Below, in pieces: positions 1-52,055 of a stretch of DNA of 52,055 bases. The stretch is from Acidobacteriota bacterium (GTDB lineage Bacteria > Acidobacteriota > Blastocatellia > Chloracidobacteriales > Chloracidobacteriaceae). Position numbers and translations under genes: made by a program. Under the pieces are notes generated by a model. That model was not told the origin of the DNA and ran no database searches. It was given only the letters and a program-made list of their open reading frames with translations. The DNA lies in NCBI GenBank assembly GCA_016208495.1, contig JACQXX010000149.1, forward strand, positions 1 through 52,055, given 5' to 3'. How positions within the stretch are numbered: position 1 is the first letter of the stretch; each line of letters opens with the position of its first letter.

Positions 1-2
1 TT

Positions 3-122
3 GCCTGGGAAGACAAATTCAGGCGTGTTCTTCTTCGCTTTGAGCGCTATGCCCAACGTCATTTAGGCTTCAAACTTCTGGCCTTTACCCTCATCAACTT
101 ACGGGAGTTTTGTAAGGCTTAA
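3..122 (+). CDS. DDE transposase, C-terminal end only (partial)
   Basis: An open frame enters from the left edge and stops with TAA at 120-122, giving 39 residues that begin AWEDKFRRVLLRFERYAQRH and end in a hydrophobic stretch followed by NLREFC. This tail (WED-F-R-L-LRFE, then LL-A-T-INLR) resembles the C-terminus of IS5-type DDE transposases; the assignment is from memory of the family. The glutamate of WED would lie near the end of the DDE fold. The rest of the gene is outside the window, so intactness of the insertion sequence cannot be judged. No terminal inverted repeat was identified between 122 and the next gene at 194. Confidence 0.55.
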   Translation, partial: AWEDKFRRVLLRFERYAQRHLGFKLLAFTLINLREFCKA

Positions 123-193
123 AACTCGCAACCAGTTCTATAGTTCACCTTCGTCAACCAGTTTATTTCCAAAAAGAACAAGGTATTCGCTCC

Positions 194-2098
194 ATGGTTT
201 TGAAAGTGATTGGATCGTTCTTACTCCTGTGCGTACTGGTATTTCCAACCGTTGCTCTTCAAAAAAAGAAATCACCACATTTCCTGCATCAGCTTACAAA
301 GCAAGCTGAATTTGACACGCTGAAACGGGTCTACTACCGGGGGCGGTTCGCTTCGATTCCGCATCTGATGTTTGTGATTGACCGCAATGAAAAGACGATT
401 GCCTATGTGAACTCAAACCGCTACACGTTTCACACTGACTTTGTCTTTTCTAACTACTGGTCACTTGAACGCGGCGCGAAATTCTTTGAAAAGAATTATT
501 TAAACCCAAACCGGCGGTTTATTCTGGGAACGCTGGCCTATCAAACTGAGGCGAAACTCTTCACGTTTGAATTTTGGGAAGGCGACCTGATCCCGAAAGA
601 GCTGGTTGAATACACATTTTCCACGATCCAGAACTCATTTTTCGCGCCGATCAAATTTAAACCTAATTCGCTCCGACAAGAGCAGCTTTCCGACGAACTG
701 CCCACCGTCCCCCGAATCCTGATTTCTGAACTGGAGCCGTTTAATACTGAAGAAATTATCCATCCTGGCGAAGCAGTCGGCATTTTGCGCCTGCGGGAAA
801 ATCTCCCGGATGAACAACCCGTCGAACCTGAAGACATCGTGATTTTCAAACAGGTCCCGATTTCGGTAACGCCGATTTCAGGCATTGTCACCACACGGCC
901 TGGAACACCGCTGTCGCATCTCAATTTACTTTCCAAGACGTGGAACATTCCCAACGTCTTTGTCAAAGAGGCCGATGAAAAATACAAGGCGTTGCTCAAC
1001 AAATGGGTCCGCCTCAAAGCCAGAAACGACGAAATTGTCATTGAACCTGTGGATGTCAATGCCACCAAGCGACTGAGTCCGCAGGTGGCGAAGCGGCTGC
1101 AACTCCAGGTGCCACGAGCCGACCTGAGCTGGAATCAGTTGACCGACCTGACTCAACAACGAAGCCGCGACGTCGTTCGCTTTGGTGCCAAATCAGCCAA
1201 TCTCGGTCAGGTGGCACAGGCTAAAATCAAAGGTGTGATCGTCCCCGAAGGATTTACCATTCCTTTTGCCTGCTATGTGGAATTTGCCAAAAAGATTGGT
1301 CTGGAAGAACGCGTTCTGGAATTGCTCAACGACGAACACTTTCACCACGAACCAAAAGTCCGCAAAGTAAAGCTGGCTGAACTGCGTGCCTATGTGCAGA
1401 CATCACCGATGCCGGAAGCATTAAAAGCAACTATTTTGGAAAAGGTCCATCGAGAATTTCCCACCGCCGGGCTTTTTGTCCGGAGTTCAACCAATGCTGA
1501 AGATTTACCCAACTTCAACGGCGCCGGGCTGTACACGACGGTGCCCAATGTCAAAGGTGACGACGCCCTGATTGAAGCGGTCAAAACGGTCTGGGCTTCA
1601 ATCTGGAACTTCGAAGCCTTTGAAGCCCGCGAGGCCGCCAAAATTGATCATCTGGCGGTGTATCCGGCGGTGTTGTTGCAAACCGGCATCAACGCTGAGA
1701 GCGCCGGCGTGATGATTACCACCAACCCGTTTGATCCGCAGGATGCTGGCGGTGTCTATATCAACGCCAAGCGCGGATTGGGAATGAAAGTCGTTGAAGG
1801 CCAGAAGATACCGGAACAGATTATTTTTTCGACTCGGTCCAATGCCGTGCGGGTTCTCTCCCGATCAGGTGAAGACAGCCTCCTGACGTTTGATCAAAAT
1901 GGAGGCGTCAAAGAAATTCAGTTTTTCTCAGACCGGGCCATTTTGACCGATGCCAGTGCCCGACGGTTGTCAGCCGCCGCGCTCAAGATCAAACACCTTT
2001 TCAATCAGAAAGAACAGGATATCGAATGGGCACTGGTCGGTGATCAGGTTTATATTCTGCAATCTCGACCCTATATTGACCCGCTCGCCCGACAGTGA
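194..2098 (+). CDS. Exported PEP synthase/dikinase-like protein (phosphohistidine domain followed by PPDK_N ATP-binding domain)
   Basis: 634 aa. Residues 1-22 look like a signal peptide (hydrophobic LLLCVLVFPTVAL), which suggests export. Residues about 25-190 are not recognised. A PEP-utilising mobile domain follows, with TTRPGTPLSHLNLL at 233-246 and candidate phosphohistidine His242. A PPDK N-terminal ATP-grasp-like domain runs from about 328 to 632: RFGAKSANLGQ (329-339), FVRSSTNAEDLPNF (428-441), AGVMITTNPFDP (504-515) and the terminal motif QVYILQSRPY (618-627). The histidine domain precedes the ATP domain, as in plant glucan water dikinase and unlike PpsA or PPDK. No PEP/pyruvate-binding TIM barrel is present, so the second substrate is unknown. 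The start ATG has an AAGG about 10 nt upstream. Calling this PEP synthase would be too specific. Confidence 0.8.
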   Translation: MVLKVIGSFLLLCVLVFPTVALQKKKSPHFLHQLTKQAEFDTLKRVYYRGRFASIPHLMFVIDRNEKTIAYVNSNRYTFHTDFVFSNYWSLERGAKFFEKNYLNPNRRFILGTLAYQTEAKLFTFEFWEGDLIPKELVEYTFSTIQNSFFAPIKFKPNSLRQEQLSDELPTVPRILISELEPFNTEEIIHPGEAVGILRLRENLPDEQPVEPEDIVIFKQVPISVTPISGIVTTRPGTPLSHLNLLSKTWNIPNVFVKEADEKYKALLNKWVRLKARNDEIVIEPVDVNATKRLSPQVAKRLQLQVPRADLSWNQLTDLTQQRSRDVVRFGAKSANLGQVAQAKIKGVIVPEGFTIPFACYVEFAKKIGLEERVLELLNDEHFHHEPKVRKVKLAELRAYVQTSPMPEALKATILEKVHREFPTAGLFVRSSTNAEDLPNFNGAGLYTTVPNVKGDDALIEAVKTVWASIWNFEAFEAREAAKIDHLAVYPAVLLQTGINAESAGVMITTNPFDPQDAGGVYINAKRGLGMKVVEGQKIPEQIIFSTRSNAVRVLSRSGEDSLLTFDQNGGVKEIQFFSDRAILTDASARRLSAAALKIKHLFNQKEQDIEWALVGDQVYILQSRPYIDPLARQ

Positions 2099-2203
2099 GG
2101 GGTTTCAGCCCGATCTTAAAGCGGCAGAACGGGTTGAAAGTTTTGTTTATTTCAGACATTTTCGAATACCTGCCGCGCCACTCTGGGATAAAGCTCACTG
2201 ATT

Positions 2204-2307
2204 ATACCAATTTGCAATAGAATCCTCGCATTAGAAAACAGTCAAGTAATTCAATCAGATAAACTTAGTGAACTACTGACTACGAACTACTGACTACAAA
2301 CTGGCAT
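2204..2307. repeat. 104-bp terminal-inverted-repeat element, family A, copy 1
   Basis: Bounded by ATACCAATTTG (2204-2214) and CAAACTGGCAT (2297-2307), which are imperfect inverted complements. The interior (CAGTCAAG..TTCAATC..ACTACTGACTACGAACTACTGACTAC) is almost the same as the element at 4014-4117. It has no coding capacity and resembles a MITE or REP unit. Confidence 0.75.
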
Positions 2308-2350
2308 TAGACCCCGAGCTTTCGTAAAGAATAAGGACATCACACACCAG

Positions 2351-3892
2351 ATGACTCACCTGACCTACATTTGCGGGCTGTTGCTTGTGTTTTCACCCTT
2401 CAGCCTCTTTGCCAAACCGGCTCAACCCATCGTTCCCCAATCAAAACCAAAAACCGTTTCAATCTTGTTTTTCAACGATGCCCATCAGGTGATGCCGATC
2501 AGCGATCACCTCGGTATCCGAGGGGGCGTGGCCCGGTTGAAAACCATTATTGACCAGGTCAAGCACGACAATCCGAACACACTGGTGGCGTTTGGTGGTG
2601 ATCTGGCGGGTGGATTGCTTTTTGGTGCTGTCTTCCATGGTCACCCACAAGTACTTGCATTTAATCAGCTTCCGGTGGACGTAGCTTCGTTTGGGCAGCA
2701 TGATTTTGATTTTGGATCGGCTGAAACCCGCAAACTGGTTGCTGAGTCAAAATTTGCCTGGATCACATCCAATCTGGTCGAACAATCGGGTCAGCCATTT
2801 GCCGGCGTTCCCCGGTACCTGATTCGTGAAGCTGGCGGCCTGAAAATTGGATTCATTGGGTTGACCGATGATTTTGACACCACACTGCCGGAAAACATCG
2901 TCACCCAACAAAATATTTTGCAATCCGCCAAATCTGCAGCTTCATCATTGCGCAAACAGGGTGCGGATTTGATCTTTGCTCTCTGTCAGGCAGATATGTC
3001 CAAAAACCTGCAAATGCTTGAACAAATTCCAGATATTGACGCGGTTTTTGGTGAAGAACAGTCTGAAAACCGAAGTATCATCCAGTTTGCAAACAACCGC
3101 CCCGTGCTCTCCCCTTGTGGAAATATCGGGTCAGTGGTTCAACTTGATATCGAACTGAACCAGGGCAAGTATGTTTTTTCAGTTCGGGTCCATTCAGTTG
3201 ACGAAACGGTGGTCAGCGACCCCGAATTGCTCAAGATTGAACATCGGTATCAAACCGAGCTTGATACCAAACTGGCTCGCCCCCTGGCTCAGGTCAAAAC
3301 ACCTTTGCTTGCCGGATACAATACCGATCATGCCCTCCGACGACGTGAAACCAATATCGGCAACTTTGTGACAGATGCCTTTCGCCACCATTTTGGAACT
3401 GAAATCGGCCTGATCAACAGCGGTGGCATCCGGGCCGAAGCCGAAGGACCAACCTTTACTTTGAAAAATGCGGTGAGTTTGCTCCCTTTTGGAAACCGGC
3501 TGGTTGTTGCGAAATACACTGGCGCTCAGCTTCGGCAAGCCCTCGAACATGGCACCAGTCGGGTTGAAATTAATGGCGGGCGGCTATTGCTGGTTTCAGG
3601 GTTGAGTTACGAGTTTGATCCGAGAGCCCCGATTGGAAGACGGATTCAATGGGTTAAGGTCCAGGGGAAACCGCTCAAAGATGACCAAATCTATCGAGTG
3701 GCGCTTCCGAATTTCCTCCAACTCGGGGGAGAAGGCTTTGACATGTTCAAAACCGATACCCTTGAATCCGAGCCGCCCAATGGCTGGCCAGTTGATGTTG
3801 ATGTCCTATCCGAATATGCCCGTACCCTGGGCGTGATTGATGTTGGAATTCAAGGCCGCATCGTGGCGAAGGATCAACTAAAGAGTGAGTAG
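2351..3892 (+). CDS. 5'-nucleotidase / UshA-like metallophosphoesterase homologue with degenerate metal site
   Basis: 513 aa with an N-terminal signal peptide (about 1-22, LLLVFSPFSLFA), so periplasmic. The N-terminal calcineurin-like domain keeps FFNDAHQ (40-46) and FGGD (81-84). The usual GNHEFD is GQHDFD (115-120). The usual SHxG region is LCQAD (211-215), with no histidine. The usual GGHxH is FGEEQS (233-238), also without histidines. The C-terminal 5'-nucleotidase domain is well preserved: ETNIGNFVTDAF (333-344), LINSGGIRA (354-362), LLPFGNRLV (377-385) and FLQLGGEGFDMF (455-466). Family members hydrolyse nucleotides or UDP-sugars with two metals. With three ligand motifs altered, this protein may be inactive or use another chemistry. 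The ATG lies about 13 nt after AAGGA; a terminator hairpin starts 22 bp after the stop. Confidence 0.85.
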   Translation: MTHLTYICGLLLVFSPFSLFAKPAQPIVPQSKPKTVSILFFNDAHQVMPISDHLGIRGGVARLKTIIDQVKHDNPNTLVAFGGDLAGGLLFGAVFHGHPQVLAFNQLPVDVASFGQHDFDFGSAETRKLVAESKFAWITSNLVEQSGQPFAGVPRYLIREAGGLKIGFIGLTDDFDTTLPENIVTQQNILQSAKSAASSLRKQGADLIFALCQADMSKNLQMLEQIPDIDAVFGEEQSENRSIIQFANNRPVLSPCGNIGSVVQLDIELNQGKYVFSVRVHSVDETVVSDPELLKIEHRYQTELDTKLARPLAQVKTPLLAGYNTDHALRRRETNIGNFVTDAFRHHFGTEIGLINSGGIRAEAEGPTFTLKNAVSLLPFGNRLVVAKYTGAQLRQALEHGTSRVEINGGRLLLVSGLSYEFDPRAPIGRRIQWVKVQGKPLKDDQIYRVALPNFLQLGGEGFDMFKTDTLESEPPNGWPVDVDVLSEYARTLGVIDVGIQGRIVAKDQLKSE

Positions 3893-3930
3893 CGAGGAGT
3901 GAAGGAGCGAAGGAGCGAGGAGCGAGGAGT
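3890..3930. repeat. Heptamer-like array GAGCGAG/GAGCGAA starting in the stop codon
   Basis: Units related to AGCGAGG and AGCGAAGG run from the TAG stop of the preceding gene to about 3930. The right part forms the left arm of the adjoining terminator hairpin. Confidence 0.7.
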
Positions 3931-3962
3931 CAACCCAAAACTCGCTCCTCGCTTTCTTTTTT
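3914..3962 (+). terminator. Intrinsic terminator after the 5'-nucleotidase homologue
   Basis: A perfect 13-bp stem: AGCGAGGAGCGAG (3914-3926) pairs with CTCGCTCCTCGCT (3941-3953), with a 14-nt loop, followed by TTCTTTTTT (3954-3962). The left arm is built from the heptamer array. Confidence 0.85.
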
Positions 3963-4013
3963 GAGGTGCTGGCTGGCTGAAGTAGTGGTGGAAGGATTTT
4001 GGGACTGAAGATA

Positions 4014-4117
4014 ATACCAATTTGCAATGGAGTCCTCGTATTAGTAAACAGTCAAGTGGTTCAACCAAATAAACTTAGCGGACTACTGACTACGAACTAC
4101 TGACTACAATCTGGTAT
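4014..4117. repeat. 104-bp terminal-inverted-repeat element, family A, copy 2
   Basis: Ends are ATACCAATTTG (4014-4024) and CAATCTGGTAT (4107-4117). The interior is nearly identical to copy 1 at 2204-2307, in the same orientation, so the two copies flank the 5'-nucleotidase gene as direct repeats. Confidence 0.75.
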
Positions 4118-4405
4118 AACTGGTGGCTCTGATGAGTGAGAATCGGAACCCGGAACCCGGCTTTTCAAACCCTCAACCCTCATGATTTAAGTCACATCCA
4201 GAAGACCCCAGATACAACTACCCTGTAGACACCTTTTTTTCTGGCTTCGACTTCGGCCAGGAAATTGCTCTGTGTACATTCGTCATTTTTTCATTTTACC
4301 TACGGCACACGCTAACAGATTGATTTCAAATAACTTACAAAATCATCACTTTATTTTGACTGGTTAGCGTGCTGCGGAAATCTACTCAACCTTCCTTTCT
4401 TCAAG
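4118..4405. other. Leader region upstream of nrdJ, with a 9-bp inverted repeat
   Basis: With the preceding terminator and repeat this completes a 513-bp gene-free stretch. It holds a short GGAACCC duplication (about 4147-4160) and an inverted repeat CACGCTAAC (4308-4316) / GTTAGCGTG (4363-4371) ending 35 bp before the nrdJ start, possibly an operator. I looked for a cobalamin riboswitch and an NrdR box and recognised neither. Confidence 0.4.
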
Positions 4406-6769
4406 ATGAAAACCATTATGTCCAAGCCAGTTGCTTCGCTCTCTCAACCAGTTCAATCAATTGGGATCAATGCTCAAACGGTCATTGCCAGACGCTATGC
4501 CCGCAAAGATATCAACGGACAACCGCTTGAAACCTGGCCGGAGATTGTCTCCCGTGTGGTCAAATATGTCGCCAAGGCTGAATCAGACCCTGACACCCGC
4601 CATCAGTTTCACCAGGAAGCAACCCAATTGTTGCTCAATCGCCAGTTTATCCCGAATACGCCGTGCCTGGTAAATGCCGGCCACGAACGCGCTCAACTTG
4701 CGGCCTGTTTTGTGCTCCCTATTGCAGATTCAATAGCCAGCATTATGGAACACGCCAAACAATGCGCCATCATTCATCAAACTGGCGGCGGGACTGGAAT
4801 GACCTATGAATTGCTTCGCCCCGCTGGTGCCATCGTCAAATCAACCCATGGCGTGGCGTCCGGTCCGGTTTCGTTTATGAATATTGTCAACGCCACGACC
4901 GAGACAATCCGGCAGGGAGGCGTTCGACGTGGCGCGAATATGGGGATTCTGGCCATTCAACATCCAGATATTCTGCGCTTTATCCACGCCAAAAATGACC
5001 AGAACAGCCTTACGAACTTCAATATCTCCGTGACGGTGACCGATGCGTTTCTGCAGGCGGTTGAGCGCAACGAATGGTTTCAAACCGAGTTTGACGGCAA
5101 GCCCTGGGTGCAACCCATCATTGACCCGCTCACCGGGCAAAATTACGTGTTTGAAGGAACTGAACCGCCACAACCCGGCATGGTGTTTGCCCCCGATGTC
5201 TGGCAACGAATTGTCTTTTCAGCCTGGAAGTACGCTGAACCTGGTATCATCTTCATTGATGAAGTCAATCGCCGAAACCATGTCCTCAAGAGTTTGGGAC
5301 GGATTTCGGCAAGTAATCCATGTGCTGAACAAATGCTCCATTCATATAATGCCTGCAATCTGGGCTCGCTCGACGTTGCGAAATTCGCAAATGAAGCTGG
5401 AGAGATTGACTGGGCCGGGCTTCAAAAAGCAATCCGCACCTGCGTTCGGTTTCTCGATAATGTCATTGAGATGTGCTTCTGGCCGCTTCCCGAAGTCAAA
5501 CAGATGGTTTATCGCACCCGTCCGGTTGGGCTTGGAATTATGGGTTTTGCCGATTTGCTGCTTAAACAAAAGATTCGGTATGCCAGTCCTGAAAGTCTGA
5601 AAGTAGCTGAAGAACTCATGAGCTTTATTCGCCACGAAGCCTGGCTGGCCAGTTGCGAACTGGGCAAAGAAAAAGGCGGCTTCCCCGAGTTTGAACCAAA
5701 TCACGAAGCCTACCAGTCATTTTTTGAGAATGAGTTACAAATTTCAGCCACCGAATGCACGCCACGTAACTATGAAGTCACCACCGTTGCCCCAACCGGT
5801 ACGATTTCACTCGTGGCCGAAACCAGTTCAGGGATTGAACCAAACTTCAGTTGGGCCTATGTCCGGCGCGATACCATCGGAACACGGGTTTATGTCCATC
5901 CGCTGGCCGCCCGGGCACTTGGAATTGAATTTGATCCACAGGACCCGACCTCGATGGAGCGGGCAGCCACAGCAGTGTGTGACCGACAACGCCAGCTTCC
6001 AGTCGAGTTTATAACCTCGCACGAAATTTCTCCGGATGAGCACTTGCAGATGCTGGTGGCTTTTCAAAAACACGTGGACAACAGCATTTCCAAGACCGTG
6101 AATGGACCGGCTTCGCATACAATTGAACAAATTGATCAGCTTTTTCGAACGGCGGCCCGTCTTGGGGTCAAAGCTGTTTCCTACTATCGAGACAACAGCC
6201 GCGAAGGGCAGGTTTTAACCCAACTGGCCAGCCCCAAATCCAGCGAACCGCCCGCACCGACACCAGTTTCAACTCCACCAGAAGAGACCGTTGCGGTCAT
6301 TGAACCAACCACCAAAAACCGACCCAAAGAGTTACAAGGCTGGACCTGGCAAATTCCATTTGAGGGCCAAAATCTCTATGTCACGGTCAACCACGATGGC
6401 ACCAACGTGCTTGAAGTTTTTGCCACGGGGCCGGTGAGCGGTTCAGTCGGAATGCTTGTTTCGCGAATGCTTCGTGGTGGGTTTACGCCACCTGAAGTCG
6501 CCCGCATTTTAAATAAGGTCACTGGAACGCACGCGACGTGGTTTAACCGACGCTGTCTTTCAAGCCCGGAACAGGCGATTGCTGAATGTATCCTCCTGAC
6601 AATGAACAGGTTAGAAGGAAAGATCGAACCTTCGTCCGGAAAAGTCGCTTCTGTCAAAGCAACCGCCTTACGCACCGGGTATCGTGCCTGTCCGGAATGT
6701 GGAAGTGAGGTCAACCATGCCTCAAACTGTGATATCTGCCCGGTTTGCGGGTGGTCGAAATGTACGTAG
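4406..6769 (+). CDS. nrdJ: Adenosylcobalamin-dependent (class II) ribonucleoside-diphosphate reductase
   Basis: 787 aa, a normal length for the class II family, cytoplasmic. It reduces ribonucleotides to deoxyribonucleotides through a B12-generated thiyl radical. Visible signatures are AACFVLP (redox Cys101), HQTGGGTGMTYELLRP (124-139), RQGGVRRGANMG (169-180), NPCAEQ (304-309; radical Cys306 and Glu308), NACNLGS (315-321; redox partner Cys317) and VAPTGTISLVAETSSGIEP in the second half. The C-terminus carries a zinc-ribbon-like tail, CPECGS...CDICPVCGWSKC. The radical Cys, active-site Glu and redox Cys pair all appear present. Translation could begin at the ATG at 4406 or at the one at 4418; no strong ribosome site distinguishes them. 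It stands alone, without nrdB, consistent with class II. Confidence 0.95.
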   Translation: MKTIMSKPVASLSQPVQSIGINAQTVIARRYARKDINGQPLETWPEIVSRVVKYVAKAESDPDTRHQFHQEATQLLLNRQFIPNTPCLVNAGHERAQLAACFVLPIADSIASIMEHAKQCAIIHQTGGGTGMTYELLRPAGAIVKSTHGVASGPVSFMNIVNATTETIRQGGVRRGANMGILAIQHPDILRFIHAKNDQNSLTNFNISVTVTDAFLQAVERNEWFQTEFDGKPWVQPIIDPLTGQNYVFEGTEPPQPGMVFAPDVWQRIVFSAWKYAEPGIIFIDEVNRRNHVLKSLGRISASNPCAEQMLHSYNACNLGSLDVAKFANEAGEIDWAGLQKAIRTCVRFLDNVIEMCFWPLPEVKQMVYRTRPVGLGIMGFADLLLKQKIRYASPESLKVAEELMSFIRHEAWLASCELGKEKGGFPEFEPNHEAYQSFFENELQISATECTPRNYEVTTVAPTGTISLVAETSSGIEPNFSWAYVRRDTIGTRVYVHPLAARALGIEFDPQDPTSMERAATAVCDRQRQLPVEFITSHEISPDEHLQMLVAFQKHVDNSISKTVNGPASHTIEQIDQLFRTAARLGVKAVSYYRDNSREGQVLTQLASPKSSEPPAPTPVSTPPEETVAVIEPTTKNRPKELQGWTWQIPFEGQNLYVTVNHDGTNVLEVFATGPVSGSVGMLVSRMLRGGFTPPEVARILNKVTGTHATWFNRRCLSSPEQAIAECILLTMNRLEGKIEPSSGKVASVKATALRTGYRACPECGSEVNHASNCDICPVCGWSKCT

Positions 6770-6807
6770 CAGGGTTGTGGCTTACCTTCGCCTGCAGGTT
6801 TTTGGAT

Positions 6808-6870
6808 TTGCACCGCGAAGCGTTGCCGTTCGGACAGCCAGTCGGTTGGCCGCTTTGGGCCTACCACCGG
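6808..6870. repeat. Dispersed repeat family C, single arm
   Basis: The segment TTTGCACCGCGAAGC..TTCGGACAGCC..TCGGTTGGCCGCTTTGGG..CTACCACCGG matches 26658-26722 with a few substitutions. At 26.7 kb the same sequence is the left arm of a large nested palindrome; here the right arm is missing. Confidence 0.7.
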
Positions 6871-6969
6871 CTAACTTTGCTCCATCCCTCCGGGATGAGA
6901 ACCAAAAACCGACACGTGAAAGCTGGTGGCTCGAAGCTGAAGAAGACGGCGGAAGAACTGGTTTTATGT

Positions 6970-6996
6970 CATCCCTCATCCTTCATCCCTCATCCC
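6970..6996. repeat. CATCCCT heptamer array
   Basis: About four units of CATCCCT/CATCCTT in tandem. This is the complement of the GGGATGA array at 40073-40109. Confidence 0.7.
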
Positions 6997-7077
6997 TTCA
7001 ATCGCCCTGAGCCCTCAGCCCTGGTTTTTTCAGCCCCAATTCCAGGGGGTGGGGTCTGGATTTAACCTTTATTCCTG

Positions 7078-7152
7078 CCCCCCCCTTCTGATTTCCTGCC
7101 TTTTCTATGCCCCCCCCTTCGTTTTTAATACTAATTCTTACCCCCCTCCCCC
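7078..7152. other. Cluster of homopolymeric C tracts before the AAA+ ATPase gene
   Basis: C8 at 7078-7085, C8 at 7110-7117, C6 at 7141-7146 and C5 at 7148-7152, ending 48 bp before the ATPase start. Such tracts are slippage-prone. A G-rich segment just upstream (GGGGGTGGGG, about 7046-7055) could pair with them. Confidence 0.6.
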
Positions 7153-7199
7153 GGAATTAACTTCATTTTTCGCTGTGTCTCTGGTATACATGGCTGGAT

Positions 7200-8072
7200 A
7201 TGAAGGCTCATCAATTTTTTGGACTCCTCGAAAATTGTTTTGCTCCCTCACCCAACCCCCGATATCTCTTTTTGACTGACCAAATCAGTGCCTGTTTATT
7301 TAAATGCCGGTTTGTGATCGAAGAACGTCAAGGGTTATCAGCCATTATCGGCAAGGTCGGGTTTGGGAAAACCAGCGTCGTACGCTGTCTGGTGGACGGG
7401 TACATCGATAATCCTGATTATCGAATTGTGCTTTTGCCCAACGGGAATTTTCCGTCCGAAATGCAACTGGCCAAAACCATTTCTGATGAACTTGGTATTT
7501 CCAAGCGCCGATCAATGCTTGGGCAATTGCACGAAATTCGGGATTTTGCGATTGAGACCTATCATAAAGGCGGCAATGTCGTGATTTTTATTGACGAAGC
7601 CCAGGCCCTGCGTGGCAGTCAATTTGATTTTCTGCGGGAATTACTCAATTTCGAGACCAATGAATCGAAAGTGATTCAAATCGTGATTGCCGGCCAGCCC
7701 GAGATTGAAATGAAACTGGCCACCAAATCGGCCCTGGTTTCCCGCATTATTTTGACCAGTTATTTAGACACCTTCACGTTGGAAGATATGGTGAAAGCCA
7801 TTGAACATCGAGTTCGGGTTGCCGGCGGGCAGCTCGACCAGGTGATGAACGAAAAAGCCCTGCATAGCCTGTATATTGCTTCGCGGGGCATCCCGCGTGA
7901 AATTGTCAAAATAGCCAATGCCGCCATGTTACTGGCTGCCATTAACGAAATTCGGCCAATCTCGGCGGAACTCGTTGAACTGGCAGTTGATAACATTCTG
8001 CAGTCCGAGGAAAGTCTGCATGTCGGACCAACCGAAGAAGCCACTGAACTTCGCCGAAGCGCTGCGGATTAA
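7200..8072 (+). CDS. ExeA/TniB-like AAA+ ATPase, putative partner of the downstream initiator-like protein
   Basis: 290 aa, soluble. The N-terminus FFGLLENCFAPSPNPRYLFL resembles the ExeA/GspA ATPase start. Walker A is GKVGFGKT (51-58) and Walker B is VIFIDEAQAL (129-138). The length corresponds to the ATPase domain only; the membrane and peptidoglycan-binding parts of ExeA are absent, as in TniB-type ATPases of transposition systems. It overlaps the next gene by 53 bp in another frame, which suggests coupled translation. Because that gene looks like a replication initiator, a role as helicase loader or initiator regulator is possible, by analogy with phage O/P pairs; this is inference. No transposase lies beside it. 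The ATG at 7200 lacks a strong ribosome site and follows poly-C tracts. Confidence 0.75.
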   Translation: MKAHQFFGLLENCFAPSPNPRYLFLTDQISACLFKCRFVIEERQGLSAIIGKVGFGKTSVVRCLVDGYIDNPDYRIVLLPNGNFPSEMQLAKTISDELGISKRRSMLGQLHEIRDFAIETYHKGGNVVIFIDEAQALRGSQFDFLRELLNFETNESKVIQIVIAGQPEIEMKLATKSALVSRIILTSYLDTFTLEDMVKAIEHRVRVAGGQLDQVMNEKALHSLYIASRGIPREIVKIANAAMLLAAINEIRPISAELVELAVDNILQSEESLHVGPTEEATELRRSAAD

Positions 8073-9303
8073 ACACGGTGCGGCTCGATCCGGCCAATCT
8101 CAGTCTGCAGTTCCTGCTTCTCCCGCCGAAGAAAGCCTGACCGGGGGTATACCGGCTCAGGTCGTTCAGCTTCCATCTATTTCACCTCCACAACCACTTC
8201 CAGGCCCACCTCCTCCATCTCCAGCACCCGAAACTGGCACCAATCAAGCCCAATCACAACCTTCTGAAACCACCAACAAAACAGGCAAACGGGGACGTCC
8301 GAGGAAAAATTCATCGGAATCCACTAGCCTAGTGGATTTAAATAACCCAAAGAATAAAAATGATTTTTTGGGTTATTTTTTTACTAGCCTAGTGGATTTA
8401 AATAACCCAGCCGAAAAAAATAAAAAAAGCCTATTTAATGACCCAAACATCAATTTATTGGCCAGTCTTCCAACGACCGACGGCTACTTAAAATTACACC
8501 GACAAATCGTTGACTTTTTATATCCCCAGCTTGATCCAGCAGAACAGGCGATTCACCTCCAACTCTACAGACTCTCCTGGGGATATAATAAAACCACTTG
8601 CATCATAGGGTTACCTAAACTTGCCCAGCGCTCTGGAATGTCAACTTCAGCCGCCCAGCAAGCCGTCAATCGCCTGATGACAAAAGGGCTTATCAAAAAG
8701 GTCCGCATGATCTTAGGAAAAGGCATCGAACAGGGGGTTGAGTACGAGGTTCCATTACCCGATAGCCTATTTAATTCCACTAGCCTACCGGAATCCACTA
8801 GCCTAGTGGATTTAAATAGCATAATAGAAAATAAATACATAATAGAAAATTTTGACGCGCGCGCGCCCATGCGCGACACGCGTGCGAGGGCCGCTTCGCG
8901 AAATAAAAAGATCCAAACCCATTTCCAAACGTTGACCGGTAAACCGTGGCTTCCAACTGATGAACAGGCGCTGGACCTCATCGAACACCTTGGCGAAGAC
9001 GCCATCGTCGAAATGATGACCCGCATCAGGCAACGCAGCCCAGAACCGATTGGAAGCTTTGCCTACTTTGCCAGAGCCATCATTCGCGAACTGCAGTTTC
9101 CAGAGCCACTCACCAACCTTGCGCTCAAACACCGTATCGCGGCCATTGTCGCCGAACTGAGAGAACTCCGAATCGGAGAATCCTATCCACCATCGGAACT
9201 GGTTCACGATTTGAAAAACCGCTGCCTGCAAGAAGACCTGCCCTGGAACGATGACCTGGTCAACGCAGTGCTCGCCAACGAAAACAAATCAAAACCAAAG
9301 TAG
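8020..9303 (+). CDS. Replication-initiator-like protein with AT-hook and winged-helix region, carrying iteron-like repeats in its own gene
   Basis: 427 aa from the ATG at 8020, preceded by GAGGAAAG. Residues 30-85 are Pro/Ser-rich and probably disordered. An AT-hook-like KRGRPRKN lies at 90-97. The peptide TSLVDLNNP occurs twice (102-110, 122-130), with variants at 253-266, and is encoded by palindromic DNA repeats. A helix-turn-helix/winged-helix region spans about 155-230 (LPKLAQRSGMSTSAAQQAVN at 198-217, then a KGLIKK wing). A second helical domain near 300-365 contains GSFAYFARAIIREL, reminiscent of DnaD-type C-terminal domains. No catalytic motif is visible. The layout, with a DNA-binding N-terminus, repeats in the middle of the gene and a partner ATPase upstream, parallels lambda O. 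Function is inferred and no close family is recognised with certainty; a transcriptional regulator is the main alternative. Confidence 0.65.
   Translation: MSDQPKKPLNFAEALRIKHGAARSGQSQSAVPASPAEESLTGGIPAQVVQLPSISPPQPLPGPPPPSPAPETGTNQAQSQPSETTNKTGKRGRPRKNSSESTSLVDLNNPKNKNDFLGYFFTSLVDLNNPAEKNKKSLFNDPNINLLASLPTTDGYLKLHRQIVDFLYPQLDPAEQAIHLQLYRLSWGYNKTTCIIGLPKLAQRSGMSTSAAQQAVNRLMTKGLIKKVRMILGKGIEQGVEYEVPLPDSLFNSTSLPESTSLVDLNSIIENKYIIENFDARAPMRDTRARAASRNKKIQTHFQTLTGKPWLPTDEQALDLIEHLGEDAIVEMMTRIRQRSPEPIGSFAYFARAIIRELQFPEPLTNLALKHRIAAIVAELRELRIGESYPPSELVHDLKNRCLQEDLPWNDDLVNAVLANENKSKPK
8321..8886. other. Candidate replication origin inside the initiator-like gene (iterons, AT-rich duplication, CG-rich segment)
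   Basis: Palindrome CCACTAGCCTAGTGG occurs perfectly at 8321-8335 and 8795-8809, and imperfectly at 8381-8395 and 8777-8791. The first two copies are followed by ATTTAAATAACCCA (8336-8349, 8396-8409), and the last by ATTTAAATAG. Between copies one and two, AAATAACCCA (8340-8349) and TGGGTTATTT (8369-8378) form a 10-bp inverted repeat. Directly after the last palindrome the 13-mer CATAATAGAAAAT is repeated (8820-8832, 8838-8850) in very AT-rich DNA. This is followed by alternating CG sequence (8854-8886). Iterons beside an easily melted segment are the usual make-up of a replication origin; origin activity is inference. Confidence 0.6.
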
Positions 9304-9713
9304 CGAAAGTGGAAGCCATCGGAATTTGCTTAAATCGCCTAAAACGCCCGTAAAGGGACGAAAAAACCGGAAACCAGCCTGCTACGTCATGTCACCCAGA
9401 AAAACACGCCAGAGAGCCGATAAACGCAATTAAACGCATACTCTCAAGCCACACTGTGGTCAGGAAACATCCCCGAAACAAAACATCACGTTTCCGAAAA
9501 CAAACCCAATCGAAGGGAACGCGACCGAAAAACCAGCGATTCCACTCCACAAACCACATCCGAAAAGGTCAGGCTTTGCCGGCGGACCTCCTCCCCAAAA
9601 CCCCAATGCAACCCATGCCCGGTTTGCTCCGTACTGGCTCGACATCCAAAGCCAAACCAACTCTGTTTCCAATCCACATCAGGCCAAGCATTCACTTTCA
9701 CGGGGGGTCAGTG
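9304..9713. other. 410-bp gap between the initiator-like gene and the AraC regulator
   Basis: No supported gene. The sequence is A/C-rich on the plus strand, with many AAAACC and AAACG runs. I recognise no promoter, terminator or repeat. The open frame continuing upstream of 9714 lacks a ribosome site and has basic, low-complexity composition, so it is not taken as coding. Confidence 0.4.
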
Positions 9714-10574
9714 ATGAAACCAGTCACCATCTCCGCTCAGCCGGGTTTGAGCGCCCCGCCAGAACCGTTTTACGGGATGACTCGTGAACGCTGGCGACTG
9801 ACCGGAATTACCTTCTCGGAATCGAGTTATCCGTCGGGGTTGACCATGGCCCGGCACGACCACAACCATCCCTACTGCAGCTTCGTCCTGGCTGGCGCCT
9901 ACACCGAAACCGTCGGTTCAAAAACCCGCTCGGTTGAATCGCACCACATTACGTTTCATCCCCGCGAAGAGGCTCACGCCGTCGGGTTTGGAAACCATCC
10001 GACACGGATCTTCCGGGTGGAATTCAATACCGACTGGCTGGTTGAACTGGTCGGAAATCACCGGACGCTGCACCTGCCGCTGCACCTGCGCAACGAACCG
10101 TTCAAACGTCACCGGGTTGCCCTGTACCGCGAATTTTCCCGCCAGGACCGATGGTCGGCCCTGGCCGTGGAAGGGATCGTGCTCGAACTGATCGCCGAGC
10201 TTGGCCGGTTGCTCGAAACGCGATCCAGCCCGTGCCGTCAGCCACTCTGGATTCAGCAAATCCGCGAGCAATTGGAGGCTGAGTTTCTGACGCCTCCATC
10301 ACTGACCCAACTGGCGCAATCGGTCAATATTCATCCGGTAACCGTGGCGAAAACTTTCCGCTCTGTTTTTCACGTTACAATGAGTGAGTTCATCCGTCAG
10401 CAACGCATCGAATTTGCTTGTGATCAGCTATTACAAAGCCAGTTACCGATTAACCAAATTGCGCTTGAATCAGGGTTTTATGATCAGAGCCATTTTACGA
10501 ATGCCTTTAAGCGGGTCATGGGAGTAACTCCGGCTGAATATCGTACAATAAATCAAAAAACTGTAGATTTGTAA
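9714..10574 (+). CDS. AraC-family transcriptional regulator
   Basis: 286 aa from ATG 9714, preceded by GGGGGGTCAG. The N-terminal half looks like a cupin-type effector/dimerisation domain (HDHNHPYCSFVLAGAYTET, then a SHHITFHPREEAH stretch). The C-terminal about 100 residues hold the double helix-turn-helix: LTQLAQSVNIHPVTVAKTFR, then INQIALESGFYDQSHFTNAF and the family signature FKRVMGVTPAEYR. The ligand is unknown. The target may be the gene downstream, a tricorn homologue in the same direction 260 bp away, but no operator was identified. The gap 10575-10834 contains no gene; it has a poly-T stretch (10585-10592) shortly after the stop and a fragment CCAGCATCCTGCCGGCAT (10767-10784) related to the REP-like element at 36.3 kb. 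Confidence 0.9.
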   Translation: MKPVTISAQPGLSAPPEPFYGMTRERWRLTGITFSESSYPSGLTMARHDHNHPYCSFVLAGAYTETVGSKTRSVESHHITFHPREEAHAVGFGNHPTRIFRVEFNTDWLVELVGNHRTLHLPLHLRNEPFKRHRVALYREFSRQDRWSALAVEGIVLELIAELGRLLETRSSPCRQPLWIQQIREQLEAEFLTPPSLTQLAQSVNIHPVTVAKTFRSVFHVTMSEFIRQQRIEFACDQLLQSQLPINQIALESGFYDQSHFTNAFKRVMGVTPAEYRTINQKTVDL

Positions 10575-10834
10575 TTCTCTCCGCTTTTTTTTGATGTCAG
10601 CCTGGTTGCCATTTCTTCCACCACAACTGACTGTATCTCAAGCCGTCCATTTTCGACTTTGAACATCAGGGCTGAAGTTAATTTTTCCAACCACCCTAAT
10701 TTTTTCCAAGACAGAATCAATTGTCTGAAAATAGAGTCACAACTGGCGCCGTAAAGAGTTCCTGCCAGCATCCTGCCGGCATCTGAACACAGCACGTGAC
10801 TTTGGTGGAAACTTCAAAATCGAGGGATGGAAAT

Positions 10835-13800
10835 ATGAGACAATGGTTGTGGTTGGCATTGGTGTTTGGACTGTGGTCACTGTCGGTTGGCGGGCAACCG
10901 TCTGAAAAGCGATTGTATGCACGGGTGACGGCAAACCAAACCCAGATTGTATTTAGCCTGGCGGGTGATCTATGGACGGTTGATAAAGCTGGCGGCAGTG
11001 CCCGGCAACTCACCAATACTCCCGACGAAGAAGGAATGCCAGCCTTTTCTCCTGATGGACAACAGCTTGCTTTTTCACGCCAGTCAGGTGGCAACTGGGA
11101 CATGTACCTGATGCCGGCAAGCGGTGGCGAAGCCCGGCGGCTGACGTTTCATCCACGCAATGACGTTGTTGTTGGGTGGCATCCGGATGGAAAACACATT
11201 CTCTATCGCTCAAGTGCCAGTGGCGTGCCGAAGCTGTATTCTTTGGCCGTGGATGGTGTCTTGCCGACTGAATTGCCCTTTGATCGAGCGTTCACCGGGT
11301 CATTTTCGCCAGATGGAAACCGGGTTGCTTTTAATCCAAACCTTTCGTTGAGCGACTGGCGCTACTATCGGGGCGGCTATCAGGGCCAGATCTGGCTCAC
11401 TGAAGTGAAAACAGGTGTCACGGAGCGGGTGCCACAACTCGATTTCAATAATGACGTGCCGGTATGGATTGGGAATACCATCTATTTTTTGTCTGACCGA
11501 ACTGGTGTTCACAACCTTTTTGCCTTTGATGTGAAAACCCGGCGCACAACACAGCTTACCAGCTTTGAACAATTTGGAATTCAAACCCTGGGCCAGGGAC
11601 CACATTCGCTCGTTTTTGTCCGCGATGGCCAGTTGTATCTTTTTGAACTGGATAAACCGGGGCCCGCGCCTGTTTCTGTTTCGCTCACGGCCTCAGCGCC
11701 TGAGCGGTTGCCGCGAACGGTTGATGCGTCGCGGTTGATTGATTCGGTTGCCTTTGGAATGTCAGGTGATTCCCTGGTGGTTGGTGCCCGAGGGGAGGTA
11801 TTTCTGGTTGAGCCAGCCACCGGGAAAAAGACAAACCTGACGCAAACTTCAGGCATTGCCGAACGCTGGCCGGTGGTGTCACCCGATGGAAAATGGGTCG
11901 CCTATTTCTCAGACGAAACGGGTGAATATCAGTTATGCGTGAAAACGACGTCAGGCTCAGGGGCGGTCAAACGGCTGGCCATCGAAGCCAAACCGTCATT
12001 TTACCGCGATTTGCTCTGGTCGCCGGATGGCAAAAAACTGGTCTTTTGTGACCGCCGGCTTGGGGTCTGGCTGGCTGAACTTGATCAGGAAAAGGTATCT
12101 CGCATTGATACCACACCCTATTCATATCAAATTGATTGGAATTTGAACTGGTCGCCGGATGGACGCTGGCTGGCCTATTCCAAAAGTCTTGCCAGCCGAA
12201 TTCGGACCATCTTTTTGTATGACACCGACAATCGGCAACTCCACCAGATGACCAGCGGAAAAATCTGGGCTGAATTTCCCTGTTTTGATGCCGGTGGAAA
12301 GTACCTGTATTTTGTTTCAAGTCCAAATGCCGCGCTCAGTGGCTATGGATGGGGTGTCTTAAACGGTGTGATGGCTCGTCCGGGCATTACCCGGCGATTG
12401 CACCTGGTTACCCTTCGGGAATCTGACCCGCTCCCGTTTTTACCGGATGGCAAACCAAACCCGGCGGCACAGGCTGACGAAGTGCTGACCAGTATCACGA
12501 TTGATTTTGCCAACCTGGCCACCCGGATGGTCAATGTTCCGGTACCAGAGCAGGATTTTGTGCAAGTGCTGCCCGGCAAACCGGGTATGGTGTTTGCGCT
12601 CACCAATGAATGGCCGTCGCCGCCAGTCTTTACGGCCCGTCCACAGAGAACCCTTTTCCAATGGAATCTGACATCTGCCAGTAAACTTGAAAAAATTGCC
12701 GAGAATACGCCCCTGGTCACTGTTTCCGGTGACGGTACAACCCTTTTCTATCAGGCTGATCGAAATTGGATTGTGGTTTCAACCGCCAATGCGCCCTCGG
12801 CTGAAAAGAAAAAGGTTGACCTTTCAAAGCTGGAACTGAACCTGGATCCATCCGCCGAATGGAAGCAACTGTATCGTGAAAGCTGGCACATCATGCGCGA
12901 CTGGTTTTATGACCCAAATTTTCATGGTCAGGATCTGGCGTTTCTCGAACACCACTATGCGGCGTATTTACCAGGCATCACCCGTCGGGCTGATCTCAAC
13001 ACGCTGTTGAACCGAATGCTGGGCCATGTTTCAGTCAGTCACCTGGTAGTAGATGGTGGAGATGTTCCGCCTCCGGCTGGCCAGCCATCTCGTGGGGGTC
13101 TCCTGGGGGCAGATTTTGAAATTGCCGAAGGAAAATACCGGTTCAAACGCATACTCAGAACCAGCACGCTTGAGGATCCGCTCGGGTTTGTTCCAGCACC
13201 GCTTGACCGACCTGATGCCCGTGTGGCGGATGGTTCGTTTGTCCTGGCGATTGATGGAAAACCAGTGGAGGTTTCCAAACCAATTGATCTGTATCTGGAA
13301 GGCAAAGCCAATCGTCCGGTTCAACTTACGGTTGCTTCCGATGCCAGTGGGCGCAATTCGCAGACGCTGACGGTGTATCCACTTGCCAATGAGGCAACAC
13401 TTCGGGCGGCCAATCAGGTCAAGGCATTTCAAAAACGGGTTGAAGAGGTTTCTCACGGCCAGCTTGGCTATGTGTATGTCGCCAATTACGGGGCGGCGAC
13501 CATGGATGCCATTCGTGGATTGCTTGGAAACAGCCAGCGGAAAGGTGTCATCATTGACCAGCGGTATAATGGAGGCGGGATCACACCTGATTTTCTGATT
13601 GAATGGTTACAGCGTAAACCGTTGTATTTCTATACCTTCCGCGAAGGAGACGACATTGCAACCCCGGTCAATCCCGGTCCACAAGTGAAAGTATTGATGA
13701 CCAACGAACTCAACGGCTCGGCTGCCGAAACATTTGCCTTGATGTTCAAACTGGCCAAACTGGGGCCCATTGTCGGAAAGCGAACCTTTGGCGGAGGCAT

Positions 13801-14065
13801 CGGACCCTATTTCCCGACGCCAGATCTCATTGACGGAGGTTTTGTCCAGTTGCCCAATCGGGCTGCCTACCAGTCGGACGGCACCTCCTGGGGGATTGAA
13901 AACATTGGTGTCAGCCCAACCATTGATGTTGACATCCTTCCGACTGATGTTTTGGCGGGTCGCGACCCGCAGCTTGAAAAGGCAATTGAGGCAGCACTGG
14001 CCGAACTCAAAAAAACGAACCCCCCGACGGTTCGAAAGCCGAAATATCCGATCCATCCGAAATGA
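10835..14065 (+). CDS. Tricorn protease homologue (S41-type serine peptidase with beta-propellers)
   Basis: 1076 aa from ATG 10835, with GAGGG upstream and a signal peptide (LWLALVFGLWSLSVGG), so probably exported. The first about 650 residues carry WD40/PD40 propeller repeats (for example AFSPDGQQLAFS, LLWSPDGKKLVFC, NWSPDGRWLAYS). Then come the tricorn C1 region ESWHIMRDWFYDPNFHG (His685, matching the catalytic His of archaeal tricorn), a PDZ-like segment (about 750-850), and the S41 core with NELNGSAAETF, where Ser962 is the expected nucleophile. TFGGGIGPYFP follows. Tricorn degrades oligopeptides; bacterial exported homologues are common in Acidobacteriota and Bacteroidota. It faces the convergent RRM gene across a double hairpin region. 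Confidence 0.9.
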   Translation: MRQWLWLALVFGLWSLSVGGQPSEKRLYARVTANQTQIVFSLAGDLWTVDKAGGSARQLTNTPDEEGMPAFSPDGQQLAFSRQSGGNWDMYLMPASGGEARRLTFHPRNDVVVGWHPDGKHILYRSSASGVPKLYSLAVDGVLPTELPFDRAFTGSFSPDGNRVAFNPNLSLSDWRYYRGGYQGQIWLTEVKTGVTERVPQLDFNNDVPVWIGNTIYFLSDRTGVHNLFAFDVKTRRTTQLTSFEQFGIQTLGQGPHSLVFVRDGQLYLFELDKPGPAPVSVSLTASAPERLPRTVDASRLIDSVAFGMSGDSLVVGARGEVFLVEPATGKKTNLTQTSGIAERWPVVSPDGKWVAYFSDETGEYQLCVKTTSGSGAVKRLAIEAKPSFYRDLLWSPDGKKLVFCDRRLGVWLAELDQEKVSRIDTTPYSYQIDWNLNWSPDGRWLAYSKSLASRIRTIFLYDTDNRQLHQMTSGKIWAEFPCFDAGGKYLYFVSSPNAALSGYGWGVLNGVMARPGITRRLHLVTLRESDPLPFLPDGKPNPAAQADEVLTSITIDFANLATRMVNVPVPEQDFVQVLPGKPGMVFALTNEWPSPPVFTARPQRTLFQWNLTSASKLEKIAENTPLVTVSGDGTTLFYQADRNWIVVSTANAPSAEKKKVDLSKLELNLDPSAEWKQLYRESWHIMRDWFYDPNFHGQDLAFLEHHYAAYLPGITRRADLNTLLNRMLGHVSVSHLVVDGGDVPPPAGQPSRGGLLGADFEIAEGKYRFKRILRTSTLEDPLGFVPAPLDRPDARVADGSFVLAIDGKPVEVSKPIDLYLEGKANRPVQLTVASDASGRNSQTLTVYPLANEATLRAANQVKAFQKRVEEVSHGQLGYVYVANYGAATMDAIRGLLGNSQRKGVIIDQRYNGGGITPDFLIEWLQRKPLYFYTFREGDDIATPVNPGPQVKVLMTNELNGSAAETFALMFKLAKLGPIVGKRTFGGGIGPYFPTPDLIDGGFVQLPNRAAYQSDGTSWGIENIGVSPTIDVDILPTDVLAGRDPQLEKAIEAALAELKKTNPPTVRKPKYPIHPK

Positions 14066-14066
14066 T

Positions 14067-14100
14067 AGGGCTGAAGAATATCGGGCTGAAGAATATCGGG
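14067..14100. repeat. Direct repeat GGGCTGAAGAATATC x2
   Basis: Two tandem 15-bp units just after the tricorn stop codon, followed by further GGGCTGAAGA units. The complementary CTTCAGCCC units lie at 14168-14205. Confidence 0.6.
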
Positions 14101-14103
14101 CTT

Positions 14104-14205
14104 GGGGCTGAAGACTCGCAAGCTCAGAGCTGAAGAAACTGGGTAAAACCAACCTCAACCCCACTGTCTTCAGCCCGACTTCTTCAGCCCGAAGTCTTCA
14201 GCCCC
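14104..14205 (+). terminator. Long hairpin between convergent tricorn and RRM genes
   Basis: GGGGCTGAAGACT (14104-14116) pairs perfectly with AGTCTTCAGCCCC (14193-14205) over a 76-nt spacer, followed by TGGTTTTTCCCC. Additional CTTCAGCCC units could pair in alternative registers. The long loop makes it weaker than a standard intrinsic terminator. Confidence 0.5.
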
Positions 14206-14214
14206 TGGTTTTTC

Positions 14215-14261
14215 CCCAAAAACAACAACCCCCTGGTTGTGTAACCACGACCAGGGGGTTG
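14215..14261 (-). terminator. Intrinsic terminator of the RRM gene
   Basis: A 12-bp perfect stem CAACCCCCTGGT (14226-14237) / ACCAGGGGGTTG (14250-14261). On the minus strand it is followed by TTGTTTTTGG, as expected for termination of the leftward RRM transcript. Confidence 0.8.
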
Positions 14262-14297
14262 AATGTTGTAACGATCAGGGGCGATCAGATGGAGAAA

Positions 14298-14663
14298 TTA
14301 CCAGCGTGATCCGCCGCCACGATGACCGCCGCCACCGCCGCCGCCGCGGTGACCACCACCGCCGCCGCCACGATGACCGCCGCCGCCGAAGCCGCCGCCG
14401 CGATTGCCGCCGCCACGTTCTTCACGAGGACGGGCTTCGTTCACGGTCAGGGTCCGACCATCAAGTTCGGTGCCATGGAACTGGGAAATTGCGCGCATAC
14501 CATCTTCTTTGGAGGCCATTTCGACAAAACCAAAACCGCGTGAGCGGCCAGTTTCACGATCAACCACGACAGTGGCGCTATCAACGGTACCAGCCTGGGC
14601 GAACAACTGGCTCAAATCTTCTTCAACGGTTTTAAAGGACAGGTTGCCAACGTAGAGCTTCAT
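14298..14663 (-). CDS. Small glycine-rich RNA-binding protein (single RRM)
   Basis: 121 aa, cytoplasmic. One RNA recognition motif occupies residues 1-80, with RNP2 LYVGNL (3-8) and RNP1 RGFGFVEM (42-49). Residues 83-121 are a Gly-rich tail with GGGHRGG repeats. This architecture matches the cyanobacterial Rbp and other bacterial cold- or stress-responsive RRM proteins, which bind single-stranded RNA. GGTGAG lies about 15 nt upstream of the start. The gene is monocistronic, divergent from ppc and convergent with tricorn, with its own terminator. Confidence 0.92.
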   Translation of the reverse strand: MKLYVGNLSFKTVEEDLSQLFAQAGTVDSATVVVDRETGRSRGFGFVEMASKEDGMRAISQFHGTELDGRTLTVNEARPREERGGGNRGGGFGGGGHRGGGGGGHRGGGGGGGHRGGGSRW

Positions 14664-15173
14664 AAACTTAAATTCTCACCATTCTAAATAGGAGCAGGAA
14701 GCGAAATCCAAGTGGGTTCGGTGAATCTGACAGCAAACAAAACTTGCTTTGAAAAGTACCCAGAGAGGCTTCTGCAGGTTATGACCACCCTCTCAAACAA
14801 TCCCAACCTACCGCCAGTTCACCCAAACAAGAAGCTACGAGGCAAATCACCGAAGGCCGAATGAGAGGAAAAAAGAACTCGGCGCAGTATGGGGGAAGAA
14901 TTCCAAAAAGGCAAGCATCTGTTGCAAAAAAATTGTGGGTTTATTCTTCCAAAATACTTCTTCCCATTTGAGATTGACACAAGCACTGCCAATTCAAACT
15001 CAAATTTGGGAAAACACCTCAGCCCGCAAAACCAGCGGCGACTTTTTCGATGGCGATAACCGTGGTTTCTGTGATTCAAACAAGTTTTGACATAAACTCC
15101 ACTCTTGGACACAATCCTCACTTTTTGAGTTCCCCCAGAATTTCTGATTCCTTCAGATGCAGGCTTTACTTCC
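14664..15173. other. 510-bp divergent intergenic region between rrm and ppc
   Basis: No convincing gene. It should contain the divergent promoters and leaders of the RRM gene and ppc. I see no strong hairpin, repeat or canonical promoter that I would defend. Confidence 0.4.
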
Positions 15174-17954
15174 ATGACAGAAAAACCACTCTGGCATCCC
15201 CAGAATCAGGCAGAACGCCTGACCGAATTACTCAGTCAGGATCGAGCCGTTAAAGACACCCCCTTACGGCGTGATGTGCGCCTCCTTGGCCGCTTGCTTG
15301 GCGATGTGGTCAAAGAACAGGTCGGCCAAACACTGTTTGAAAAAGTCGAAGAACTCCGTCAACTGGCGATTCAGCACCGCGAACGGGTCATCCGTCAGGA
15401 TACAACCGACACCGAAGCCGACTTAATGGCCCGGTTTGAAGTCCAGGTCGCTGGCGTTTCGCTTGAAGATGCCTACCGGTTGACCAAATCGTTTGCCATT
15501 TATTTTGAGTTGACCAATCTGGCTGAGACCAATCACCGCAAACGTCGTCGCCGGGCGGCATTGCTGGCCAGTGGACGGAACTCTGAACCTGGAACGTTCC
15601 GCGGGACCCTTGACCGCCTCAAAGAACACGGCTACACGCTCAACGAGGTACTTGACCAGCTTCGGAAGATCGAAGCCGTTCCCGTGTTTACCGCCCATCC
15701 CACCGAAGTTGCCCGCCGGACGGTGTTGTTTAAACGGCGTCGGATTCTGGCTGAGCTGGCGGCCCTTGACCGGCTTCCGCTCACCGAAGTTGAAGCCCTG
15801 CGCAGTGAAGCCGCCATTTCGGGTGAAATCACCGCCCTCTGGCAAACCGATCAAATCCAGCGTCGAAATCCGACCGTGCGTGACGAAATCAAAATGGGGC
15901 TGGATTATTTCCCTGGATGTTTGATTGAAACGATTCCAGTGGTGTATGCCGAACTGGCCCAGGCGTTGTGCGACGTGTATGACGTTGAAGTATCACCTTC
16001 GGACTTACCAGGCATGGTCCGGTTTGGGTCCTGGATTGGTGGCGACCGCGACGGAAACCCATTTGTCACGGCAGCCCGCACCGAAGATGCGCTTCGGATG
16101 GCCCGAGGCGTAATTTTGGAGTATTACATTCGCCAGATCCATGAACTTTTAAAATACCTGAGTTCTTCGGTTGGGCAGGTAGATGCCTCGACTGAATTGA
16201 CTTCGGCGGTGGCAGCGTATCGTGAACGATTTAAACAGGTAAACCCGGCCAATCCTGCCCGTTCGTCGCACGAACTCTACCGGTGTTTTCTTGATTTTGT
16301 GCTCCATCGGCTGGAAGCGACGCGCACCACACCGACTCATATTGATGCGTATGCCGACACCAGCGAATTTCGCGACGACTTGCAGCTTTTGTGCCGCAGT
16401 CTGGCCGCTCATCGCGGTGAGCGGATTGCCCGATTGGAATTGGAGCCGTTGCTCAGGCAGGTTCAGACATTCGGGTTTCACCTGGTGACGCTGGATATCC
16501 GCCAGCATGGCCGGGTGCATTCAACTGCGGTGAAAGAACTTTCCCAGGGAAATCAATTCACTCTCGAAGCTTCCACGGCGTTGCCGGCACCATCGGCGAC
16601 AACGCTGGAGCTTCTGGAAACACTCCGCACCATTGCCCGTCTCAAATCAAGCTATCCATCGGAAACCATGGAACGCTATATCATCAGCGGTTCCGAGTCG
16701 GAAGCTGATATTTTGAATTGCCGATGGCTGTGCGAACTGGGCGGCATTCGAACCGGTGGCAATCCAGCCCGTGGCGACCATGGATTGATGCCGGTTCCGC
16801 TGTTTGAATCCATCGAAGACTTACGCAACAGCCCGCGAATCTGTCGGGCGCTGTGGACATCTCCGGCCTATCAATCGCTGCTTGATGCCTGGGGACGCGA
16901 ACAGGAAGTGATGCTTGGCTATTCCGACTCAAACAAAGACGGCGGCATGATGACGAGTTCCTGGGAGTTATACAAAGCTCATCGCGAACTACATCGGGTG
17001 GCTGAGGAAACCGGCGTGAAGCTCCGGCTGTTCCACGGACGCGGCGGCACGGTGGGCCGCGGCGGCGGTCCGACGCATCGGGCGATTATTTCGCAGCCGG
17101 TTGGTGCCTTTACTGGACATATCAAAATCACTGAACAAGGCGAAGTTCTCAATTGGAAATATTCAGATCCCATTTTGGCTGAGCGAAACCTGGAACTCAT
17201 GATTGCCGCTTCGCTCGAGGCCCTGACCCGAACTGGAACCCCAGACACACCGCCGGGCCCTGAAATTGAAGCGGCGATGGATATGATGTCGGGGCTTGCG
17301 TTTGAATTTTACCGAATCAACATTGTCGAAAATCCTGATATTTTGACCTACTTTGAAGAAGCCACCCCGGTGAGCGAATTACAACACGCCCGGATTGGTT
17401 CGCGTCCGGCACGCCGAAGCGAACGCCGCGGGTTACATGACTTGCGGGCGATCCCGTGGGTCTTTGGCTGGATGCAAAGCCGCCACGTCGTGCCCGGTTG
17501 GTTTGGGGTTGGAACGGCGCTTGAATGTTTTGCCCGATCACAACCAGAAAATCTGACCCTGTTGCGCCAGATGATGCGGGATTTTGTGTTGTTTACCGAT
17601 ATGGTCCGCAACGTGGAAATGAGCCTGGCCAAAGCGGACTTAAACATTGCCCGCCGGTATGCCGCACTGGTTTCAAACAGTGCTCTCCGGGAACGGGTTT
17701 TTTCACTGATCGAAACCGAATTTCATCGCACGCGCCAGATGGTGCTTGAAATCACCGAGCAAAGCCGGTTGCTGGAAGCCAATCCGGTTTTGGCTCGTTC
17801 AATCCAACTGCGAAACCCTTATGTTGACCCAATGAGTTTTCTCCAAATCGAACTCCTGCGCCGCAAACGGGCTGGTGAATCGAGCGAAGAACTCAACTAT
17901 GCCCTGGCAACCACCATCAATGGGATTGCTGCCGGATTGAGAAATACAGGGTGA
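15174..17954 (+). CDS. ppc: Phosphoenolpyruvate carboxylase
   Basis: 926 aa, a typical length, cytoplasmic. Carboxylates PEP with bicarbonate to oxaloacetate, replenishing the TCA cycle. Signatures are FTAHPTE with catalytic His175, GSWIGGDRDGNPFVT, DIRQHGRVHS, GYSDSNKDGGMMTSSW, HGRGGTVGRGGGPTH with catalytic His621, EQGEVLNWKYSDP, and IPWVFGWMQSRHVVPGWFG. The C-terminal GLRNTG matches the conserved QNTG-type end used in allosteric inhibition. Start ATG 15174; no other start in frame fits better. The gene appears complete and stands alone. Confidence 0.97.
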   Translation: MTEKPLWHPQNQAERLTELLSQDRAVKDTPLRRDVRLLGRLLGDVVKEQVGQTLFEKVEELRQLAIQHRERVIRQDTTDTEADLMARFEVQVAGVSLEDAYRLTKSFAIYFELTNLAETNHRKRRRRAALLASGRNSEPGTFRGTLDRLKEHGYTLNEVLDQLRKIEAVPVFTAHPTEVARRTVLFKRRRILAELAALDRLPLTEVEALRSEAAISGEITALWQTDQIQRRNPTVRDEIKMGLDYFPGCLIETIPVVYAELAQALCDVYDVEVSPSDLPGMVRFGSWIGGDRDGNPFVTAARTEDALRMARGVILEYYIRQIHELLKYLSSSVGQVDASTELTSAVAAYRERFKQVNPANPARSSHELYRCFLDFVLHRLEATRTTPTHIDAYADTSEFRDDLQLLCRSLAAHRGERIARLELEPLLRQVQTFGFHLVTLDIRQHGRVHSTAVKELSQGNQFTLEASTALPAPSATTLELLETLRTIARLKSSYPSETMERYIISGSESEADILNCRWLCELGGIRTGGNPARGDHGLMPVPLFESIEDLRNSPRICRALWTSPAYQSLLDAWGREQEVMLGYSDSNKDGGMMTSSWELYKAHRELHRVAEETGVKLRLFHGRGGTVGRGGGPTHRAIISQPVGAFTGHIKITEQGEVLNWKYSDPILAERNLELMIAASLEALTRTGTPDTPPGPEIEAAMDMMSGLAFEFYRINIVENPDILTYFEEATPVSELQHARIGSRPARRSERRGLHDLRAIPWVFGWMQSRHVVPGWFGVGTALECFARSQPENLTLLRQMMRDFVLFTDMVRNVEMSLAKADLNIARRYAALVSNSALRERVFSLIETEFHRTRQMVLEITEQSRLLEANPVLARSIQLRNPYVDPMSFLQIELLRRKRAGESSEELNYALATTINGIAAGLRNTG

Positions 17955-18048
17955 CAAGATGACGATTGGATTTTCCGAGCCCATCACCCACTCCTGAATA
18001 TTCTAAGCCTGAGCGAAAATTCAACCCATTCGGAAAAAAAGAAAAAAC

Positions 18049-18170
18049 TGGCTCTTTGGTATTTCCCGTGGAAACGAACGAAATCTCAAAAACGAATATT
18101 GATTCTAAAGAACTTACCGGTTCAGATTTTCATCAAAATGCTAATTTTCACGGGAAATACCAAAGAGCCA
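18049..18170. repeat. 22-bp perfect inverted repeat flanking a 78-bp spacer
   Basis: The arm at 18049-18070 (TGGCTCTTTGG..TTTCCCGTG) is the exact reverse complement of 18149-18170. Similarity continues a few bases outward (poly-A on the right, its partner weaker on the left). It may be a MITE-like element or a long-stem terminator for ppc. Confidence 0.7.
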
Positions 18171-18386
18171 AAAAACTTTGAGCATTTTGAAGCGAAAATT
18201 TCGCGTTTGGTTATGAAGGTCAAACTAAATCTCAAAACTCGTACCTTTTGTGGAAGGATTACTGCCTGTAATTATGTGAAAAATAGATGTAACCTGGATA
18301 CACCACTGAGAATCAGTGGTCACTCTGTCGTTTTGTAACCATGGTTCGCGCCGCAGGTTCGGCCAAAAGCCGTTAACACTGTACTC

Positions 18387-18490
18387 ATACCCTTTTGGAA
18401 CGATCCTATCGTATGAGCAAAAGGCTAGGTTGTTGATAAAACCGTACTTCCACCAGCCCTTAGCTCGATACCCTCAGCCCAAAATGGTAT
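18387..18490. repeat. 104-bp terminal-inverted-repeat element, family A, copy 3
   Basis: Ends are ATACCCTTTTGG (18387-18398) and CCAAAATGGTAT (18479-18490). It shares CGATACCCT near its right end and CCTAT-G-AT near its left end with the copy at 31142-31245, forming a subfamily distinct from the 2.2/4.0-kb pair. Confidence 0.7.
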
Positions 18491-19048
18491 CAATCCTATC
18501 CAATTGAGAGTATCACCGACAGAAAAATCATCGAGCTATTTATAATCGTCAAGTTCCATTCTGGAAATTGAATAGAATTGTGTGCCTTGGAGACGAGGAG
18601 AATTCCTTTTTCTCGTTTTATGGGCGAGTTCTGTTCTTGATTCTTTCCAACCTGGGAATTGCGACAAATAGGTTGATTGAGCTGTATTTTATTGAAAAAT
18701 AACGGCTTACTATCGTCGTTTTTCACAACTCATATTTCAAATTCATATTACTGAGGATTGGTGTGCTTTGTACGCCCATACTCAGTGTAGGTGGTTCCTT
18801 GCGATTTTTGTAACAGAAATCGTGCTGGCAATTGATAGGTTGTCAGGGGAACAAAACAAGGGGGATCAGCCTGAAGTTAGGGAATCAAGTCAGGTGAGCT
18901 GACGATACAAGGCGTCAGTGGCAGAGAGAGCGATCACATAGTGGGTTCGCTGAATAGAGAGCAGATGAACCCAAAATACAAAATGCGATCCACAGGGCAC
19001 CACTCGTGCCGCTGTGGCGCAATAAATTTAAGGAGAAGGAATAGAGCT

Positions 19049-22000
19049 ATGCAATTCAACAAGCTCAAACGCTTTTTAAAAGCGTCAGCATTGCTGATGT
19101 TGGCGGCCTTGATGGTCGTGACATTGGCACCCGTGAGCCAGGCGCAGGAACAGATCAACATCAACGCGTTGTTGCTTGATTTTCCTGGCGGTTTGGGGAA
19201 TGTAATTACCGGGGGAACATCGGTTCCCGGATTGACGGTGTTGTTTCCGCGGGGAAATGCGGGATCAAACAACGGCATCTCGGACGTGATCACGGACGAT
19301 TTTAACGGCGACGGATTTACGGACATTCTGGCCGGGTCATTTAGCAGCGACGAAGTGGCGCTGTTGTTGGGCCGGGGAAATGGATCGTTTGTGCGGGCGC
19401 GGCTGGGAACGCTGGTCGGCACCTGGACATCAACTTCAACGGGAACACGGCAGGAAACGTCGGGTTTTCAGTGAACGGACAGTTGGATTTCGCTGGCAAC
19501 CCGGTGGCAGTAACTGTCGGTAATGTGACCGGTGGTTTAATTCCAGATGTGGCGTACCTGTGCTCAGGGTCATTCGACACCGGCGTGTCGGACGGGTTTG
19601 CGGGAATTGACATCGCCGCGGACGCGGCGACAGGGTCACCGGAACAGGTGATCGGCGGCGGTGTCGGCGCGGGCAACGCGGTGGTGAACGAAAACGGCTT
19701 CACGGGAAGTCTGTATGATGCGCAGGGAACCGTCGGCAGTGTCAACGACTATGACGATGAAGCGGGAACGATTGAAAACAACCGCCGTCAGTTTAAAGTG
19801 GCGCCGATTACCGCTTTCCAGGGGAATCTGTGCCCACGGGCGATTATGTTCTCCCGGACGTCACAGTTGCAGGATGGTTCAAACGACTTGTTGTTTGTGG
19901 CGACGGATAACGGCTCAGTCGGGGACGGCGTGGCCGGGATTGATAGCGACGGAGATGGGGTGGACGATGTGTTGTCAGCTCCGGACCGCAGTGCGAACCC
20001 AATCGGATCGGTGTTTGTGTTGTTGAACGACGCGACGAGTGCGGCATTCCAGGGAACAATTCTGCGCAATGCGCGCCGCCAGGATGAAGATTATGACTTT
20101 GGGTCAACCCCGCCCTTCCCATTTGGGAAACAGAATGGGTTGATTCTTCAATCAGGGAACCTGCCGTCAGGGTTGTCAGGTGGGGACTTCAACGGGGACA
20201 ATGTGTTTGACATTTGTTCGTCAAACAATCTGTCGGCAACGGTGACGATCTTCAACTCCGGGCAGATTTCGGCGGTGCAGCCAACCGCCGCACCAACGTC
20301 ACCCCAGGTGAGTTCATATCCAAACGTTTCGACGTCCTTCCTGCCAGTGGGTGGATCACCGACGACGGTGTACACACAGGATCTGAACGGGGATGGCAAA
20401 CTCGACATTCTGGGAACCAACCTGTTGCCAGGCGGCTATGTGCTGTTCGGTTCATCCACCGCAGGCGGGAACCTGTTCAACCAGGGAACGCTACGCGGAT
20501 TGGGTCTGGATTCAGTGACGACGAGTGGTGGCGCGGTGTCGCTGGCGGTTAACACGATTCCGGCGAGCGGCGTGATTCCGATCAACGGGCTGCGGGATCC
20601 GATTGAATTCGGGGACAATGCGGGAACGTTGCTGGATATCGTGATTGCGCGTGGCAGCACGGCTTCAGATTTGACGGGAGCGCCAGGCGGCCTCAACGTG
20701 GGCTACGGAACGGCGTCGGGAACGAACTTCGTGCAGTTCGGGACGGTGCGGTTGAGCAGCTTTGTGGGTGTGGCCGAAGGCAACATCAACAACGATGCGT
20801 TGCCGGATGTGGCGATTTTGGACCGCGGAGCGTCACAGGTTCTCACCCTTCTCAATAGTGCCGACGGACTTTCACAAACCCCAATTCGACGTGGTATTGG
20901 TCGGTTTAGCTTGCTGGACTTCTTTACTCGGACTGAAGTTGGCGGTCCGACATCATTGGATATCGCTGATGTCAATCGGGATGGCCTGCGTGATATCGTG
21001 GTGGCTATTGATGGACCGAATGACCAGGTCCTTGTCCTGACCAATCTGGGATCGAATGTGCTTGATTTTGACACGCGGTTTGCAGTGCGGTCATTCCCAG
21101 TAGGGGGGGATCCAACCTCAGTCAAGCTGGTGGATCTGGCTGGACCAGCCGGACCAGGCAGTGGGACGGCAACCGGCAAAGACGGTGCTCCGGAAATTAT
21201 TGTTGCCAACCGGCGAACAAACAGTATTCAAACCTTGATCAATGACGGTGCAGGCCGATTTGGACAGGGCCGCACGGCTGAAACAGGCGGGTTTGACACG
21301 CTCTCAATCGCCCTGTGCGACATGAATGATGACGGCAAAATGGACGTTGCGGCCTTAAACCGTGGACGTCGTGGACTTGGCACCGGCACCGGCGAAGAAG
21401 ACGACTCAAACGTGAGCATCATGTTGGGCAATGGCGATGGTTCATTCCAGGCCACTGGCACTTTGATTCAAGTCCCACGACAATCCGTGTCAATTGCGGC
21501 TGCCGGGTACAATATCGTGCGCAATGGAATCAACATTGACATACCAGATTTGAACCTGGATGGCATTGCCGATCTGGCTGTCGCCTCACAGCTTGGTGGT
21601 GGGTTGACCAACGATATTGACAATCCATTTACCCCAAATGATAGCGATGGAACCGACGAAGCTGGTTCGATGACAATTCTGTTTGGGAGTGCCTCACAAC
21701 CGGGTCAATTCACCCGGTCAACTGACTCACAATCGCTGGTGGATACAGTTCGGAGTGGTGGCCGTGTGGCAACCTTCCCTGGATCACCAGATCCGTTGGG
21801 CCTCTATCCCGTGATTGGATATGGCTCACTGGCAATCAACGCCGACTTTAACCAGAATGGACGCCCAGACGCTCAAGTTGGCGGGGTTGAAACCAACAAC
21901 GGTAATCTGATTGGCGGCGGCGGTTCAAACAATGGCGCTTTGGAAAACCTGTTTGCTGGAACAATGACGAGCCTGGATAACCTGAGTTCGGCGTTTGCCG

Positions 22001-23442
22001 CGCAACGGACGACCAATGTGTTTCCCTCAGGATTGAATAACCTGCAGACAACCAACGGAACAGCCCCAGTGGATGAAGACAACGTAACGGGCGTGGCGGC
22101 GGCTGGTGCCTATGTGGTCAGCGATACGGGGGCAATTGTTGGTCAAAACACCAACGATTTTGACCCTGGGAATTTCCAGACTGTGCCAGATGTGGTGAGC
22201 GTGACCCGCATTGGCCGCGTGTATGAAAGCATCAACATCACCAGTGTCTTAAATCACGCGCCCATGGTGACGACTTCAAATGGGAATCGTGCGTTTGATG
22301 GACCTGGCCGAAAGGTAGCATTGACTGAAAATGAACAAAAAACCATCAACGTGAAAGCTTTCGACGTTGACCAGACCCTGGATGGACGATTGTTGAAATT
22401 CCGGCTGTTGGAATCCCCTCCCTTTGTGACATTGACGGATAACACAAACGGGACGGCATCAATCTCAGTGAAACCAGGATTGACGGATGGTTCAGCCAGT
22501 GCCAACAACGGTTTGGGTCAAGACTACAAGGTGGTGGTGGAAGTCGCCGATCAGGACTTCCGATTGCCATTGACTGGTCTTCTCTTCTTCCGAATCTTTG
22601 TGAAAGACGCGCCAGCGCAGCCATCAATCACGCCAATTCCGGATCAGGTGGTGAATGCCACGCAGGCACTGGCCGTGCCGGTGACCGCAACCGATGCCAC
22701 CAACCGCCGCTTGACGATGTCAACGACGTTTGTGAATGCATTTACCTCGTTCGCTGATGGGGGTGGTGGAACCGCACTGTTCCAATTCCGGCCAACCGAA
22801 GCCAACGGTGGCGTGTTCAACGTCAGCGTGACGGCGACTAACGACCTGGGCTTGAGCGCGACGGCGAGCTTCAAGCTGACAGTAATCGTCAACACCGCTC
22901 CAACCATTGGCGCTATCGCTGCGGTTTCCATTGCTGAAGGCAGCACCCAAACAGTGAATGTGAGCGTGACGGATCCAGATCGGGCTACGCTCAATCAAAT
23001 CAACACCTTGTCACTGTCAGGGGCGCCAGGGTTTGCGATCCTGAGCGATAACGGCAACGGAACGGGAACGATCAATCTGTCACCCAAGACCGGAGATGCC
23101 GGGTCCTACTCAATCACCGTGCGAGCACTCGATAATGGCATTCCAGCCAAGACGGGTGAAGTGACCTTTAACGTGACGGTGACGTCAACGGTGAAAATTA
23201 TCGCCGCCTCCTTTAAGCAGAAACGGCTCTTTGTGAGCGGTGAAAACTTCGGTCCAAACCCAACCCTGATCGTGAATGGTGTGACGGTGCCGGCCAATCT
23301 GATTGTGCCATCACCATCACCCAATAGCATCACGGCCAAGGGCAACAATAAGAAACAGTTGGGTCTGCGCAAAGGACCCAATTCAATTGAAGTGATTGGT
23401 ATCAATGGGGTTAAAGCTGCCGCCTACATCCTTCCTTTGTAA
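19049..23442 (+). CDS. Large secreted FG-GAP/VCBS-repeat protein with cadherin-like and IPT-like C-terminal regions; apparent frameshift near 19425
   Basis: ATG 19049 follows AAGGAGAAGG and encodes a signal peptide (ALLMLAALMVVTLAPVSQAQ). The first frame reads through DDFNGDGFTDIL and LLGRGNGSFV, then runs out of sense and stops at about 19474. The protein resumes in the -1 frame; restoring one G at ACCTGGACATC (about 19421-19431) gives GTWDINFNGNTAGNVGF and a continuous product of about 1,464 aa. FG-GAP/VCBS motifs recur: DFNGDNVFDI, DLNGDGKLDILG, DVNRDGLRDIVV, DMNDDGKMDVAAL and DLNLDGIADLAV. These usually form calcium-binding beta-propellers. The last about 450 residues contain two cadherin/Ig-like regions (ITPIPDQVVNATQ; IGAIAAVSIAEGSTQTVNV) and an IPT-like end. 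Probably a cell-surface or secreted adhesin-like protein. A strictly single-frame gene would start at GTG 19471 without a signal peptide. Confidence 0.8.
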
Positions 23443-23483
23443 CTTCAATGGTTGCTTGTCAATTTAGATAAGTGATCCTTCCA

Positions 23484-23520
23484 GTTCGATCCTTATGAAT
23501 TTCCTTCATAAGGATCGAAC
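23484..23520. terminator. 16-bp perfect hairpin after the FG-GAP gene
   Basis: GTTCGATCCTTATGAA (23484-23499) pairs with TTCATAAGGATCGAAC (23505-23520) around loop TTTCC, 42 bp after the stop. No T-run follows, so it may act as a 3' stabiliser or weak terminator. Confidence 0.6.
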
Positions 23521-23873
23521 AAACTAACGCAACGATTCATCTTTTGAAAAAAAGAAGTATATTTCGATTATTTGCTAAAATTTTATGAGATAATTGCTTT
23601 AATAAAAAATCTAATTTCCCAAATATCTAGTAGTTTAAAACATTGATTCTTATGGAGAAAAATGAAATATATTTTAGATTTAGTAATCTTTTAAAATCTT
23701 ATTTTATCTGGAATTTTCTCGATTTAAATTTAGTTTTTAGTGATATATTTTTTTAGTTGTTTTTAAGAGTTGATTATTATTGGTTTGTGTATTCAATGCT
23801 CTCTATATTTAGGATAGGTATCAGGTAGATCTTTGACTTCTCCTAAAACTCGCTCAGCTTTCAATAAATTTAC

Positions 23874-23918
23874 AGACCTCACTCCCCACCCTGACATAAG
23901 GAGCGAGGTCTTTTTTTC
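23874..23918 (+). terminator. Orphan intrinsic terminator
   Basis: AGACCTC-A-CTCC (23874-23885) pairs with GGAG-C-GAGGTCT (23900-23911), followed by seven or more T residues. It lies 430 bp downstream of the nearest plus-strand gene. Confidence 0.75.
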
Positions 23919-24302
23919 TCCAGACCCACGTGACATTTTGGTGACCCACACCGCTTACTTTGAAGGTACCTCTGATTTCATCCTTCCCGTCCAAATAATT
24001 CAGGGTCCTGAAAAGCCTTCCACAGCGGCCTCGCTCAAAACACCTTTTCAAGTTGGTTTTTGGTTGATCTCTATGTGGGATTTCGTCTGTTGACCTTTAA
24101 CTCACGATAATCGCCCAACTCGATAGTTCAAGGATTCGCTCAAAACCCTCAGTCGGAATTATCGGAAGCCGACGGAACCGCCTGGATTCCAGATTTCCCA
24201 ATTGCTTTTCAGGTGACCCCTGCTTAAGATGCGCTCTCTCACCACACAAGTCCGGAAAGAGCTCATTTCATTCCCTCTGGAACTCAGGAGGTTGCCTTGC
24301 AG

Positions 24303-24629
24303 ATGCCAAACACAATCAAAGAATCTGACTGGAAAATTTTCAGCAAGCTTTTCCCCGAGGCGCTTGAGCGGCTTTATCAACGATATCTGAAGGAAATCGA
24401 AGCCGTGGCCGCGGATGACTCCAAAACGTACTTCGACCGGTTTGAGGAAATCAGTACATTGACCCGCGACCGCCGCAAGGAAGTGAATCGTGGGTTTGAC
24501 CGCTTCAGCCGCTCACGAGCTGTGAGCCAGCTTGCCTATATCAAAGCCCTCGATTTGCTCACCGAAGAAGAGTTTCAACGCTTTAGCCCGGAAACCCGTG
24601 AATTGATTCGATCCTATCTGGGGGAGTAA
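24303..24629 (+). CDS. Small conserved-looking helical protein of unknown function, paired with ADP-ribosylglycohydrolase
   Basis: 108 aa from ATG 24303; AGGAGG at 24286-24291 also allows TTG 24297. The sequence is charged and helical (ALERLYQRYLKEIEAVAADD, then LTRDRRKEVNRGFDRFSRS and LLTEEEFQRFSPETRELI). It resembles a recurring family of about 110-residue bacterial hypothetical proteins ending in FSPETR, but I know no function. It has no signal peptide or membrane segment. The next gene starts 9 bp after its stop, so the two are very likely co-transcribed. A regulatory or substrate relationship to the hydrolase is possible but unsupported by sequence. Confidence 0.75.
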   Translation: MPNTIKESDWKIFSKLFPEALERLYQRYLKEIEAVAADDSKTYFDRFEEISTLTRDRRKEVNRGFDRFSRSRAVSQLAYIKALDLLTEEEFQRFSPETRELIRSYLGE

Positions 24630-24638
24630 TCTTCATCA

Positions 24639-25622
24639 ATGCAGGATTTAGCCGCCAAAGTAACTGGATGCTTGCTTGGGGGTGCTGTCGGTGATGCGCT
24701 TGGGGCTCCATTTGAAGGGCTATGGTCAGACACAATTCCTGATCAGGAGGAACTCCTCGCCGGATATGCCCTCTACGAAGGATTTCCTCCAGGACAATAC
24801 ACCGATGACACTCAATTAACCCTGGCCACGGTCGAGTCAATTGTTCGCTGTGGACAGATCAACCTGCCGGACATCGCCCGCTCCATCTTTCAACTGTGGA
24901 GAACCGAGGGCGTCATCGGACCCGGCGGTGCCTGCAGCCAGGCTTCACGTCAGTACTTCCAGACACAAAACTGGCAAACCTGCGGGGCTCCGGTTGGAAA
25001 TGCTGGAAACGGCACCGCCATGCGAACCGCAATCCTGGGTCTTTGGTTTCTTCACCATCCAGAGCACTTAGCCCCAACCGTCGCCCAGATTTCCCAAATT
25101 ACTCACCACGATCCACGCAGCATTGCTGGAGGTGTGGTCATTGCCCAGGCCGCCCGTCTGCTGTCCCAACATCCTGAGATTTCCCCATTGGAATTTTGCA
25201 CATCCATTGCGGAAACAATTGAACCGATTGAAGCTTCGTTTTCCAGGCACATTCGGGAATTGCCACGATTGATTCACATCGAAGACGCGCTGGCACTGGA
25301 ATCCATCGCCTGGGCCGGCATGCACGTTCCCGAATTTGATCGTCCCATCATCACGCCGTTTGTGATTCCAACCGTGCTGGCAGCCCTCTGGTGTGTGCTC
25401 AAATATGGAGACAGTTGGAGCACTGCCGTTTCAGCCGCCATCAAACTTGGTGGTGATGTTGACACACTGGGGGCCATTGTCGGTGGGTTGATGGGAGCAA
25501 AACTTGGCGAAACCGCGATTCCGCCACATCTCGCTCAACAAGTCGTTCAGGCCGATCACATTCGGGCACTGGCAACGGCCTATGGAGCGCACATCCTGAG
25601 AAAAATGAGTCGCGAGTTGTGA
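24639..25622 (+). CDS. ADP-ribosylglycohydrolase family protein
   Basis: 327 aa, soluble. The N-terminus GCLLGGAVGDALGAPFEG (11-28) and TDDTQ (55-59), with LGGDVDTLGAIVGG (270-283; Asp273 and Asp275), are the paired magnesium-ligand motifs of DraG/ARH3-type enzymes. GNGTAMR near residue 125 is also typical. Family members remove ADP-ribose from proteins or hydrolyse related ADP-ribosyl bonds; the specific target is not predictable here. It lies 9 bp after the small helical protein. The end of the gene overlaps the upstream extension of the first candidate centromere repeat: the segment from about 25607 matches that before the third copy near 26505. Confidence 0.92.
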   Translation: MQDLAAKVTGCLLGGAVGDALGAPFEGLWSDTIPDQEELLAGYALYEGFPPGQYTDDTQLTLATVESIVRCGQINLPDIARSIFQLWRTEGVIGPGGACSQASRQYFQTQNWQTCGAPVGNAGNGTAMRTAILGLWFLHHPEHLAPTVAQISQITHHDPRSIAGGVVIAQAARLLSQHPEISPLEFCTSIAETIEPIEASFSRHIRELPRLIHIEDALALESIAWAGMHVPEFDRPIITPFVIPTVLAALWCVLKYGDSWSTAVSAAIKLGGDVDTLGAIVGGLMGAKLGETAIPPHLAQQVVQADHIRALATAYGAHILRKMSREL

Positions 25623-25660
25623 GAAAAAAACAGACTGTCGAGCATAGGTGAACTAAATTT

Positions 25661-25719
25661 CTAGGACCAATTAAAGCATCTTTTCACAACAATTTAACCC
25701 GTTGTGAACGCGTTCACAA
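25661..25719 (+). promoter_or_regulatory. Repeat with 18-bp palindrome TTGTGAACGCGTTCACAA, copy 1 (candidate partition site)
   Basis: CTAGGACCAATTAAAGC at 25661 leads into the palindrome at 25702-25719. It also lies between the hydrolase gene and the ATG at 25827, so a role as an operator for that gene cannot be excluded. Confidence 0.55.
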
Positions 25720-25826
25720 TTTTCCAAGCCTTCTCAGTCTGGGTGCTGAGTTATTGCACAATTGGCTTTGATTCGATTAGGTTTTGGCTGAAGGAACCCT
25801 TTTTAGACATAAGGAACAAAACAGCC

Positions 25827-26213
25827 ATGGCCAAACAAGCCATCCCTCAAACGATTCAAACTCAGGTCGCCGCTATCGTCAAAAAATTCAACACCGAAGA
25901 GATAAAAAATCCCAACAACTTTTTTTATCCGCGGTTCAAAGGGCAATATTTGTACCTTGATCGCGGGAGCCGTGAACGCAAAGAGCCTATTTGTCGGCTT
26001 ACATATCTAGGAAAAATTGATGTCTGGGAATTTGCCATTTATAAGTACTCAAGCGAGCGATACGACCCGGAAGAATGGTTCTTCCCTGGTGTGGAATTTG
26101 TGAATGGAACCATTGAAGGTGCCATGAAAGCCGGGATGGAAGCATATCCACCATCTCATTTTGATGCCTCCAACATACTGAATGCCTTCTCAAAACTGTT
26201 CTTCAGAAAATAA
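25827..26213 (+). CDS. Small soluble protein of unknown function
   Basis: 128 aa from ATG 25827, which has AAGGA 12 nt upstream. Upstream codons in the same frame run through the palindromic repeat and lack a ribosome site, so the longer form is rejected. The sequence begins MAKQAIPQTIQTQVAAIVKK and contains YPRFKGQYLYLDRGSRERKE, WEFAIYKYSSERYDPEEWFF and GTIEGAMKAGMEAYP. It has no signal, membrane segment or catalytic motif I recognise. FYPRFKGQYLYLDR, with its following aromatic strands, suggests a small mixed alpha/beta domain. It is flanked by copies 1 and 2 of the palindromic repeat. Confidence 0.7.
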   Translation: MAKQAIPQTIQTQVAAIVKKFNTEEIKNPNNFFYPRFKGQYLYLDRGSRERKEPICRLTYLGKIDVWEFAIYKYSSERYDPEEWFFPGVEFVNGTIEGAMKAGMEAYPPSHFDASNILNAFSKLFFRK

Positions 26214-26360
26214 TGCCAGTTGGTGAATTGAGTGAAATATAGGTTTTCAGAAAAAGGTTCAGAGTATTGTCTTCAGACGAGAGAATTTTTCTTCCATCCC
26301 GCTCATTCCGTCTCATGCCTGACGGCGTTCCTTTGAATCGAAATCATTTTCCGAAATACT

Positions 26361-26419
26361 CTAGGACCAGTTAAAACACTTTATTCCAATAACTTAACTC
26401 GTTGTGAACGCGTTCACAA
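26361..26419 (+). promoter_or_regulatory. Repeat with 18-bp palindrome, copy 2 (candidate partition site)
   Basis: CTAGGACCAGTTAAAACAC at 26361, then the palindrome TTGTGAACGCGTTCACAA at 26402-26419, followed by GAGCGAAATAG and GTGAAATA units. Confidence 0.55.
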
Positions 26420-26472
26420 ATTGAGCGAAATAGTGAAATAGTGAAATAGCAAACCAAAGCGAGTAGCGATTA

Positions 26473-26982
26473 GCGAGTAGCGAGTCGTTAATTCAGAAGA
26501 GCAAGGAGCGAGTTGTGATGAGAAAAAAGACCGTTCAGAGTGCACGAGCCAAAAATTATAGGACCAGTTAAAGCACTTTATTCCAATAATTTAACTCGTT
26601 GTGAACGCGTTCACAAATTGAGCGAAGTAGCCAGTTGTTTTCACCTCCAGGTGGTTGGTTTGCACCTCGAAGAGCTGCAGTTCGGATAGCCGGTCGGTTG
26701 GCCGCTTTGGGCCTACCACCGGACCCAAGCCTGCCCCCATATCTCCCGCATCAGCCACGCCCCAACGGGGCGTGGCTGATGCGGAGGAATAGAGGCCCAA
26801 TGTGTTCCGGTGGTAGCTCGCAAAGCCGAGCAACCAGCCGGCTATCCGAACTGCAGCCTTTCAGGATGCTCAAGCCAAATTTCAAATCCCCTTGTCCTCT
26901 TGGAAAGCAATCAAAAAGCCTGATTGCGAAAGCCACTTGTCCCTCGCGATTTGCTCTTCTGAATTGACTACTCGCTACTCGC
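26473..26982. repeat. 510-bp nested palindromic element (three concentric inverted repeats)
   Basis: Outer arms 26473-26512 and 26943-26982 match in about 35 of 40 positions. Middle arms: CTGCAGTTCGGATAGCCGG (26675-26693) pairs perfectly with 26838-26856, and CTACCACCGG (26713-26722) pairs with 26807-26816. Core: an 18-bp perfect stem, CCGCATCAGCCACGCCCC (26746-26763) / GGGGCGTGGCTGATGCGG (26767-26784), with a 3-nt loop. Copy 3 of the candidate partition site lies between the outer and middle left arms. Confidence 0.75.
26559..26616 (+). promoter_or_regulatory. Repeat with 18-bp palindrome, copy 3 (candidate partition site)
   Basis: TAGGACCAGTTAAAGCAC at 26559, palindrome at 26599-26616, then GAGCGAAGTAG. 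Copies 2 and 3 agree at nearly every position. Confidence 0.55.
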
Positions 26983-27024
26983 TACTCACTACTCGCTTTT
27001 CTGGATTGACTACTCGCTTCTTCG

Positions 27025-27879
27025 CTATTCACTATTTCGCTCCCGCTTGAGTTTTTCGAGAACGTCTTCAAGCGCCCGGATGTAGTCCTCAACCGCCACG
27101 GCGCTTTTGCGCGACGTCGGGCGCATTTCGATTTTGATACCTAGTTTGCGTTTTGGATCCGGGTCACGATACCGGAACGACATGGGCTTTGGTTTTTCTG
27201 GAGCGGCGGACTGTGATGGAGTCATTGCAGGCCCTGCGTGTATGGCCTGGAGTGCCGCCAGTCGTTTAGCTTCGGTCAATCGCTGACGTAGCGGCAAGGC
27301 CACCAGCCGGAGCAAGGTTCGGAGCGACAAGTTCGGAATTGTCCCGCAAGTAGCTAAAACTTCTTCGTCAAGGTCACGAATTCGGAGCCACTGTGCCAGC
27401 GCGTCACGCTTGATGCCCAGGGTTTCGGCGGCTTTTTCCTGGGTTGGGAACTGGTCGGCAATGCGCCAAAACGCACGCGCTTTGTCTATGACGTGCAGGT
27501 CTTCGCGTTGAATATTTTCAATCAGGGCCAGCAATTGCAGTTGAGTGTCCGTTGCCTTGCGCACAACAACCGGAACCGTTTTCAAGCCCAGTTTTTGAAC
27601 TGCCAGCCAGCGTCGGTGACCGGCAATCACAGTGAAGGTGCCATCCGATTCAGCACGGGCCAGAAGTGGCGCGAGCAACCCGTGTTCTTTGATGGATTGG
27701 GCCAGGTCATCCAGCGAGTCTGCCGAATGGTTTGTCCGGGGCTGGAATGGATTTTCGCGAAGCGTTGAAACGGCAAGGTCCTGGATTGGTTCGTGGCCGG
27801 TGACGGGCGGCTCAATCAAGGCCGACAGGGCCGACAACCGCGCTGAAGACACCGACGTGGGATATTTATTCTTAGCCAT
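27025..27879 (-). CDS. parB: ParB-family partition protein
   Basis: 284 aa from the ATG at 27879, which overlaps the parA stop within ATGGCTAA. The longer in-frame version is rejected because of this coupling. The N-terminal nuclease-like/CTP-binding fold shows ENPFQPR, SLDDLAQSIKEHGLLAPLL, AGHRRW (GERR-like box) and ENIQREDL. A helix-turn-helix follows (EKAAETLGIKRDALAQWLRI), then a basic C-terminus. ParB binds centromere sites and spreads using CTP. Three palindromic repeats beside the gene (25.7-26.6 kb) are candidate sites. The final codons (..RERNSE-stop) fall in repeat-like sequence GAGCGAAATAGTGAATAG, similar to the array at 26422-26450. Confidence 0.92.
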   Translation of the reverse strand: MAKNKYPTSVSSARLSALSALIEPPVTGHEPIQDLAVSTLRENPFQPRTNHSADSLDDLAQSIKEHGLLAPLLARAESDGTFTVIAGHRRWLAVQKLGLKTVPVVVRKATDTQLQLLALIENIQREDLHVIDKARAFWRIADQFPTQEKAAETLGIKRDALAQWLRIRDLDEEVLATCGTIPNLSLRTLLRLVALPLRQRLTEAKRLAALQAIHAGPAMTPSQSAAPEKPKPMSFRYRDPDPKRKLGIKIEMRPTSRKSAVAVEDYIRALEDVLEKLKRERNSE

Positions 27880-28675
27880 GAGCTTCCTGTTTTTGAGGTG
27901 TGAGCGACTGGAGCACTGCGTCGGCAATCGCTGCCACATCGTCGTTGGCCGGGCAATTTTTATCAAAGACCCGGAGCGGTTTTCGAAACGTGCCCGATTC
28001 GATCACGCTTTTGTATTTTCTGAAGGGCGACAGGACCTGGTAATGAAACTCTGGACAGATTTGGGTTCGCAATTCGTCAAGATGAAACGAGTGAACTTTC
28101 AGCCGGGTGTCAAACAGCGTCGGCACGACCCCGAGTACCTTGAGCGCACCCAGGCCCATATCGCGCCGTCGCCGCTGGGTCTTGGAAATTTCAACCTGGA
28201 CTTCGGCAAACGATGAGACGGCTTTAAATTCGGTTTGGACTGGAATCAACAACCCGTCTGCGGCCAGCAACACCTGGACCGTGATTTCCGAAACGCGTGG
28301 CGGGCAATCCACCAATATCACGTCAAATCCAGAGCGAATTTGAGACAAAATGCCGCGAAACCGGGCCGGATTCTTTTCCTGCATGAGTTGAATTTCACCC
28401 GCAATCATCATCCGATTGCACACGCCCAGCGCCAGGTTAAACGGCGTTGAGATAACATGTGGGAGCAGGTCGGCGTCGGAAATGACTGATTTCCAAAAGG
28501 TCTGGTCTTCGGGCAGAACCTGGGAATCAAACCCCAAAAATGAGCCAAGTGTGCCCTGCGGATCGGCATCAATGACCAGAACGCGCTGATTCCGCAAACT
28601 GAGTTCATATCCCAAATCGCGGGTCAGCGTGGTTTTGCCGACACCGCCCGCCTGGTTAAAAATCGCAATCAGCAT
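27872..28675 (-). CDS. parA: ParA-family partition ATPase (plasmid-type, signature lysine replaced)
   Basis: 267 aa. The Walker A region is FNQAGGVGKTT (6-16): the catalytic Lys14 is present, but the deviant signature lysine of ParA/MinD ATPases (KGGxGKT) is Ala9. Other motifs are VIDADPQG (34-41) and VILVDCPPRVSE. There is no N-terminal helix-turn-helix, so it is a type Ib-like small ParA. As I recall, the NQAGGVGK variant is found in some plasmid ParA groups, including cyanobacterial ones. It drives ParB-bound DNA segregation by ATP-dependent nucleoid binding. It is co-transcribed with parB by an 8-nt overlap and diverges from the 29.2-kb gene. Confidence 0.93.
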   Translation of the reverse strand: MLIAIFNQAGGVGKTTLTRDLGYELSLRNQRVLVIDADPQGTLGSFLGFDSQVLPEDQTFWKSVISDADLLPHVISTPFNLALGVCNRMMIAGEIQLMQEKNPARFRGILSQIRSGFDVILVDCPPRVSEITVQVLLAADGLLIPVQTEFKAVSSFAEVQVEISKTQRRRRDMGLGALKVLGVVPTLFDTRLKVHSFHLDELRTQICPEFHYQVLSPFRKYKSVIESGTFRKPLRVFDKNCPANDDVAAIADAVLQSLTPQKQEAHG

Positions 28676-28808
28676 GGGTTGTATCCTTACAGTTTGGTTC
28701 GATTGGAAGAAAAGGTCGGCAAAGTGTCGAAGTTACCCTCTTTGACAGCCTTGAAGCAAGCCGATTGGCAGCGGAACCGTGTATGAAATCGCTGGGTACC
28801 ACAAACTG

Positions 28809-28926
28809 ATAAGTACCTTTCCATAAGTTTACTGAGAAATTGAATTTTGTAAGCGGTTGATTTTTTTCGTGTTTTTCGTGTATTTCGTGGTTAAAAATGT
28901 CTTGGAATTTTCGGTAAAGTACTTAG
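28809..28926. repeat. Family B terminal-inverted-repeat element, copy 1
   Basis: ATAAGTACCTT (28809-28819) and AAAGTACTTAG (28916-28926) form near-perfect ends. The interior is the reverse complement of the element at 45687-45803, including CACGAAATACACGAAAAACACG-type sequence. The two copies are in opposite orientation. Confidence 0.8.
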
Positions 28927-28987
28927 CAATTCAAAATTAACGCTTCGCTTTTGCAAAAGGCCAAATCATCGAAAGAAGTATTTTCTA

Positions 28988-29015
28988 AACCCTGAACCCC
29001 GAACCCTGAACCCTG
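28988..29015. repeat. CCCTGAA heptamer array
   Basis: Four tandem units of AACCCTG/AACCCCG. Confidence 0.8.
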
Positions 29016-29179
29016 TTCTTACTGTTCGGCTTTGAGACGACAGGTGCGCGAAAATGAACAATTGAAGCTGGTTGAACCTGACGAAGAGACCGTTCTGGTC
29101 GGGGCGAAAAGGTTTCTCATGTCTGGCACGCTGCTTTCTATACTGGACCTTCCACCTTTTCAATCCAGAGGAACCTCTC

Positions 29180-30220
29180 ATGTCTCACCGCGCTTCGGTA
29201 CGGCTGTGCCTTGGTCTCGCAACCGCTCTTGTGTTTCAGTTTTCACTTTCGATTTTCGGGCAAATACTGCCAGAGCAGATTTCCAGGGAATCAGCCCGGC
29301 TCAAACAAATCGCCACTGAAATTGGATATGAAGATAAGGCCGATCAGGACAATCTTTTACAGGAGATTGAAACCCTTAACCTCGCAACTCAAAAAGGTCT
29401 GGAGCACTATGCTCTCCATCGGTTGTACCGGGTCTGGCCGACGACTTCTGCCTATGAAGCCATGAAGGTCAATGACAAGATTGATAACAAAGATCTGGAT
29501 GGATTTGAAAAACATTGGAAAGCCACCGGTATTGAGTTAGCCGAACAGGAAAAACAGGTTTCATTGAAAAAGCTGGCAACCCAGCCGCTTCTGGTCCGGG
29601 CGCTTGGTGAATCGGCGTTGACTCAGGTTCACCCTTTGTACCAGTCAAGCGAATTATTTGGCCAAAATACGGCCCCAATTTATGGACGTCATTACCTTGG
29701 GCTGGCTCAAGGGAATCTGACATTCACACTGTATTGTCAAAACCTCAGCTTTCCAAAACCTGCCCCGTCACCAGCGCTTCGCTCGTTTGCGCCAGAACTC
29801 AAAAAACTTGAAGCCCAGGTCATCGAAGGCTATAGCAAGCCTGAATCGAAAGAATTAAACACTGTCTACATCGTGGCCAACGTCACGTTGAAGCAAGCCT
29901 GGGACCTCGAAAAAGAAAAACGCTACGCCGGAGAGCTATTCCAATTGCTCGAAGCCACTCGCGTGATGGGTTTTGTTGCGGCCAAAGCCAAAGACCCGCA
30001 ACCGTTGGCCGACCAGCAGGCCCAGCTTGCCCGGTGGAAGCAACGGCTCAAAACCGCCCCTGGCGACCAGAGTCTTGGATTGATGTTTCTCGAACAGGCC
30101 GAATATGTGCAGGGTGTTTTTTCCAAATCCAACAACCCTGACGATCTCCGACGCAGCACAGCCGTGCTGGAGCATGTGTTGCCGCTCTATGCCTCGCTGT
30201 GGAAAGTAAAAACAACATGA
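29180..30220 (+). CDS. Exported helical protein of unknown function, operon partner of the thioredoxin-fold gene
   Basis: 346 aa from ATG 29180, with AGAGGAAC upstream. The signal peptide is about MSHRASVRLCLGLATALVF to SIFGQ, so it is periplasmic or secreted. The mature part is mostly alpha-helical and charged, with no catalytic motif recognised. Segments such as LQEIETLNLATQKGLEHYAL, ARWKQRLKTAPGDQSLGLMF and LRRSTAVLEHVLPLYASLW suggest TPR-like helical hairpins, though I cannot fit a defined repeat. Its stop overlaps the next start (ATGA), so translation is coupled to the candidate selenoprotein. A role in envelope redox biology or as a binding scaffold is speculative. Confidence 0.8.
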   Translation: MSHRASVRLCLGLATALVFQFSLSIFGQILPEQISRESARLKQIATEIGYEDKADQDNLLQEIETLNLATQKGLEHYALHRLYRVWPTTSAYEAMKVNDKIDNKDLDGFEKHWKATGIELAEQEKQVSLKKLATQPLLVRALGESALTQVHPLYQSSELFGQNTAPIYGRHYLGLAQGNLTFTLYCQNLSFPKPAPSPALRSFAPELKKLEAQVIEGYSKPESKELNTVYIVANVTLKQAWDLEKEKRYAGELFQLLEATRVMGFVAAKAKDPQPLADQQAQLARWKQRLKTAPGDQSLGLMFLEQAEYVQGVFSKSNNPDDLRRSTAVLEHVLPLYASLWKVKTT

Positions 30221-31098
30221 AAATTTTTCAGGGATTGATTCTCATCCTGGGCCTGCTCTGGTTTGGCACAACCGCCACCGCCCATCCACCACAATCAAAA
30301 ACCAAAAAAGCAAAGTCCGCCATTCTGACCGTGACGCTGGTCCGCTGGCCATACACCTGAGGACTCTCTGACCCGGCAAGTTTGCTGGTCAAAGATGTCG
30401 TCAATCGGTATCCCGGAAAAGCCGAATTTGTCAGCCTCGATTGGGGCAACTCCGAGCTTCCCAAGCGCTATGGCATCACCAAATATCCAGTGGTGTTTGT
30501 CGGTGATGTCCTGGTCGCCAAACCCGAAGACTTTGGCGGATGGGGCGTGACCGAGTCCAAATACGGACCCATTAGCGAGAAGGCCAACCAGGAGCGATTT
30601 AAACAGGATTTGGCCCGAATGATTGATATTCTGCTGGCCAATCCCAATCAGAAACCGCTGGTCAACAAAGTCGGTGCAACCTCAAAAGAACCGACGGCGC
30701 TTCCGGACTTTGACTGGAAAGACATTGACGGCCAGCCACTCAAATCAAGCGAACTGGCCGGGAAAATTACGATTGTGGAATTTTGGGCGACCTGGTGCCC
30801 GCCCTGTCGCTCAACATTAAGCTGGCTCGGAGAACTCAAAGCTGAGCATCCTGACCAGCTCAATATTGTCGGGATTGCAATTGATTCGGAAGAAGCCAAA
30901 ATCAAGGAAATGACCGACAAGCTCCGGCCTTCGGTTCATATCGTCAACGGTTCAAAAGATCGGATTTCGAAATTCGGCACCATCACCAGCGTTCCAACGC
31001 TCTATGTGTTTGATCAAAATGGAAAGCTGGTACAGGCGTTCTATGGCGCCCCACCAGACCTCCACGCCAAAATCAAAAAGGTGCTGGAGCAGTTGTAA
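30217..31098 (+). CDS. Exported tandem thioredoxin-fold protein with in-frame TGA (candidate selenocysteine) and a TlpA-like CPPC domain
   Basis: The ATG at 30217 overlaps the previous stop. Residues 1-22 form a signal peptide (IFQGLILILGLLWFGTTATA). The frame meets TGA at 30358-30360 (codon 48) and then continues open to 31098; with readthrough the product is 293 aa. TGA sits where a thioredoxin active site belongs: strand AILTVTLVRW, then PYT-TGA-GLSDPA, helix LLVKDVVNRY, strand AEFVSLDW, then YGITKYPVVFVGD with the cis-proline region at Pro91. The second domain (about 165-293) is TlpA/ResA-like, with FWATWCPPCR (Cys194, Cys197), a cis-Pro segment SVPTLYVF and DQNGKLVQAF. After the TGA there is no ATG with a ribosome site that would retain the first domain; TTG 30382 lacks one. 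Cys-free motif T-U-G-L-S would be a one-selenium site. The alternative is a nonsense mutation or a base error. Confidence 0.7.
30358..30391 (+). promoter_or_regulatory. Candidate bacterial SECIS element at the in-frame UGA
   Basis: UGA (30358-30360) is followed by TGACC (30369-30373) paired with GGTCA (30387-30391) and GCA (30376-30378) paired with TGC (30383-30385), closing loop AGTT (30379-30382). That gives 8 base pairs, a G at the second loop position and 18 nt from UGA to the loop. These values fit the usual description of bacterial SECIS hairpins. The pairing was found by eye. Confidence 0.5.
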
Positions 31099-31246
31099 TA
31101 CCATTTAGGGTTTAGGGTTCAGGGTTCAGGGAAACCAGGTTATACCATTTTGGAATGAACCTATTGCATTACGGGGAAGCTAAATTATTGAAAGAATTGT
31201 ATTTCCCTGAACCCTAAACCCGATACCCTGAACTCAAAATGGTATT
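31097..31246. terminator. Convergent-gene boundary: family A element (31142-31245) flanked by inverted GGGTTCA/TGAACCC heptamers
   Basis: GGGTTTAGGGTTCAGGG (31108-31124 and onward) faces CCCTGAACCCTAAACCC (31205-31221), giving a long hairpin. Inside and overlapping it, ATACCATTTTGG (31142-31153) and CAAAATGGTAT (31235-31245) delimit a 104-bp family A element whose last base is the stop codon of the leftward gene. It probably serves as a bidirectional terminator. Confidence 0.65.
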
Positions 31247-34200
31247 ACGCAGGCGGTACTGACTTCTTCCCCATTGCCCCAATGGCCTGGTAATCGGCAA
31301 CGGCTTCACACAGCAGTACCGGAGGGACATCTTTCAGGTCCATCCGGGTACCCTTGCGTTCGTGTTCACGCCGTCGGCGAAAGCTCAATCCGGCAAGCGT
31401 GACGTCGTGATCTTCAAATGTGCCACCTGAAATTTCACCGGTGATACCGTCAAACTCAATCACAACTTCGCATTCAAGTGCCCGAAAGCGGCGGAAGTAT
31501 TCCGTATAGGTCCGCTCAAAATCAGCCGCACCGCGAGCATAGCCTGATTTCTCGGCTTTGGTGCGGAGCTTACTGGCTTTGATCACATAACCATCACAAC
31601 TTGTCCAGGTCTTACTGGTTGCCTGTTCGGAACTGAGCAGGACAGGTGGTTTGTCAAATTGCGGGAAGAGCGGCTGGATTTCATAGTCCGCCAGATGCTG
31701 CTGCCACTGACGGGCCAGTTCGTCCCCAATCGTGACGCGATGGGCCAGCCGGACGTGATGGGCTGGATCGAGCACAACCGATTCATCCTGGCAATCGGTG
31801 AGCGTTCCGTCTTCGAGTGGACGAAACGTCGTGACCAGGGTTTCACCGTCATACAGCGCCCAGACCAGATGCTGACAACAGCGGCCTAAAACTGGATGCT
31901 GGTTCAGAAAAGCACTCCATTCGTCGGCGCGCCAGCTTCGCTGGGTGCACATGGCTTCGTACAACCGGGCTTGCTGACTTTCAAGAATCGTTTTGAGTTG
32001 TTTTTTGGCATCCGAATAGATTTTTTTGGCTTCTTTGGCCAGTTCTTCGGAATCGTCTTTCTTTGGATCCGGAAGCGCCTTGAGTATTTTCCCGCCAGCA
32101 TCGGTCAGGACCAGTTGCAGGTTTTGATCAATCCGCAGGGTGAATTGCTGGCTGCCAAAGTCGAGGGTGAGTTCCGGACCATCTTCAAACCCGGCGGTTG
32201 GAACAGTTCGGTCAGCAAGTTCGTCCACGGTCCAGCCTTTTCGGTCAGCCAGGGCCTGAACTTGCAGCGCGGCTTCTTCGCGAATGGTTTTGACCCGAAA
32301 GCGACCCGAAACGGACAGGAGCAACTGGACGGATGCCGTGTCATCTACCCAGGCCAGCATTTGCACCAGGGCTTTGCATTGGGCCAGCCGATTGCCGTGG
32401 AAGGTATTGAGAAACCGCTTCACAACGGGGGCGGCTGATTGACCAACACAGGCAGCGGCAACCGCGAGGATACCTCGTTCTTTCAACGCACTTCCTTTGA
32501 ACTGTTTGGCCAGCTCCCGGCGATACTCAGGAAGGTAGCTGTCAATCTGGGCCTGTGTCCAGCGGGAGGTAAGCAAATATTTGCCATACCGTTCAACCTC
32601 TTTTTCGAGTGCTTCCGGGGTGTAGGCGGGCACGGTATCCTGGGCAATCCAGGCGTCAAGAATAAACTGCCCCAACGCCTGTCGTTCGGCTGGAGGAATC
32701 AACCCGGCGTAGCGCCGCAGGATTGGGCCCGGCTCCGGTGTTCCCTGTTTATTGGCCTGGACCAGCCACCACGTCACAATTTTGGAATCAACCAGTTCTC
32801 CGGTATCCGCCCAGTGAACGGCTGGCAGTTGCGCAAATGGAAACCACGCCAATACGTCTGGAACGCCTTTTTTGAGCCCGTCGGCGGCTTCGGCCATCAG
32901 GCCATCGCGGTTGAGGAATTCATCCACCGAAGCCCCCAGTTTTTCGAGTGCCGTCAGCAACAACCCGCGACCCGCTTCGGATTTTTCTTTTCGAAGCAAC
33001 GCCTTGAGTGGCTCAATCGCTTCGGGACGATTGAGTTTGGCCAGCCATTCAACTGCCGCCTGCCGTGTTGCCAGGTTTTTGTCTTCGAGCGCCCCTAGAA
33101 TCCGTTCAAAACTGCCCGGGAGCGATTCCAGGCATGGTTGGGCCAATGGGCGTTCAGTTTTGCTCGTCCCAAGCGCTGTTTCCCATAACACCGGAATCAA
33201 GGCGAGAGGAGGTGTCGGAAAGATTTGTAACACCTGCAGGGCATTTCGACGGCGAGCGGCCTGATCCTGCTCAACCCCATACCCGCTGAGCACTTTCTTG
33301 GGGCTAAATACATCCTGAAGAAGATTCAGATTTTCGGCAAAGTATGGCCACACGGCTTCGGGTTCATATCGGAAAATATCGTACCGGTTCCAGCCGCCTT
33401 CGGCGTGCAGAATTGTTCCACCCACCCGATTGGGATTGACCCCGGCGGCCTTGACGACGGCGGCCAGTTGGCGCAAATCAAAGGCTGGGGAGTGGGATTG
33501 ACGATACAGGTCCAGCAGTCCAGCCCCAGGACCCTCAGGATGCAGGAGTTCCTCGCTGTCACGATACCGGCAGGAAATATAGTCGGTCATTACCATCAAC
33601 CGAATCACATGAATGAACTGCACCTGCGGATGGGTCACAAACTTTTTCAGTACAGCGCTGAATTTTTCCCAGTTATCGGGCCAAAGAGGTGTTTTCTCAA
33701 GAATTCCGACTGTTCCACGCGCCAGAGCCTGGCTGATGGCTTCGGGTTTAGGGCGTTTTACTTCCTTGCTGATGTAGGGCAAGATTTCAACCAGGATCTT
33801 TTCAAGCTCCGCTGGCAACGGAACATCGGTTGCAACCGGCGGTAGTGGCGGGAACGTTGGGAGCTGGATTTGAGCCACTGGCTGGCATGCCCCGAGATAC
33901 TCCCCGATCTGGGCTGATACCTTGTCATCTTTGGCTTGTTCTTGCCATTCAAGCAGGGTCGAAGGGGCTTCAGTTCCGGCCAAATCCATCAGCAGTTTCA
34001 GGCTTTGGAACTGATCGGCAGCCTTTTGATCAGCAAAATGTGACTTTAACCAGGCCACCGCGTCGGGTTTGGCTTTTTGGAGTACCGCCACGGCCAGCTC
34101 GCGCACTTTCTTCCCAGCCTTGAGCGCCAGCCCGACGACCTCTCCCAAGACTGCTGAGAGGTTTACTTTGTGGGTATCCAGGATTTTCAACGCCAGGATC

Positions 34201-34838
34201 ACCTGAGCCTGGTTTCCAGCCGTCAGGGCTTGGCGAGTGGGTTCAGGGTATTTGGCACAGTACTCAGCAAAGCCAGCCAGGGCCTGACACATTTCAGAGA
34301 TATTGATTTGGGGAGAATCCGGGTTGGCGAGAAAGGCGAGTCGGGCAATGTAATCCGGGTCGTGTCCGGCCAGGACGCACATCTGAGCGACCAGTTCAGC
34401 CTCAAGTTTTGGTTTTTCACGAACGGTGGGCGCCAAACAGGGCGAGCCTTGAACCAGTTGATACAGAAAACAATCCAGGTGGTCGGTTTCACCAAATCGG
34501 GCATAAATAAATTCGCCACGGAAATCATTGGAGGCCAGCCGGCTATAGACCCGAGCCAGGCGATAAAAAAATTGAGGATCGCGGAGTTGAATCAGCCGGA
34601 AAAACTTCCCCCGGCGTTCGTGATAGGCCGTCGCCAACTCCATCGCCGCCCCGCCGCCTTTCACCGTGGTCAGGTCCTCAATCACGGTAGCCGGCTCGCC
34701 GGTCAACACATACGACATCACGCGCTCAGGCAAATTAGTTTGGATTTTCGATAGCGAGTTAAAATCAGTTCGAAGTAACTTTTCCAGTGCGGGAGATAAA
34801 GCACCTGCGGGTCCAGTGGTTTGGTTCACGTTGGACAT
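31245..34838 (-). CDS. DUF4132 (MolR/YehI-like) large HEAT-repeat-type protein
   Basis: 1197 aa from ATG at 34838 (MSNVNQTTGPAG); an upstream in-frame start lies in AT-rich leader sequence and is less likely. The body is helical with HEAT-like segments (for example LATRQAAVEWLAKLNRPEAI, then LLTALEKLGASVDEFL). The C-terminal about 270 residues fit DUF4132: LYEAMCTQRSWRADEWSAFL, HPVLGRCCQHLVWALY, a VRLAHRV region and a GYARGAADFERTY segment. No signal peptide or enzyme motif is seen. E. coli relatives are called molybdate metabolism regulators on weak evidence, so the function is unknown. The gene is single, and its stop overlaps the repeat element at 31245. Confidence 0.8.
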   Translation of the reverse strand: MSNVNQTTGPAGALSPALEKLLRTDFNSLSKIQTNLPERVMSYVLTGEPATVIEDLTTVKGGGAAMELATAYHERRGKFFRLIQLRDPQFFYRLARVYSRLASNDFRGEFIYARFGETDHLDCFLYQLVQGSPCLAPTVREKPKLEAELVAQMCVLAGHDPDYIARLAFLANPDSPQINISEMCQALAGFAEYCAKYPEPTRQALTAGNQAQVILALKILDTHKVNLSAVLGEVVGLALKAGKKVRELAVAVLQKAKPDAVAWLKSHFADQKAADQFQSLKLLMDLAGTEAPSTLLEWQEQAKDDKVSAQIGEYLGACQPVAQIQLPTFPPLPPVATDVPLPAELEKILVEILPYISKEVKRPKPEAISQALARGTVGILEKTPLWPDNWEKFSAVLKKFVTHPQVQFIHVIRLMVMTDYISCRYRDSEELLHPEGPGAGLLDLYRQSHSPAFDLRQLAAVVKAAGVNPNRVGGTILHAEGGWNRYDIFRYEPEAVWPYFAENLNLLQDVFSPKKVLSGYGVEQDQAARRRNALQVLQIFPTPPLALIPVLWETALGTSKTERPLAQPCLESLPGSFERILGALEDKNLATRQAAVEWLAKLNRPEAIEPLKALLRKEKSEAGRGLLLTALEKLGASVDEFLNRDGLMAEAADGLKKGVPDVLAWFPFAQLPAVHWADTGELVDSKIVTWWLVQANKQGTPEPGPILRRYAGLIPPAERQALGQFILDAWIAQDTVPAYTPEALEKEVERYGKYLLTSRWTQAQIDSYLPEYRRELAKQFKGSALKERGILAVAAACVGQSAAPVVKRFLNTFHGNRLAQCKALVQMLAWVDDTASVQLLLSVSGRFRVKTIREEAALQVQALADRKGWTVDELADRTVPTAGFEDGPELTLDFGSQQFTLRIDQNLQLVLTDAGGKILKALPDPKKDDSEELAKEAKKIYSDAKKQLKTILESQQARLYEAMCTQRSWRADEWSAFLNQHPVLGRCCQHLVWALYDGETLVTTFRPLEDGTLTDCQDESVVLDPAHHVRLAHRVTIGDELARQWQQHLADYEIQPLFPQFDKPPVLLSSEQATSKTWTSCDGYVIKASKLRTKAEKSGYARGAADFERTYTEYFRRFRALECEVVIEFDGITGEISGGTFEDHDVTLAGLSFRRRREHERKGTRMDLKDVPPVLLCEAVADYQAIGAMGKKSVPPA

Positions 34839-34984
34839 GATGAAGATCCTCTCATCAAATAAATTAGGTGCGGGGAAGATCAAAAATCAAGAATTTGGAT
34901 TTTTCAATTACCTGGTTATACGATTTTTTACTTTTCGTCAAGAATTTTTTAAAAGCGGCGTCAAGCTGCCGCACTCCAAAGAAA

Positions 34985-35025
34985 AGAGGGCAGCCCGGTA
35001 TGCGTGTCATACCTGACTGCCCTCT
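34985..35025 (-). terminator. Intrinsic terminator of the HU gene
   Basis: AGAGGGCAG (34985-34993) pairs with CTGCCCTCT (35017-35025), with an inner GGTATG/CATACC stem. On the minus strand it is followed by TTTTCTTT. It ends 26 bp after the HU stop codon. Confidence 0.85.
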
Positions 35026-35051
35026 GGGGCTCAATTGTGGTGAAACGGGCC

Positions 35052-35483
35052 TTATTCCTGAACCGCTTTTTTAATGGTTTCAGAAATGACAAATTTCAGT
35101 TTTTGGCCACCGGGAATGGTGATGGGTTCGCCTGTGCCTGGGTGACGGCCCTGACGCTCTTTGACTTCGCGGAACACAAACTTTCCGAGGCCGGGGAGCA
35201 TAAAGCCACCTTTTTTTGCTTCTTCAGCGGCGACGACCACCAGCTCATCCAAAATCGCTTTGGCTTGAGCTTTGGCTTTGCTGTCGCCACCGGATTTGGC
35301 AGCCAGACGGTCAACCAGTTCGGTCTTGGTCATAAGTTTAACGACCGGTTTGGCGACTTTCTTTGGCGCTGGCTTGGCCGCCGCTTTTTTGGTCGCCTTG
35401 GTGTCTTTAGCTTTCGCTGTTTCTTTCGCTTTGCCCTTAGCCGGGGCGCTCTTGGGTGCAGGTGCTGCTTTTTTGGTAGCCAT
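35052..35483 (-). CDS. hup: HU-family nucleoid protein with a Lys/Ala-rich N-terminal extension
   Basis: 143 aa. Residues 1-48 are an Ala/Lys/Pro-rich, histone-H1-like tail (KKAAPAPKSAPAKGKAKET, KATKKAAAKPAPKK). The HU fold follows: MTKTELVDRLAAKSG, FMLPGLGKFVFREVKERQGR, HPGTGEPITIPGGQKLKF. The HPGTGEPI loop corresponds to the NPxTG DNA-intercalating arm, with His in place of Asn. HU bends and compacts DNA; lysine-rich tails add sequence-independent binding. An AGGAG lies about 17 nt upstream of the start, a long spacing. A strong terminator follows. It diverges from the DUF1569 gene. Confidence 0.95.
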   Translation of the reverse strand: MATKKAAPAPKSAPAKGKAKETAKAKDTKATKKAAAKPAPKKVAKPVVKLMTKTELVDRLAAKSGGDSKAKAQAKAILDELVVVAAEEAKKGGFMLPGLGKFVFREVKERQGRHPGTGEPITIPGGQKLKFVISETIKKAVQE

Positions 35484-35751
35484 GGTACTTTTTTTCGTTC
35501 ACTCCTGATGGTTGGGATGGAAATTAAAGATGGAATACCATTACAAAAAATTCAGAAGAAACGCAAGATTTTTTTTGCTGAAAGACCGCCCAGAAGCGGA
35601 AAAACTGCAGTCAATTGAAAAAAAATTGCAGAAATAAGCCAGGAAAATTCAAAAAGAATAGTCACCTTCCTTTCATTTATGCCAAATTTTGCTAATTTGA
35701 CTGGGTGAAAAACCCTCAAAAAAACTGGCTTTTTCTTTGGAGAATTCACCG

Positions 35752-36197
35752 ATGTATTCACTTTTTGACCCCGAAGGGGCGCAGACACTCCTTCAAAGAT
35801 TTCACCGACTTACTCCAGGTCATTCCCGACATTGGGGAACAATGTCAGCCAACCAGATGATTTGCCATCTCAGCGACCAGCTCCGAGTGGCACTGGGGGA
35901 AATCCCTTCGCAACAACGAAAAAATATATTCTGGCGAACATTCATTAAATGGATGGTTCTCTATGTTCCGTTGACTTACCCCAAGGGCGCCCCGACCACG
36001 CCGGAGATGAAAATCACCACTGCCAGCCAGTGGGAGGCTGACAAAGCTGAGTTTTGCGCCTGTTTGAAGTCTTCCGCCAGCGTGGCCCCGCCGGTCAATG
36101 GTCGCTACATCCGGCATTTGGCCGTCTGACCGGCACGGAGTGGGGCATTCTGGCGGCCAGGCATATGAACCACCATCTGCGTCAATTTGGTGAATAA
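35752..36197 (+). pseudogene. DUF1569/DinB-like protein gene with a one-base frameshift
   Basis: ATG 35752 follows GGAGAA. The frame encodes RHWGTMSANQMICHLSDQLR, then YVPLTYPKGAPTTPEM, typical of DUF1569 in the DinB superfamily, and after EADKAEF turns to non-family sequence and stops at 36129. Adding one T to TTTT at 36052-36055 restores a continuous frame: EFLRLFEVFRQRGPAGQWSL, then HPAFGRLTGTEWGILAARH and MNHHLRQFGE, ending TAA at 36195-36197. This matches the conserved family C-terminus, including the HH-LRQFG motif. The intact product would be 148 aa. Biochemical function is unknown; DinB-type proteins often bind a metal through three His, and His residues are present in both parts. It is either a real decay event or a homopolymer base error. 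Confidence 0.8.
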
Positions 36198-36306
36198 TAG
36201 CTCCGCCGGATTGAACAAAATGGTTTGGAGTGGTAAATGGTGAAGGTTTTCCGTCGCATTCTTTTTTTCAGGACTTCTTCAGGCATAGATCTTCAGATAC
36301 ATATTT

Positions 36307-36384
36307 CCTGGGAGCGCCGGCATCCTGCCGGCACAAGGCGGTTGAGTTTCAATCAGATGCCGGCATCCTGCCGGCGCTCCCAGG
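36307..36384. repeat. REP-like palindromic element with GCCGGCATCCTGCCGGC units
   Basis: The 17-mer GCCGGCATCCTGCCGGC occurs twice (36316-36332, 36359-36375). The outer arms CCTGGGAGC (36307-36315) and GCTCCCAGG (36376-36384) make the whole element an inverted repeat. A diverged half copy is at 10767-10784. It lies 64 bp before the M16 gene start. Confidence 0.75.
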
Positions 36385-36448
36385 GAGGAATCTTTTCTAT
36401 ATATGTCTGCCTTTGAGGTCTTATTTATCCAATAAGGAGTCACGCCTC

Positions 36449-37867
36449 ATGTCTATTCGACAGCGATTCTGTGCCTGTCTGGTTGCGGTCTGCCTGAGCA
36501 GCGTTTTTGTGCTCAGCCAACCAGCCCATGCTCAGATTAAACCGCCCGTTTTAAAAATCACCCAAACCAAACTGAAAAACAACCTTACGGTTGTGCTCCA
36601 CGAAGACCACACCGCACCAATTGTCAATGTTCAAGTCTGGTATCACGTCGGGGCCAAAGATGAAAAACCTGGCCAATCGGGGTTTGCTCACCTCTTTGAG
36701 CACATCATGTTTAAAGGCACCAAACATATCGCCCAGGAAGAATACCCCCGGCTGATCGAGGAAACCGGTGGCATCCAAAATGCCGGAACCCTGCAGGATT
36801 ACACCTTTTACTGGCAAACCGTCCCGGCAAATTATCTTGAGCGCGTGTTGTGGATGGAATCCGAGCGGATGAAATCACTGACCGTCAACGAACAAAACTT
36901 TGCTTCGGAACGGCAAGTGGTGTTGGAAGAAAAGAAACTCCGGTTTGATAACACTCCGCTGGGCAAAATCTATGCGCTGTTGTTGTCCAACGTCTTTAAA
37001 ACCTATCCTTACGCCCACCTTCCCATTGGCTCGGAAGAAGATTTGAATGCCGCGACGGTGGCTGATGTCAAAGCCTTTCATGATCGCTATTACGTGCCTG
37101 ACAATGCCACCGTGATCATTGTGGGTGATTTCAACACCGCCGAAGTCATCAAGCAAATCGGAAAATACTTTGATGATGTTCCGGCGAGTGCCACGCCCGT
37201 GCCGCGCATTAAACTCGAAGAACCCGAGTGGACCGAGGAACGTCGCTCGGTTGTATATGACGCCCGCCTGCCGTTTGGTGGCGTGACGATTGCCTATCCG
37301 ACCGTCAGCGCCAATCATCCTGACCGTCACGCGCTGGAGCTGCTTTCAAACATTCTGGCTCGTGGCGAGACGTCCCGACTCTATCGGAGCCTGGTGTATG
37401 ACAAACAACTGGCGATTTTTGCGGCTGGGAGAAATGAACCGCTCGAACTGGCCGGTATTTTTTCGTTTCAGGCGGCCATGGCGGTTGGAAAAACAGCCGA
37501 GGAAGGTGAAGCCGCACTGCTGGCTGAAATTGACAAAGTCAAAGCGGAGCCGGTGAGCGAACAGGAACTCAATCGGTCAAAAGCACAGTTGATCAGTTCG
37601 CTTGTCCGTCAGCGTCAAACGGTCCAGGGCAAAGCTGACAATATTGGCTATGCGACGGTGATTATGGGTGATTACCGACTGGTGAACTCCGAACTTCAAA
37701 AGTACCAGGCGGTGACCATCAAAGACCTTCAGCGGGTCGCCCAAACCTATTTCAATCCATGGAAACGGCTGGTGATTTATTTCCTCCCTGAGTCAATGCG
37801 CCCGAAGCAATCTTCAGTGGTGCCGACCTCCACGCCGACAACTGAGACTCAAAAAGGAGCGAACTAA
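36449..37867 (+). CDS. M16 family zinc metallopeptidase, catalytic subunit
   Basis: 472 aa from ATG 36449, 8 nt after AAGGAGT; the longer in-frame reading runs through the REP element and is rejected. Signal peptide: CACLVAVCLSSVFVLSQPAHA. Pitrilysin-type inverted zinc motif HLFEH at 81-85 (zinc ligands His81 and His85, catalytic Glu84). The third ligand is a Glu about 70 residues later, in NFASERQVVLEE (Glu154 or Glu161). The second M16 half contains ARGETSRLYRSLVYDKQLA. It is likely a periplasmic peptidase acting with the next gene product, which lacks the zinc motif; such active/inactive pairs form heterodimers. The next start is 5 bp after this stop, so they form an operon. Confidence 0.93.
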   Translation: MSIRQRFCACLVAVCLSSVFVLSQPAHAQIKPPVLKITQTKLKNNLTVVLHEDHTAPIVNVQVWYHVGAKDEKPGQSGFAHLFEHIMFKGTKHIAQEEYPRLIEETGGIQNAGTLQDYTFYWQTVPANYLERVLWMESERMKSLTVNEQNFASERQVVLEEKKLRFDNTPLGKIYALLLSNVFKTYPYAHLPIGSEEDLNAATVADVKAFHDRYYVPDNATVIIVGDFNTAEVIKQIGKYFDDVPASATPVPRIKLEEPEWTEERRSVVYDARLPFGGVTIAYPTVSANHPDRHALELLSNILARGETSRLYRSLVYDKQLAIFAAGRNEPLELAGIFSFQAAMAVGKTAEEGEAALLAEIDKVKAEPVSEQELNRSKAQLISSLVRQRQTVQGKADNIGYATVIMGDYRLVNSELQKYQAVTIKDLQRVAQTYFNPWKRLVIYFLPESMRPKQSSVVPTSTPTTETQKGAN

Positions 37868-37871
37868 CGCC

Positions 37872-40049
37872 ATGCCCTGGTTGAACTTATTTCAGAATTC
37901 AAAGACGTTGCGAATGCACTCGCTTTGCAGTTTGCTGCTTTCAGGTGTGTGCCTGCTGACACCACTTTCAGGCGTCACCCTGGCGGCGCAGGAGAAACCA
38001 CCCGTGGCACCGCCGTTTCATGCGAGGCCGTTTCCGGCGTTTGTTGATCAAACCCTTCCCAATGGATTGCGGGTCCTGATTGTTGAAGACCATCGCCAGC
38101 CACTCGTTTCATTTCAACTTTCGCTTCCGGGCGGGGCCATTTACGACACGGATCAAAAAGCCGGTGTGGCTTCGATGACCGCCGATTTGTTGACCAAAGG
38201 CACCAAAACTCGCAAAGCCAGGGATCTGGCCCAAACCGTGGACGATCTGGGCGGCGCGCTCGGTGCGGATGCGGGTGATGAATATGCCCGTGTCACTGCC
38301 TCATTTCTGTCAAATTCCACCGCCCTGGCGCTCGAACTTCTGGCCGATGTGACACTCAATCCGACCTTTGACGAAGATGAACTTGCCCGGGCAAAAACCC
38401 AGGCCATTTCCGGATTTCAATTCACTTCAATTTCAGGCGGCTTTCTGGCGGGTGGCGTCTTTGACCGGCTGGTATTTGGCACGACCCCATATGGACGTCC
38501 ATCGAATGGAACACCGGAAACAGTCCCTACAATTTCACGAGCCGATGTTGTGGCGTTTCACCAGAAGCATTACACCCCCAAAGGGGCCATTCTGGTGGTG
38601 ACGGGTGACGTACAGCCAAAAGCCATCATGCCGCTCATCACCAAACACCTTGGCGGGTGGACCGGGGAAGCGGTTCCACCGCTCTCAATTCAACTCCCAA
38701 CCGAACCAAAGGGCGTGCGCATGGTGGTGATTGATAAGCCAGATGCTGTTCAAACTGAAATCCGCGTCGGTCGCCAGGCGTTTCCGGCCACGGATCCAGA
38801 TCGGATTACCGCCTCGCTGATGAATGTCGCCCTTGGCGGTGGGTTGTTTACCACGCGTCTGATGCAGGAAGTTCGCGTCAAACGCGGGCTGACCTATGGC
38901 GCACGATCATCGCTCCAACTCTTGACCAAAGGCGGAAAATTCACGCTTTCAACCAACACCAAAACCGAATCAACAGTGGAGGTAGTGCGCATCCTCCTTG
39001 ATGAGCTGAAAAAGTTGCGTGATGTGCCGATTTCTGACGTGGAACTTGCTCAGCGGAAATCATTTATGATTGGGCAGTCGGTCCTCAACGCTGAAACCCC
39101 GGCGGACGTGGCCGGCAACCTGCTTGATGCCATTCGACAGGGAGGCGGGAAACAGGACCTGGATACGTATGCCCAGAAAGTGTCCGCCGTCACCGCCGAA
39201 GCCATTCAAAAAGTGATGCGCGACCGGCTCAACCCGGACTCAAGCACCATCGTGCTGGTGGGAAATGCCGCCGGATTTGAAAAAGAACTGGCGTCACTGG
39301 GGAAATTCGAGAAGATTCCGTTCCGTGACGTGGACTTAATGGCGGCCAATTTACGCAAGCCATCCCCCCTGGAACGACCTGCCACTGATGCTGAAAAGAC
39401 GGCTGGGTCAGAGTTCCTTAAACAAACGGTTGCCGCTTTGGGTGGCGAGGCGTATGTGAACCAAAAAACGGTGATTCGACAGGGGAGCGGTAAATTCTCA
39501 CCGCCAGGGTTGCCGCAGCCTTTGGCGGTGCCTTCGATTACCAACACCACTGGGGAGGGCGGTAAGTCGGTGCTTACGATCAAGCATCCAGCCTTCGAAG
39601 TCAGCTTTGGAACGGCTGGAGATGGAAAGATCTGGGTCGTTTCGCCACAGGGCGTGCAGGAATTCCCCAATCCAGAACAAGGCAAATTTGGCCTGGATGT
39701 GTTGAATAAAGCGGCGGTGCATCCCGAGGAATTCCTGATTCGCAGCCTCCCGGATGAAGAAAAAGAAGGTCGGAAATACAAAGTGTTTGCCATTTCAGAT
39801 AAGGACAAACACACCACACTGTTTTACTGTGACCCGGAAACCAGTCTGGTATCCCGACTGACATACAAAGGACAACAGGGAGACACTGAAGAACTTTATG
39901 CCGATTATGCCGACTTCAGCGGTTTGAAAGTGGCCCGAAAGGTGACCTACAAAACCAACGGCGCGATGTTCCTTGAAGCCACCTTCACAGAGATCAAGGT
40001 CAACGAAGCGGTTCCTGATTCCGTGTTTGCCAGGCCGGCTGGGAAATAG
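37872..40049 (+). CDS. M16 family peptidase-like protein, non-catalytic subunit with C-terminal extension
   Basis: 725 aa. Signal peptide region LCSLLLSGVCLLTPLSGVTLA. The M16 fold is clear (PNGLRVLIVEDHRQPLVSFQ; LGGGLFTTRLMQEVRVKRGL with LTYGARS), but the place of HxxEH reads GVASMTADLLTKGTKT, with no zinc ligands, so it is non-catalytic. Residues about 500-725 are an extra domain (KIWVVSPQGVQEFPNPEQGK; SDKDKHTTLFYCDPETSLVS; LYADYADFSGLKVARKV) resembling LolA/LolB-like beta folds that accompany M16 proteins in Acidobacteriota. It probably forms the substrate-binding half of a heterodimer with the upstream product. The ribosome site AAGGAGCG overlaps the upstream stop. Confidence 0.9.
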   Translation: MPWLNLFQNSKTLRMHSLCSLLLSGVCLLTPLSGVTLAAQEKPPVAPPFHARPFPAFVDQTLPNGLRVLIVEDHRQPLVSFQLSLPGGAIYDTDQKAGVASMTADLLTKGTKTRKARDLAQTVDDLGGALGADAGDEYARVTASFLSNSTALALELLADVTLNPTFDEDELARAKTQAISGFQFTSISGGFLAGGVFDRLVFGTTPYGRPSNGTPETVPTISRADVVAFHQKHYTPKGAILVVTGDVQPKAIMPLITKHLGGWTGEAVPPLSIQLPTEPKGVRMVVIDKPDAVQTEIRVGRQAFPATDPDRITASLMNVALGGGLFTTRLMQEVRVKRGLTYGARSSLQLLTKGGKFTLSTNTKTESTVEVVRILLDELKKLRDVPISDVELAQRKSFMIGQSVLNAETPADVAGNLLDAIRQGGGKQDLDTYAQKVSAVTAEAIQKVMRDRLNPDSSTIVLVGNAAGFEKELASLGKFEKIPFRDVDLMAANLRKPSPLERPATDAEKTAGSEFLKQTVAALGGEAYVNQKTVIRQGSGKFSPPGLPQPLAVPSITNTTGEGGKSVLTIKHPAFEVSFGTAGDGKIWVVSPQGVQEFPNPEQGKFGLDVLNKAAVHPEEFLIRSLPDEEKEGRKYKVFAISDKDKHTTLFYCDPETSLVSRLTYKGQQGDTEELYADYADFSGLKVARKVTYKTNGAMFLEATFTEIKVNEAVPDSVFARPAGK

Positions 40050-40072
40050 GGTTCCGGGTTTTTGGAAGGGAT

Positions 40073-40109
40073 GGGGGATGAGGGATGAGGGATGAGGGAT
40101 GAGGGATGA
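40073..40109. repeat. GGGATGA heptamer array (five units)
   Basis: Five tandem GGGATGA units begin 24 bp after the preceding stop codon. Confidence 0.9.
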
Positions 40110-40115
40110 AAAAAA

Positions 40116-40196
40116 TCCCTTGTCCCCTTGTCCCATTGTCTCCTTGCCCTTGTCCCCTTGTCACCCAGTCACCTTGTCACCTTGTCACCTTGTCAC
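40116..40196. repeat. CCTTGTC heptamer array
   Basis: About eleven units of CCTTGTC/CCTTGTCA with point changes, directly following the GGGATGA array. Confidence 0.85.
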
Positions 40197-40239
40197 AGGG
40201 TGTTTGATCTAGTCTGAACCCTCCACTCAACCTGCTGCC

Positions 40240-40278
40240 GTTGGGTTCAACCGGTCAGGGCGACCGGTTGAACCCAAC
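40240..40278. promoter_or_regulatory. 17-bp perfect palindrome upstream of the CheB-CheR gene
   Basis: GTTGGGTTCAACCGGTC (40240-40256) pairs with GACCGGTTGAACCCAAC (40262-40278) around loop AGGGC, 31 bp before the GTG start. No T-run follows. It could be an operator, an mRNA leader hairpin or a REP unit. Confidence 0.6.
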
Positions 40279-40309
40279 CTCCACTGTTCGATAAAGGCCG
40301 GGTGAATTT

Positions 40310-43300
40310 GTGAAACCCAACTGCCCTCCGAAGTCCCCTTCCTCAAAAAAATCCCCGGCACTTGCCGTACCTGTTTCAACACCTGCGTCACGTTCCACCA
40401 ACCAGCCCGCACCTGTCGCCAAAGACGTATTTCCAGTGGTTGGGATCGGTGCGTCGGCTGGAGGGTTGGAAGCCTTTACTCAACTGCTTTCCACGTTGCC
40501 GCCCGATACGGGAATGGCTTTTGTCCTGGTTCAACACCTTTCACCTCATCACAAAAGCGAACTGGTCAACTTGCTTTCCAAAACCACCGCCATGCCTGTA
40601 AGGGAAGTTGAGCAGGAACTCCCAATTCAACCCAACCATGTCTATGTGATTCCGCCAAATGCCAGTCTGACAATTTCAGATGGAAAGCTGGTCATCACTG
40701 AACGTCTGCCAGAGCAAGGGATATCGTTGCCAATCAATACTTTTTTCGAATCACTTGCCCACGAATATAAAGAACTCGCGATTGGTATTATTTTATCCGG
40801 CAATGCGTCGGATGGGGTGGTTGGGCTGAAAAATATTAAATCTGAAGGCGGAGTGACCTTTGTGCAAACCGAAGGGTCCGCCAAATTTCCCAGCATGCCG
40901 CGCAACGCCATCCTGTCTGGCCACGCGGATTTCATTCTGCCACCTGATCAAATTGCCGCTGGGTTGGCCCGACTGAGTCAGCATACATTTACTCATATTC
41001 ATTCATTTCAGGAATCTGGGGACATCCTGGATAACAAAAAATCTGAATTGGATAAACTGTTTGGGATGATCCGTGCCGCGACGGGTGTGGATTTCAGGCA
41101 TTACAAATCAAACACCATTCAGCGTCGAATTACTCGCCGGATGAAGGTCTGTCAGATTGATACCTTTTCAGCCTATGTCACATTTCTAAGAAAGAATCAG
41201 GCGGAGTTGGACCTGTTATTTCAGGATCTGCTGATTCCGGTGACCCAGTTTTTCCGGGACCCAGAGAGTTTTACCGCGCTTCAGCGCCTGGTGTTTGCTC
41301 GCCTGACAAACCTTCCACCTTCTGACCTGCCGTTGCGAATCTGGGTACCCGGCTGCTCAACAGGCGAAGAGGCGTATTCGATTGCCATGGTCGTGCTTGA
41401 AACTCTGAGCGATACCGCCAGTTCACGCCAAACCCGAATCTTTGCCACCGACGTCAATTTAGCGATGGTGGAACGGGGACGGCTTGGGATATACCCCCGA
41501 GAAATCGAAGCCAATGTCAGCCCGGAACGCCTGAGTCGGTTTTTTGTCCCCACCGAAAATGGGTACCAAATATCGAAAACCATCCGCAATATGTGCATTT
41601 TTGCCCACCAAAATGTGATCAGCGACCCGCCGTTCTCAAAAGTTGATCTCATCAGTTGCCGCAATGTGTTTATTTACTTCGATAGCCCGCTGCAACGGCA
41701 AGTGCTCCATACCTTTCACTACGCCCTCAAGCCAAATGGGTTTCTGTTGCTTGGAAATACTGAAACGATAGGTGTCTGTGCTGATTTGTTTCTGCTGGTG
41801 GACAAGAAGGGCAATCTGTATCAAAAAAAATCCAATGCCCTGGTTAGCCCAGTTCATTTTAAAATGAGCGAATTACCAATCATACCAGGCACTGGAAAAC
41901 AACCAATGAGTTCAAGTCCCACGATTTTTGACCCTGAAATCCTCAAAGAAGCGGATCGGCTGGTACTTGCTCGCTATGCACCACCCGGAGTGGTGGTCAA
42001 TGCGCAACTGAATATCGTGCAATTTCGAGGTTCAACCGGGCTTTATCTGGATCCAACGCCTGGAGTTGCCAGCCTCAACCTGATGAAGATGGCCCAGCCA
42101 GGGCTCTTGCCCCATTTGAGCCAGGCTATTTCTGAAGCCGACCGGAAAAAAGCACCGGTGCGCTGGGAAGGGGCGACACTTGAGTTGAAGAACGGGTTTC
42201 AAGGTATCACGGTGGTGGTGATCCCGCTGTTGATGGCGGAATTGCCGGAACCCCATTTTCTGGTGTTATTTGAACCTGAGCCGACTGGGTTGAGAAAACC
42301 AGATGAGACCAAATTTCTTCCTGAAGTATCTGAAACCCCGCCGCCGGAGTGGGAACTCGAACGCACCAGCCTCCGCCAGGAACTCGTTGTCTTCAAGGAA
42401 TACCTGCAATCGGTGATTGAAAAACAGGTGGCCACCAACGAGGAACTCCAGTCCGCGAATGAAGAAGCGCTCTCCAGCAACGAAGAATTGCAAAGTCTGA
42501 ATGAAGAACTTGAAACCGCAAAAGAAGAACTCCAGTCAACCAATGAAGAACTCATCACGGTCAACGATGAGCTTCAAAACCGAAACCAGGAACTGGCCCA
42601 GCTCAACAACGACTTGAGCAACCTGCTCGACAGCGTGGAAATGGGGTTTGTGGTCCTTGACCGGGAATTGCGCATCAAACGGTTCACTCCGATGGCCGGA
42701 AAAATACTCAACCTGATTCCAACCGACCTTGGTCGCCCATTCAGCCATATCAATCCAAATTTGCATCTGCCGGATTTGCCTTCAATTTTCGATGAAGTGG
42801 TCAACCAGTTCCGCAGCAAAGAGCTTGAACTTCAAGACCAAACCGGACGCTGGTACTCGCTCCGATTCAAACCCTATAAAACGCTGGACTACAAAATTGA
42901 CGGCATGGTGATTGCACTCGTTGAGATTGACCTGCTCAAACGCAGTGTCGAGGCGGCTGAATTTGCGCGTGAACTCTCTGACGCCATACTTGAAACCATC
43001 CAGGTCCCAATGGTGGTGCTGAACAAGACCTTGCGAATTGTTCAAATCAACGAAGCGTTCCGCCAGCGATTTGGGGTTCAGAGTGGTGTCATCGTCAACC
43101 AGCCGTTTTTTGAATTGGGGACACTGCCTTCAAAATCATTGCCGCTACGAACGCTCCTGGAGGACATGCTCTTTCAAAATCAATTATTTCAACGGGTTGT
43201 AATCGAGTTGGAATCTGATACCATGGGACGAACCCCCACGATAATCAATGTGCGTCGAATCGAAGGTCATCGAGATCCAGCTCCATTGCTGTTGCTGGCC

Positions 43301-43321
43301 TTCGAACTTCCCGTACCCTGA
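40310..43321 (+). CDS. CheB-CheR-PAS fusion protein (methylesterase/methyltransferase signalling protein)
   Basis: 1003 aa from GTG 40310. Residues 40-230 form a CheB methylesterase domain with VGIGASAGG (Ser49), VQHLSPHHKS (His76) and LSGNASDGVVG (Asp168), so the Ser-His-Asp triad is intact. A CheR methyltransferase domain follows (about 245-510): IPVTQFFRDPESF, RIWVPGCSTGEEAYS (SAM-binding), RNVFIYFD. A coiled coil of repeated NEELQS units lies around 700-765, then two PAS domains (about 770-890 and 900-1000). No histidine kinase domain is present, whereas many such fusions end in one. The next gene encodes a hybrid kinase in the same direction, a likely partner. Cytoplasmic, with no receiver domain on CheB, so activation may come through PAS sensing. 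Confidence 0.94.
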   Translation: MKPNCPPKSPSSKKSPALAVPVSTPASRSTNQPAPVAKDVFPVVGIGASAGGLEAFTQLLSTLPPDTGMAFVLVQHLSPHHKSELVNLLSKTTAMPVREVEQELPIQPNHVYVIPPNASLTISDGKLVITERLPEQGISLPINTFFESLAHEYKELAIGIILSGNASDGVVGLKNIKSEGGVTFVQTEGSAKFPSMPRNAILSGHADFILPPDQIAAGLARLSQHTFTHIHSFQESGDILDNKKSELDKLFGMIRAATGVDFRHYKSNTIQRRITRRMKVCQIDTFSAYVTFLRKNQAELDLLFQDLLIPVTQFFRDPESFTALQRLVFARLTNLPPSDLPLRIWVPGCSTGEEAYSIAMVVLETLSDTASSRQTRIFATDVNLAMVERGRLGIYPREIEANVSPERLSRFFVPTENGYQISKTIRNMCIFAHQNVISDPPFSKVDLISCRNVFIYFDSPLQRQVLHTFHYALKPNGFLLLGNTETIGVCADLFLLVDKKGNLYQKKSNALVSPVHFKMSELPIIPGTGKQPMSSSPTIFDPEILKEADRLVLARYAPPGVVVNAQLNIVQFRGSTGLYLDPTPGVASLNLMKMAQPGLLPHLSQAISEADRKKAPVRWEGATLELKNGFQGITVVVIPLLMAELPEPHFLVLFEPEPTGLRKPDETKFLPEVSETPPPEWELERTSLRQELVVFKEYLQSVIEKQVATNEELQSANEEALSSNEELQSLNEELETAKEELQSTNEELITVNDELQNRNQELAQLNNDLSNLLDSVEMGFVVLDRELRIKRFTPMAGKILNLIPTDLGRPFSHINPNLHLPDLPSIFDEVVNQFRSKELELQDQTGRWYSLRFKPYKTLDYKIDGMVIALVEIDLLKRSVEAAEFARELSDAILETIQVPMVVLNKTLRIVQINEAFRQRFGVQSGVIVNQPFFELGTLPSKSLPLRTLLEDMLFQNQLFQRVVIELESDTMGRTPTIINVRRIEGHRDPAPLLLLAFELPVP

Positions 43322-43379
43322 CTGGAACCTGAAGTCTCTGTATCATCACCCGATAGCTTTCGAATTCAAAGGAGACACA

Positions 43380-45059
43380 ATGTCTGAGTATAATCATTTG
43401 AGTCGGGAGCAACTCATCAAAGAGTTAGATCACCTTCGAACACGATTTGAAACCGCCGCCGCCAGTCATCTGACAACAGTTCAATCCCTTCAACATCATC
43501 AAGTTGAACTTGAAACCCAAAACAGCGAACTGCTCGAAGCCAGGGCCCAGATCGAAGGATCGCGCATTCGGTATGTGAACCTCTATGATTTTGCTCCGGT
43601 TGGGTATGCCACCCTCTCGTTGACGGGGTGTATTTTGGAAATCAATTTAACGGGTGCCAGGTTACTCAATACCGAGCGATCAGCGATCACAGGCAATTTG
43701 TTTGCTCAATATGTGGTGAAATCTGATCTTCCCGTGTTACTCAATCACCTGCATCAGTGTCGAAATTCCACTGTCCCGGTAACCACTGAAATTTCAGTGA
43801 AAGGCCCAGACGGTGGTGCGATCACGGTTGAATTGCTCAGCCGACAAAATGAGACCGAGGAGGGCCACCCAACCATTCTCACCGTTTTGACCGATATCGC
43901 CGACCGCAAACGGCTTGAAGCTCACCGCCTGACCATTTCCAAACTGGAAAGCCTCGGGGTACTGGCCGGAGGGATTGCCCACGATTTTAATAACCTTCTG
44001 ACAATTATCACTGGCAATGTCAATCTGGCCAAACTTCAATCTACAAATCCAAAAGTCATTGAAAAACTGGACCGCATCGAACAAGCCGGAGTCCGGGCGC
44101 AAGGATTGGCCCGGCAACTGGTTACCTTTGCCCGAGGCGGTGAACCGGTTCGGAAAGTAACCGCCCTTGCCGGAATCATTCAGGAAACGGCGACTCTGGC
44201 CTTGAGTGGCTCAGCCATGGAGTTGACCTGCACGATTCCCGAAGCTACCTGGAGGGTTGATATTGACGCTGGTCAATTTGGTCAGGCACTGCACAACATC
44301 TTGATCAATGCCCGGGAAGCGTGCCCGGAAAATGGTAAAATTTCGATTCAGGCTGAAAACATTTTCATCTCGTCGCTGTCTGGACTTCCGCTCACGATGG
44401 GAAACTATGTCAAGCTTTCAATTCAGGATACTGGAGAGGGAATCCCCTCTGATATTTTGGGGAAAATCTATGACCCGTACTTTACCACCAAGGAAACTGG
44501 AAGCGGCCTTGGGCTGGCAGTCGCCAATTCGGTTGTGACCAGGCACGGCGGCTGGCTGGCCGTAACGACAAAAGAGAATCTTGGCACGACGTTTACCATC
44601 TACCTGCCCGCCGCCAAAGACGTGACCCCTTCTGAACATCACCCACCTTCGATAGCAGGCGGTGCTCAACCATCAGCGACTCCAGCCCGCATTCTCGTCA
44701 TGGACGACGAATCAATGATTTTGAACATATGTCAGGAGATTCTGGAGAGCAACGGGTATCGTGTCGAAGTGGCCACGAACGGAACTGAGGCCATTGACCT
44801 GTTTCAGGCGGCAAAAGCCAGCGGATATCCTTTTGATCTGGTGGTGCTCGACCTCACGATTGTGGGTGGGATGGGTGGACGCGAAACCATGGAACACCTG
44901 CTCAAACTCGATAAGGATGTCCGGGCGATTGTGTGCAGCGGATACTCAAACACTCAGGTTTTATCCAGGTACGCGGACTTCGGTTTCCGTGATTTCCTCT
45001 CCAAACCTTTTCAGATGGACGATTTATTGCACATGTGCAAAAAGTACTCCCGTCGGTAA
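43380..45059 (+). CDS. Hybrid histidine kinase (PAS, HisKA/HATPase, receiver)
   Basis: 559 aa from ATG 43380, preceded by AAAGGAGA. An N-terminal coiled coil (LREQLIKELDHL-like, then a QHHQVELETQNSELLEA segment) leads into a PAS domain (VNLYDFAPVGYATLS). The dimerisation/phosphoacceptor box is GGIAHDFNNLL (His201). The ATPase domain shows NILINAREAC, DTGEGIP and GSGLGLAVANSVV. A C-terminal receiver (about 440-559) has VMDDE, phosphoacceptor Asp491 in VVLDLTI, and Lys in FLSKPF. There is no membrane segment, so it is a cytosolic sensor. It follows the CheB-CheR-PAS gene by 58 bp and is probably co-expressed with it, supplying the kinase activity that protein lacks. Confidence 0.94.
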   Translation: MSEYNHLSREQLIKELDHLRTRFETAAASHLTTVQSLQHHQVELETQNSELLEARAQIEGSRIRYVNLYDFAPVGYATLSLTGCILEINLTGARLLNTERSAITGNLFAQYVVKSDLPVLLNHLHQCRNSTVPVTTEISVKGPDGGAITVELLSRQNETEEGHPTILTVLTDIADRKRLEAHRLTISKLESLGVLAGGIAHDFNNLLTIITGNVNLAKLQSTNPKVIEKLDRIEQAGVRAQGLARQLVTFARGGEPVRKVTALAGIIQETATLALSGSAMELTCTIPEATWRVDIDAGQFGQALHNILINAREACPENGKISIQAENIFISSLSGLPLTMGNYVKLSIQDTGEGIPSDILGKIYDPYFTTKETGSGLGLAVANSVVTRHGGWLAVTTKENLGTTFTIYLPAAKDVTPSEHHPPSIAGGAQPSATPARILVMDDESMILNICQEILESNGYRVEVATNGTEAIDLFQAAKASGYPFDLVVLDLTIVGGMGGRETMEHLLKLDKDVRAIVCSGYSNTQVLSRYADFGFRDFLSKPFQMDDLLHMCKKYSRR

Positions 45060-45143
45060 CCAACCCATATCCGGCTGATATTAAATTTTGAGTGCCGTAT
45101 TGACAGAGCGGAACTTTTTCCCCAACGTTGTGTCCAAACTGCT

Positions 45144-45662
45144 ATGTTGAACATCCGTCATATTTCCACCAGCCAGCGCTGTGATATTTGCCACCAGTCG
45201 GACCAGTTTGATCCGATTCAGGAGGTGTGTTTCCGATGTGCCGGGGTGGAAATCGGTTTCCGTGTCCCACTTTCACGGCCAGCACCGCTTCCGCCATTTC
45301 TGGCAGCTTTGCTCATTGCGCCGCCGGCTCGGCCCAAAGTGAAAATAACGCTGAGGAAAGTAATCCATTTCACGTTGGGGTTAATACTGGCACTGGTTCT
45401 CAATGGCGGCGCGCTGCTGGTGGCCTGTACCTTCAATGAGCCAGCCCCAAATGTCCAAACCACCAGTTCTGAGGAAGGGTGGACATTCCCGCACTATCAG
45501 TCAAAAACAGTTGAAGAACATCTGGTTGAATCGTTTGAGGGATTCCCCAGGATTTTGCTGCCCGGTCTCTGCTTTGGAGTCGCAAACACTCTGCTTTGGA
45601 TCGCGATAGCTCAATATCTTCCTTCTTCCCTGAAGGAGATTGGGTTGGAATTGTCAGAATAA
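45144..45662 (+). CDS. Small membrane protein with N-terminal zinc-ribbon-like Cys pairs
   Basis: 172 aa. Two CxxC pairs, CDIC (13-16) and CFRC (29-32), suggest a zinc ribbon. Then comes a Pro-rich linker (PLSRPAPLPPFLAALLIAPP), one transmembrane helix (FTLGLILALVLNGGALLVAC), an extracytoplasmic stretch and a second hydrophobic segment (ILLPGLCFGVANTLLWIAIA). No family is recognised. It starts 84 bp after the hybrid kinase stop in the same direction, so a link with signalling is possible but not shown. Confidence 0.75.
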   Translation: MLNIRHISTSQRCDICHQSDQFDPIQEVCFRCAGVEIGFRVPLSRPAPLPPFLAALLIAPPARPKVKITLRKVIHFTLGLILALVLNGGALLVACTFNEPAPNVQTTSSEEGWTFPHYQSKTVEEHLVESFEGFPRILLPGLCFGVANTLLWIAIAQYLPSSLKEIGLELSE

Positions 45663-45669
45663 GGGCTCT

Positions 45670-45879
45670 ATAGCATTTTGCAATGAATAAGTACCTTACC
45701 GAAAATTTCCAGACATTTTAACCACGAAACACACGAACGACACGAAAAGAATCAAACGCTTACCCAATCCAATATCTCAGGAAACTTATGACAAGGTACT
45801 TATCTTGGGTTAGGAGACAGTCAAATAATTCAATCAAAGGGATTTAGTAAACAACTGACAACTGACTACGAACTGGAAC
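45670..45879. repeat. Diverged family A element interrupted by a family B element
   Basis: The left end ATAGCATTTTGCAATG (45670-45685) and the right part (GACAGTCAAATAATTCAATC.. to CGAACTGGAAC, 45815-45879) match family A copies at 2.2 and 4.0 kb. Between them lies the family B element at 45687-45803. Confidence 0.65.
45687..45803. repeat. Family B terminal-inverted-repeat element, copy 2 (117 bp)
   Basis: Perfect 11-bp ends, ATAAGTACCTT (45687-45697) and AAGGTACTTAT (45793-45803). The interior is homologous to the reverse complement of 28809-28926. It has no coding capacity. Confidence 0.85.
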
Positions 45880-45880
45880 T

Positions 45881-48682
45881 ATGTCAATGCTTTCGCTTGA
45901 ATCAACCTTTCAAGACAACTGGGCCGCGTTGGTTCGCCGACTGGAGGCACAAACCCAGGAATCAATCCGTGAACTGCTTGCGATCTGGCAGGATGTAAAG
46001 GAATTGGCAACCCGACACATTCTGGAACGGCAGGTTCCTGAATTTCCAGAGGCGAGTGGCTCCGATCTTGAAGCCTATCGTCACTTCCGCCATCAAACGG
46101 CCATTGATTTGATCGAAACCGTTCTGGCAGAGGTAGACCGAAAGCGAGTATTCAAGCGAATCATCAAACTGATTGAAACCTTTGACCGCAGTGTTGACGA
46201 AGCACTTAAAAATTTGCCTGAAACTCCAATCATTTCAGAAAAACAGGTCAATGAAATGTTTGAAACCGGGGTCAATTCAACACTGGCTCGACTCTGGTTG
46301 AAGCTCCGAATCCGACAGAAAAAACTCAACTGGCAATTGGTCGTGACCGAAGAGTGGCAAACCCTGAATCGAGAGCGACTCAAGCGGGAAGGCCAGTTGC
46401 TGCTAGACCTCGTTCTGCTCTTGCGAAAATTGCAATCACCCTGGGAATTGACCCGGATCCATCTGGATGAACGCGTGAAAGGTAAGCGGACCGGCCAGAT
46501 TGATTCCAGTGCCCGGCTTGAAACCCAAAAGCAAAATGTTTTGCGACGAATCCATCAGTTTGAACTTGCGTTCACGCGGTACAAACTGTTTTCTGAACGG
46601 TTGCGCTCAAAGCTGGAAACCCGGTTGTCACACCGGCTGGCCGTGCGGTCATTGGCGCCGCTGCCAAAAAAATCACCGCCACCGGGGCCCGAATTTCTCA
46701 AGCTGTGGGTGGAACAACTCCGAGCAGTCGAGGCGGAAGCGCGGCTTGAAATTGAATTGACCCGCCACGAAGGAAGGCTGATTGACCTTTTTACACAATT
46801 CCTCGACCAGGTCGAGCGCGAACGGATGGCACTCCGCACTGAACTCCAATCCCTCACTCGGGATGTTCGTCGTCAGGTGGAATCAAATGGGCCAGTCACG
46901 TTAACGGATCTGGAAGCCGATGTCGTCCCAGCGCTCAGTCGGGTTCACGATTTAGAATCCACCTTTCGCAAACAACTCAACCCACTCCGGGCGCCGGTTG
47001 AACTGCTGGCCTGGTTGAGCCCTTACCCGCCCAAAAAACCCAAACCGAAGCTCCTGCGACCATTCGATTTTTATCAGCGCACGTTTGACCGTCGGGTGCA
47101 GACTGGGGTCGAACACATTTTTAGGGACCTTGAAGCACAACATACGGCGATTGTGACTCAGGTTGAACAAGCCCGCGAAGTCATTGTTTTTGGCACCAGC
47201 GCACTGGATGCTCATTTGGAAAATGATCGGATGGTGGCGCGTGAAGCCTTCCATAATGCCCTGCGCATGCTGGAACGCCTGAACCAGCCTGACACCAGTT
47301 GGCGGCTCCCGGTCGAACGTCGGTTGCTGGAGCTCCTGGCCGGAATGTTTCTTGAAGTTCGGGTTTTGCTCTCGCGTGATTATCTAGGGGCACTCGCCTA
47401 TCTCGCCCAAAAAGGGACCAGTTCCGCGCTCAGCGAAAAGCTCGAAGCTGGTTCCGAGGTGATGACCGAACTGATTCAAAAATCAGTGGATGTCAGCGAG
47501 GCCGGGTTTTCCGAATTTCTCGTGGCCATTGGCTGGAAACAAAAATTTGATCCGGGCAAATCTGAAATCTACCGCCGCACCTACCTTCCAAAAGAGTTTA
47601 CCGCCGATCTCTCCAAAAAAGAAATGCCGACTATTTACCGGCGCTTGTTTCGGTTTGAAGCGGTTGATGATCCACGCTTTTTGATTGGTCGCGCCGAAGA
47701 ACTGGCTGCGATTGCCGAAGCCCGGACCAACTGGGAATCTGGCCGCCGGGTAGCCATTTTGATTACCGGTCCCCGTGGCAGCGGCAAAACCAGCCTGATC
47801 AATTGTGTCCTCAAACGGCATCTGGCCGGGGTCGAAATCATTCGAGGTGATTTCGGCGAACGCATCACCTCGGTTGAACATTTGCACGCTCATCTGGCCC
47901 GGTTGTTTGGGGTGGATTCCTCCGATGAACTTGAACCCTTCCTCCTGGAACGTCGCCGAATCATTATTTTGGAAGAAATCGAACGCCTCTTCCTCCGTCA
48001 AATTGGACATTATGTGGCGGTTCGTGAACTTCAGCGGTTGATGGCCGCAACCTGTTCGACCACCTTTTGGATTCTCGCGGGGAACCAGGTGGCGTTTCAT
48101 TTTCTGGATCCGGCGGTTCAATTTGGAAATAGCTTTTCCCATCGGATCAATGTCGGAAATGTCAGCCGCGATACCCTGCAGCAAGCCATTTTATTGCGGC
48201 ACAACCTTTCCGGACTCCGGCTCGAATTTGCCGAACGCCCGCGAGAAGAAACCTGGATGTCCCGGCTTCAGGACAAACTGGCTGGCCAAATTGACGCTGA
48301 AACCCAGTTTTTCGACACATTGTTTGAAGAATCAAACGGGGTGTTCCGCACGGCTTTTGAAATCTGGTTGGGTCATCTGGACCGGGTTGAAGCCGGGTCG
48401 CTCTATATGAAAGTGCTCGACATTCCAGACCTTGAGCCAGTGATGGAAGTGCTGACCCAGGAAGACTGGTTTGCCCTCAAAGCCATCCTGCAACACGGCA
48501 GCCTGACTCCGGAAGAACACGCCGTCATTTTTTTGGAAACAACCAGTGCCAGCCGGGCCCGGTTTGATCAATTACTGGCTCGCGAAATCATCGAACCGGA
48601 TCCGTTGAAACCTGGTCTTCGCGTTCGTCCCGAAGCCCTGCGACTGGTGAAAGAAGGGTTGTACAAGCGGAATTTGCTTTAG
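45881..48682 (+). CDS. Large ATPase with long helical N-terminus and C-terminal AAA-type P-loop domain
   Basis: 933 aa, soluble. Residues 1-590 are almost entirely charged alpha-helix and probably coiled coil (for example RLKREGQLLLDLVLLLRKLQ; RERMALRTELQSLTRDVRRQ). The ATPase domain begins near 600 with FLIGRAEELAAI. Walker A is GPRGSGKTS at 630-638 and Walker B is RIIILEEIERL near 693-703. The GRAEEL start is reminiscent of Orc1/Cdc6- or STAND-like ATPases. A C-terminal winged-helix-like region follows (LTPEEHAVIFLETTSASRAR; LREIIEPDPL-type). The function is unknown; mechanical, DNA-associated or signalling roles are all possible. The ATG at 45881 directly abuts the repeat element at 45670-45879, so its promoter or ribosome site lies within repeat DNA; ATG 45887 is an alternative. 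Confidence 0.75.
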   Translation: MSMLSLESTFQDNWAALVRRLEAQTQESIRELLAIWQDVKELATRHILERQVPEFPEASGSDLEAYRHFRHQTAIDLIETVLAEVDRKRVFKRIIKLIETFDRSVDEALKNLPETPIISEKQVNEMFETGVNSTLARLWLKLRIRQKKLNWQLVVTEEWQTLNRERLKREGQLLLDLVLLLRKLQSPWELTRIHLDERVKGKRTGQIDSSARLETQKQNVLRRIHQFELAFTRYKLFSERLRSKLETRLSHRLAVRSLAPLPKKSPPPGPEFLKLWVEQLRAVEAEARLEIELTRHEGRLIDLFTQFLDQVERERMALRTELQSLTRDVRRQVESNGPVTLTDLEADVVPALSRVHDLESTFRKQLNPLRAPVELLAWLSPYPPKKPKPKLLRPFDFYQRTFDRRVQTGVEHIFRDLEAQHTAIVTQVEQAREVIVFGTSALDAHLENDRMVAREAFHNALRMLERLNQPDTSWRLPVERRLLELLAGMFLEVRVLLSRDYLGALAYLAQKGTSSALSEKLEAGSEVMTELIQKSVDVSEAGFSEFLVAIGWKQKFDPGKSEIYRRTYLPKEFTADLSKKEMPTIYRRLFRFEAVDDPRFLIGRAEELAAIAEARTNWESGRRVAILITGPRGSGKTSLINCVLKRHLAGVEIIRGDFGERITSVEHLHAHLARLFGVDSSDELEPFLLERRRIIILEEIERLFLRQIGHYVAVRELQRLMAATCSTTFWILAGNQVAFHFLDPAVQFGNSFSHRINVGNVSRDTLQQAILLRHNLSGLRLEFAERPREETWMSRLQDKLAGQIDAETQFFDTLFEESNGVFRTAFEIWLGHLDRVEAGSLYMKVLDIPDLEPVMEVLTQEDWFALKAILQHGSLTPEEHAVIFLETTSASRARFDQLLAREIIEPDPLKPGLRVRPEALRLVKEGLYKRNLL

Positions 48683-48710
48683 CGTTTTGGGAAAAGAGTG
48701 AACGGACATA

Positions 48711-48774
48711 AAGGACATAAATTCGAAACCCCGAACCCCGAACCCCGAACCCCGAACCCCGAACCCCGAACCCG
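48711..48774. repeat. AAGGACATAAATTCGAAA prefix plus (CGAACCC)n heptamer array
   Basis: About seven CGAACCC units preceded by a unique-looking 18-bp prefix. The same prefix precedes the array at 49635-49712. Confidence 0.9.
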
Positions 48775-48788
48775 ATTGAAAGATTTCT

Positions 48789-49604
48789 ATGACACACCTG
48801 ATCGTTTTCCTGTGGTTGCAACCTGAGATGGATTTTTCTCAGGATTTCTGGAAGTGGATTACCCTTGAGAAAATCCTCGAAGCCAGTCTGGTAATTGGCG
48901 TCGCTGTGCTCCTGGTGTATGTGACTGGCCGGTTGCTTGAAATGCTCAGCATCCGGGCGCCACGGGCGCGGTTTTTTTTCAAACTGCTGACACCCATCCT
49001 GCGCTTTGGCATCTGGTTTACCATGACCATGCTGGTGGTGGCCATTTTTGCCCCGTCGCGCGAAACCATGCTTGCCGTTACGGCTTCGATAGGGATTGCC
49101 CTGGGGTTAGGCGCGCAAGATTTAATCAAAAATTTGATTGGTGGTTTGATGGTGCTCATTGACCGGCCCTATCAACTTGGGGACCGCGTCAAACTTGGGG
49201 ATGCCTATGGTGAAATTGACCACATTGGTTTGTACAGTACCAAATTGACCACGCCGGACGACACGCGGGTGACCATTCCGAACAGCCAGATTTTGAATGG
49301 TGTCCCCTGGAATTCCAATTCCGGTGTTCCTGATTGCCAGGTGGTGACAGATGTATTTGTCCCACACCATACTGATCCGGCCACGGCGCTTGAAGTCGGG
49401 TACGAAGCCGCGTTTAGTTCACCGTACACATTGCTTTCCAAACCCGTGGTCGTGCTCCTGATTGAAGAAGTAGCCCTGAACCCTTATTTGAAAGTCCGGG
49501 TCAAAGCCTATGTGTATGATCACCGGTATGAACCGCGATTCCAGTCAGACATCACCCATCGGGCCAAAACCGAATTTCTCAAGCGGGGCATCGTTTTCCA
49601 GTGA
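48789..49604 (+). CDS. MscS-family mechanosensitive channel
   Basis: 271 aa from ATG 48789; ATG 48828 is also possible. Two or three membrane helices: [19 protein letters not shown] (TM1), [15 protein letters not shown] (TM2), then the pore-lining Gly/Ala helix [20 protein letters not shown]. The MscS beta domain follows: [46 protein letters not shown]. An alpha/beta C-terminal domain ends with KTEFLKRGI. MscS-type channels release solutes on hypo-osmotic shock. It is flanked on both sides by heptamer arrays with the same prefix. Short, single-domain type, plausible as a complete channel. Confidence 0.93.
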
Positions 49605-49634
49605 GCCGAGGCGGTGCGGGTTTTGAGCGGCAAA

Positions 49635-49712
49635 AGGACATAAATTCGAAAACCCTGAACCCTGAACCCTGAACCCTGAACCCTGAACCCTGAACCCTGA
49701 ACCCCGAACCCT
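49635..49712. repeat. AAGGACATAAATTCGAAA prefix plus (CCCTGAA)n heptamer array
   Basis: About eight CCCTGAA units after the same prefix as at 48711, directly downstream of the MscS gene and just before the convergent gene's stop codon. Confidence 0.9.
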
Positions 49713-49721
49713 CACATGGCA

Positions 49722-50429
49722 TTACTTCGCAAAATTCTCTTTCATTCCGGACAGAAACTCCTCTGAGGGTTCGTGTTTGGCATAGCGGGGTGGTTCAAAT
49801 AAACCGTCAGCCACCTCGAGACTGATGTTGGCCAGTTCAAATCCGAGTGCCGATTGCTGGTTTTCAAGCTCCATTTTGATCAACAAATTTTGATGATCTT
49901 TGGCAAAGTAAAAAAAGACCCCGGCCTTTTCGCCGGCGATGACCATTTTGACTTTCTGAGTCGCGTAGCCATTGACGGTCGCCTCACCCAGGGGGACGAT
50001 GTTGGCTTCATTCTTGAGATTGACAAATCCTTCGATCAATTTGGCTGAGTCCATAATTGGAAACGGCTCCTGGTCTTCAAATTCGGTGTACCGGTTTCGT
50101 TGTGGGTCAATGACCAAAACCGGTTTTCCTGGAATGGAAATTACAATCACCTTATAGCCTCGCATCACCTCGTTTGCGTCTGACGCACCTTCAAATGGGT
50201 GAAATTCACACCGGACTTTTCCCGCTTTTTTGATAAAGGTTTGCTTGACGGTGGAACCTTCAACCGTGACCGTCATGTCCCCCATAAAATCAGGCTGCCC
50301 GGTGAGCTGATTGAAGAACTGTGCTTTGGTATCGGTGGTGTTTGGGGCCGATGGTTTGCTGGTTTGCGCCAACGTTTCATTTCCGGAGAAAACTCCAAGA
50401 AACACACAAACAAGGAAAACTCGAAACAT
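49722..50429 (-). CDS. Exported LolA-like / DUF4412-type protein
   Basis: 235 aa from the ATG at 50429 (AAGGA about 9 nt upstream); a longer in-frame start is less likely because it would spoil the signal peptide MFRVFLVCVFLGVFSGNET. The mature protein is beta-rich: DFMGDMTVTVEGSTVKQTF, AGKVRCEFHPFEG, KVIVISIPGKPVLVIDPQRN, YTEFEDQEPFP, and YATQKVKMVIAGEKAGVFFY. This strand pattern and the VIDP..N..Y element fit the outer-membrane lipoprotein-sorting (LolA-like)/DUF4412 group, whose members bind lipid or lipoprotein. No lipobox Cys. Single gene, convergent with mscS. Confidence 0.7.
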   Translation of the reverse strand: MFRVFLVCVFLGVFSGNETLAQTSKPSAPNTTDTKAQFFNQLTGQPDFMGDMTVTVEGSTVKQTFIKKAGKVRCEFHPFEGASDANEVMRGYKVIVISIPGKPVLVIDPQRNRYTEFEDQEPFPIMDSAKLIEGFVNLKNEANIVPLGEATVNGYATQKVKMVIAGEKAGVFFYFAKDHQNLLIKMELENQQSALGFELANISLEVADGLFEPPRYAKHEPSEEFLSGMKENFAK

Positions 50430-50691
50430 CTTTGGAAATCCTTTTGAAAAAATGAATATTTTGACCATTCCCAACGTGACGGTGTAGAAATGTGGTGGAA
50501 AAGATTGGGAAAATAAACTGAATTCTGCAATCTTGCGCCAGAACCCTCATCCAACTTGCAGGTTCAATGAGTAAAGGTACCGCAAGTTCGCTTCACGTCG
50601 TGCATTTCCCCTCCATCTCCGGCACAATGCACCATCTTCCACAACAAAAACCTTTTCGAAGGCTTCTGATTCTTCCAGGCTGTTGGGTGTT

Positions 50692-51408
50692 ATGTATTTT
50701 TCTTGGATCAATGACACTGTTCACCAAACACAATCCATCGCCGCAAAAGTGAATCTGGTCTGGCTTCACTTCACGGCTGAAATTGTTGAAGGATTCTCCC
50801 TGATTTGGAAAGCGGTTCAATGGACCGTGATTGTGTTTGTGCTGCTCCACCTCGTGCTGGTCATCACCTGTTGTTTAAACCCGATGCTGAACTGGGAGGA
50901 AAAAGCCTTTCTGGCGGTAGGCATTCCAGCCGTTGGCGCCATTCACGGGGTGATGGTCGGGCTGGTCATTGGGGGGATTTTACTGGGCTGGCGGCTGTTT
51001 GGGTGGGCCAACCTGGTCCTGATCGTCAGTTTGTTTGTCTGCACGAGTTTTGCCTACTGGTCGGGGAGCCATTTTATTTCCAGCTTTTTTGATGAATTGA
51101 TCCTCACGCTCGCCACTGGATTCACGCAAGTGACCACGATGCAGGCCGCGCACATTTCACAGCCAATCGTGATGATCCTGCTGCTCCCGCTCCTGTTGAT
51201 TAAATTTCTCACGCTGGTGGACGCCTGGATGGCATTGTTTCAACTGGTGATGGCGATTTTCGCGGTTGGCCTGGCGGGCGTGGCGAGCGGTTTGACGCTG
51301 TCGTTTGTACCGCTGGCCTGGACAATGCTGAACCGGCTCCAGGCACGCGGTCAGGCTCAGTCACTGGTGTTGCAGTCAGTGCCTGGAAATAATCCTTTCC
51401 CGCTGTAA
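50692..51408 (+). CDS. Multi-pass membrane protein of unknown function
   Basis: 238 aa from ATG 50692, with no strong ribosome site. About five hydrophobic segments are visible: VQWTVIVFVLLHLVLVITCC, GIPAVGAIHGVMVGLVIGGI, WANLVLIVSLFVCTSFAYW, IVMILLLPLLLIKFL, and LVMAIFAVGLAGVASGLTLS. Short loops and a Gln-rich C-terminal tail follow. No transporter or enzyme motif was recognised. Genes on either side give no functional clue. Confidence 0.7.
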   Translation: MYFSWINDTVHQTQSIAAKVNLVWLHFTAEIVEGFSLIWKAVQWTVIVFVLLHLVLVITCCLNPMLNWEEKAFLAVGIPAVGAIHGVMVGLVIGGILLGWRLFGWANLVLIVSLFVCTSFAYWSGSHFISSFFDELILTLATGFTQVTTMQAAHISQPIVMILLLPLLLIKFLTLVDAWMALFQLVMAIFAVGLAGVASGLTLSFVPLAWTMLNRLQARGQAQSLVLQSVPGNNPFPL

Positions 51409-51519
51409 AAAATAAAAAAACGGTTTCAAACAATTTACCTGAACCAAACAACTTCTCCGAAAAGCTGATGTAGAGTGGGCTACACCGTTCATCCAATCCA
51501 GCCTGTTTCGGAGTTTCCC

Positions 51520-51918
51520 ATGAATCACTTTGCCCTCGCGCTGCTCCTGGCGCTGTCTATTCTTCCGGCGTCAATCCCTTGTCAGCAAAAAGGAACCTCG
51601 GTCTCGGCTCGTGAGACCGATCTGGCCGAACTCCGGCACATTAAAACCGTCCTGTGGCCCAAAGCCTATCGCGAACAGGACACCGCGTTGCTTGACCGGA
51701 TTTTGCACGATCAATTTCAAATGATTGACGATGGTGGTTCAATCAGTACCAAAGCCGAAGAAATAGCCTATATTCGGGCCAACAAACCAACCTATCAGTC
51801 ATTTCATTTTGAGATTGAGCGACTCGAAATTTTTGAAGAACGATTTGCCGTGGTGGCCGGAACCGGCATTATCCGAAACCAGACCCCCAAAGGCCCAACC
51901 GAAACCCGATACCGGTGA
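51520..51918 (+). CDS. Exported NTF2-like (DUF4440) protein, probably truncated at the C-terminus
   Basis: 132 aa from ATG 51520, with CGGAGTT 8 nt upstream. Signal peptide FALALLLALSILPASIPC; Cys at its end may be a lipobox-like site (ASIPC). The rest fits the DUF4440/SnoaL-like fold: VLWPKAYREQDTALLDRILH, DQFQMIDDGGSISTKAEEIA, and FEERFAVVAGTGIIRN. Family members normally continue after the TRYR strand with a final beta-strand (typically ..W..V.. containing). Here TGA follows at once, and the downstream DNA looks like repeat sequence, so the end was probably replaced by an insertion or frameshift. Binding specificity unknown. Confidence 0.65.
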   Translation: MNHFALALLLALSILPASIPCQQKGTSVSARETDLAELRHIKTVLWPKAYREQDTALLDRILHDQFQMIDDGGSISTKAEEIAYIRANKPTYQSFHFEIERLEIFEERFAVVAGTGIIRNQTPKGPTETRYR

Positions 51919-52055
51919 ACCTTTCGGCCATAAATGGCCGAGCTTCTGGGTGGGATCATCCAGCTTACACTGGTTGATCTTGAGCAGTTCGCGCTTCTGC
52001 CTGACTGCCATCAGTCAGGGTTGCGGGCTGCGCCGGTCGGCTGTCCTTCCGGCGT
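51919..52055. other. Window end: repeat-like sequence after the truncated NTF2-like gene
   Basis: TCGGCCAT-AA-ATGGCCGA (about 51924-51941) is a perfect 8-bp palindrome, and GCGCCGGTCGGCTGTCC near the edge recalls family C repeat arms. No gene was recognised before the edge. Confidence 0.4.

Follow-up and report, generated by a model that had tools for sequence, protein, structure and literature searches.

A reading frame that opens at ATG 30217 of the window (the whole stretch of 52,055 nt analysed here, contig C149 of an Acidobacteriota genome) meets a TGA at codon 48 (30358–30360) and then continues for 245 sense codons to a TAA at 31096–31098. The question raised by this locus is whether the TGA ends the protein or is decoded as selenocysteine (Sec), and, if decoded, what kind of protein results. 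An earlier, sequence-only reading had proposed a selenoprotein, and the in-frame TGA and long continuation that it reported were borne out by reading the frame. The readthrough product shows, in order, a signal-peptide-like start, the motif V-R-W-P-Y-T-U-G-L-S-D-P-A, the segment Y-G-I-T-K-Y-P-V-V-F-V and a second domain carrying W-C-P-P-C (residues 193–197). The features of the locus are as follows.

29180–30220, + strand: partner protein of 346 aa, predicted to be exported and all-helical (221.6 bits to a profile of the N-terminal parts of fused relatives); the start, ATG 29180, was picked by eye
30217–30220, + strand: four-base overlap, ATGA, of the partner stop and the selenoprotein start
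30217–31098, + strand: selenoprotein gene, 293 residues plus stop if TGA 30358 is Sec
30217–30282, + strand: predicted signal peptide, about residues 1–22, read by eye from the sequence
30322–30639, + strand: Sec thioredoxin-fold domain, residues 36–141, motif VRWPYT-U-GLSDPA, delimited by alignments and by AlphaFold2 and structure matches
30358–30360, + strand: TGA codon 48, assigned to selenocysteine (TGA in 15/15 strong relatives and 36/37 scan loci)
30373–30388, + strand: apical SECIS hairpin, consensus 6 bp plus a covarying R-Y pair; in the window fold the stem extends to about 30362–30400 with small bulges
30379–30382, + strand: SECIS apical loop AGUU (GGUC in 19/46 relatives), 18 nt past the UGA
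30487–30489, + strand: Pro 91, expected to be the cis-Pro facing Sec; invariant in two alignments, cis predicted
30697–31095, + strand: TlpA/ResA/CcmG-like thioredoxin domain, residues 161–293 (Pfam AhpC-TSA, 4.7e-15; structure match 3gl3)
30796–30807, + strand: CPPC redox site, residues 194–197, the proposed resolving dithiol (C194, P196 and C197 invariant in 15/15)

The ATGA overlap likely couples translation of the partner and the selenoprotein. The upstream frame (29180–30220) itself terminates with TGA, confirming that this codon is an ordinary stop elsewhere in the window, and a recoded genome is therefore unneeded as an explanation.

Decoding of the in-frame TGA

When 396 genomes of the phylum were searched for the Sec domain, 19 gave a match at E ≤ 0.01. 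Strong relatives (E 4.2e-27 or better) are found in 15, each with exactly one in-frame TGA, while the four weak matches (L035–L038, E 0.003–0.01) are TGA-free CGPC thioredoxins and were taken out of all counts. The 14 relatives are 45–59% identical to the window Sec domain, with conservation on both sides of the TGA. Genome contigs were also scanned for two peptide patterns that do not cover the TGA codon, [LI]SDPA[SG]LL[VAI][QKR] and G[VI]x[RKG]YP[AV][VI]FV. The 91 matching stretches gave 37 confirmed loci (by recorded taxon, 27 in Acidobacteriota, 9 in Planctomycetota and 1 in Armatimonadetes), and the codon at the Sec position is TGA in 36 and TGC in one, the Armatimonadetes locus L062. A single TGA at codon 48 in all 15 strong relatives and 36 of the 37 scan loci is far beyond chance.

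The merged set comprises 52 loci, or 47 distinct ones after removal of five with identical 90-nt motif-region DNA (L047, L051, L052, L055 and L057); 46 of the 47 have TGA and the other is the TGC orthologue L062. The motif R-W-P-[YF]-T-U-x-x-S-D-P-A is present in 45 of the 46 TGA genes (L039 has R-W-A), and all 46 have Ser at +3 from Sec. Since the same TGA occurs in 46 distinct sequences, sequencing error cannot explain it. With a TGC paralogue (L080, described below) added, the homologues carry Sec or Cys at codon 48, consistent with the earlier proposal. At least 4 of 392 Planctomycetota genomes and at least 1 of 201 from Armatimonadota carry the family, with up to 12 and 23 candidates per genome scored, respectively, and the viral contigs searched held no relatives. 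Five loci assigned to Planctomycetota (L042, L045, L056, L068 and L069) nest in an otherwise Acidobacteriota branch, which may reflect horizontal transfer or mis-binned MAGs.

The Cys orthologue L062 falls among the Sec rows of the tree (support 94/80 and, in a second tree, 83/75). It lies on a long branch, so that a Sec-to-Cys direction of change is only suggested. Its genome carries selA, and loss of Sec at this locus is therefore not explained by loss of the machinery.

Codons +6 to +9 after the TGA read GCA-(AGT or GGT)-(TTG or CTG)-CTG in all 46 distinct TGA genes, and codon +5 is only ever CCA (25) or CCG (21). Further downstream in these genes, GCA accounts for 6.6% of Ala codons, AGT for 7.0% of Ser, GGT for 9.4% of Gly and TTG for 11.1% of Leu. 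Synonymous identity reaches 100% at codons +6, +7 and +9 (46/46), and is at most 0.83 at the other positions between +1 and +44. Together, these codons build a hairpin with the family form CC[A/G]GCA-[A/G]GU[U/C]-UGCUGG. The loop pair covaries: AGT is accompanied by TTG in 27 genes and GGT by CTG in 19, an exchange of A-U and G-C that is concordant in 46/46. On a tree built without the motif residues, this exchange involves at least four changes, always on both sides of the pair. The number of independent pairs is few, i.e., two on starred branches and four on all branches, and the two tested were concordant.

Pair counting over 45 nt (44 distinct rows) gave 98.7% paired cells, compared with 50.0% for the best slid version. 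The covariation score was 0.212; shuffling gave a mean of 0.142, and none of 500 shuffles scored as high. Two of the five pair measures were not above the shuffles (both-side changes, 1 versus 1.0; further pair types, 2 versus 3.0), and the outermost hairpin pair fails in 4 of the 44 rows. Folding of the window sequence gave z values from −1.9 (121 nt) to −3.5 (61 nt), and, small bulges aside, the loop and apical stem are preserved in the minimum-energy form.

Constraints on bacterial SECIS (bSECIS) elements are given in the 2026 review PMC13188914: a loop of 3–9 nt, a stem of 4–16 bp, a spacing of 16–37 nt and an MFE of −7.5 or below. A G is required among the first two loop nucleotides, most often in the context N1-G-[G/U] with N1 and N2 paired. 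The window hairpin lies within these constraints, having the loop AGUU, 18 nt spacing and a consensus stem of 6 bp, and its MFE is −12.3 (35 nt) to −24.4 (61 nt) kcal/mol. Across the family, 45 of the 46 hairpins reach the MFE limit of −7.5 in 45 nt, L022 being just short at −7.3 kcal/mol. The SECIS of an E. coli expression construct reads ggttgcaggtctgcacc in the excerpt used of PMC3834832. The 10-nt apex at the centre of the E. coli SECIS, GCAGGTCTGC, is identical in 19 of the 46 family hairpins, and the variant GCAAGTTTGC is found in the other 27. No SECIS terms were found in PMC8659212. At the hairpin site of the Cys orthologue L062 the sequence is CCC-GCG-AGC-CTG-CTT, which has no significant fold (z −0.18); the hairpin is absent where Sec is absent.

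The window genome (8.38 Mb, 99.16% complete) encodes one each of SelA (555.5 bits), SelB (344.8 bits, or 370.3 with a neighbouring match) and SelD (398 bits), all over the curated cut-offs. There is one tRNA-Sec gene, scoring 63.1 bits against a gathering score of 47, and ARAGORN identifies the same gene as tRNA-SeC with anticodon TCA. The Sec machinery that a selenoprotein at this locus depends on is thus present in the genome. A second frame with a single TGA occurs on another contig of this genome (L006:1–1914, G000:C161, TGA at L006:1600–1602). It encodes a TPR region and a ResA-like domain with a W-U-G-P-C site (...FWASW-U-GPCR...), and the hairpin following its TGA has z values of −2.4 in 51 nt and −2.0 in 61 nt, with GUU at the apex. 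The machinery and this second protein indicate that Sec decoding is seemingly in use in the window genome. Short tandem-like intergenic repeats, gggttcagggttcaggg / accctgaaccctgaaccc, were seen in the same genome at 31100–31245 of the window and at L006:1918–2155.

All 15 family-bearing genomes of the phylum search have selA at E 2e-129 or better; over the whole sample, 250 of 396 genomes have it above the cut-off. Of the genomes in the pattern scan, 33 of 37 have selA, and no match was found in the four that carry L054, L058, L064 and L067.

Taken together, UGA 30358 is almost certainly decoded as Sec, at residue 48, by ordinary bacterial Sec decoding. That the TGA is a true stop, in a pseudogene, through a sequencing error or between two proteins made by termination and restart, is highly improbable: translation table 11 does end the frame at 30360, and the remainder could be read from a TTG at 30382, but a protein restarted there would have neither the first strand nor the active site. 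Synonymous sites past the TGA are frozen, and the 46 distinct TGA relatives, with their conserved flanks, speak strongly against this explanation.

Domains of the selenoprotein and the helical partner

The AlphaFold2 model of the window protein, built on the 15 relatives (mean pLDDT 81.6, pTM 0.58), places codon 48 between a strand (37–43) and a helix (53–62), with Y-P-V at 90–92. This agrees with the thioredoxin-fold logic that had been read on either side of the TGA. The model of a fused relative, L053 (pLDDT 88.1, pTM 0.88), is nearly all-helical to residue 338, after which a thioredoxin fold follows. Among the matches listed, this fold aligns to thioredoxins with VIA-align Z scores of 7.9–10.2, the best natural thioredoxin being 1v98 (Z 9.3, rmsd 2.3, 84 aligned). 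A Foldseek search of the PDB with the fused model gave a best E of 0.25 and nothing at E 0.001, and the best PDB profile match of the Sec domain has an E of 0.01. Compared with the Thioredoxin family (PF00085), the Sec domain has the fold and, in place of the C/U-x-x-C site, U-x-x-S. The earlier placement of the TGA where CxxC is expected is accordingly right as to the active-site loop, but not as to the second Cys, which is absent. HMM alignments conflict on the register of U, pairing it with the first Cys of CxxC in 7c3f and with the second in 3tco. The helix starts three residues after U in the fused model and five in the window model; the former favours U as the equivalent of the first Cys.

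No NCBIfam 20.0 model matches the Sec domain alone at E up to 1, although selenoprotein models are included, and Pfam returned only an irrelevant match (E 0.15). The domain aligns with 2p0g (Z 8.3, rmsd 2.6, 79 aligned), a small thioredoxin-like protein of the Selenoprotein W-like (Rdx) family, but this score is tied with those of ordinary thioredoxins, and any likeness is thus one of fold only; the motif of that family is CxxU, in contrast to P-Y-T-U here, and there is no match to PF10262. Other UxxS selenoproteins, according to Table 1 of PMC13188914, the part of that source relevant here, are rhodanese form 1, arsenate reductase and a cd02970 peroxiredoxin-like protein. These share Ser at +3 with the present family, but the Sec domain does not match PF00581 or TIGR00014.

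Pfam matches to the window protein are confined to the second domain, from residue 161 (AhpC-TSA, 4.7e-15, with Redoxin, Thioredoxin_8 and others), as are the matches listed in the structure searches with the window model. Residues 157–293 align to 3gl3 with a VIA-align Z of 20.0 (rmsd 1.7, 135 aligned), a likeness to the ResA/TlpA/CcmG oxidoreductases that extends to CPPC and is restricted to this domain. The CPPC site was correctly recognised by the sequence-only reading. The domain is of redoxin type with CxxC, over the Pfam cut-off, as in TlpA/ResA-like proteins, and its scores for the NCBIfam subfamilies ResA (64.4 of 170 bits) and TlpA (59.6 of 230 bits) are below cut-off. Sec thioredoxins and TlpA/ResA-like selenoproteins of the UxxC type (NCBIfam WAxxUGC_long, NF041054) also have Sec in the active-site loop of a thioredoxin fold. 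The window protein, unlike these, has its Sec in a first domain apart, within U-x-x-S, and the TlpA-like domain retains its Cys CPPC; the score to NF041054 is 40.2 bits (cut-off 300) and comes from the second domain only. Both the Sec site and the CxxC of the next domain, which is CPPC, CGPC or CVPC, are invariant in the 15 aligned proteins.

In 37 of the 47 distinct loci, a partner-like domain precedes the Sec (or Cys) domain within a single fused reading frame. The profile of the fused N-terminal parts matches the upstream ORF of the window over residues 11–342 (hmmsearch against a one-sequence database, E 1e-69), and by this comparison ORF 29180–30220 is a split-off form of that domain. The overlap with an unfamiliar exported protein, as first described, stands, but the upstream protein belongs to the same module and is not unrelated. 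Other split loci have a helical-domain frame just upstream (L021, L022, L031/L055, L033, L039, L040, L058 and L066), and in L073 the order is reversed, i.e., Sec domain, CxxC domain and helical domain (151.8 bits). Searching the 396 genomes with the helical domain recovered the same 15 as the Sec domain, one match each, with up to five candidates per genome scored. No Pfam or NCBIfam model matches the 26 helical-domain members consistently, the best matches being MIT in two (E 0.0086) and YaaA in one (E 0.0004), and few rows of the L053 structure searches span this domain. Beyond the module, no neighbour family occurs in more than 5 of 38 loci (stop-to-stop frames of at least 120 aa).

One planctomycete genome (G430), which carries the Sec locus L073, also encodes the Cys paralogue L080 (454–2517, minus strand, about 4.4 kb from L079), with the motif W-P-F-L-C-R-L-S-D-P-A-S. 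Its parts are an ECF-type sigma factor (Pfam over cut-offs: Sigma70_r4, 2.3e-12; Sigma70_r2, 1.6e-7; ECF), a hydrophobic stretch noted by eye, the Cys domain and a helical domain (76.6 bits), and it has no CxxC. From this arrangement, L080 possibly joins a sigma factor bound to the membrane to a redox sensor that is exported, and it is the strongest indication that sensing may also be among the functions of the module.

Proposed mechanism and alternatives

SelB with Sec-tRNA almost certainly binds the hairpin just past UGA 30358, so that Sec is inserted at residue 48. In the proposed mechanism, the signal peptides would export both the selenoprotein and its helical partner from the cytoplasm. 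Outside, the Sec selenolate, with Ser replacing the resolving Cys, would attack an oxidised substrate (such as a disulfide or a peroxide), which the helical partner may bind or position. Reduction of the oxidised Sec would then fall to the CPPC pair in the TlpA-like domain, and electrons would be supplied to CPPC by a DsbD-type membrane transporter; the window genome does encode a DsbD_TM membrane protein. The Sec/Cys relay within one polypeptide that the sequence-only reading had envisaged would be part of this scheme. The redox steps as a set, from export and Sec attack through CPPC resolution and DsbD-type recharge to recruitment of substrate by the partner, are judged to have an even chance of being correct. 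For the reading as a whole, i.e., a selenoprotein of an apparently undescribed family with a mechanism such as this, the probability is put at roughly 0.85.

A narrower form of this reading is that the Sec domain is a peroxidase of 1-Sec type, with CPPC as its dedicated reductant, and not a disulfide or isomerase enzyme. The 1-Cys peroxidases have a single nucleophile and no resolving Cys, which the lone Sec of this domain resembles, and AhpC-TSA is the best Pfam match of the CPPC domain. No peroxiredoxin or glutathione peroxidase model of Pfam or NCBIfam matches the Sec domain itself, and the peroxidase assignment is at present rather unlikely.

Somewhat less probable again is a selenoprotein whose Sec domain binds or senses a metal, a metalloid or a redox signal and does not act as a turnover enzyme, with Ser and the helical partner serving recognition. 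The U-x-x-S site without an intradomain resolving Cys would suit such a role, as would the sensor-like design of L080, in which a Cys domain and a helical domain without CxxC stand behind an ECF-type sigma factor. Against this, all 15 aligned members have CPPC, CGPC or CVPC in the domain that follows, as a redox partner should.

Position of the family among selenoproteins

By its sequence, this family of presumably exported redox selenoproteins, mostly from Acidobacteriota and almost always with Sec, is apparently undescribed. The inventory in Table 1 of PMC13188914 (2026; 119 families by its own count) has no fitting entry; its UxxS rows are those given above. Nor was a description of the family found among the open-licence papers listed on selenoproteins of Acidobacteria/Acidobacteriota, on new selenoprotein families or on UXX-star, including the excerpts used of PMC1794560, PMC9312934 and PMC12013277. 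Judged from sequence comparisons, the family is a new one in a well-known class, and its unusual traits are the almost exclusive use of Sec, the layout of U-x-x-S with a separate CPPC, and the dedicated helical partner.

According to the deep-Sep paper, Cys homologues now seem to exist for every known selenoprotein, and a selenoprotein that lacks them may be filtered out. With 46 distinct Sec genes against one Cys orthologue and one Cys paralogue, the present family nearly breaks this rule and likely falls in that blind spot. Tentatively, it may represent a nearly Sec-obligate exported selenoenzyme, with a built-in CPPC reductant and a helical substrate-binding partner, for a reaction on some extracytoplasmic substrate in which Cys almost never suffices. 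If that is true, such an enzyme would escape finders that demand Cys homologues, and more Sec-only families would await discovery.

Annotation easily makes a truncated gene, or two separate pieces, of a selenoprotein gene, and the finders in present use depend on Cys homologues. The family described here gives two unmodelled domains a context and provides a further, presumably exported, Sec protein that carries a Cys reductant site of its own. Its Sec and Cys members also form a natural pair, of which one has a SECIS and the other lacks it. Sec use looks widespread in the phylum, judging by the occurrence of selA in the sampled genomes, so more such proteins may lie there.
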